Shown here: positions 1 through 32,592 of the stretch, piece by piece | Position numbering within the stretch: position 1 is the first letter of the stretch | Layout of the letters: each line of letters starts with the position of its first letter | From: a virus | Virus record (IMG/VR): IMGVR_UViG_3300029319_000247 | Coordinates: 1 to 32,592 of that record | Direction: 5' to 3' (one strand) | Length of the DNA stretch: 32,592 bases | Translations under genes and position numbers: made by a program | The notes under the pieces: generated by a model | Seen by the model: only the letters and a program-made list of their open reading frames with translations | The model's database searches: none | What the model was told of the DNA's origin: nothing

Positions 1-152
1 ATACCCTCTTGCAGTTTACGAATAAGATCAAGCGCTTCAAGTTCAGTGTCGTAGTCTGACTCGGCTTTCGCTTCCTTTTCTGGTGCAGTTGATCGCCCCA
101 ACCGCGCACGATTTGCTGCAACTGCACCGACTACTTTATCTACGTAACTCAT
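1..152 (-). CDS. Partial gene, N-terminal 50 residues of an unknown protein
   Basis: The gene runs off the left edge of the window. It begins with ATG at 152, preceded on the minus strand by AAGGAA at good spacing. The visible N-terminus (MSYVDKVVGAVAANRARLGR...) is charged and Ala-rich, then turns acidic; it has no signal peptide or membrane segment. It lies 10 nt after the stop of the Ala-rich membrane-anchored gene, so it is probably the next gene of the same leftward structural transcript. I do not recognise the family, and too little is visible to assign a role. Confidence 0.75.
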   Translation of the reverse strand, partial: MSYVDKVVGAVAANRARLGRSTAPEKEAKAESDYDTELEALDLIRKLQEG

Positions 153-162
153 AATCTATTCC

Positions 163-903
163 TTACGACACTTGACCCGGCATACTGGCCGCTACAGCGT
201 CAGCTTGACCCATTTTATCTACTGGAGTGAATGCGCCACCAGCAGCCATCTGAGCACCACCAGACATCAAAGCACCAGCACCTTGAGCCGCACCCGACCA
301 GATTTGAGTATTCGCCGCAGCCAATTGGTTTTCAGATGCAAGCTTTTGCGCTGCTGCTGCTTGCATCGTGTTCAAGGCCGTGCCCCGCTCAGCCAATGCT
401 TGCTGAGACGAAACCTGTTCAATGTCCTTGCGCTGCTTCGCGGTAAAGTCTTTCGTTGAATCGGCTATGTCTTTTAGCTTCTCTCTCTTACGGCCAGCAC
501 TAAGAGGATCTTGTGCGTCACGGGTTATCGCAGCTTCTAACCCAGCTAACCTTGATTGGTACGCTAAGGCGCCTTCGGTAACTGCATCGTCCTTTTCCCG
601 CTGAGTTTTGCCGAAGTCACCTTCAGCCAACTTCTTAGTGGCCTTGTCACTTTCTTTTTTAAGTGCCTTAAATTCGTCACTAGACTCAAACCGCTTTCTA
701 GCACGCTTAGCCTGGATACCCTTAATGATCTTAGGGGCAGCACTAGCCGCAACGGCACTAAAAAGCAAAACACCCGCAGTAACAGGATCAATGGCGTACA
801 ATACTTCCGAAGAAGTGTCGCCACCGTAAAACCAACAGATGATCAAAGCACTAACGTACAAGACCAACTGCATCGGCGTTAATTTAGGAATCAACAAATG
901 CAT
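163..903 (-). CDS. Ala-rich membrane-anchored virion-type protein (246 aa), unknown function
   Basis: ATG at 903 follows a clear GGGAG site. The N-terminus has a hydrophobic stretch (about residues 9-26, LTPMQLVLYVSALIICWFYG) and a second one at about 40-60. A long Lys/Glu-rich, probably helical region (60-165) follows, and then an Ala/Gly/Gln-rich tail (about 175-246). Two N-terminal hydrophobic segments plus a helical Ala-rich body would suit an internal virion or DNA-ejection protein that meets the host membrane. That role is inferred from position at the end of the structural run and from composition; I recognise no specific family. It could also be a small membrane protein unrelated to the virion. 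Part of the leftward run, 30 nt after the preceding gene. Confidence 0.85.
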   Translation of the reverse strand: MHLLIPKLTPMQLVLYVSALIICWFYGGDTSSEVLYAIDPVTAGVLLFSAVAASAAPKIIKGIQAKRARKRFESSDEFKALKKESDKATKKLAEGDFGKTQREKDDAVTEGALAYQSRLAGLEAAITRDAQDPLSAGRKREKLKDIADSTKDFTAKQRKDIEQVSSQQALAERGTALNTMQAAAAQKLASENQLAAANTQIWSGAAQGAGALMSGGAQMAAGGAFTPVDKMGQADAVAASMPGQVS

Positions 904-933
904 CGAAATCTCCCGTAAAAGTATAGCGCGGAA

Positions 934-1932
934 TCAAAGAAAAGACACTACACGAGCGTTACGCACACCGAAAGAAACCTTACCAACAAGCGTAAAGTGA
1001 CCCCGAAGTTTATACTGATGTGAATCTTTATCTGACCATTGTACTTGTTTACCCACGTTCTGGATAAACACAGGTCCAGGTTTCTCACCGTTTGCATCTT
1101 TAAGCGATCTAATTGAGCATTGAACTGATATTTCGTGGTAACCCTTCTTTAAATGCTCGGTTGAAAGTAAACTATGTAAGTCAAAGTAAGTCGCTGAGTG
1201 CGCTTCGGGAAAACAATATTTGGGGTTACCTGCACCATTAAAATCTGTTGATGAAGAGTAACTAGCTTCGTCACCACCAAAAGAGTCTAAACCTGGACCA
1301 TACATTTGTGCCGTTTGTTGATTAGGGGCCCCAGGTGAAACTGGATGAAAAAAGTTTTCACCCAAACGACGATTAGTACCTTCGATAACCTTACCGTCGA
1401 CCAAACAGCGGAGACTAATTTCCGTAAATACACCTTGAGCCCAAGATGACCTAAAGACATCCTTAAATCGACCCATCCAATTGTTCCAACTGAGAAAAAA
1501 ACTCCATTGAGCAAGTGCCGCTGAAGCGTCGTAAGCTTGGTACCAACGTAAAGATAAGCCGGGTACGGTAAAAAAATCACCTGCCTCGGAACCTTCAGCC
1601 TCTGCTGGATATGTATCCTGTTCTGATAAACCATCAGAACTACGACCATAAATTGTACACGAATCTCTTAATGACTCCATTCGAGCGATAACAGCCTGCT
1701 CGGGCATGATGTGCTGCTTTTGGATAAGAAAATTATCATGAAGATTATTTTTGTCTAATTCACCATTAATCGTACTATATAGACCCAACCCCTCCTTTCG
1801 ATGCTGCCACGGGGTATAAATGTTTTTATTAAATCCCAACCAAGGGTCAGAAACTCGACGATTATCATAAAGCTTTGGTGTAAAACTAGTAGTCGAATCT
1901 CTAGCTAAATCTTCAAACTTAATAGTCGGCAT
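934..1932 (-). CDS. Virion appendage-like protein (332 aa)
   Basis: ATG at 1932 overlaps the tail end of the upstream gene's region (spacing 7 nt), with a GTGAGA Shine-Dalgarno. The protein is soluble, rich in aromatic and beta-prone residues and lacks membrane segments. Its middle and C-terminal parts resemble pieces of the neighbouring 844-residue protein: both have a 'VDG-x-[IV]-I' strand, then a 'GxHxVE[IV]xxRxL'-like strand, and both end this module with a 'VGxxxxxxR' strand. This suggests a shared beta domain that was duplicated and diverged. Being next to the tail proteins, it may form part of a tail appendage or receptor-binding structure. That is inference; no carbohydrate-binding or catalytic motif is visible. 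Confidence 0.85.
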   Translation of the reverse strand: MPTIKFEDLARDSTTSFTPKLYDNRRVSDPWLGFNKNIYTPWQHRKEGLGLYSTINGELDKNNLHDNFLIQKQHIMPEQAVIARMESLRDSCTIYGRSSDGLSEQDTYPAEAEGSEAGDFFTVPGLSLRWYQAYDASAALAQWSFFLSWNNWMGRFKDVFRSSWAQGVFTEISLRCLVDGKVIEGTNRRLGENFFHPVSPGAPNQQTAQMYGPGLDSFGGDEASYSSSTDFNGAGNPKYCFPEAHSATYFDLHSLLSTEHLKKGYHEISVQCSIRSLKDANGEKPGPVFIQNVGKQVQWSDKDSHQYKLRGHFTLVGKVSFGVRNARVVSFL

Positions 1933-1939
1933 ATTAATC

Positions 1940-4474
1940 TCACTCGCTCAACTTCAAAATAGACAAAGTAGCATCACCCCAAAAAACCTCAGTACCACGC
2001 AAAATACCTCGACCCTCTTGGGGTGAAGCCCAGTCGTTAAAAATATATTCCGTATCAATCAGGTCACCGTCACTATCAACAGATATGTGGGCTCTCGCGG
2101 CAGTACTGTACTCTTCACCATAACGAGCATGACGATAATCCCAATTGTGTGGAAAGGTCGAAGACACGAAAAGGGCAATCTCTTCTATAGTCCCACTAGT
2201 TTCGGGAATATGTGCGAACAATGGAATATCAATGCCGCAATTAGAGGGATATGTTTGACCTCCGCGACGATCCAATACTCCTTCTGACTTAGCTAGTAAC
2301 TTAAAGCTTACCTCACTCGCACCTGTACCATAATGACCCGGATCACCTGGTTCGACCCAATTATGTACGTACGCTAAATTTTCACCGTCTTCGGCAACAA
2401 ATCGAGGTGTACGATTAACCCAATTAAATGAATTAACTAATGCGGGAGCAAGCTGAGAACCAATGTACCATTTACCACTAAGTTTATACCCAATAGCAAA
2501 ATAGGCAAACAAATCTAAGTACTTATGTTCCATTCTCCAACACTGATAATCTCGTTGGTCTTTCCAAATATCCTCGGTGTGGGCACCTTCCGCTGGCGGT
2601 ATTGCCCCAGCAGCTTTACCGGAAAACAAAGGCTCGATACGAAAAAACTCAATATTAGCAAAAACCAATAAATGCTCTTTTGCACCAACACTAAAACTTT
2701 CATCACCTATTGGTTGCATTCTCATAGCACCCGAGTCACCACTTACATAAGCCCAACCACCTTTACCTTCCTCATTGTACCAATCATCATGAACGCCGCC
2801 AATCTCATCCATCTGGAACGAGTTCATAAATCCAGGGAATCTTGCCGTAGAATTAAAATGGCTTGACGGGTCTAAAATTGCACTAGATCCAGTTCGTTGT
2901 AGGGGAGCAGTTACACTATCTTTATGTGTTGTAATGCTCACTGATCTACTTAAAAGAACCTTGCTCGGTAAGTGTGTATTCGGAAGTGAGTGAGATTTAA
3001 CATCGCCAGGTTGAATACCGTTTAGTCGCTTTCGGAGGGGTTCAATTGTGTCGAGTTGATTGTCAAAAAATGGACCCAATGAACCATTCGGTACAGCCCG
3101 AAACAACTCGGGATTAAATTCTTCACTCCGAGGATCGTAAGTATCACCAAAAATAGGCAATGTTATTGATGTAATCTTACGTGTAAAAACACCAACAAAA
3201 TCACCAACACCAAAATCTTTTTTCTTCCTACTTAAACGACGAGCAACAATTTCAACTGTGTGGTTGCCACCTTCAATCGGAACAACTGCCCCTAACCGAA
3301 CAGGCATACATTCGGGGCCCATTGCTACAGCGCGACTTGATCTAAGTTTTTGTCCCGACGCGGAAAGGGAATCTTGTTTGCCATATGAAGCTTTTCGACT
3401 CCCAGCCCTTTGAGACCGCTTCGAATAAAAAACATGTTCTTCATCGTCAATAGTAACTGTAGCTTTCTCTATCGGGCCATCAGCAAATCTCATACCATGA
3501 GCAGATTCTTCGTATGAAAATTGTTTACCTGTAATAGTTTCATCAATAATCTCACCATCAACGCGCAAAGCAAATTGAACCAACGCAGGATAAAAACCTT
3601 TTGATATATGATGTTGCCCACCAAAGTTTGGGTGAGAACCCTCAACTTGAGCTTTATACTCGTTTAATGGAAAGGCGTAAGGTACATCCTGAACAATGAC
3701 ATCTGATGCGTATTCAGCCGCATGACACGCCCAATGATGTGAAGGACCAAAAGCATTTAAAGCATCACGCTCCTTTTGCGCTAACTCCATATGATCGTAC
3801 CTATAAGGATGGTCTACGTGAGACCACGCAAGAACATTACCGTCAGAATCTAGCCTGCTATGAGGACCATCACCCCACTCATCAACGTCCTTATAATCTG
3901 AATTTAGATAAGTCACCCAAGGGTTTTTGTGCTCATAAAAACCTTGCCAAACATATTGAAGATAGGCAGTAATCCATACCTTTGCCTTGCCTACGGTTTC
4001 GAATGTAGTTTGCATCGGACCAGATAATTGTCCGTTCGGAACAACCGTCCATTCACCCGTGTGAGGAATAACAAACGGTTTTCGATTAAGCGAACCTGCC
4101 AATGCACCACCTACACCATCATCCCGAAAAGTCTTACCATCAGGCTGAACAAAATTTGGTGGGGCACGATGAGCGTTTTGGTAACTCTCATTCCTACTAG
4201 GGTACGTAGGGTAAGTTTCAGTCTTTTCGTCAAACTCCATACGAGTACGAACCTCTACCCCCGTATATTGAATGTCATAATAAGCGCCTGAACCAACAGA
4301 AGGCTCACCCGATGTCTCTTGTGCCGGTAGTGTTTTCAACGATGAGGCAAAAAAGTTTGTTCTATCAAGACCTTGGTCTAAAGCGGCGGTCACACCATCC
4401 ACATCAGCTTGAAATTCTTCTGGATGAAGAATGTCCTTGTGACGAAGAAACCGCTTAGGAAAAATATAAGGCAT
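1940..4474 (-). CDS. Large virion appendage/tail protein (844 aa)
   Basis: ATG at 4474 lies 2 nt after the stop of the upstream beta-propeller-like gene; GAGGATGAG overlapping that stop serves as ribosome site. The first 50 residues (FPKRFLRHKDILHPEEFQADV...GLDRTNF) follow a pattern I recognise from virion proteins of short-tailed phages, in which a 'DILxPxxxNxD' segment leads to a 'GxLxxxNF' segment and is thought to anchor the protein to the particle. The rest is a long beta-rich region heavy in Trp, Tyr, His and Gly, including a module shared with the smaller downstream protein. Most likely a tail or appendage component exposed on the virion. The exact role (fibre, spike or head fibre) cannot be read from the sequence. 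Confidence 0.88.
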   Translation of the reverse strand: MPYIFPKRFLRHKDILHPEEFQADVDGVTAALDQGLDRTNFFASSLKTLPAQETSGEPSVGSGAYYDIQYTGVEVRTRMEFDEKTETYPTYPSRNESYQNAHRAPPNFVQPDGKTFRDDGVGGALAGSLNRKPFVIPHTGEWTVVPNGQLSGPMQTTFETVGKAKVWITAYLQYVWQGFYEHKNPWVTYLNSDYKDVDEWGDGPHSRLDSDGNVLAWSHVDHPYRYDHMELAQKERDALNAFGPSHHWACHAAEYASDVIVQDVPYAFPLNEYKAQVEGSHPNFGGQHHISKGFYPALVQFALRVDGEIIDETITGKQFSYEESAHGMRFADGPIEKATVTIDDEEHVFYSKRSQRAGSRKASYGKQDSLSASGQKLRSSRAVAMGPECMPVRLGAVVPIEGGNHTVEIVARRLSRKKKDFGVGDFVGVFTRKITSITLPIFGDTYDPRSEEFNPELFRAVPNGSLGPFFDNQLDTIEPLRKRLNGIQPGDVKSHSLPNTHLPSKVLLSRSVSITTHKDSVTAPLQRTGSSAILDPSSHFNSTARFPGFMNSFQMDEIGGVHDDWYNEEGKGGWAYVSGDSGAMRMQPIGDESFSVGAKEHLLVFANIEFFRIEPLFSGKAAGAIPPAEGAHTEDIWKDQRDYQCWRMEHKYLDLFAYFAIGYKLSGKWYIGSQLAPALVNSFNWVNRTPRFVAEDGENLAYVHNWVEPGDPGHYGTGASEVSFKLLAKSEGVLDRRGGQTYPSNCGIDIPLFAHIPETSGTIEEIALFVSSTFPHNWDYRHARYGEEYSTAARAHISVDSDGDLIDTEYIFNDWASPQEGRGILRGTEVFWGDATLSILKLSE

Positions 4475-4476
4475 TA

Positions 4477-7137
4477 TTACTCATCCTCACGATAAGGTAC
4501 GCGACCCAGCGGTGTGCCAAGCGAAGCAACGCTAGCATCGAAGGCAAAGGCTGCAAGGCGCATTCGCCCTAATTCGGGCCAATAAGGGACTGCGTAAACT
4601 CCTTCGGCAGACGGTGTTGATGAAGAACCATCTCTTATTGATTCAAGCAGCTTAGCAAACTCAGGTAAATTACGTAGACGTGAATCAATCGTATCAGGAT
4701 AAACCAAACTAATAAGTGAATCTAATAGACCATCAGAAGCAGTAGGGTCCAAACTTAAGGCCACGCTAGCGTCGTCTTTGTAGGCAAGCGCCAGCCTGAA
4801 TTGTTGTATGACATCAGAGGGATACAACCTCGCAATGGCCTCGAGATCACCGTCACTTACGGGAGGAAAATCTAGCTTCGAATCTGGATCCGCCACGTCG
4901 GTGTAAGTTACTACTTGCGCATTGGGGTAAGGTGCCACAAAACCCAACAACTCAATTTCAAAAGCCCACGAAGTTACATTTTCAAGGTTTACCGGTATCT
5001 GGCGCCAAAATAACCGAGGCTCATGATAGCGAGCAATATTAAGTCGTGCTTTATTTGCTACATCAGCAACTACGTTAGATTCGTCATCGGTACCGACGAG
5101 TTTCAAATTACTCATGGTGTGTACTGGTTCATGCCCACCATTCTTAAAAATTCTAACAGTCGCTAATCCGTCCCACGCATCCTTTAAACCAATATAAAGT
5201 GTACGAATATTTGTTGGTGTTAAGCCATATTTAGACGAATAAATCCAGTTAGATCGATAACGAATACGTCTAGGTGGTGCATACCAGTCAGTCGTTTGAT
5301 GGTCTAAGACAAAAACGCGATGTAAATCAGTAGAATCTGTTCTATTATTTTTATCCTGCGGGTCTTTATACGAAACTTCAACGCCACGCTCTCTTATATA
5401 GTCACTACCAATAGCGAATACATGTCGAAACGTATCAGTAGACACACACATATAAGACAAATGAATTTGTAATGTTTGTCTTCGCCAATACTTACCATCG
5501 AAACAAAAAATTAAGTTGTTATAACTTGACCCTTTTTCAGACAAAACACAACGATACTCACCTGTACTTGGATCAACCACGGCAGACGCTAAATTAATTC
5601 GACCCTTATTTACGTCAGACTTAAAAATTTTATCTATCGGCGCACTTAAACGAGTGATACTCCCAAACTGTTTCATGCCGTAAAAACCATCACGACTCAA
5701 CCAAACAAGCGTACCATCTTTAAGGGCCGTTATCGTTTGGGGAGCACTACAACCAATGCCAAGAGAAATTGGTTGGGGAGTAGTAAAATCATCGCCAATC
5801 GCAAACATCGAATGCTCTGTGAAGGCAATAAGAGCACCGTTGTGCGAAACCAAGCCAGTAATTTCAGCACCACCAGAATCAGGATAAATGTAATCGTCTT
5901 CGAGAAAGGTTCCCGGAAACCCCGGCTCTGACCGACGGACCATGCCAGGTTCGCCCTCTATATTCCCAATAATTAGTCGCCCCTGATGAGAGCACATTAT
6001 ACGAAAAACCGGAACGCTTACAGTCTCAACCCACTCTGAACTGAGTTCACTGTCAGACTTGTTGTCATCGTACATGAAAGCTTTTGTCCCTGGTACGCGA
6101 GCAACAAAACGTGGGGTGTTGTCTCTATGCCTCGTATCAGGTGTCCGAAAAATTCTAATTGCTGTAGTGTGTTCCGGTGCTTTGCCGCTGAATGAAACTA
6201 AAAACCGGCGTGTCAGATCATCAATCTCTGATCCGTCTGGTTGCAGATAGTTAATGTTTTGATCCTCATACTTTTCTAACGATCTGACACTTCCATCGGA
6301 TAATGAGATTGCTTCGTAGGGATAAGCCTGGGCTGCTTTGGTAGAGACTGACTCACTACGATACGAAAACTCCGAGAGGTTTCCGTGCCGATCCTCGAAT
6401 TGGAAATAGTAATACCACTGACCATCTAAAAGAGATCCCTTCCGTCCTGTAAGCGTATCTCCTGGTGTACCAATACGACCTGGAAAAGAATAGCCTAATG
6501 AATTGGGGTAATAGTTATCTGCCTCTTCAGCTTCAGGTTGAGACGGACCACTCAGCATTGGTGTTGATGGGCGTTGCGTATAACCTAAAGGATCAACAGA
6601 ACCGTCGTAAGAAATAATTTTGGCGTGATCAATGCCATTTGTAAAGATTACCTGATTGTTAATGACCACATATTGATCGGGAAATCTAGGTGAGATTTTA
6701 CTCGATAAACCCGATACGATCACTTCATCTTCTTCACCCGATTCACCGCGAAATCGATAAATTTTGTCGCCGAATCGATAGTACAGTGTATCTGCTGAAC
6801 CATTTAATAGTTGGGCGTAAAAAATACTGTGAGGTCTAGCTGTCTTAAAGTACTTCGGAACAACACCCGAGGTTTTGTAATCGACAACGCTTAAGTCGAG
6901 TAAACCACTGTCAACCAAATCCGGTGCGGACAAGCTTAAGCTGGGTTTCTCATCAATCTTGTGTTCTTCTTTAATTCGAAGAATTGATGGACCAACAATA
7001 CTTTTGACCGTATCGTGCTCATCTATTTCAAGATTCTCAACAAACCAAGCAAGAGCCGAAGGAGAAAAAATCCTTCGACCCTCACCAGGTGGGATTATAA
7101 CGGCATTTGTTGCTTGATGTTTAGGTCCCGACACCAC
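4477..7137 (-). CDS. Beta-propeller-like tail/virion protein (886 aa)
   Basis: The frame opens with GTG at 7137 (a second GTG follows at 7134), preceded by AAGGGG, so this is a non-ATG start. The body carries many short repeated strands such as 'YRFGDKIYRFRG', 'GRLIIGNIEG', 'HNGALIAFTEHSMFAIGDD', 'KDGTLVWLSRDGFYGM' and 'IFCFDGKYWRR', typical of a beta-propeller. In the middle 'PISLGIGCSAPQTITALKDGTLVWLS' resembles the propeller region of tail-nozzle proteins (T7 gp12 type) and related podoviral virion proteins. A role in the tail tube or nozzle is therefore likely but inferred by fold pattern only. The C-terminal 150 residues are unrelated, acidic and Leu/Asp-rich. It sits between the adaptor-like gene cluster and the appendage genes. 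Confidence 0.87.
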   Translation of the reverse strand: MVSGPKHQATNAVIIPPGEGRRIFSPSALAWFVENLEIDEHDTVKSIVGPSILRIKEEHKIDEKPSLSLSAPDLVDSGLLDLSVVDYKTSGVVPKYFKTARPHSIFYAQLLNGSADTLYYRFGDKIYRFRGESGEEDEVIVSGLSSKISPRFPDQYVVINNQVIFTNGIDHAKIISYDGSVDPLGYTQRPSTPMLSGPSQPEAEEADNYYPNSLGYSFPGRIGTPGDTLTGRKGSLLDGQWYYYFQFEDRHGNLSEFSYRSESVSTKAAQAYPYEAISLSDGSVRSLEKYEDQNINYLQPDGSEIDDLTRRFLVSFSGKAPEHTTAIRIFRTPDTRHRDNTPRFVARVPGTKAFMYDDNKSDSELSSEWVETVSVPVFRIMCSHQGRLIIGNIEGEPGMVRRSEPGFPGTFLEDDYIYPDSGGAEITGLVSHNGALIAFTEHSMFAIGDDFTTPQPISLGIGCSAPQTITALKDGTLVWLSRDGFYGMKQFGSITRLSAPIDKIFKSDVNKGRINLASAVVDPSTGEYRCVLSEKGSSYNNLIFCFDGKYWRRQTLQIHLSYMCVSTDTFRHVFAIGSDYIRERGVEVSYKDPQDKNNRTDSTDLHRVFVLDHQTTDWYAPPRRIRYRSNWIYSSKYGLTPTNIRTLYIGLKDAWDGLATVRIFKNGGHEPVHTMSNLKLVGTDDESNVVADVANKARLNIARYHEPRLFWRQIPVNLENVTSWAFEIELLGFVAPYPNAQVVTYTDVADPDSKLDFPPVSDGDLEAIARLYPSDVIQQFRLALAYKDDASVALSLDPTASDGLLDSLISLVYPDTIDSRLRNLPEFAKLLESIRDGSSSTPSAEGVYAVPYWPELGRMRLAAFAFDASVASLGTPLGRVPYREDE

Positions 7138-7146
7138 AACCCCTTA

Positions 7147-7653
7147 CTATGCTGTGATCTCATATTCCTTGTTCTTCCAAGAACTAGAAAGCTTAGACTT
7201 AATTGAATCTGAACCCTTCAAACCAGGAACAGATTTCAGAACACGAGACTGCCAAGACATAAATTTCTCGCCTTCCCATGGTACAGGAATGACGTAGACA
7301 GTTGAATTATGACTCAATTGAGCCTGTTCTGGATCTTCAAACTCAGCGTCCATGGAGTCATCACGAAGAAGCGTTTGAGGTGGTACCCAACCAATTTGGT
7401 CTTTGTCGTACACCCAACCAACTGGCATCCAGTCATGGACTGTACGATGCTCGACATGACCACTTACGTGCTCAACACCATTCTTGGTCATCAAAGTACC
7501 ACTCCAATCTTCTGACGTGGCTGATGATGACAACACAGAAACCAACAAAGCTTCTTCGTATTGGTTCACCAACGTGAGTCGATAAAAGCTTGTCCCAACG
7601 GCTGTGCGTGGAAGTGCTGTAAGTGTTGAGTAGAGTTTTTTCTGTTCTGACAT
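7147..7653 (-). CDS. Small virion-region protein (168 aa), unknown
   Basis: ATG at 7653 is chosen because CAAGAGGTAAAA precedes it directly. The frame stays open upstream to a TTG at 7689 but that would have no better ribosome site. The protein starts MSEQKKLYSTLTALPRTAVGTSFYRLTLVNQYEEALLV and contains beta-prone, Trp-rich segments (DWSGTL, HDWMPVGWVYDKDQIGWVPP). No signal peptide, membrane segment or catalytic motif is visible. It is flanked by the large adaptor-like protein and the beta-propeller-like protein in a tightly packed leftward run, so a small head-tail connector or tail completion role is plausible. The family is not recognised. Confidence 0.85.
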   Translation of the reverse strand: MSEQKKLYSTLTALPRTAVGTSFYRLTLVNQYEEALLVSVLSSSATSEDWSGTLMTKNGVEHVSGHVEHRTVHDWMPVGWVYDKDQIGWVPPQTLLRDDSMDAEFEDPEQAQLSHNSTVYVIPVPWEGEKFMSWQSRVLKSVPGLKGSDSIKSKLSSSWKNKEYEITA

Positions 7654-7698
7654 TTTTACCTCTTGTTGTTCTTCCCTTACGGGAGCCAAACCAAATTA

Positions 7699-9600
7699 TT
7701 AATCATCTAGTGGGAGCGTACCGAATGTACCATATCGAGTGCGGCCACGGTAGCCTGTAAATGGTACAGGTTCGACAACACCACCACTGTTCGCATATCT
7801 CTCTCGATACAACTTTACCAATTCCTGGTAACGATCTAAGTGTGCTTGAGCACTTGCCTGGTCGTTACCGTCATGAAGACTCACGTAATACAATGCCAAT
7901 TCGATCAAAGAAGAAACAGCATCACGTTGTATCGGTGCTGTATCTTGATCATCAATAAACTTCTCCGGCAAACGCAACACACGTAGGTCCAATTCATACA
8001 GATTGTCCTGGTGCGGATAACACTTAAATGCGTAGTAACCGGTACTATGTCTTAGCGGTCGATGATAGTCGTATTGTTGGCTGCCGTTCCAAAAAATTAC
8101 CGCCCCACCCTTAGTTTGGAATATGTTCTTAGCCTCGGGATCACTCGTAATTGAAGTTGGTACGGCAACAGCGGAGCCTGCTGCGATTCTGGAATCGCTT
8201 ATGTATTGGTTGTATGTTGGTTCAACCTCGCACAAAAGATAAAATCTTTCGTTAGTCTCGATTGGAAACGCACCTGCATCCCGAACCGGTTTATTCTCTT
8301 CCAAGACAGAGATGTAATAACGAATTCTCAAACCGCTTTTCTGGTATCGAACATAGGTATCGTCCGCAAAACCTAAAACACCGTCAATGTTAGGTGCGGC
8401 AATCATTATATTTCCAACAAACGAATTATCTGCACCACGGTTGTCGATGATACTCACAGGTGATGGGGCGCTTTCCCATTGAGGGTCGGGTATACCTGAA
8501 TAATGTAGTTGCTCTTCCTCCGTACTGTATCCCATAGGATCAATACTTTGATCAGCATAAGACCATAACAAATCATCGTTTTGTGGCTTATTGTCAATTA
8601 CCCGCGCCCCACCAAACTCCCTTAAGTCTTCATAGCCTGTCCGCACACTGTCAAAGCCAGGAGCAACGCCGGGGGCTTTTTGGCGTTCAAAATTTCTTCG
8701 ACCCCAAACATATGTGTAGCAAATAGCAAACCGACCTCTAGGAATACCTGACTCCCCCGTACCCTTTTCCACCCACCCATACTCAGCGGGGAGTGAATTT
8801 TTCTCGCCGGGATTACCTAAAACATTATGGACAAATGGCGCCTCTGTTGGGGCCTGCAATTGAAAATGCCTACCGCGCCAAAAACGGTAAGGGCGACCCG
8901 TTGAAGTGCCCTTGTAGTCATGCATATCTTGACGACTCGCGCCCGCAGTATCAATTTTCCAAACCTGTTGACGTGACTCGTCATAAATGACCGCAGGCTC
9001 TAAAACTTCCATTACGTCATCACGGACAAAAAACTCAGGTTGATAAATACGGAAGTCATAGACTACCCGGTTTTGTCCAACTATTGGCGACGATACCGGT
9101 CGATCCAACGTACAATAGTAATGAAGCCTATAAACTTGTTCGCCAAGCACCTCAACGACTTCAGACTTAACGAAAAACTCGACGCATTGACGACGTTGAA
9201 CACTCTTAGTCTCTATATCCGTTAACTCGATATGCATGATACCATCATGCTCGCGAGTAACCGTAGGTCTCCAGGTGGTTGCACCCTTTGCAAAAGCAAT
9301 TGGTACATCAGTTTTACTACAGAAAAATTCAATAACCCTCGTGTCAAGAGTGTTGTCGTCGCTCATTTTACCATTAGCAACTTTGACTCTTGCCGACACA
9401 GATGGGTCAGTACTTACAATGTCGGGGTTAAGAAAAACATGTTCTTCGTCTGGAACAAGTGCCTCAGGTACCTCACCCGCAAGCCTATCGAGTGCAATAT
9501 TTAACGTTTTTCGAATACGATCATCTTGGGTCTTACCTGTAGAATCCCATGATCGAAGAGCCAATAACGTTTCTCTAAGAGACTTAAGTGAAGTATCCAA
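7699..9600 (-). CDS. Large adaptor-like virion protein (633 aa), TTG start
   Basis: The frame has no ATG before residue 78, while TTG at 9600 is preceded by TTGGAG with proper spacing, so TTG is the likely start. The first 60 residues (SLRETLLALRS...IRKTLNIALDRLAGEVPEALVPDEEHVFL) form a helical module that I associate with head-tail adaptor or tail-tube type proteins: a Leu-rich helix, a second helix 'IxxxLNxALxRLA', then 'ALVPDEEHVFL'. The remaining 570 residues are beta-rich with frequent Tyr/Trp and resemble other tail proteins of this cluster. Location between decoration proteins and the propeller-like protein fits the head-tail junction. Alternative: a head fibre with an adaptor-like N-terminus. 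Confidence 0.83.
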   Translation of the reverse strand: MDTSLKSLRETLLALRSWDSTGKTQDDRIRKTLNIALDRLAGEVPEALVPDEEHVFLNPDIVSTDPSVSARVKVANGKMSDDNTLDTRVIEFFCSKTDVPIAFAKGATTWRPTVTREHDGIMHIELTDIETKSVQRRQCVEFFVKSEVVEVLGEQVYRLHYYCTLDRPVSSPIVGQNRVVYDFRIYQPEFFVRDDVMEVLEPAVIYDESRQQVWKIDTAGASRQDMHDYKGTSTGRPYRFWRGRHFQLQAPTEAPFVHNVLGNPGEKNSLPAEYGWVEKGTGESGIPRGRFAICYTYVWGRRNFERQKAPGVAPGFDSVRTGYEDLREFGGARVIDNKPQNDDLLWSYADQSIDPMGYSTEEEQLHYSGIPDPQWESAPSPVSIIDNRGADNSFVGNIMIAAPNIDGVLGFADDTYVRYQKSGLRIRYYISVLEENKPVRDAGAFPIETNERFYLLCEVEPTYNQYISDSRIAAGSAVAVPTSITSDPEAKNIFQTKGGAVIFWNGSQQYDYHRPLRHSTGYYAFKCYPHQDNLYELDLRVLRLPEKFIDDQDTAPIQRDAVSSLIELALYYVSLHDGNDQASAQAHLDRYQELVKLYRERYANSGGVVEPVPFTGYRGRTRYGTFGTLPLDD

Positions 9601-9615
9601 ACCAACTCCAAGCTA

Positions 9616-9645
9616 CAAAAGGAGTGTAGCTTAAAACTACACCCC
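9616..9645 (-). terminator. Intrinsic terminator after the second decoration gene
   Basis: On the minus strand a GTGTAG / CTACAC stem (arms 9637-9642 and 9624-9629, 7-nt loop), flanked by G and C runs, is followed by TTTTG. It lies 25 nt beyond the stop of the gene ending at 9670 and just before the TTG-start gene, so it probably reduces rather than ends transcription. Confidence 0.65.
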
Positions 9646-9662
9646 CTAAGTGTATCACGTAA
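9642..9662 (-). repeat. Direct repeat copy 1, 3' of decoration gene
   Basis: A 21-bp sequence with the core CTAAGTGTATCACGTAA is repeated exactly at 10291-10311. In both places it sits directly between the stop codon of a decoration-type gene and its terminator, so it belongs to the duplicated gene unit. Confidence 0.9.
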
Positions 9663-9669
9663 CCAGAAA

Positions 9670-10236
9670 CTAAGGTAGACGAAGCAAGACGTGAGCGTAG
9701 TCAGTCACTGTTTTGTCTTTGTCCTCAAGAGCAATACCGACTAGAAGTTGAGGTGATGATGAAAATTTCAAATGACCGGAAGTACCATCACCGGCAAGAC
9801 CATTGCCATCTGAACAAGTGGTAACGTCAGCAAAGCATACACCCTGCTTAATGATCCAACCGTACTTACCATCAGGAATGTCATGGTCAGAAACACCGGC
9901 CAACTGCATTGGATGTTGATCACTTGTGGTGTTTTCCGTGACATGAAATGGGAAGGCTTTACCGACTATGGTCACTCCGGGAGCACCCGGTCTTGGAAAT
10001 AAAGTTGTATAATCAAACTTCAAAAGACGACCTTTGGTTACATCTCCCACAGCCCGAACAAAAATCCAAGTACGGTTTCCCGTACCCATCCAATTGCTTG
10101 CAGTAACGTCAGAACTAACCCCAGTAAGATTAGCCTCAACTTCCTCGGATGATTCGATATAAATTGTGCCCAGCGCGTAGACTTCATCATCGTAAACGGT
10201 AGATAGTGGATCAGTTTTAGTTGATAGCAAAGACAT
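9670..10236 (-). CDS. Decoration-type capsid protein, paralogue 2 (188 aa)
   Basis: ATG at 10236 has CAGGA upstream. The protein begins MSLLSTKTDPLSTVYDDEVYALGTIYIESSEEVEANLTGVSSDVTASNWMGTGNRTWIFVRA, which aligns along its whole length with the upstream neighbour (10320-10886); both are 188 residues. Shared landmarks are VYDxExYALGT, NLTGVSxDVTA, GTGxRTWIFVxA, the KYGWIIKxG segment and a conserved C-terminus (xxDYAxxxxxLP). Both lie right behind the major capsid gene, where head-decoration or minor capsid proteins are usual; the beta-rich composition agrees. Function is inferred from position and composition, not from a recognised family. The pair is a clear tandem duplication. Confidence 0.88.
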   Translation of the reverse strand: MSLLSTKTDPLSTVYDDEVYALGTIYIESSEEVEANLTGVSSDVTASNWMGTGNRTWIFVRAVGDVTKGRLLKFDYTTLFPRPGAPGVTIVGKAFPFHVTENTTSDQHPMQLAGVSDHDIPDGKYGWIIKQGVCFADVTTCSDGNGLAGDGTSGHLKFSSSPQLLVGIALEDKDKTVTDYAHVLLRLP

Positions 10237-10261
10237 GATAATTCCTGTAGTAAAAACTATA

Positions 10262-10295
10262 ATAAAAAGGGGGCGTAACCCGAAAGCCACGCCCC
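10262..10295 (-). terminator. Intrinsic terminator between the two decoration genes
   Basis: On the minus strand GGGGGCGT pairs with ACGCCCCC (arms 10288-10295 and 10268-10275) around a 12-nt loop, followed by TTTTTAT. This is a strong factor-independent terminator placed inside the capsid transcript. It should lower expression of the downstream paralogue relative to capsid and first decoration protein. Confidence 0.85.
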
Positions 10296-10311
10296 CTAAG
10301 TGTATCACGTA
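10291..10311 (-). repeat. Direct repeat copy 2, 3' of decoration gene
   Basis: Exact second copy of the 21-bp repeat found at 9642-9662, overlapping the terminator stem and ending 8 nt from the stop of the gene at 10320. Confidence 0.9.
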
Positions 10312-10319
10312 ATCAGGTG

Positions 10320-10886
10320 TTACGGCAGACTGATGTAACAAGTGGCGTAATCAGCCAATGTCTTACCAACGTCTTCAAGTGCATGGCCAATAGTGTTAGA
10401 GTTATCAGACGTGATCTCAACGTGACCAGGGGCGACTCCACCGTCAGCGTCAATGATGCAACCATCAACAACGGAGCCAGAGGCTTCAACAAGGCAAATA
10501 CCCTTCTTGATAATCCAACCGTACTTGCCAGCAGCAATGGTATGATCAGCCACACCCGCAAGCCCGTGAGGTGCCAGCGCATTGGCATCGTTGACACCGC
10601 AATGGAACGCCAATGCCTTACCGGTAACAGACGAACCACCTTCAACCGTCAAAGTGCCGAAACGCCACTCCTGAAGTTGACCTTTGGTGGCTTCCGTCTC
10701 AGCCTTGACAAAGATCCACGTACGTGGTCCTGTGCCCAACCATTTTTCTGCCGTGACATCAGCGCTAACCCCAGTGAGGTTACCTTCGACATCGTCGGAT
10801 GGTTCGACAAATTCAGTCCCAAGAGCGTAGGCTTCAAAGTCATACACTGTATTAAGAGCCGCCGTTTTAACAGATCTAACAGACAT
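10320..10886 (-). CDS. Decoration-type capsid protein, paralogue 1 (188 aa)
   Basis: ATG at 10886 is set by a near-perfect ribosome site, TAAGGAGGT, which overlaps the stop codon of the major capsid gene; this couples the two genes and predicts strong expression. The protein (MSVRSVKTAALNTVYDFEAYALGTEFVEPSDD...) is the full-length paralogue of the next gene downstream. No membrane or signal segment is present. Position directly behind the major capsid protein suggests a head decoration (cement) protein made in high amounts. This is inference from context; I cannot name a family with certainty. Confidence 0.9.
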   Translation of the reverse strand: MSVRSVKTAALNTVYDFEAYALGTEFVEPSDDVEGNLTGVSADVTAEKWLGTGPRTWIFVKAETEATKGQLQEWRFGTLTVEGGSSVTGKALAFHCGVNDANALAPHGLAGVADHTIAAGKYGWIIKKGICLVEASGSVVDGCIIDADGGVAPGHVEITSDNSNTIGHALEDVGKTLADYATCYISLP

Positions 10887-10897
10887 AATATACCTCC

Positions 10898-11971
10898 TTA
10901 CTCGGTTGTGCGACCACCACCAGCAGCACAACCTTGAGCTGCCAACTTGGTGCAGATCATGTTGCCTTGCATGGCGAAGATAGCTGTGACTACATCTTGA
11001 TCACCAACACGCTCCTTAAATTCCGAGATATTCGGGGCTTCAAGCATTGCAAACTCAAAATAGTCTGTGTTGAGCATGTAAGTAACACCGTCAGCCGGAC
11101 CAGTAGTACCAAATGCTGTGGTGTCGGTGCGATCAAGATCGATCGATGAATGAATTTCTGCCAACCCAATGCTTAGGGCCAGAGTGTTTGTCTTGTCTGT
11201 CTTGTCTTGGTAGACATTGACACGAATGTTGTCACCACGAGTAAACGACTCGTAGTTTGTATACGTATCATCATCCATGATGACCATGTCTGGTCCCTTA
11301 CCGACACCGCCCGCATAGTGAGCGCACTTACGATAAAGTCTACGAAGATGACTGACACCGACTTCCATACCACCACCAATCTGTTCAAACTGGTTAGCGT
11401 GGAAGTAGCTAGCACTCTTAGCGACATTTTGAACTACGTCAGTTTGCGTTGCAAACGTTTGGAAGTCGAGAAGACCGTTAGTTACACCCGTTCCGATACC
11501 TGTTGAGTGGTTACCATTAAGGGTCTGCATGCCCAACAATTCAGATGTGTTGAACGCAAGACCGCGACTTGTTCCTGTAAGAAGGAATTTGTTTAGGTCT
11601 GCCTTAGCAGCATCCATAGCAGATTGAGGATATTCTTCGATAAGACGAATAACAGCCAGCTTTCCGCTGTTCTGGTTCAATTCCTTCTTAGGAATGTTAA
11701 TCGCCATAACCATACGATGAGGCTCAACCTCAAACTTACGGATTTGTTGACGACGGGTCATGTTCAACAGTTCGTCACCGACGTAGACACCAACACCGCG
11801 AGCAGGAGCACCACCAGAAAAGGAACGTTCAATCTTAGTTCCGCCTTCCATGGGCATACGTGCTTTCGAGTTAAGTGCTTCGAACAGTTCGTTGCTGCGA
11901 ACAAACGAATTTACCAGAGGTCCACGGAGATCCGCGAACGTAGTGTTCAGCAATTCAGTACTGATAGTCAT
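10898..11971 (-). CDS. Major capsid protein, HK97-like (357 aa)
   Basis: ATG at 11971 is the first gene of the leftward structural transcript. The sequence shows the usual layout of an HK97-fold capsid protein without a long scaffold domain. It has a helical N-terminus (TTFADLRGPLVNSFVRSNELFEAL), an E-loop-like strand region (GGTKIERSFSGG...VGVYVGDELLNMTRRQQIRKFEVEPHRMVMAINIPKKEL), a helix that starts 'QSAMDAAKADLNKFLLTG', and a peripheral-domain stretch with 'HLRRLYRKCAHYAGG...PDMVIMDDDTYTNYE'. The P-domain/A-domain strands follow (VTYMLNTDYFEFAML), and the C-terminus is Gly-rich (CAAGGGRTTE). It packs with the decoration genes on one transcript. The scaffold-like candidate is on the opposite strand about 6 kb away. 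Confidence 0.93.
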   Translation of the reverse strand: MTISTELLNTTFADLRGPLVNSFVRSNELFEALNSKARMPMEGGTKIERSFSGGAPARGVGVYVGDELLNMTRRQQIRKFEVEPHRMVMAINIPKKELNQNSGKLAVIRLIEEYPQSAMDAAKADLNKFLLTGTSRGLAFNTSELLGMQTLNGNHSTGIGTGVTNGLLDFQTFATQTDVVQNVAKSASYFHANQFEQIGGGMEVGVSHLRRLYRKCAHYAGGVGKGPDMVIMDDDTYTNYESFTRGDNIRVNVYQDKTDKTNTLALSIGLAEIHSSIDLDRTDTTAFGTTGPADGVTYMLNTDYFEFAMLEAPNISEFKERVGDQDVVTAIFAMQGNMICTKLAAQGCAAGGGRTTE

Positions 11972-12179
11972 TTTGTTCTCACTTGAAATAAAATATTAGA
12001 AAAACACTTCGCCTGCCCGCGATGCAAAAACTGGACCCAAAGGGCTACCCAACACATCTAAATGGGTGCTCTTTCTGTATACAACACAAAATAAAACGCT
12101 GCAAGGCAGATATTTATATTACCAACCAAAAATATTTGTAACTAACCAAATATTTTCGCGTCTACATGATCATGATACT
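11972..12179. promoter_or_regulatory. Divergent control region between capsid and terminase genes
   Basis: About 208 nt separate the leftward capsid start from the rightward terminase start, so both transcripts must be launched in or read into this region. It is AT-rich near the terminase. Two similar motifs, AACCAAAAATATTT (12124-12137) and AACCAAATATTTT (12144-12156), start 20 bp apart, close to two helical turns, as expected for a paired regulator site. No convincing -35/-10 pair was found, so phage-specific promoters are possible. Confidence 0.45.
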
Positions 12180-13850
12180 ATGACCACTATGACAACAAAC
12201 ACAGCAAGAAAACGAAAAAAGCGTAACACAAGTAACGCAGGCGCAGATTTTGCAACCGCGCCAGGAATACATGACGGAAAAGTAAAAGCACTTTTCTCTA
12301 CACCCGATGCCTTTGTGTCTATGTGTCACATTGTCCGAGAAGATGAGTCAACTGGATTCATGGAGCCAACCCACACACAGAAGAAACTATTAAAAGCCTA
12401 CGATGAAAACAGATGGCTGATGGTAAACAAATTCCGTCAGGCAAAAATTACAACCGTGTCCGTCATGTTGCTGCTGCGAGACTGTATGTATCTCAGCGGC
12501 GTCAAGGGTTTGCTTATTGCAGAACGCCAAGACACGGCAGAAGATATCTTTGAGAGGATACTGTTCGCATACAACAGGCTCCCTGCCGATGTAAAAATGC
12601 CGCTTGCGCCAGGACGAAAAGCAGGTGCTACACAAATGCAGTTCATACACGGCGGGGGAATTAAGGTGCTCACCGCTGGCGGACGAAGCCCTGCTATCGG
12701 ACGATCTATCGATAGGCTGGTAATTACAGAGTTTGGTGAAGCACAGTGGCAACGCAAAGCTGCAATCAATATCTTTCCAACGGTAAACAAGCGACCCAAT
12801 GCAAAAGTTATCCTTGAGTCTACTCCAGGTCGTGCCGGATCACACCACGAACAAATGTGGCGCTCAGCGTTGGAAGGCACGAGTCGATTTCATCCATTGT
12901 TTCTTGAGTGGTGGGAAGATGAAAGTTGCCAAGAGAAAGATGAGTCGTTCGAACCAAGCGCCAGTGAATTGGAATACTTAGACCGCCATGATGGCATGAG
13001 TAAATTTAATCTCGCCTTCAGACGACGTGGACTAAATACCGAGTTTGTTGGAGACACAAGACTATTTTCATGCAAATACCCGTCGGACGAATATGATGGG
13101 TGGCTCGGAAGTACAAACCCCGTCATGCCCGCAGAGATTCTAAAGCCTCTGTTAGACCAAGCAGAAAAAGATCCCATACTTGGGCCGTACGCTTGTCATG
13201 AGTTTGAGCCACCAAAACCTGGACACAAATATGTAATCACTGCTGACCCCGCAGGATTCGGTAGCACAGGCGATAAATCAGCACTGACTGTTTGGGATGC
13301 ACATGAATGGCGCGAAATCGCTTTTTGGGAAGACAGAGAAACGCCCGATCGATTCGCGCAAAGACTTCGTATTGTTCAGAAACGATACCTTGGCGCCCTG
13401 CTTGCTGTTGAATCAAACGCCACCGCATGTATCGCAATCTTAAAAGATCAAGATACGCGAAACCTCTTGTGGACGGACAGAAACCACCCTGGTTGGTACG
13501 CCACACAGAAACGTATTCAAGAATCTGAAGCACGACTAGTACGTATGCTACGGGAAAAAGAACTAAATATCCGTAGTCGTGGTATGTTACACCAGCTACT
13601 CAACTATGACGGCACACGAAAAAAGCGTGTACGCGGAGAAGATGGAACGGTTCACCACTTTGACCGAGCAAGGACTGCCGTTATGGCAGCAGACATTCTT
13701 GCTCGCAGACATTTCACTCAAGAGACATCTGCTGTAGAATCGGATTACATTCCAGGACAGATTACAATCAAACAACTCGATCGAGTTAAATCGAAAAAAC
13801 TTCAATCAGTAAAAACAGTTTTTAAACCCGCATCACAGATATGGAAATAA
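12180..13850 (+). CDS. terL: Large terminase subunit (556 aa)
   Basis: The packaging motor ATPase and nuclease. From ATG at 12180 (ATG at 12189 is an equal alternative; neither has a strong ribosome site, and the frame stays open back to a GTG at 12066). The ATPase P-loop variant is KFRQAKITT (about residues 84-92), the Walker B strand LVITEFGEA (about 180-188), and the coupling motif ESTPG (213-217). The C-terminal RNase H-like nuclease shows its acidic triad: ADPAGFGSTGDKS (about 355-365), AVESN (E at 411) and HFDRARTAVMAADIL (D at 495). Length is normal for the family. It opens the rightward block and is followed after 1 nt by a small gene, then the portal. No small terminase subunit could be recognised. 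Confidence 0.94.
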   Translation: MTTMTTNTARKRKKRNTSNAGADFATAPGIHDGKVKALFSTPDAFVSMCHIVREDESTGFMEPTHTQKKLLKAYDENRWLMVNKFRQAKITTVSVMLLLRDCMYLSGVKGLLIAERQDTAEDIFERILFAYNRLPADVKMPLAPGRKAGATQMQFIHGGGIKVLTAGGRSPAIGRSIDRLVITEFGEAQWQRKAAINIFPTVNKRPNAKVILESTPGRAGSHHEQMWRSALEGTSRFHPLFLEWWEDESCQEKDESFEPSASELEYLDRHDGMSKFNLAFRRRGLNTEFVGDTRLFSCKYPSDEYDGWLGSTNPVMPAEILKPLLDQAEKDPILGPYACHEFEPPKPGHKYVITADPAGFGSTGDKSALTVWDAHEWREIAFWEDRETPDRFAQRLRIVQKRYLGALLAVESNATACIAILKDQDTRNLLWTDRNHPGWYATQKRIQESEARLVRMLREKELNIRSRGMLHQLLNYDGTRKKRVRGEDGTVHHFDRARTAVMAADILARRHFTQETSAVESDYIPGQITIKQLDRVKSKKLQSVKTVFKPASQIWK

Positions 13851-13851
13851 A

Positions 13852-14067
13852 ATGGCAAACCCAAATTACAAAGACGCAAAAGATCAAATGGTCAAAGACG
13901 CCATAAAGTCTGACAACGAAAAGACAAAGGAAATTCAGGGCATGACGGATAAAGAGCGAGAAGAAATGCTCGCAAGGTTGAAAGGTCAGGTAGAAGCTGA
14001 GAGGAAGGCTGGGGGTCTTGCAAGTAAAGAAGACAAAGCGATGGAACAAATTCAGAGCCAAAAATAA
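13852..14067 (+). CDS. Small charged helical protein (71 aa)
   Basis: ATG at 13852 follows the terminase stop by one base and no separate strong ribosome site is seen, so it is probably translated by coupling. The protein is almost entirely Lys/Glu/Asp/Met-rich helix (NPNYKDAKDQMVKDAIKSDNEKTKEIQGMTDKEREEMLARLKGQVEAERKAGG) with a likely coiled coil. Located between terminase and portal, it may be a head-packaging accessory factor. It is too short and low-complexity for a family call. Confidence 0.75.
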   Translation: MANPNYKDAKDQMVKDAIKSDNEKTKEIQGMTDKEREEMLARLKGQVEAERKAGGLASKEDKAMEQIQSQK

Positions 14068-14088
14068 TATCTAAACGGAGATAGTGAT

Positions 14089-15882
14089 ATGGCTTCTAAG
14101 CTATCTAAATTAATTGATAGACACCTTGACTATTACAAGCGTGCCGAGAAAAAAGATTTCGATAAAGCGAGACGATTTTATCGCGGTAATTTCTTCGCAT
14201 CTAGTGATAGCGATATTCAAGGACTTAGTCAGTCATCTTATCTGTGCTCGAAAAACCTAATCTACGCCATCGCAGACACAGCGGTGAGTGCTCTACTCGG
14301 CCCAAACCCATCAGTGGGCGCGGTAGCAAGAACCCCGGTGTCTCAAGATGCTGCACCTGCTGTAACGGGACTGATTGAATATGTATTTGAATCAAACAGG
14401 TTTAGGCGAAAAGCGGCAACAGCACTAATCGATGCCGTATTATGCAAGCGAGGAATCTTTAAAACTGGTTGGGACTCGAAAAGAGATATTCCAATTGTCC
14501 GAGCAATTAATCCGTCCAGCGTTTTCTTTGACCTAACCGTTCGAGATCCAGACGATATCCGTTATTGGATTGAAGCCACAGTAATCTCGTTCGAAGAATT
14601 CAAGCAACGAGTCAAGTCAGGTCAGTACAATGCTGAACTGGTAAAAGAGATTCGACCAGATCGATACCCGAAATGGTTGCTTGATGACAACCAAAAAAAT
14701 CAGACCAACCATGTACGTGATGCATTTCAATGGGTGACTGTATACGAATACTATGACCGCGAACGCGGTATGATACAGCACTACATCAAACAAGCTGATG
14801 CCGTCGTATTCGAAGACAAGATTGACTACATCCCATATTCAATGTTCACATTGAATCAATCAGGAATCGACTGCACAGGTCTCAGTGAAGTGCAGCTTGT
14901 CTTGAAACAACAAGAGACAATCAATGATCTGCTGACACACATGAAGCAAATCACGTACCTGCAAATCCCACGAGTGATGTATGACTCAGGTCGAATCACA
15001 GAAGAAGATTTAAACAAAGCAGTAGAGTCTTCTGCGGGATCATTTGTAGGAATCAACCCATCAAACGGTGACGCCCTACGTAGTTTAGCTACACTATTCT
15101 ACGAAATGCCCATACCCGATAGCCCCGCAGGTGTTAAAGAATTCATCGCTCGACAGGAAGACGATGCTGCTTTTATTTCAGCACTTGCTGAAGCCGCCAG
15201 AGGCCAGGTCGCTGGGGCACGAACCGCCACCGAAATGGCCATCATCGATGCCCAACTACGAACTCGTCTCGCAACAAGAGAAGGTCACCTTAATGACGCG
15301 CTTGAAGATGTGGCTAAAAAGGTTTTTTACCTCTGCAAAAAGTATATGCGTGAAAAGAGATTGATTCGAATTTCAGGTAGCAACAAGTGGGAGGAATTGA
15401 ACCACCAAAACCTTATTGAGATTGATGTCGACTTTGAAATGGTTGGGCACAATCCAATTAGGCGCAACCCTGGAATGATGGCAGAAACACTGATTCAACT
15501 GCTACCATTCTTGTCTCAAAACCAAAACGTTGATGTTCGAAGGTTGACGGAAGAAATCCTGACTAACCTTGGACTACCTGCCCGCATTATGATCCCTGAA
15601 GCAGAAATTATTGCACAACAAGAAGCCATGGCAGCACAACAACAGGCTCTTATTCAGGCTGAGCAGCAAGCTAATCTTGGTGGGGCAGCAGCAGGAAAGC
15701 CTGCTATCGAGGCACAGGAAAAGGCTCAACTGCAACAACTGCTAGCATCGCTGCCGCCTGACGAGGCAGAGGAAATGATTATGGCCATAGCACAACAACA
15801 AGCTGGTGGAGAAGTACCTGTAGACGACACAGGGGAAGCACTACCAGGAGGCGGCGGGGCACCCATTAGGGGCGAAGCATAG
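14089..15882 (+). CDS. Portal protein (597 aa)
   Basis: The dodecameric vertex ring through which DNA is packaged and ejected. ATG at 14089 has AACGGAGAT upstream. The N-terminal part (LIDRHLDYYKRAEKKDFDKARRFYRGNFF) and 'SKNLIYAIADTAVSALLGPNPSV' are typical portal openings. The middle carries 'INPSSVFFDLTVRDPDDIRYWIEATVISFEEFKQR', a wing-type domain. The long helix with 'QETINDLLTHMKQI' and 'RGQVAGARTATEMAIIDAQLRTRLATREGHLNDALEDVAKKVF' matches the stem/clip/crown order of the family. The last 90 residues are Gln/Ala-rich, then acidic and Gly-rich, as in many phages. It directly follows terminase in a head-packaging block. Confidence 0.93.
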   Translation: MASKLSKLIDRHLDYYKRAEKKDFDKARRFYRGNFFASSDSDIQGLSQSSYLCSKNLIYAIADTAVSALLGPNPSVGAVARTPVSQDAAPAVTGLIEYVFESNRFRRKAATALIDAVLCKRGIFKTGWDSKRDIPIVRAINPSSVFFDLTVRDPDDIRYWIEATVISFEEFKQRVKSGQYNAELVKEIRPDRYPKWLLDDNQKNQTNHVRDAFQWVTVYEYYDRERGMIQHYIKQADAVVFEDKIDYIPYSMFTLNQSGIDCTGLSEVQLVLKQQETINDLLTHMKQITYLQIPRVMYDSGRITEEDLNKAVESSAGSFVGINPSNGDALRSLATLFYEMPIPDSPAGVKEFIARQEDDAAFISALAEAARGQVAGARTATEMAIIDAQLRTRLATREGHLNDALEDVAKKVFYLCKKYMREKRLIRISGSNKWEELNHQNLIEIDVDFEMVGHNPIRRNPGMMAETLIQLLPFLSQNQNVDVRRLTEEILTNLGLPARIMIPEAEIIAQQEAMAAQQQALIQAEQQANLGGAAAGKPAIEAQEKAQLQQLLASLPPDEAEEMIMAIAQQQAGGEVPVDDTGEALPGGGGAPIRGEA

Positions 15883-16190
15883 TGGCACTTTCAAAACGAG
15901 ACAAACTGCGTAAAGCGGCACTACTCAAGAAACATAATCTTGAGGGTGTTAATAAACCAAAACGTACGCCGAATCACCCAAAGAAAAGCCACATCGTACT
16001 GGCCCAAGAGGGTAGTCAGTTAAAGTTGATTCGTTTTGGGGAAAAAGGTGCGAGCACCGCAGGTAAACCAAAAGCCGGTGAGTCTGATCGGATGAAGAAA
16101 AAACGGAAAAGCTTTAAAGCGCGTCATGCAAAAAACATTGCCAAGGGCAAAATGAGTGCTGCTTACTGGGCCGACAAGGTGAAATGGTAA
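15882..16190 (+). CDS. Basic protein ending in AAYWADKVKW (102 aa)
   Basis: GTG at 15882 overlaps the portal stop by one base (TAGTG), so translation is coupled to the portal. The product is strongly basic, with a C-terminal block SDRMKKKRKSFKARHAKNIAKG followed by KMSAAYWADKVKW. I have seen this 'KRKSFKARHxxNIxKGKxSAxYWAxxVKW' type of ending in small proteins of aquatic phages, but its function is not known to me. Basic charge suggests nucleic-acid binding or a packaged head protein. It begins a run of three tiny basic proteins sharing this style. Confidence 0.8.
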   Translation: MALSKRDKLRKAALLKKHNLEGVNKPKRTPNHPKKSHIVLAQEGSQLKLIRFGEKGASTAGKPKAGESDRMKKKRKSFKARHAKNIAKGKMSAAYWADKVKW

Positions 16191-16378
16191 TGGCGAAGAA
16201 AAAAACCAAAAGCCGTGTGAACGAAGCTGGTAACTACACCCAACCAGGAAAACGGAAACGACTATTCAATGCGATAAAAGCTGGAAGCAAGGGCGGCAAA
16301 CCCGGTCAGTGGTCTGCACGCAAGGCTCAGATGCTGGCTAAAAAGTACAAAGCTGCTGGTGGGGGCTACAAAGACTAA
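16190..16378 (+). CDS. Basic GxxGQWSARKAQ-type protein (62 aa)
   Basis: ATG at 16190 overlaps the preceding stop (TAATG) and sits 8 nt after AAGGTG, a better spacing than the in-frame ATG at 16184. The protein (MAKKKTKSRVNEAGNYTQPGKRKRLFNAIKAGSKGGKPGQWSARK...AGGGYKD) follows a recognisable pattern of small aquatic-phage proteins: 'GNYTxPxxRKRLFxxIKAGSKGGxxGQWSARKAQ' and a final 'GGGYKD'. Biochemical function is unknown to me. High Lys/Arg content and the constant placement beside similar basic proteins suggest DNA binding or a minor head component. Confidence 0.82.
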   Translation: MAKKKTKSRVNEAGNYTQPGKRKRLFNAIKAGSKGGKPGQWSARKAQMLAKKYKAAGGGYKD

Positions 16379-16620
16379 TGGCGAAAAGTAAGCAGGCATC
16401 AGATTTAGACCGTTGGACTAAGGGCGAATGGACCACTATGTCTGGAAAGAAAAGCAGTGAGACAAATGAGCCGTATGCTCCGAAAGCAGTGATTGACAAA
16501 CTACGATCAACTCGAGAAGGCAGGAAAAAATATAGGGCAGCAAAGCGGGTGAAAAAGAAAGCCACACGCCAAGGGAAACAACACGCTCCCCACGGGCTGC
16601 ATAAAGGTAAGAATCGATGA
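16378..16620 (+). CDS. Basic SxxTxExYxPKxxI-type protein (80 aa)
   Basis: The first base of ATG at 16378 is the last base of the preceding stop. The protein has 'DLDRWTKGEWTTMSGKKSSETNEPYAPKAVIDKL' followed by a long Arg/Lys-rich tail (STREGRKKYRAAKRVKKKATRQGKQ). It resembles another family of tiny basic proteins that occur beside the previous two types in aquatic phages; the W-T-K-x-x-W-x-T-x-S-G-K part is the most characteristic. Function is unknown. It overlaps the next gene by 4 nt (ATGA), continuing the coupled run. Confidence 0.82.
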   Translation: MAKSKQASDLDRWTKGEWTTMSGKKSSETNEPYAPKAVIDKLRSTREGRKKYRAAKRVKKKATRQGKQHAPHGLHKGKNR

Positions 16621-17078
16621 GTTTTAGAACAAACAATATTGAGTGTACTGGCTGTGACTTCTTTGAGTACGAAGTGTTCTACCGTACCTCGGAAGGTCCA
16701 CCTGACTGCCCCGAGTGCGGTAGCAAACGCAAGATGAGTTTCAAAGGCTTCACATGCGCCATTAAGGGACAAGGCTACGGATCGTTTGTTCCTGTCGATT
16801 TCGGTGTGCTTGGTAAAGCAGAAACAAAAGAAGATTATGACCGATGCGTTGCAACAATCGAAAAACGTTTTCCAGGAAAAAAAGTACAGCTTGAATACGA
16901 ATCAGACTCTAAAAGATCTGATCGAATAGATACGATAAGACAAGGTAGCTGGCAGCGTAAAAAAGACCGAGGGGTCGATAATCAAATGCTAAATGAAATC
17001 TCTGATGCGCAAAAAAGGTATAAGGCCGAAGGGCGTACGAAAAAGAAAGCTGAGCCAGTAGCAGCAGGATCTAAATGA
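16617..17078 (+). CDS. Zinc-ribbon protein with basic tail (153 aa)
   Basis: ATG at 16617 overlaps the previous stop by 4 nt (ATGA). The N-terminus contains a four-cysteine zinc ribbon, C-T-G-C-D-F ... C-P-E-C-G (roughly residues 9-39), like FmdB-type regulatory or structural ribbons. A linker (GFTCAIKGQGYGSFVPVDFGVLGKAETKEDYDRCVATIEKRFPGKKVQLE) and a Lys/Arg-rich C-terminal third follow. The presence of a metal site beside head-packaging genes suggests a nucleic-acid or protein-binding role. No enzyme motif is visible. The second half seems specific to phages; I cannot name it. Confidence 0.82.
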   Translation: MSFRTNNIECTGCDFFEYEVFYRTSEGPPDCPECGSKRKMSFKGFTCAIKGQGYGSFVPVDFGVLGKAETKEDYDRCVATIEKRFPGKKVQLEYESDSKRSDRIDTIRQGSWQRKKDRGVDNQMLNEISDAQKRYKAEGRTKKKAEPVAAGSK

Positions 17079-17335
17079 TGCGAAGAAAGAATCTTAGGAA
17101 TCTGTTGTCTGATGTAGAAAAAGTCGAGTACGCACAACACGTAGCCGACCAAAATAGTCGCGTGTTAAAACAAGTAAAAGATGACACAATAAGAGACTCA
17201 ACTGTTTACGAGGATAAAGCATCAGGAGAACAGCGGTCTCTACCAAATAAATTTATTCGAGCGCTCGGATTAGCCGCCGCATTTGAACTTGTCGACCCTA
17301 CACTTGATGTTGTCAACTCAACTAATTTAAACTAA
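17075..17335 (+). CDS. Small unknown protein (86 aa)
   Basis: ATG at 17075 overlaps the zinc-ribbon gene's stop by 4 nt. The sequence is mostly helical and charged at first (MMRRKNLRNLLSDVEKVEYAQHVADQNSRVLKQVKDDTIRDSTVYEDKA), then more hydrophobic (NKFIRALGLAAAFELVDPTLDVV). There is no clear transmembrane segment and no known motif. It is the last coupled member of the small-gene run before the acidic protein at 17368. Confidence 0.75.
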   Translation: MMRRKNLRNLLSDVEKVEYAQHVADQNSRVLKQVKDDTIRDSTVYEDKASGEQRSLPNKFIRALGLAAAFELVDPTLDVVNSTNLN

Positions 17336-17367
17336 ACCATAGCGGTATGACACCGCAGGAGTAACCC

Positions 17368-17868
17368 ATGCCAACTGACCCAAAAACAGGTAAAAGACTT
17401 CCATACGCCGGAGAACCTGGAGCGCCAGAAGGTGCGCCACCCGCACCCGAAGAAGGTGGTGGTAAGGCCGCAGCACTAAATGAGGAAAGCGAAAGGCTTG
17501 GTGACATCATCAACCAACTTGATTCAGCACTCGGACCAGACGCAGAGGGTGAGCCTGCGGAGGGTGAGGCGACGGAAGGCGCTCCCGAAGAAACTGAGTC
17601 ACAGGATCTTAGTGTACTCGTTGAAACGCTTGGTTTGTCACCTGAACGTGCTGAAATGCTTTACCAAGCCGCACAACAGTTGGCATCGACACAAGGTAAA
17701 AGCCCCGAAGAACTTGCGAAGATTGTTGCAGATGACTTTAATATTCTGATGCAACTCGAAGTAATTGCTGCACGGAGCATGAAGAACCAACCAGAAGAAC
17801 CCGCAGCACCCGCAGGACCAGAAGCAGCAGGTATGCCACCAGAAATGATGCCGCCAGGAGGAATGTAA
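17368..17868 (+). CDS. Acidic Pro/Ala/Glu-rich structural protein (166 aa)
   Basis: ATG at 17368 follows GCAGGAG with good spacing. Low-complexity Pro/Gly/Ala/Glu ends (PGAPEGAPPAPEEGGGK; EEPAAPAGPEAAGMPPEMMPPGGM) flank a folded helical core 'LSVLVETLGLSPERAEMLYQAAQQLASTQGKSPEELAKIVADDFNILMQLEVIAARSM' (about residues 85-145). It lies between the small basic proteins and the scaffold-like gene, so it may act in head assembly. Such Ala/Pro tails are often disordered. The family is not recognised. Confidence 0.82.
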   Translation: MPTDPKTGKRLPYAGEPGAPEGAPPAPEEGGGKAAALNEESERLGDIINQLDSALGPDAEGEPAEGEATEGAPEETESQDLSVLVETLGLSPERAEMLYQAAQQLASTQGKSPEELAKIVADDFNILMQLEVIAARSMKNQPEEPAAPAGPEAAGMPPEMMPPGGM

Positions 17869-17871
17869 TCA

Positions 17872-18879
17872 ATGTGGAATGAAGATAATGAAACAATTGA
17901 GACCCCTACGACAGAGGTCGCTGAAGTTGCCGACACTGCACCCGAAGGGGGCGGTGAGGCTATCGTTGAAACAAGTGGTGTCGAACTTTCTGATGTCACC
18001 ACAGATACGGTTGAAGAAGCTGCTCCTGTCGAAGCTGAAGAAGAAATTGAGGTGCCCACAGTCTTCGAGTGGAACGGAGAGTTTGATAGCCTTAGAAACT
18101 CTGAATGGATTCAAAGTCTCGATCAAGATAAGCGAGAAACGCTGCTAAATGGTATCGAAGAAAAATACCAAAACTGGCAACGAGGATACACAAACAAGTA
18201 TCAAGAGTTGGCTAAGCAGCGCCGTGAAATTGAAGATCGCGTCAATGAAGTGAGAGACCAAGAAATACGTGTTCAACGTTGGCTTAACGGTGACATAAAC
18301 CCAATGGTCGAAAAACAAAAAGAGATCGACGAACTAAAAGTAGCACACAAAACAGCTTTGAGAATGCTTCGTCGTGACGCGGAAGAGGCACACGAAAAAG
18401 TTGTTCGATCTCACGGCCAAGCAATGGAAGAGGCTGCGAGAGAACGAGACGAAGCACTGAAAAATTACCAAGAATTAAATGGTAAGTTTGAACACTTTGA
18501 AGCACAACAAACCGAAGCACAAGTCGATGCTCTGGAAAATTGGTTGGTCTCAGAACACAAAGATATCTACGACAACGATGAGGCTTTTGATCAGTTTTGT
18601 GACTTGGCAAAAGCAAATATTCCACCTGATAAAGCAATCAAAATGGTTCGCGGACTCTTCCCGAAAGAAGTGGTGGTCGAAGCACAACCAGAGCCCGAAC
18701 CAGCACCAGCACCAGAGCCCGTACCCGAACCTGAGCCAGTACCCGAAGGTATGAAGCTTATGAATATGGGACCAGATACGGCTGCTGCAACTGAGGGTGG
18801 AGACCCACGATCATACGAAGAAATTATGAATAGTCTAAGAAAGACTGCAATGATCGAACACGAATTGCTTATGCGTTAA
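17872..18879 (+). CDS. Probable capsid scaffold protein (335 aa)
   Basis: Scaffolds guide capsid assembly and then leave. ATG at 17872 is 3 nt after the previous stop. The first 60 residues are very acidic. A central region (about 80-230) is Glu/Lys/Gln-rich heptad-type coiled coil (QRGYTNKYQELAKQRREIEDRVNEVRDQEIRVQ ... KVVRSHGQAMEEAARERDEALKNYQEL). Then comes a folded patch 'LENWLVSEHKDIYDNDEAFDQFCDLAKANIPPDKAIKMVRGLFPKE', a Pro-Glu repeat (about 265-290) and a short C-terminal helix that could bind the capsid. Composition and placement after the portal fit a scaffold; sequence identity to a known scaffold is not seen. Confidence 0.8.
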   Translation: MWNEDNETIETPTTEVAEVADTAPEGGGEAIVETSGVELSDVTTDTVEEAAPVEAEEEIEVPTVFEWNGEFDSLRNSEWIQSLDQDKRETLLNGIEEKYQNWQRGYTNKYQELAKQRREIEDRVNEVRDQEIRVQRWLNGDINPMVEKQKEIDELKVAHKTALRMLRRDAEEAHEKVVRSHGQAMEEAARERDEALKNYQELNGKFEHFEAQQTEAQVDALENWLVSEHKDIYDNDEAFDQFCDLAKANIPPDKAIKMVRGLFPKEVVVEAQPEPEPAPAPEPVPEPEPVPEGMKLMNMGPDTAAATEGGDPRSYEEIMNSLRKTAMIEHELLMR

Positions 18880-18884
18880 TAAAT

Positions 18885-18922
18885 AAAAAACCCCCGATTG
18901 CCTAAGCGACCGGGGGTTTTTC
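18885..18922. terminator. Bidirectional intrinsic terminator
   Basis: CCCCCG (18891-18896) pairs with CGGGGG (18911-18916) around a 14-nt loop, with A-runs on the left and TTTTTC on the right, so it can stop transcription from both sides. It separates the rightward scaffold gene from the leftward decoration-like gene at 18937. Confidence 0.9.
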
Positions 18923-18936
18923 TTTGTCTACGTTGA

Positions 18937-19617
18937 TTAAGCGAAGATAACGTACGTAATAACGTCGCTACTATCTAGGGCACCGTTGGCTGTGATAGTC
19001 AACTCACCCGAAGCAATCTGAGCACGCTCAATTGATGCATCAACACCTTGAGCAGAATCACCAGCTTGAGTACAGATAACCGGAGCACCGTCCAATTCAG
19101 CGGTAAACCCAGTTACTGTAATGGTTGTGTCACCACCACCAGTAACCCTACCAACTAAGCCGCCTGCACCAGTATCAGAATTAATCCAAATTGAACCTGT
19201 AGATGCATCAGATTTAACTACTCGACCAACACGAACGTTCAATGAAAACGCTCCCGCATCAGCAGTAGCAGCCGGTACAGAACCAAGCACGTAACCACCC
19301 GCTGAGTTTCCTGTACTAAGATAAACAGCGTCACCTACAGCGGCTGAACTAGTGTCAATGTTCTGAATCAAAAGACTAGGGTAAACAATACCTGTAACAC
19401 CCGAAGCAAACGCACGGTCTACAATATAAAAAGGTCCGCGACACTTTGTAATTACAGCCGCATCTGCTTTATGTACGGTCATAATACCGTCTGATGTAAC
19501 ACCCGTAGGAACTACAATATCATTAATCGCCACGGCTTCCGAAAACTGTACTTGCAGTGCGTTCGAAGCAAGCTTGGTTCTACCGGGTCGTATTTGTCTC
19601 TGTTTGAATCTAGCCAT
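18937..19617 (-). CDS. Beta-rich decoration or head-fibre-like protein (226 aa)
   Basis: ATG at 19617 has ATGGAGAAAT upstream. After a basic start (MARFKQRQIRPGRTKLASN) the protein is Gly/Ala/Val/Thr-rich beta sequence. Around residues 85-135 it shows 'VGDAVYLSTGNSAGGYVLG' and 'VRVGRVVKSDASTGSIWI', a strand pattern common in phage head decoration and head-fibre proteins. The C-terminal part repeats Thr/Ala/Asp-rich strands (GGGDTTITVTGFTAELDGAP). It lies convergent to the scaffold gene across a terminator. A surface or neck role is inferred; no enzymatic motif is present. Confidence 0.83.
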   Translation of the reverse strand: MARFKQRQIRPGRTKLASNALQVQFSEAVAINDIVVPTGVTSDGIMTVHKADAAVITKCRGPFYIVDRAFASGVTGIVYPSLLIQNIDTSSAAVGDAVYLSTGNSAGGYVLGSVPAATADAGAFSLNVRVGRVVKSDASTGSIWINSDTGAGGLVGRVTGGGDTTITVTGFTAELDGAPVICTQAGDSAQGVDASIERAQIASGELTITANGALDSSDVITYVIFA

Positions 19618-19628
19618 AATTTCTCCAT

Positions 19629-19662
19629 CCCATCAAATGGGTTCAGTACGCATAATTGCGTA
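19629..19662. promoter_or_regulatory. Two palindromes upstream of the decoration-like gene
   Basis: TACGCA-TAAT-TGCGTA (19647-19662) and CCCAT-CAA-ATGGG (19629-19641) lie within 50 nt upstream of the leftward start at 19617. They could be an operator and a leader hairpin close to the ribosome site. No good promoter hexamers are visible. Confidence 0.35.
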
Positions 19663-19697
19663 GAAAAATCTTAGCACAACGAACAAAAACATCAACT

Positions 19698-19781
19698 AAA
19701 AAAAGCCCCTACCAATCACCCGGCAGGAATCGACCATGCAAAAGCAATTACAGCCCAATCGACATAGGTGAAAGGTAGGGG
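19698..19781 (-). terminator. Long-loop terminator-like hairpin after the 844-aa gene
   Basis: CCCCTACC and GGTAGGGG form an 8-bp perfect stem (19774-19781 and 19706-19713), followed on the minus strand by C and seven T. It starts 4 nt beyond the stop at 19786. The 60-nt loop is unusually long, so efficiency is uncertain. Confidence 0.5.
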
Positions 19782-19785
19782 AGAC

Positions 19786-22320
19786 TTATTCCTTTCTCTT
19801 CGGTCGCTTACGCGCAGTACCCTTACGCTCTGCACGAGAAGTGCCCTCAGTCGGTTGACTAAACTCACCAGGAGTACCAGGGGTCCGAGTACGGCGAATG
19901 TTACTGCGTGCAATCTGGCCCCTCTGCTCCGCGTCGGCTAAACGGCGCATATCTGCTTTCAGCATCTCTAATTCCTCAGGATCACCAAAGCGACTCCGCT
20001 CGATCATCTCCTGAATCTCAGCCTCAGACGGACCCTCAATATCCTCAATGCTGCGACCGCCACCCGACTTTGCACGGTCATACATAGTCTGTGGGCGAGA
20101 GAAGTTGGGATAAGCATCTGGATCTACAGCATCATCAAAGTATATTTGTTTTCCGATAACATCGAACTCTCTCATCGCCTCATCTCTAGTAAGCTTGCCT
20201 TGCTTAAAAAGATTTTCAACATACTCAATAGCGTCTGCTTCTTCTGGTCCCGCATTGTTAATCAAGTAATCCAACAAATTTTTCTCGGTACCAGTGTATG
20301 AATCCTGTCTCTGACCTAAGAAAACATTTCCAGTAGATTCACCACCGCCGGATGGGGTCTTGGTATAAACCATCGTATCGTGAGTTAAAGGGCGACCAAA
20401 TTCATCATATACATTGTCGTCGAAAGGACTTGGTCCAGAAATACGTCCCTCGGCTACAAGTTCATCAACAGCCTTATAAAGATCTTGGTCAAAAGGCTGA
20501 GAAGGATCTGTAAAAACCTCAGTAAATGAGAACGGACGACCTTCATCGGCAAATGACATAACTAATTGCTTATACTGATCTATTCCGGTATCTTCAGTAA
20601 ACTCTGGAACACGACCACCGACTGGGAGACTGTCACCGTATCGAGGCATCCGATCGGGAGGCAGGTCTCTCGCTTGATCTACAATAATGTCGTAGCCGCG
20701 TGAACCCAGTTCATCCCTATACTCTTTGAGTTCTGATTCGCTCAAGTTGTACTTCTTACGAACAAACTCTAACTCTTCTAGATCAGTTTCGGTTAGAGGA
20801 CCAAGATCACGAATGACAAGGTCACCACCAGCATCAGGAATACCAAATTTAGGTGATCGTTTTAGGTCCATCCCAGTAGGCTGTCGTCGATCATTCAGGT
20901 TGTCTTCTCTGAGACGAGCAGCACCACCACCGCCTGGGGTACCGCCGCCGGGGGGCTTGTAGGCGGGAAGGAGAGGATTACCGGGCCGAATGTCATCTGC
21001 CAAACGAAGTTGACCGAGCGCCTCAGTAAATGGTGCGGGGTTTATTCCCCCCGAAGTCATCCTTGCGCGACGGAAAATTTCTTCCCTCACCTCTGGCGGT
21101 GCTTGCTCAATTCGGTCACGCAAATCATCCAGACGTTTGTGGAGTACGGATTGGGGCTGCATATCTAGGCCAGATCTTTGCATACTCGAAAAACTGAGTT
21201 CATCTAACTCACGAATAATTTGATCAGCTTGATCCTTAAAACCGCCTCCGCCGCCTGGGGGCTTGCCGCCTGAGGCTTCTCGTTTACGACGACCAGATAG
21301 AATTTCTTGTTTCCGTGCTTCGATATTTTCTAACTCAAGTTCAAGCGCCCTTTCCTGATTTATAAATGGGTTACCGTATTCGTCAGTACTAGACTGCAAA
21401 TAGTTTAGTTCTTGTGACACGTCCCTGGCAGCATCATCTAATGCTTCAATTTCATATTCTTCATCTAGCCAAACCGGGTCATCCCCACGAAAACCAGGGG
21501 GCCAGTCATAAGAGTCTGCCAGTGCTTTATCGTGAGCCTCTTCCCAATACTCGTTGAAATGATCGTCTTCGATCTGAGCCAACTCACGTCGAACCTGCAT
21601 GTCGTCTGTGACTTTTCCTTCGTCTACACGCTTTGCAAGGTCTTCCAACTTCTTAGCGGCGTCGTCAGGGATCTCTCTTCCTGCTTCAGTGGCGTCCTTT
21701 ATCCAACCTTTGGACATTGATTTACCCAAAGTCTGCAAAGCAAAAGGTGCCAGGACCAAACCACCATACAGAGCAGCCTCACCGTACTTACCCTCTTCGG
21801 CAGCATACTTAGCCAAAGCAGCATCACCCATAGTCGCCGCAGGCTCTATCATTGACTCAGAGGCTTTTGTAGCAAGCTTCTTACGTGCTTCACGATCACC
21901 AGAGGCAACAGCACCCATAAACTCTTTTGAGCCCTCAGGGTCGGTATACATGGCAGCTTTAGCCCGTGGAACAGTCAGGGCTGCGTCAACGGCAACCTCA
22001 CCTATACCTTTACCAATTTCTTTTGCAGAACGACCAAAACCCTTAATGGATTCTACCGCCTCACCCGCAACAAAAGGCAATTGACGTGCAGCTTTCGAAC
22101 GAAAGTTTTCACGCTCATCAATGGCTTTCTTGTACGCACGTCTTTGAGGCAGGCTCATGCCCTTCGGCATTTTGTAGCCTCGATAATCTTCACGAGACTC
22201 AAAATCTGACTGCTCCACAGGCATAAAGCCTTCAACAGCATCACCCTCACCCAAAGCCTCTGCGTCAGCAATATCTTTACGACGAGTCTTTAACCGTTCA
22301 ACATTTGCACCATTAGCCAT
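19786..22320 (-). CDS. Large internal-virion-type protein (844 aa)
   Basis: ATG at 22320 begins a long, highly charged protein with mostly helical, low-complexity sequence. Near residues 75-230 is an amphipathic or mildly hydrophobic Ala/Lys-rich region (ARQLPFVAGEAVESIKGFGRSAKEIGKGIGEVAVDAALTVP...YGEAALYGGLVLAPFALQTLGKS) that could meet a membrane. Later parts contain Gly/Pro linkers (KPPGGGGGFKDQ; KPPGGGTPGGGGAARL) between charged helical blocks, and the C-terminus is Arg/Lys-rich (TARKRPKRKE). Size, charge and linkers are like ejected internal core proteins. No peptidoglycan hydrolase motif was found. The role is inferred. Confidence 0.83.
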   Translation of the reverse strand: MANGANVERLKTRRKDIADAEALGEGDAVEGFMPVEQSDFESREDYRGYKMPKGMSLPQRRAYKKAIDERENFRSKAARQLPFVAGEAVESIKGFGRSAKEIGKGIGEVAVDAALTVPRAKAAMYTDPEGSKEFMGAVASGDREARKKLATKASESMIEPAATMGDAALAKYAAEEGKYGEAALYGGLVLAPFALQTLGKSMSKGWIKDATEAGREIPDDAAKKLEDLAKRVDEGKVTDDMQVRRELAQIEDDHFNEYWEEAHDKALADSYDWPPGFRGDDPVWLDEEYEIEALDDAARDVSQELNYLQSSTDEYGNPFINQERALELELENIEARKQEILSGRRKREASGGKPPGGGGGFKDQADQIIRELDELSFSSMQRSGLDMQPQSVLHKRLDDLRDRIEQAPPEVREEIFRRARMTSGGINPAPFTEALGQLRLADDIRPGNPLLPAYKPPGGGTPGGGGAARLREDNLNDRRQPTGMDLKRSPKFGIPDAGGDLVIRDLGPLTETDLEELEFVRKKYNLSESELKEYRDELGSRGYDIIVDQARDLPPDRMPRYGDSLPVGGRVPEFTEDTGIDQYKQLVMSFADEGRPFSFTEVFTDPSQPFDQDLYKAVDELVAEGRISGPSPFDDNVYDEFGRPLTHDTMVYTKTPSGGGESTGNVFLGQRQDSYTGTEKNLLDYLINNAGPEEADAIEYVENLFKQGKLTRDEAMREFDVIGKQIYFDDAVDPDAYPNFSRPQTMYDRAKSGGGRSIEDIEGPSEAEIQEMIERSRFGDPEELEMLKADMRRLADAEQRGQIARSNIRRTRTPGTPGEFSQPTEGTSRAERKGTARKRPKRKE

Positions 22321-22329
22321 TAGAGACTC

Positions 22330-22551
22330 CTATTTACCCAACCTATTTTTACGTCGATCACTTAAACGATTAATCGACTTATTGTTCATACCTGGACCGG
22401 CACCAAGACTATGAAGAAACGATGTTGCAGGACCACCACCTAAACCAGTCAAAAAGTTACCCATAGTCTTACGACTCTTAGCAGAACCAACAGCGGATCT
22501 AGCCGCTGAACCGACTGGGCTCCCCACAGATCCTCGTTTTACACCAGGCAT
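22330..22551 (-). CDS. Small Gly/Ser/Arg-rich basic protein (73 aa)
   Basis: ATG at 22551 is 4 nt after the stop of the DUF2589-type gene; the ribosome site is weak (AAGAAGTAG), suggesting coupling. The product (MPGVKRGSVGSPVGSAARSAVGSAKSRKTMGNFLTGLGGGPATSF...RLSDRRKNRLGK) is basic, Gly/Ser-rich and likely flexible, with one short hydrophobic piece. It is wedged between the DUF2589 pair and the large internal-type protein, so it may be a minor virion protein. The family is unknown. Confidence 0.75.
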   Translation of the reverse strand: MPGVKRGSVGSPVGSAARSAVGSAKSRKTMGNFLTGLGGGPATSFLHSLGAGPGMNNKSINRLSDRRKNRLGK

Positions 22552-22555
22552 AAAA

Positions 22556-23158
22556 CTACTTCTTAGCTGACGCAGGTATACCCTGAGTCGGGGCAATTGC
22601 GTCGTTAAGCATATCTAGAACCTTCATCAGACCTTCTGGTGGGCCATCGTCACGAGCCACTACCTTCACATCATACTTGGCGCTGTTGTCGCTTTTACGG
22701 CTATTCTCGCTGTGGTTAGCCACAGAACCATGAACCGTAACGTCACAACTAAACAACCCGGCGTTGTACTTAGCGTGTGCTGTAAGTTCTGCCTTGGTAT
22801 CAGATGTGGTCTTAGCCGAAGTAGACGACTTTACTTCCATCGTAAAGCGGACCTCGGCTTCTTTTACAGACAAACTTGGTGTGTTGATGATGGCAAGCAA
22901 AGGAACCTGTAGGTCTACCTTCTCCAACGAAGTGGTACCATCAGCACCCTGAACAGGTTTGTTGAAACTAAAATCAACTGTGCGGGCAGACATGTTTCCG
23001 TTTGTGTCTGCATTCAGTCCTACGTCTTTGATGAAGTCACTTGAGGCTTTGGCCAACAGCGTTTGCGCTGAACAAGCAGCCTTGAGAGGACCACCAATAA
23101 GCTGGTCCATGGGGAGACCACCAAACTGGTCTGACATCTTTACGAGTTGATCTGGCAC
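22556..23158 (-). CDS. DUF2589-family protein (200 aa)
   Basis: GTG at 23158 is chosen because AGGGAG, overlapping the previous stop, is correctly spaced; ATG at 23137 has a weaker site. The sequence follows the DUF2589 pattern closely: 'LPMDQLIGGPLKAACSAQTLLAKASSDFI', 'RTVDFSFNKP', 'KVDLQVPLLAIINTPSLSV', 'VRFTMEVKSS', 'VHGSVANHSENSRKSDNSAKYDVKV', and 'DDGPPEGLMKVLDMLNDAI'. The family's function is not known; in bacteria such genes often occur as a pair. Here it sits with its partner (23168-23659) inside the phage structural region, and may be a virion or membrane-associated accessory protein. Confidence 0.88.
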   Translation of the reverse strand: MPDQLVKMSDQFGGLPMDQLIGGPLKAACSAQTLLAKASSDFIKDVGLNADTNGNMSARTVDFSFNKPVQGADGTTSLEKVDLQVPLLAIINTPSLSVKEAEVRFTMEVKSSTSAKTTSDTKAELTAHAKYNAGLFSCDVTVHGSVANHSENSRKSDNSAKYDVKVVARDDGPPEGLMKVLDMLNDAIAPTQGIPASAKK

Positions 23159-23167
23159 GGGTGCTCC

Positions 23168-23659
23168 CTACGGAAGTAGTTTAATTAACTGATCATCGAT
23201 TCTTGCATAACCTTCTGGCGGCTCACTGCCTTTGAAAGTCAGCTTTAGTTTAGCAGTATTACTTTCTTTTTGAAACCAAGAAGTGTTTGGGCAAGGACGG
23301 ACCATTAACCTTCCTTTTTTCTTACCTGACTCCAAACCAGAAATTTCGACAGACATTTCTACCTCTAATTTGTCTACTCGTAAACTCTGACCCGTCGTAA
23401 GCGATTGTAATGGCACAGGAATATTCTTTTTCGTAAGTACCCCATCTTCCCACATAGGGATCTCCATCGTCACCATCTTAGGGGAATATACGTCCCTACC
23501 ACTCTCGTCCTTGACTGGGTTCCCCTCTTCATCAACTTTTAATTCCCAAAACTCCTGATTCATTATTGAATCTAATTCATGGCGCTCAGCCATGTCTGTA
23601 GCTGCGACTACAGCAGATTGTATGGAATGAACAATGTCGTCTAAAGAATGATCAGGCAT
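23168..23659 (-). CDS. DUF2589-partner protein (163 aa)
   Basis: ATG at 23659 has a strong GGAGGG site. The N-terminus is a long helix (HSLDDIVHSIQSAVVAATDMAERHELDSIMNQEF). A strand region 'KMVTMEIPMWEDG', 'KKNIPVPLQSLTTGQSLRVDKLEVEMSVEISG' and the ending 'AKLKLTFKGSEPPEGYARIDDQLIKLL' follow. The final 'FKGxEPPEGxARxxDxLxKLL' segment matches the companion type found beside DUF2589 proteins and parallels the 'PPEGLMKVLDMLN' end of its neighbour, so the two are probably distant relatives. Function unknown. It is the first gene after the tRNA. Confidence 0.85.
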   Translation of the reverse strand: MPDHSLDDIVHSIQSAVVAATDMAERHELDSIMNQEFWELKVDEEGNPVKDESGRDVYSPKMVTMEIPMWEDGVLTKKNIPVPLQSLTTGQSLRVDKLEVEMSVEISGLESGKKKGRLMVRPCPNTSWFQKESNTAKLKLTFKGSEPPEGYARIDDQLIKLLP

Positions 23660-23676
23660 AGGCCCTCCAAGTTAGG

Positions 23677-23749
23677 CTGGGACGGTTGGACTTGAACCAA
23701 CAACTTTCGGATTAACAGTCCGACGTTCTGCCAATTGAACTACATCCCA
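23677..23749 (-). tRNA. tRNA-Asn (anticodon GTT)
   Basis: A complete 73-nt cloverleaf is readable on the minus strand. Acceptor TGGGATG/CGTCCCA (one G-T pair), D stem GTTC/GAAC, anticodon stem TCGGA/TCCGA with loop CTGTTAA giving anticodon GTT, T stem GTTGG/CCAAC with loop TTCAAGT, discriminator G. CCA is not encoded (CCT follows). Its 5' end abuts the stop codon of the FmdB-type gene with no gap, so it is cut out of the same transcript. Confidence 0.95.
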
Positions 23750-23935
23750 TTAAGAACTTTTTAGTCCGTAATTATCTCGAGCCCAACCGTCTCCATTAAG
23801 TTTAAAGCTGGTTAAAGCTGGCTTTTTCTTCATCTGCGTGTCACACTTCTGGCAGTCAGGCCAAGGGGCAGCAAAACTCTGCAACGTTTCCAAAACTCTT
23901 CCACAGGCGTTACACTCAAAAACATAAAGGGGCAT
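23750..23935 (-). CDS. FmdB-type zinc-ribbon protein (61 aa)
   Basis: ATG at 23935 with TTGGAG upstream gives MPLYVFECNACGRVLETLQSFAAPWPDCQKCDTQMKKKP, the standard opening of FmdB-family putative regulatory zinc ribbons (MPxYxFxCxxCG ... P.Cp.C). Four cysteines form the likely zinc site. The in-frame upstream ATG at 23989 is rejected: it would run through the divergent gene and lacks this family start. The role is unknown, possibly regulation or a small structural metal protein. Its start codon is separated from that of the divergent CxxCxxCC gene by a single base. Confidence 0.88.
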   Translation of the reverse strand: MPLYVFECNACGRVLETLQSFAAPWPDCQKCDTQMKKKPALTSFKLNGDGWARDNYGLKSS

Positions 23936-23936
23936 A

Positions 23937-24281
23937 ATGGATATCTCCAAAGAAAAGTTTCCCTGCACAATGTGCGGTGCGTGTTGCAATCAGGCAGGGA
24001 ACCTCAAGCTGACATGCGAAGAAAAAGGAATAGATCTAGGATTTAACGTCCCGATCAACGACGACGGGTCCTGCGGACACCTCATCCCCATCACTAGGCC
24101 CGATGGGGCCCCCGGTATGGGATGCGCTATTTACGACTCCCGCCCCAATATTTGCAAAATCGGCACGAGCATTCCCGTCGGAGTCAAACCCCAAGAGTAT
24201 TTCCGTCTCTGCGCTGTCTCCTGCACTGACCTGCAAATCTTCTACGGGATACCGGATTCCTATCGGGTCAAGATTGAATGA
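23937..24281 (+). CDS. YkgJ-type CxxCxxCC metal-binding protein (114 aa)
   Basis: The protein begins MDISKEKFPCTMCGACCNQ, with the C-x2-C-x2-C-C cluster characteristic of YkgJ/PF03692 putative zinc- or iron-chelating proteins. Further cysteines follow in 'GSCGHLIP', 'MGCAIYDSRPNICKIG' and 'FRLCAVSCTDLQ', and the order matches small phage-borne members of the family. AAAGGGG lies upstream of ATG at 23937. The metal-bound function is unknown. It is the only rightward gene in an otherwise leftward block, starts one base from the divergent zinc-ribbon start, and its 3' two thirds lie antisense to the end of the 24036-24551 frame. Confidence 0.88.
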   Translation: MDISKEKFPCTMCGACCNQAGNLKLTCEEKGIDLGFNVPINDDGSCGHLIPITRPDGAPGMGCAIYDSRPNICKIGTSIPVGVKPQEYFRLCAVSCTDLQIFYGIPDSYRVKIE

Positions 24282-24551
24282 CGCAATAAAAGGTGTGTGC
24301 GGTCCAGCCCAACACCCCTCGATGTTAAAACAGAAAAACTCTTCTGCCTGCTGATACGTCATGTCGCGAGCCATCAAAACTTCAATACACTTTTCACGGT
24401 CGTAAAGTGCCAAAGGACTTGTACCGGCACGGGAAATAAATCCAACCAACGCAGCATTGAAACCCTCATACAAAAGCGCATCAGGGTTTAGTTCCTCGAT
24501 CGTACGAGCCAACTCGTCTTCATCAATACCGTCTGCAATCATTCTGACCAT
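24036..24551 (-). CDS. Conserved phage protein (ALxxGFxxALxG...CIExLMxRDM) with antisense tail (171 aa)
   Basis: Residues 1-90 (LNPDALLYEGFNAALVGFISRAGTSPLALYDREKCIEVLMARDMTYQQAEEFFCFNIEGCWAGPHTPFIA) match a small phage/bacterial protein type I recognise, which normally ends soon after 'GxxTPxF'. Function unknown. Here the frame runs on for 80 more residues, antisense to the CxxCxxCC gene, to a stop at 24036. Whether that tail is real is uncertain. ATG at 24551 or at 24542 (a 4-nt overlap with the upstream gene's stop) may be the start; neither has a strong ribosome site. Confidence 0.75.
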   Translation of the reverse strand: MVRMIADGIDEDELARTIEELNPDALLYEGFNAALVGFISRAGTSPLALYDREKCIEVLMARDMTYQQAEEFFCFNIEGCWAGPHTPFIASFNLDPIGIRYPVEDLQVSAGDSAETEILLGFDSDGNARADFANIGAGVVNSASHTGGPIGPSDGDEVSAGPVVVDRDVKS

Positions 24552-25141
24552 CCATGTGGAACCAGGTGACCTGGACCATAAGGTGTGTTTTGTAGTTTGA
24601 TCTCTTTCCGATTCATATCTAGATTCTTATACATCGGAAAATCATGCTTAGTTTCGTCTGGACTCCAGTAGAAAACAATAACCTCTTCCCCTGATCGGCC
24701 CCAATATCGCTGAAAACCGCCAGATTTGTAGTATTCGTGGACAGCAGATTGCTCCGCAGGCACCCGTTCCGCGTCTGACCAGCGGTTCCACCCCTCTGGC
24801 GGCGAAATCAGACCGTCGTCATCCCGGCGAACGTCCAAATCCGACGCAGATTCCACCGTTTCGGCTGTAGAAGGTGGTGGATCGTCCGAAATAGCGGGCA
24901 AAACCAGCGCTGGTGGGGGCGCAAGCACCGAATCAGGCGCAGATTCCACCACATCGGGCGGTTTTGCAGGGACAGCGGCCTCCATCACAGCCAATCCACG
25001 CAAAAGTGCGACCCTGGCCACCACATTCCGGTCAACTTTGACCCCAAATTCGCGTGCCGCAGCAGATTGACCGACCATTGGGACCAAATCGTCCAGCCGA
25101 CTAAGCATTTCTTCCTCAAGTGTAAGATTTATAGGGTTCAT
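24539..25141 (-). CDS. Ribbon-helix-helix-like DNA-binding protein with extra C-terminal domain (200 aa)
   Basis: ATG at 25141 with ACGAGGC upstream is preferred over the ATG at 25156 and a longer reading from 25312. The first 55 residues (INLTLEEEMLSRLDDLVPMVGQSAAAREFGVKVDRNVVARVALLRGLAVME) look like a ribbon-helix-helix domain: strand, helix 'LSRLDDLVPMV', then 'RNVVARVALLRGL'. A Pro/Ala/Asp-rich linker carries two similar 'VESA.D' pieces, and a separate C-terminal domain (about 120-200, PPEGWNRWSDAER...EYYKSGGFQRYWG...) is unrecognised. It is the first gene leftward of the non-coding region and is a good candidate for regulating it. This stretch looks more GC-rich than its neighbours. Confidence 0.82.
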   Translation of the reverse strand: MNPINLTLEEEMLSRLDDLVPMVGQSAAAREFGVKVDRNVVARVALLRGLAVMEAAVPAKPPDVVESAPDSVLAPPPALVLPAISDDPPPSTAETVESASDLDVRRDDDGLISPPEGWNRWSDAERVPAEQSAVHEYYKSGGFQRYWGRSGEEVIVFYWSPDETKHDFPMYKNLDMNRKEIKLQNTPYGPGHLVPHGWSE

Positions 25142-25402
25142 TTTGCCTCGTGTCATGGTGGTTCTAAGGTTGGGTACCCCAGGAACGTACCATGAGAGGC
25201 TTTTCGTGGCAAGGCGGTAATACCACAGCGGTAAGGTAGTTTGAAAACATGTCCGGTCGAGGAAAAGGCCCTTCGGTATAGGGGAGGTAGGACATAAAAT
25301 GGGGTATGCCACCCCCCTCGGTGGGTTGGGAACGTTGTACTCCGGTGGTGCTTTCTACCTCTTTCCCAAGACAAGACCGGGGGGTTTACTCCTTCGGTGG
25401 GC

Positions 25403-25470
25403 GGATTGGGGTTATCTCACCCTTTGGCGGGGCGGATTGGTGGATTGGGTGGATTGGTTTGGCGGATTGG
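25403..25470 (+). repeat. Five copies of GGATTGG
   Basis: GGATTGG begins at 25403, 25434, 25442, 25451 and 25464, mostly as GG[CT]GGATTGG, next to several TTCGGTGG units. The strand bias is extreme: G-rich on the plus strand. Could be a binding array, a strand-specific priming site, or low-complexity sequence. Confidence 0.75.
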
Positions 25471-25718
25471 GCTTCGGTGGATCGTTGAATAAAAGGAGTC
25501 GCTTGCGCGACCAGTATATTCCACTCGTCTCTATCCTTTAGTCTCCTTCCTCGCGTCAAAGGAAATGAACCACACACTGCGTGTGACCGACCGACAAACC
25601 GTAATGATTCTAATAGCTTACATCTTTTGTTGTGGTCCGGTTTTCGGATCTATGGTTCTTTCCCTTTTCCCGTCCAGGGACTAAACCGTTCCTCGCGGTT
25701 CTTGCCCGCCCACAGCCC

Positions 25719-25737
25719 CAATCACGATGCGTGATTG
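25719..25737. promoter_or_regulatory. Palindrome CAATCACG-ATG-CGTGATTG
   Basis: Perfect 8-bp arms around a 3-bp centre. Its core ATCACG-ATR-CGTGAT recurs at 25893-25907. Two such sites 174 bp apart suggest an operator for a dimeric regulator, for example the neighbouring RHH protein (inference). Confidence 0.6.
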
Positions 25738-25760
25738 CCGGTAGCGAACGAATGGACTTA

Positions 25761-25788
25761 TCAAAGCGGCAAGCTTCGCTCGCTTTGA
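25761..25788. repeat. Inverted repeat TCAAAGCG / CGCTTTGA
   Basis: 8-bp perfect arms (25761-25768, 25781-25788) with a 12-nt loop, lying between the two ATCACG palindromes. No T-run follows on either side, so it is not a terminator. Confidence 0.55.
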
Positions 25789-25892
25789 TTTCTGTCTTAT
25801 GGTCGGCAAGGACTTTACTTCTTGTTTTTATTCTAAGGTAAAGTGCGATGCCTTTCCGGTGATCCCTTCGGGCCAAGGCGTATAATCGCAGA

Positions 25893-25907
25893 ATCACGAT
25901 ACGTGAT
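25893..25907. promoter_or_regulatory. Palindrome ATCACG-ATA-CGTGAT
   Basis: Second copy of the ATCACG-ATR-CGTGAT site, located just after TATAATCG (25881-25888), which resembles a -10 box; no matching -35 box is seen. Confidence 0.6.
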
Positions 25908-26002
25908 CCATATTAACAGCGATTAAACACTCACCGAACAGCCCGCCGACCTTGCCAACTATTGCTGCCGCCAGTAGAAAAGGGGGCTTCTTGGATGAGT
26001 TG

Positions 26003-26045
26003 ATATTGTTTATACTTTGTTTTTAATATTTAGAATAAACAATAT
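26003..26045. repeat. AT-rich inverted repeat ATATTGTTTAT / ATAAACAATAT
   Basis: Perfect 11-bp arms (26003-26013, 26035-26045) around a 21-nt AT-rich spacer. AT-rich inverted repeats in phage non-coding regions are often origin or regulator sites. Confidence 0.65.
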
Positions 26046-26060
26046 AAACACATCTTGTTA

Positions 26061-26102
26061 CGGTCACCACGCCGTTTGTCCGTGTAAACACGGCCATGAC
26101 CG
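26061..26102. repeat. Nested hairpin with CCGTGT-AA-ACACGG
   Basis: An outer CGGTCA/TGACCG pair (26061-26066, 26097-26102) encloses a perfect CCGTGT-AA-ACACGG palindrome (26080-26093). The inner GTGTAAACAC differs by one base from the GTGTAACCAC repeats found at 27686-27949. Confidence 0.55.
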
Positions 26103-26135
26103 AGATAGCTTATTAGTTTTTCTTTTTGTTTATTA

Positions 26136-26164
26136 TTAAAAGGAAAAAGCCTAAACACTATCAT
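26136..26164 (+). promoter_or_regulatory. Candidate promoter for the structured RNA
   Basis: TTAAAA (26136-26141) and TATCAT (26159-26164) are separated by 17 bp, resembling a sigma70 promoter with a weak -35. Predicted start is near 26171, just ahead of the long-stem structure at 26188. Confidence 0.4.
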
Positions 26165-26170
26165 AGCGGA

Positions 26171-26370
26171 CCCCTTTTCGGAACGGTGTAGCTTAGATTT
26201 TGACCGCGACTAAATCCTCGCGGATTTACCGAGGCCGCAGGCGCAGGAATCAGCCCTGATCGGGCTGATACTTTTGCTTCATACTCAAAATCTAATCTAC
26301 TACTACAAATGCCCCGCCACATGGAAACATCTCCAGATTCCCCTCGGGATGAAATCAGGAGATATTTTTT
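26171..26370 (+). ncRNA. Candidate structured RNA or leader with terminator-like 3' hairpin
   Basis: A long stem closes the structure: 26188-26203 pairs with 26285-26300 at 15 of 16 positions, including a perfect TTAGATTTTGA / TCAAAATCTAA. Inside are two perfect hairpins, TAAATCC-TCGC-GGATTTA (26211-26228) and ATCAGCCC-TGATC-GGGCTGAT (26249-26269), so the fold looks like a three-way junction. Downstream, ATCTCC.GATT pairs with AATC.GGAGAT (26329-26363), followed by ATTTTTT, like an intrinsic terminator. The same 3' arm also holds a GGAG ribosome site for the ATG at 26371. It may be a free RNA or a cis-acting leader. No known riboswitch class is recognised. Confidence 0.5.
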
Positions 26371-26430
26371 ATGTACCAACTCCATGTAGCAAATGCAGAT
26401 GTGGCTCGGACTTATGAAATGTTTCCTCTT

Positions 26431-26459
26431 TTCACTTCGGGTGAACATGGTGTTCATCC
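26431..26459 (+). promoter_or_regulatory. Two mutually exclusive leader hairpins
   Basis: TTCAC-TTCGG-GTGAA (26431-26445) and a GGGTGAACA / TGTTCATCC stem (26439-26459, one G-U) share the GTGAA segment, so only one can form. They lie 30 nt before the preferred start at 26491. A switch is possible but unproven. Confidence 0.35.
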
Positions 26460-26490
26460 ACTAACTACATCATTCTATAAAAAGGAAAGT

Positions 26491-27414
26491 ATGATGACTA
26501 CTGTAACTGAAATCAAAATCCCACGTAGCACTAAAGAGATCACCGGACTGTCGACAGCAAAGCTGAAGAAACTCGTTGCTCATCTTGGTAACCTCATCGA
26601 AGGACAACTGGCTGTCATCGAGAGACATTACGGCTCTCATGAGAAAGGCGCTGGTGCAAACTGCGAGGTGCGTGCTCACGTCGGCCAGTTGTTCCAAGGC
26701 AGCAACGTGACGTATGGCACAAAGACATACATCCCGAAAGATTCCAACGAATCCAAGTCCGTTGGCCGTGATTTCCTGGTGTGGATGTGGGACCGTAACA
26801 TCCTGGCTCCGAAACCTGCGGGAACAGGTTCCTTCGGTGGCAAAGCCAGCATCCAGGAACTCACTATCAACAGTAAGCCGACCTGGCTTCACTGCTTCTT
26901 CTCCGAAGCGCAGTTCATGAAAGCGCTGGAGCGAGTTGCAACCGGTTGGGAAGACCGCATCATCGAGAGTCTTCCTGCTCGGAAGCTAACCGAGCCAACG
27001 TGGCGCGAGGTTGCTGAAGGCCACCTCACCGTCTGGTTGTGGCTTCAGCACGTCACCGACATCAGCTTCTTTGCGTATGGTGGCTACTCGAAGAACGGGT
27101 GGTGGTCACCAGGTTACGACGAAGACAACCTGGAAGCTTATGGCAACGTACCTGCACCTGGAGAGTTTAGCTGGAAGCAGCGCTTCGATGCAGGCCGACG
27201 TGGTCCATACCGTCAGCCAACGGTACGTAAGGACAGTGTTCGAGCAGACGGTGACTACTCGGAACCTGGCCTCCACAACCCAGGCACCGGGACGTATGAC
27301 GCTCCCGAGAACTCTCACGATACCTTCGAGAATCGTGATGCCGACCGTGACGAGCGCAACGCACTTATGCGTGCTGTGAACAAGAACAATCGTCAGTTGG
27401 GCAACTTCCGTTAG
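26491..27414 (+). CDS. Isolated, probably highly expressed protein of unknown function (307 aa)
   Basis: ATG at 26491 (or 26494) follows AAAAGGAAAGT, a good ribosome site. The frame is open back to ATG at 26371, adding 40 residues, but that start lies within or behind a hairpin. The N-terminal part is helical (STKEITGLSTAKLKKLVAHLGNLIEGQLAVIERHYGSHEKGAG). The middle is aromatic (GRDFLVWMWDRNIL; HLTVWLWLQHVTDISFFAYGGYSKNGWWSPGY). The last 90 residues are Arg/Asp/Asn-rich and probably disordered. Codon choice and higher GC differ from neighbouring genes and suggest strong expression. It stands alone between two non-coding regions and ends at a strong terminator. No family recognised; a replication or regulatory role would only be guesswork from position. 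Confidence 0.85.
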   Translation: MMTTVTEIKIPRSTKEITGLSTAKLKKLVAHLGNLIEGQLAVIERHYGSHEKGAGANCEVRAHVGQLFQGSNVTYGTKTYIPKDSNESKSVGRDFLVWMWDRNILAPKPAGTGSFGGKASIQELTINSKPTWLHCFFSEAQFMKALERVATGWEDRIIESLPARKLTEPTWREVAEGHLTVWLWLQHVTDISFFAYGGYSKNGWWSPGYDEDNLEAYGNVPAPGEFSWKQRFDAGRRGPYRQPTVRKDSVRADGDYSEPGLHNPGTGTYDAPENSHDTFENRDADRDERNALMRAVNKNNRQLGNFR

Positions 27415-27438
27415 TCACTGTAGGTGAGTAATCACCAC

Positions 27439-27471
27439 GCCTCGGGCCGCTGCGCGGCTCGGGGCTTTTTT
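27439..27471 (+). terminator. Strong intrinsic terminator
   Basis: A 12-bp GC-rich stem (27439-27450 with 27454-27465, including G-U pairs, 3-nt loop) is followed by six T. It ends transcription of the 26491 gene. A small extra hairpin GGTGA-GTAA-TCACC (27423-27436) precedes it. Confidence 0.92.
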
Positions 27472-27628
27472 CTAATCCGTAAAAAGGAATGTCTTCGACA
27501 TGCTTTTATTCCACCCTCACATAAATGTGTGCTCGCTTCGCTCGCACGCTTTTATTCCATTGGTCGATACTTCCATTCTTGGTGGTGGGCACGAAGGGTG
27601 GGAACCTGTTGGTACGCAACCGGCGACT

Positions 27629-27668
27629 TTTATATTCTACACCAACTTTTTATTTATATTCTACACCA
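27629..27668 (+). repeat. Direct repeat TTTATATTCTACACCA (two copies)
   Basis: Exact 16-bp copies at 27629-27644 and 27653-27668, offset by 24 bp, directly before the GTGTAACCAC cluster. Confidence 0.9.
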
Positions 27669-27685
27669 GTTACACAGTTACCCAA

Positions 27686-27949
27686 GTGTAACCACAAGTG
27701 GGTAACACGATAACCAAGGTTTAAATATATATATCAATAAGTGTAACCACTGTTACCACATAAAAGAGGACATGCTTACTTAGCTGACTAAGTTCTTTTA
27801 CTCTTTTGTTTTGAGTATATAAAGACCCTATTACGAAGTACTCACGTAGATATATCTATACTGTGTAAGATGTGGTTACGTGGTTACACCTTCATAGTCC
27901 AGGTTGTAAGTACCTTATCTCGTTACCACCTGCATCTTGGTGGTTACAC
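27686..27949. repeat. Iteron-like GTGTAACCAC repeats in both orientations
   Basis: Perfect copies: plus strand at 27686-27695 and 27741-27750; inverted (GTGGTTACAC) at 27880-27889 and 27940-27949. A near copy, GTGGTTACGT, is at 27872-27881. Related GTTACC motifs occur at 27677, 27752 and 27922, and GTTACCC/GGGTAAC form an inverted repeat (27677-27683, 27700-27706). Two forward copies left and two inverted copies right of an AT-rich middle give a symmetric layout. Confidence 0.85.
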
Positions 27950-27985
27950 CAACATCACACACTACCCGTAGTGTCCAAGGAAACT

Positions 27986-28150
27986 ATGCTTCATGTCTAC
28001 TTTAAAGACGGATCAGTCGAAACACATAAAGTGAGTCTTGATACCTGGATCGAAAAAGAAGAAATGTGCATTTGGTTGATCTACTCTGCCGACCAAATCG
28101 AAAAAATCAAGTACCACTATTATGTAATCACAAAAGACTTGATGGTCTAA
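27986..28150 (+). CDS. Small unknown protein (54 aa)
   Basis: ATG at 27986 is set by CAAGGAAACT directly upstream; the frame extends farther back but only through the repeat region. The product, MLHVYFKDGSVETHKVSLDTWIEKEEMCIWLIYSADQIEKIKYHYYVITKDLMV, reads like a compact alpha/beta domain of early phage proteins. It is the first gene of the right-hand train, immediately after the iteron-like cluster, so it would be regulated by it. Function unknown. Confidence 0.7.
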   Translation: MLHVYFKDGSVETHKVSLDTWIEKEEMCIWLIYSADQIEKIKYHYYVITKDLMV

Positions 28151-28334
28151 GAATGTGTCGTGCGTCAAAGCATCAAAGCGACACACGTTGTATGTCCAAC
28201 TGCAACCATCAAGCCAGGTAATCTGTGCCTGACCCAACACAGACGAGCAACGACGGTCACCCGGCACCCTCACGGCGTTGTAGAAACTATAGGGGGTGCC
28301 AACATCTCATAGCTTTAGAAGTAAAGGACAAGTC
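28151..28334 (+). promoter_or_regulatory. Hairpin-rich leader between small early genes
   Basis: 184 nt without a gene. TGTGTCG/CGACACA (28154-28160, 28179-28185) and GGCACCC/GGGTGCC (28263-28269, 28294-28300) form two possible stems. No T-run follows, so these are more likely leader or processing structures than terminators. No clear promoter is seen. Confidence 0.35.
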
Positions 28335-28997
28335 ATGCCATCCGACGAAACCAAACCTGATACCGAGCCTCCGATACCGTTTGATAGTGTACTCAACACA
28401 ATCATACATCGGTGCGAACGCAATCAAATCAAAATGTATGACGAACTCATGCCCCGTGTTGAAGCAATGTATAAAGAACTCAACATCAAGTTGACGGATA
28501 TGTACACTCCAGTTCTCGAAGCTTGCCGCAACATGCGTGACAACCGAAATAAAGTCGTCGCCCAAGCCGTTGAACAGTCCCTTAAGTATCAACTCACAAA
28601 GATCATCGAGCACTTAGAAGATATTAACTTCGACCCCGATGATCTACGTGAACATCTTGTTGTGCATGTATGGACCCCTGATTTTGAAACACATTATCCG
28701 TACTGCGACACCAAATTGGGTGGATACCAACGTCTCAAAATGTCTATCTCCGTAAGCTTCCCTGCCGTTGCTCAAGACAAACACACAGGCAAAATCATTG
28801 CACTCACAACAACCGAGTACGAAGATCTAATCCTGTCTTACACGCCACTGCACGAGGAAGAAAGTACCGTTACTCGGTCTCGCAACTGCATCGACTTCGT
28901 GTTCGACTACGTCTACGACAACCTGACCATCGAACCTGACTCCACGTATTGCGAGTACCCCAGCTTTCCTACACGCCCAGTGCGTAAAACCACATAA
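28335..28997 (+). CDS. Unknown early-type protein (220 aa)
   Basis: ATG at 28335 is preceded by TAAAGGACAAG; the earlier in-frame ATG at 28296 has no good ribosome site. The protein has a helical first half (INxxIHRCERNQIKMYDELMPRVEAMYKELNIKLTDMYTPVLEACRNMRDNRNKVVAQAVEQSLKYQLTKIIEHLEDI). The second half is beta-rich with acidic and aromatic residues (DDLREHLVVHVWTPDFETHYPYCDTKLGGYQRLKMSISVSFPAVAQDK). No enzyme motif or membrane segment is visible. It is the largest gene of the right-hand train. Family not recognised. Confidence 0.83.
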   Translation: MPSDETKPDTEPPIPFDSVLNTIIHRCERNQIKMYDELMPRVEAMYKELNIKLTDMYTPVLEACRNMRDNRNKVVAQAVEQSLKYQLTKIIEHLEDINFDPDDLREHLVVHVWTPDFETHYPYCDTKLGGYQRLKMSISVSFPAVAQDKHTGKIIALTTTEYEDLILSYTPLHEEESTVTRSRNCIDFVFDYVYDNLTIEPDSTYCEYPSFPTRPVRKTT

Positions 28998-29016
28998 CCT
29001 AAGAGGTTCCAAAATC

Positions 29017-29526
29017 ATGCCGACCACAACTCCAAATGGAATCGTCCTTGCTCACGATGACCATGACCTACAACCAGAACACTTAGACTTCATTGACGAA
29101 GTGTTAGCCGACTGGGACGGCTCGTTCCTGCTCAAAGTATTCCCACTTCCCGACACATGCGCCAGCCTTCCTTCCGCATTGTACGGTCCAAGTGTAGGTG
29201 ATGAACCAATCAAGGAAGACCAGGTCACCTACAAAAAACGCAACAAACGTCGCGGCCCTTCTCGATTAATCGACGCACCCACACGTCCCGCTCGCAACAT
29301 AGCACTGATTGGTATGCGGGTAACCTCCGGTGAACTAATGTTGTTTACCGCGTACGGTACCCAGGCTGAACACCCAAGCCCACGCGAATGGTGGGACATA
29401 CCACAAATCGATCTTACCAAACTACCCCCAGCCGAGGCCCGCGCACTACTTTTCAAATGGTCATCCGACGGTGTAGCTGCTTGCCACTTCTGGAGTCAAC
29501 ACGCACTTGTAAAAGGTGCCGCATGA
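29017..29526 (+). CDS. Unknown protein (169 aa)
   Basis: ATG at 29017 lies 19 nt beyond the previous stop; AAGAGG upstream is a ribosome site with long spacing. The protein starts MPTTTPNGIVLAHDDHDLQPEHLDFIDEVLADWDGSFLLKVFPLP and includes 'YKKRNKRRGPSRLIDAPTRPARNIALIGMRVTSGELMLFTAYGT' and 'REWWDIPQIDLTKLPPAEARALLFKWSSDGVAACHFWSQHAL'. It looks like a folded alpha/beta protein with a basic middle loop. I do not recognise the family. It overlaps the next gene by 4 nt. Confidence 0.82.
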   Translation: MPTTTPNGIVLAHDDHDLQPEHLDFIDEVLADWDGSFLLKVFPLPDTCASLPSALYGPSVGDEPIKEDQVTYKKRNKRRGPSRLIDAPTRPARNIALIGMRVTSGELMLFTAYGTQAEHPSPREWWDIPQIDLTKLPPAEARALLFKWSSDGVAACHFWSQHALVKGAA

Positions 29527-29705
29527 TGTGGCAACCCACCCTCGAAAGCGCTGAACGTTTCCATCGTAAATTGCGTACCGCCGATACTGCCGATGAAATC
29601 GCTTATGAAAACGCAATCATTCGCATAACCGCTCAACGTAAAGCCAAGCGTAACGAAACACTTCTTGCCATCCTCGACCATGGCTACCTGCGAGGTAACA
29701 AATGA
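29523..29705 (+). CDS. Small helical protein (60 aa)
   Basis: ATG at 29523 overlaps the previous stop (ATGATGA); AAGGTG lies upstream. The product (MMWQPTLESAERFHRKLRTADTADEIAYENAIIRITAQRKAKRNETLLAILDHGYLRGNK) is basic and helical. It may bind nucleic acid or a host protein. No family recognised. The gene ends in an ATGA overlap with the next small gene, showing tight translational coupling. Confidence 0.75.
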   Translation: MMWQPTLESAERFHRKLRTADTADEIAYENAIIRITAQRKAKRNETLLAILDHGYLRGNK

Positions 29706-29851
29706 CCGACCTGGAACAAACGCTATTGAAAGCGTTGAAGGAAATCCTCGCGGAAGCCACTCGCCCCACCGACCCAGTGCTCAAGTGCGGGGTCATCAAG
29801 TGGGCAGCAATCGAGGCAATCGAAGAAGCTGAATCCACGGAAGGTAAGTAA
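29702..29851 (+). CDS. Small protein (49 aa)
   Basis: ATG at 29702 overlaps the preceding stop by 4 nt. The translation MTDLEQTLLKALKEILAEATRP...DPVLKCGVIKWAAIEAIEEAESTEGK is a Leu/Ala/Glu-rich helical protein. Its last codons (GAA GGT AAG) are also the ribosome site of the next gene, which overlaps by one base (TAATG). Continuous coupling on both sides supports it as a real gene despite its length. Function unknown. Confidence 0.7.
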   Translation: MTDLEQTLLKALKEILAEATRPTDPVLKCGVIKWAAIEAIEEAESTEGK

Positions 29852-30120
29852 TGTGGATGATTAGACATATAGAAACAGAGAGCAGAGCGCACCTTGACGA
29901 CTTCGATGATACGGGAATATCTTTTCTGTACTGGTCGAATGAGCACGGATGGTCATCGCGTGATGATGCCGACGTATGGCCGACCGACATGAAGCCTATC
30001 GTTGGCCTACCGTTCGGTGGTGAATGGGTACGCACCGATCAAATCGATCAAGCCATATGCGTACACTGTGACGAATCACACCATGTAGATGCTGACCATG
30101 AATGCAGCGGAGGTATGTGA
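29851..30120 (+). CDS. Small Cys/His-containing acidic protein (89 aa)
   Basis: ATG at 29851 shares its first base with the previous stop. The protein is Asp/Trp-rich (DDFDDTGISFLYWSNEHGWSSRDDADVWPTDMKPIVGLPFGGEWVRTD) and ends with a possible metal knuckle: C70-x2-C73, H77/H78 and C85 (CVHCDESHHVDADHEC). The last three codons GGA GGT ATG form the ribosome site of the next gene. It may be a small zinc-binding regulator; the family is unknown. Confidence 0.78.
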   Translation: MWMIRHIETESRAHLDDFDDTGISFLYWSNEHGWSSRDDADVWPTDMKPIVGLPFGGEWVRTDQIDQAICVHCDESHHVDADHECSGGM

Positions 30121-30437
30121 TGCCCTACGCCTACGTGCAACCCGAGGAAGCTTTTGAGATTAATGTTTCTGGAGATACCGTGTCCGTTTATCATTGCTAT
30201 AAAAGCCACAACTTTCCAGATCCGTTGACATTCTGGTATACACTGGATATTAACGAAAGTGAGGATAACGAGTTTGATATTCGTATGGTTCCAAACTTTC
30301 CGATGGAACACAATCCCAACAAACCAAGGTATGGAATGTCTGTTGAAGATCATGCAGTCATACTACAGGCTGCGATCAACAAAGGACTGGTCAGTGTTGA
30401 CGGTTGTACCATTGACATCATGGAGGATAACAACTGA
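30120..30437 (+). CDS. Small unknown protein (105 aa)
   Basis: ATG at 30120 overlaps the previous stop (TGATG) with GGAGG just upstream; the in-frame ATG at 30102 is rejected. The product (MPYAYVQPEEAFEINVSGDTVSVYHCYKSHNFPDPLTFWYTLDINESEDNEFDIR...) seems a beta-sandwich-like or alpha/beta fold with a helical patch 'SVEDHAVILQAAINKGLV'. No motif is recognised. One-base overlap with the following gene indicates coupled translation. Confidence 0.8.
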   Translation: MPYAYVQPEEAFEINVSGDTVSVYHCYKSHNFPDPLTFWYTLDINESEDNEFDIRMVPNFPMEHNPNKPRYGMSVEDHAVILQAAINKGLVSVDGCTIDIMEDNN

Positions 30438-30739
30438 TGCCCTTACCCGTTGTCGTGCAGTTTGAGCGTGAGGTAACCGACGATGTGACTGGTGAAGTCA
30501 CAGGGTACGTGTTGATCACAGTAGAAGGAGAGTATTGCGAAGGTGACGCCAGTGTGGGCGAGGGTGAGCACCTTCATGCTGAGTTGTCGTACATGCATGA
30601 TGACGAGACAAAGACGCCCATTGAGATCACAGACTGGGAAGAGGATCAACTTCTTTCAATATACAAGAGTGATCTTGAGTATGAACGTGGTTGGGAGATG
30701 GACCACAAAACCAAAGAATACAAACAGAGAGGTGAATGA
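30437..30739 (+). CDS. Small acidic beta-rich protein (100 aa)
   Basis: ATG at 30437 overlaps the previous stop by one base (TGATG). The protein is acidic and beta-prone (MPLPVVVQFEREVTDDVTGEVTGYVLITVEGEYCEGDASVGEGEHLHAELSYMHDDETKTPIEITDWEEDQLLSIYKSDLEYERGWE). The end (QRGE) is encoded by the next gene's ribosome site. Family not recognised. Acidic small phage proteins often bind host enzymes or mimic DNA, but that is speculation here. Confidence 0.8.
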   Translation: MPLPVVVQFEREVTDDVTGEVTGYVLITVEGEYCEGDASVGEGEHLHAELSYMHDDETKTPIEITDWEEDQLLSIYKSDLEYERGWEMDHKTKEYKQRGE

Positions 30740-31227
30740 TGAGTAGATGGCAAGGACCAGAGCACGCCTATGCACAAGCTCGACGGCTACATGAACAACG
30801 TGAAGAGTATGAACATGAAGTCTGGAAGGAAAACAATCCAGAGTGTGAAAAATGCGGTGAGCGTGAGCCAAGAGAAACAATGACCGAAGTATGTGGAGAT
30901 CGTTGGTGTACGCACTGTGTCGATGACCATGCCTTCCAGTGTGAGGTATGCGGTGGGTTCTTTCCTGACGACGATCTTGCAGACGTTAATCTGACGTTGG
31001 CTGAGTACGTATGCACCGACTGTGATGAGAAGTGTGCTGCTGAAAAGACACGCCATCATGCACCAGTAGAGATACCCATTGGTCACCTGGAATACGTGAT
31101 GTGGGTGATGGGTAACGCTGCGAAAGACGATCCATATGAAGGCACACAACCCGGTAACGCAAAGAAGTGGTTGAAGGAAAGCATCGACCTGATGAAACAA
31201 TCAATGCCCAAAGAAGGAGGTGAGTGA
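30739..31227 (+). CDS. Multi-zinc-knuckle protein (162 aa)
   Basis: ATG at 30739 makes the standard TGATG junction (ATG at 30736 is also possible). After a charged helix the protein has repeated Cys pairs: C36-x2-C39, C52, C57-x2-C60, C68-x2-C71 and C92-x2-C95 plus C99 (CEKCG, CTHC, CEVCGG, CTDCDEKC), enough for two zinc sites of treble-clef or ribbon type. The C-terminal third is helical (GHLEYVMWVMGNAAKDDP...KWLKESIDLMKQSM). Such a layout fits nucleic-acid or protein-binding regulators. No specific family is recognised. Confidence 0.82.
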   Translation: MSRWQGPEHAYAQARRLHEQREEYEHEVWKENNPECEKCGEREPRETMTEVCGDRWCTHCVDDHAFQCEVCGGFFPDDDLADVNLTLAEYVCTDCDEKCAAEKTRHHAPVEIPIGHLEYVMWVMGNAAKDDPYEGTQPGNAKKWLKESIDLMKQSMPKEGGE

Positions 31228-31403
31228 TGGAGAATAACGCAGAGAATCGGGAGAGGGTTGCGCTTGCCGTTTGGGACACACTCAGCACAAGAGATCTGTA
31301 CGAGATGTTCATAAACCAAGCTGTTGGTCAGTATGAAATGGACCCAACCAAGTTCAAAGAAGATGCGGAAGAGATGGGCTTTACCGACGAAGAGGGAGAG
31401 TAA
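31227..31403 (+). CDS. Small acidic protein (58 aa)
   Basis: ATG at 31227 overlaps the previous stop (TGATG) behind AAGGAGGTGAG, a near-perfect ribosome site. The product MENNAENRERVALAVWDTLSTRDLYEMFINQAVGQYEMDPTKFKEDAEEMGFTDEEGE is an acidic helical protein of the kind seen in phage early regions. The following gene begins one base after its stop. Function unknown. Confidence 0.78.
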   Translation: MENNAENRERVALAVWDTLSTRDLYEMFINQAVGQYEMDPTKFKEDAEEMGFTDEEGE

Positions 31404-31404
31404 A

Positions 31405-31761
31405 ATGATTATTTTCGTGTTAGACGATGGCGAGACATACACACTGGCAGATCCGGTTGAGGTCGCGGTCACACCAGAGCAACTGACCCGTATTGAATCT
31501 GGTGAGAAGGTTTACCAGGTTGTACCGGACTGGGCCGAGCAGAGCGAGAAACCTGGACCCTTGTGCAACTGTATCCAATGCACGCGCAAGCGGTGGCCCT
31601 ATCAATCAAAGACAGACGCGCCCGCGCCCGAGCACACGCCCGAAGAAGATGCAGAGGACTTCTTTGTGCAAGCCGGGATCGCTGCCGCAGAGGCATTGAA
31701 AGAGATGAAGAGAGACTACACCAAGAGCATCGTGGATGCTCAGAACAAAGGAGGTAAGTGA
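31405..31761 (+). CDS. Small protein with a CxCxxC cluster (118 aa)
   Basis: ATG at 31405 is preceded by GAGGGAGAGTAAA; the longer reading from 31324 has no such site. The first 50 residues are a compact beta-rich domain (MIIFVLDDGETYTLADPVEVAVTPEQLTRIESGEKVYQVVPDW). Then comes 'CNCIQCTRKRWPY' (C-x-C-x2-C), which could bind metal, and an acidic linker and helix (AEDFFVQAGIAAAEALKEMKRDY) with a KGGK end encoded by the next ribosome site. Not recognised as a known family. Confidence 0.8.
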   Translation: MIIFVLDDGETYTLADPVEVAVTPEQLTRIESGEKVYQVVPDWAEQSEKPGPLCNCIQCTRKRWPYQSKTDAPAPEHTPEEDAEDFFVQAGIAAAEALKEMKRDYTKSIVDAQNKGGK

Positions 31762-31976
31762 TGATGAGTAGATACGAGAAAGATTTGAACGAACGAGAAG
31801 AGGCCAACCAACGGTTCGCTTTGGGTAACGATGGCTACCGCTTGTTCAAGGCAGCGCCAGAGTTGTTGGAAGTGATGGAGGATATTCTGAAGTACCAGGT
31901 CAGGAACGATTGGATGGACCTTCCGATTTGGGTTCGCGCTAAGAACGCAGTTGCCAAAGCCAAAGGAGGTGAGTGA
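31761..31976 (+). CDS. Small 'KAAPELLE'-type protein (71 aa)
   Basis: ATG at 31761 (or 31764) overlaps the previous stop behind AAAGGAGGTAAG. The sequence 'GYRLFKAAPELLEVMEDIL' is a motif I recognise from many small phage proteins with an 'AAPELLEAL' helix; their function is unknown. The rest (RNDWMDLPIWVRAKNAVAKAKGGE) is helical, and the KGGE end is formed by the next gene's ribosome site. Confidence 0.8.
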   Translation: MMSRYEKDLNEREEANQRFALGNDGYRLFKAAPELLEVMEDILKYQVRNDWMDLPIWVRAKNAVAKAKGGE

Positions 31977-32176
31977 TGAGTGAAATGGACAACATAAACA
32001 TTGACCCAAGATACGTGAAAGAGTTGTGGCATGCGCTGTTTGCGGTGACACATGCTGTGGAACACTTCGGTCATCAAGAACAAATCAACAGCCTATTCAA
32101 CGATGAGACAAACTTAGGTGCCTATGACTATGCGCGCATGGTTCTAAGAGATTCAGTTGTAAAGAACGAAGAGTAG
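31976..32176 (+). CDS. Small helical protein (66 aa)
   Basis: ATG at 31976 overlaps the previous stop (TGATG) with AAAGGAGGTGAG upstream. The product (MSEMDNINIDPRYVKELWHALFAVTHAVEHFGHQEQINSLFNDETNLGAYDYARMVLRDSVVKNEE) is helical with several His and aromatic residues. No known motif. It is the last gene of this coupled set before a promoter-like gap. Confidence 0.78.
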   Translation: MSEMDNINIDPRYVKELWHALFAVTHAVEHFGHQEQINSLFNDETNLGAYDYARMVLRDSVVKNEE

Positions 32177-32186
32177 CAAAACACCG

Positions 32187-32215
32187 TTGACCTATTATCG
32201 TTCATAGATTAGGCT
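32187..32215 (+). promoter_or_regulatory. Candidate sigma70-type promoter
   Basis: TTGACC (32187-32192) and TAGGCT (32210-32215) are separated by 17 bp in the only sizeable gap of the right-hand train. The -35 box is good (5/6) and the -10 box is weak (3/6). It would start a transcript just before the gene at 32242. Confidence 0.45.
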
Positions 32216-32241
32216 ACAACACACCATACACAGAGGATTAA

Positions 32242-32436
32242 ATGGTTGATATGTGGGAAGATTTTTTAGAGTATGTCCAACACAAAGGCATACCGATGTC
32301 GGACGGCGACTGGTGCTCGGAGGCACTTGCGTTTTCCGGTGGTAATACAGACGTTGCTTGTGTCTTGCTGGACATGGTCAAGAAGAGCCAAGCGATTCAA
32401 AAGGTGGTGATGACCACCAAACCTGCGGAGGCATGA
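32242..32436 (+). CDS. Small unknown protein (64 aa)
   Basis: ATG at 32242 follows AGAGGATTAA. The product (MVDMWEDFLEYVQHKGIPMSDGDWCSEALAFSGGNTDVACVLLDMVKKSQAIQKVVMTTKPAEA) has a helical start, a short Gly/Cys-containing middle and a helical end. It follows a possible promoter and overlaps the next gene by 4 nt. Family not recognised. Confidence 0.75.
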   Translation: MVDMWEDFLEYVQHKGIPMSDGDWCSEALAFSGGNTDVACVLLDMVKKSQAIQKVVMTTKPAEA

Positions 32437-32592
32437 TGGACCTAAGCGATGAACGATTCCACACTCGAACGATCCGATGGTCGAAGTTGATTCGTGACGG
32501 TATCGACCCCAAGGTTGTGCTGGTGGAAGCGCAACGCCAGGGTATGTACAGGCTCGCACGAAGCGCCAATGAGCGCATACGCAAAGACAATG
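32433..32592 (+). CDS. Partial gene at right edge, unknown
   Basis: ATG at 32433 (second ATG at 32436) overlaps the previous stop; GCGGAGGC upstream serves as ribosome site. The visible 53 residues (MMDLSDERFHTRTIRWSKLIRDGIDPKVVLVEAQRQGMYRLARSANERIRKDN) are basic and helical and the frame is still open at the window edge. Function unknown. Confidence 0.7.
   Translation, partial: MMDLSDERFHTRTIRWSKLIRDGIDPKVVLVEAQRQGMYRLARSANERIRKDN

Follow-up and report, generated by a model that had tools for sequence, protein, structure and literature searches.

A candidate large ornate non-coding RNA, most likely minus-strand, between early and late genes of an uncultured phage genome

Hairpins annotated at 26136-26370 of a virus record appear to be one end of an ornate non-coding RNA gene of ~880-900 nt, spanning about 25495-26373 and most likely read from the minus strand. 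Relatives keep this non-coding region at the same position, its helices change sequence yet stay paired, and whole hairpins are gained or lost. The evidence supports an RNA, transcribed from the minus strand, and we consider it fairly probable that the annotated hairpins belong to the 5' domain of a large ornate RNA encoded on that strand between an early gene (26491, plus strand) and the late block (from 25159 leftward). The initial annotation of a structured RNA of no known class therefore holds in kind but not in size, its 26136-26370 covering one end of a ~880-nt region. The region may give rise to one RNA or to several.

Genomic setting and relatives

The window, by which we mean the whole 32,592-nt stretch analysed (a 32.6-kb virus record), carries phage-like genes. 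Those relevant here, with one tRNA gene, are as follows.

10901-11971, minus strand: major head protein
12066-13850, plus strand: terminase
14089-15882, plus strand: portal or head-tail adaptor
23675-23749, minus strand: tRNA-Asn(GTT), found by Rfam search, 1.7 kb from the RNA region
24542-25159, minus strand: the first late-side gene, with relatives on 26 viral contigs
26491-27414, plus strand: early-side divergent gene, starting at 26491 and not 26371, since relatives align from there

The late-side gene and 26491 are about 1.3 kb apart with no conserved reading frame between them, and open reading frames on both strands of the RNA region are interrupted by stops or frameshifts in relatives. 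The product of the early-side gene matched neither Pfam nor PHROG families and gave an AlphaFold pLDDT of 43, too low for use. It diverges very fast, with 17-24% identity to relatives as against 80-84% for the terminase. Elsewhere in the window, two adjacent proteins at 22556-23659 (minus strand) match DUF2589 (PF11655).

IMG/VR contains a clade of relatives, six contigs of which hold the region at the syntenic position: L095 (also L008), L096, L097 (also L087 and G020), L098, L099 (also L054) and L100 (also L055). The region is thus represented by seven genomes only, the window and these six, some of them closely akin to one another. L096 can be aligned to the window across most of the region, and differences between genomes consist of entire hairpins gained or missing. 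Some 150 nt of window positions 25530-25690 are absent from L096, the TAATCGC helix listed below is absent from L099, and the size of the RNA region ranges from about 450 to 900 nt. Scans with RNA motifs and with the protein of gene 26491 returned no new genome clearly bearing the RNA, and one loop-motif pattern also matched contigs L122, L125 and L126. Cultured phages yielded no DNA or protein homologue of the RNA region, gene 26491 or the late-side gene, and GTDB genomes no relatives of the late-side gene or the terminase. We take the clade to be one of uncultured marine phages, its habitat being judged from the nature of the collection.

Helices that change sequence and stay paired

The proposed element and its parts are listed in minus-strand order.

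25495-26373, minus strand: proposed large structured non-coding RNA (synteny in L095-L100, fold z, covarying helices, unconserved ORFs)
26325-26367, minus strand: 5'-terminal hairpin with a CTCC/GGAG stem, the terminator and ribosome-site hairpin of the initial annotation; in the window, L095, L096, L098, L099 and L100, with compensatory pairs
26297-26306, minus strand: GUAGUAGUAG motif immediately 5' of P1, invariant in 6/6 P1-bearing genomes
26285-26295, minus strand: 5' arm of closing helix P1, 8/8 pairs in six genomes
26271-26284, minus strand: conserved GUAUGAAGCAAAAG motif within P1; the window and L096 agree fully and L097 nearly so, and L098 and L100 have GCAAAAG as well
26249-26269, minus strand: P4 hairpin with pentaloop GATCA, covarying in the window, L096 and L097
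26234-26242, minus strand: P3 mini-hairpin GCC-TGC-GGC, the same in L098, CCC-ATA-GGG in L099 and L100
26211-26228, minus strand: P2, a covarying 7-bp hairpin with a GCGA (GNRA) tetraloop
26193-26203, minus strand: 3' arm of closing helix P1, 8/8 pairs in six genomes
26104-26162, minus strand: hairpin H1, covarying in its outer arms; covarying arms GATAG/CTATC, GGAGTGAAG/CTTCACTCC and GGGATGAAG/CTTCATCCC
25994-26054, minus strand: long A+T-rich hairpin, its place taken by another A+T-rich hairpin in L096
25878-25930, minus strand: helix TAATCGC/GCGATTA around an ATCACG hairpin, rewritten in L097 and L098, whole or nearly so in L095, L096 and L100
25812-25844, minus strand: hairpin ACTTTAC/GTAAAGT with a loop motif like that of H1; the same loop letters on a different stem in H1 of L099/L100
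25686-25698, minus strand: CCGCGAGGAACGG hairpin motif, its CCGCGAGG core common to L096, L099, L100, L102, L103 and L109
25519-25528, minus strand: ACGAGUGGAA motif, common to the same six contigs
25495-25512, minus strand: hairpin GTCGC-GCAA-GCGAC with a GNRA loop, conserved in L097, L099 and L100
25399-25470, minus strand: C-rich, weakly structured tract of CCAATCCGCC repeats, repeats in 7/7 genomes
25205-25265, minus strand: strongly conserved block TTTTCAAAC...CCTTACCGCTGTGGTATTACCGCCTTG that precedes the late genes throughout the clade and recurs in every aligned relative

The closing stem reported earlier, GTAGCTTAGATTTTGA (26188-26203) with TCAAAATCTAATCTAC (26285-26300), is real and has 15 of 16 positions paired, and so are the two perfect inner hairpins, TAAATCC-TCGC-GGATTTA (26211-26228) and ATCAGCCC-TGATC-GGGCTGAT (26249-26269). 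Compensatory changes among homologues, named beforehand as the deciding test, were found in several helices (P1, P2, P4, H1 and the 26325-26367 hairpin). Because MAFFT misaligns the variable inserts over the whole domain, conserved anchors were used to fix the positions at which arms were compared.

P1, located directly inside the invariant CTACTACTAC (plus-strand letters), is borne by the window and by L096, L097, L098, L099 and L100. Seven of its eight pair positions vary, each with two to four pair types, and the arms read as follows.

Window: TTAGATTTTGA/TCAAAATCTAA
L096: TAAAACATTGG/CCAATGTTTTA
L097: TAAAAAGT/ACTTTTTA
L098: GAAAAATCT/AGATTTTTC
L099: GCACCGGCTA/TAGCCGGTGC
L100: GAAAAATCC/GGATTTTTC

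Arms swapped between genomes mostly do not pair. In the outer 8 bp, 48/48 cells pair when each genome keeps its own arms and 30 on average after permutation, a comparison in which placement of arms by hand beside conserved anchors favours pairs and the permutation control offsets this only partly. Two of the 720 permutations were equally good, one of them an exchange between L098 and L100, whose arms are identical. P2 occurs with four different stem sequences (window, L098, L099, L100) around a loop of constant size; all 28 pairs form, against 22 with permuted arms, and 1 of 24 permutations did as well. RNAalifold on the minus strand recorded two-sided changes in 17 of 74 pairs for the window and L096, and in 13 of 96 for L098-L100. 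Two-sided compensatory changes in several helices, the general mark of a large structured non-coding RNA, are thus present. The closing stem is rewritten in most relatives with its pairs kept and the 7-bp hairpin covaries; we therefore regard the structure as conserved. It does not code for protein and has no entry in Rfam 15.

For a 200-nt stretch the folding energy is -64 kcal/mol (z = -4.1; none of 200 shuffles equal) and the entire 893-nt structured region reaches a z of about -7.5 to -8, but a coding stretch elsewhere in this genome also reaches z = -4.6, so covariation rather than energy bears the case.

Strand, extent and competing explanations

The initial annotation assumed a plus-strand RNA. 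Wobble pairs, GNRA loops, A-rich loops and stability favour the opposite, and given that the element is an RNA we consider the minus strand likely. One-sided changes in helices that two relatives have in common comprise 14 A.C (G.U on the minus strand) and 3 G.T, an asymmetry with a one-sided p = 0.006 that is uncorrected for kinship among genomes of shared ancestry. Reading the minus strand gives five distinct GNRA tetraloops; the plus strand gives none. Unpaired bases are 37-47% A on the minus strand in 7/7 genomes; on the plus strand they are T-rich in most. Minimum free energy is lower on the minus strand in 7/7 genomes, also relative to composition-keeping shuffles, though weakly in most. 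Consensus folds give -77.7 kcal/mol (minus) versus -53.0 (plus) for the window and L096, and -80.6 versus -78.3 for L098-L100; z is likewise lower on the minus strand in six further relatives. Against this, mismatches counted genome by genome are even, with 27 G.T and 29 A.C. No promoter for a minus-strand transcript was recognisable, and a search for a phage RNA polymerase in the relatives gave no match, its positive control giving none either.

On the plus strand, window positions 26356-26373 present GGAG followed 6-9 nt on by a start codon (ATG; TTG in L098) in 7/7 genomes, for which a minus-strand RNA offers no explanation. This arrangement, with the GGAG in the 3' strand of the hairpin, speaks for the plus-strand RNA first annotated, a leader of gene 26491 or a small RNA ahead of it whose ribosome site is masked. 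A second hairpin ahead of the gene (26439-26459), also present in L096 and altered in L097, would fit as well. We nonetheless regard a plus-strand RNA as unlikely: the strand evidence favours minus, and relatives conserve neither the reading frame from 26371 nor the T-run nor the promoter pair. The promoter proposal, TTAAAA-17-TATCAT, is present at 26136-26164 (9/12 matches) but is not beyond chance, because four such sites were found against 1.8 (sd 1.2) in shuffles. Its bases mostly coincide with the 3' half of H1, whose arms covary in relatives, and a sigma-70 promoter with conserved hexamers above chance was not found at this position. The terminator proposal survives in its hairpin, with arms in 26325-26367 and a conserved stem, followed by ATTTTTT; the T-run is unique to the window copy, and a conserved G+C stem with T-run, as expected of an intrinsic terminator, was not found at 26329-26370. 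The sequence does contain GGAG and the ATG at 26371, but the ORF that begins at this ATG is conserved in neither frame nor length. ATG 26371 was rejected as a true gene start because frame and length are not conserved; L097 reads ATG-TAA and L098 is without an ATG.

The preferred minus-strand RNA would have its putative 5' end near 26373 and its putative 3' end near 25495. Read leftward from 26373, the CTCC/GGAG hairpin and GUAGUAGUAG are followed by P1, which encloses P4, P3 and P2. H1, more hairpins, the TAATCGC helix and the CCGCGAGG and ACGAGUGGAA motifs come next, and the GNRA hairpin at 25495-25512, the C-rich tract and the conserved block at 25205-25265 close the series. The tract at 25399-25470 consists of direct repeats of GGCGGATTGG (CCAATCCGCC on the minus strand; CCAATCC repeats) in 7/7 genomes. 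Its C/G ratio is 1.91 in the window and 1.1-1.5 in relatives, its MFE per base is low and its z is about 0 to +3; it may resemble a Rho utilisation (rut) site or a set of iterons. The block at 25205-25265 may be a late promoter.

We hypothesize that infection would yield the RNA as a separate transcript and that, by analogy with current views of large ornate phage RNAs, its fold would let it serve as a scaffold or assembly. The C-rich unstructured tract beyond it would let transcription stop before the late genes.

The same arrangement might instead suit a cis-acting leader on the minus strand, that is, the 5' part of a late transcript that controls it by antitermination or attenuation, with no separate RNA. 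The RNA lies directly upstream of the late genes on the same strand, and the order of RNA, C-rich tract and late gene is constant in 7/7 genomes. We think such a leader improbable, however, because the block at 25205-25265 between RNA and late gene resembles a late promoter of its own, and the antiterminator RNAs of phages known to us are smaller and less modular than the present region. More doubtful still is a DNA-level element, a replication origin or packaging site working as DNA through its hairpins and CCAATCCGCC repeats: the position between divergent gene blocks, the direct repeats and the equal G.T and A.C counts within genomes would suit it, but the nested multi-branch architecture, long loops, asymmetric wobble changes, and GNRA and A-rich loops are RNA-like.

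Known RNA families and other occupants of the locus

The absence of a known class was borne out when cmscan of Rfam 15 on both strands of 23500-27000, at E up to 10, returned only the tRNA-Asn. Loci of the relatives, searched with Rfam 15 at gathering score, contained no known riboswitch or other family. The region is best read as a large ornate phage RNA of a new family, like GOLLD and ROOL in kind and unrelated to them in sequence.

GOLLD forms a multimeric RNA cage and is induced during lysis. Like GOLLD, the present element is phage-encoded, has several hundred nucleotides or more and an ornate conserved structure, its strand and ends being putative; unlike it, it has sequence motifs and helices of its own, and the GOLLD covariance model is unmatched here on either strand. 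GOLLD is described as very large, ornate and phage-encoded, with aquatic metagenomes among its sources, one conserved and one variable part, and a frequent location near tRNA genes (PMC12286853). Here a tRNA gene lies 1.7 kb off in the window, and the loci of the six relatives carrying the RNA region yielded no tRNA gene. ROOL (Rumen-Originating, Ornate, Large) is another large ornate phage RNA, without known function (PMC12286853); the likeness lies in this character, and its Rfam model is unmatched here. Phage K (Kayvirus) produces long non-coding transcripts, functionless as far as is known (PMC9241854), which are likewise long and non-coding but are defined by transcription and nearness to tRNA genes, so that they are likened to our element by description alone.

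Only a handful of giant ornate RNAs are known from phages, with functions still to be established. Another family, unrelated to these and with a defined genomic place, would be an independent case for what such RNAs do for the phage, and relatives that show variable and constant parts would provide an alignment for building a covariance model.

More tentatively, the fixed early/late junction of this clade of uncultured marine phages could hold an interchangeable series of large ornate RNAs, with helices swapped on a scaffold with the short motifs CGCGAGG, ACGAGUGGAA and GUAGUAGUAG and other RNA types in L102, L103 and L108-L111. Such a series would possibly form a new class of RNA machine in phages, on a level with GOLLD and ROOL. 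L102, L103 and L109 hold an otherwise different RNA at the same place, yet have CCGCGAGGnACGAGTGGAA in common. The motif ACGAGTGGAA occurs 21 times in the collected loci against 2.7 expected, a count inflated because the loci overlap. In L102, L103, L108, L109, L110 and L111, different folded regions occupy the same locus and end in a GTGATCGGGAC...GGTCAC hairpin.
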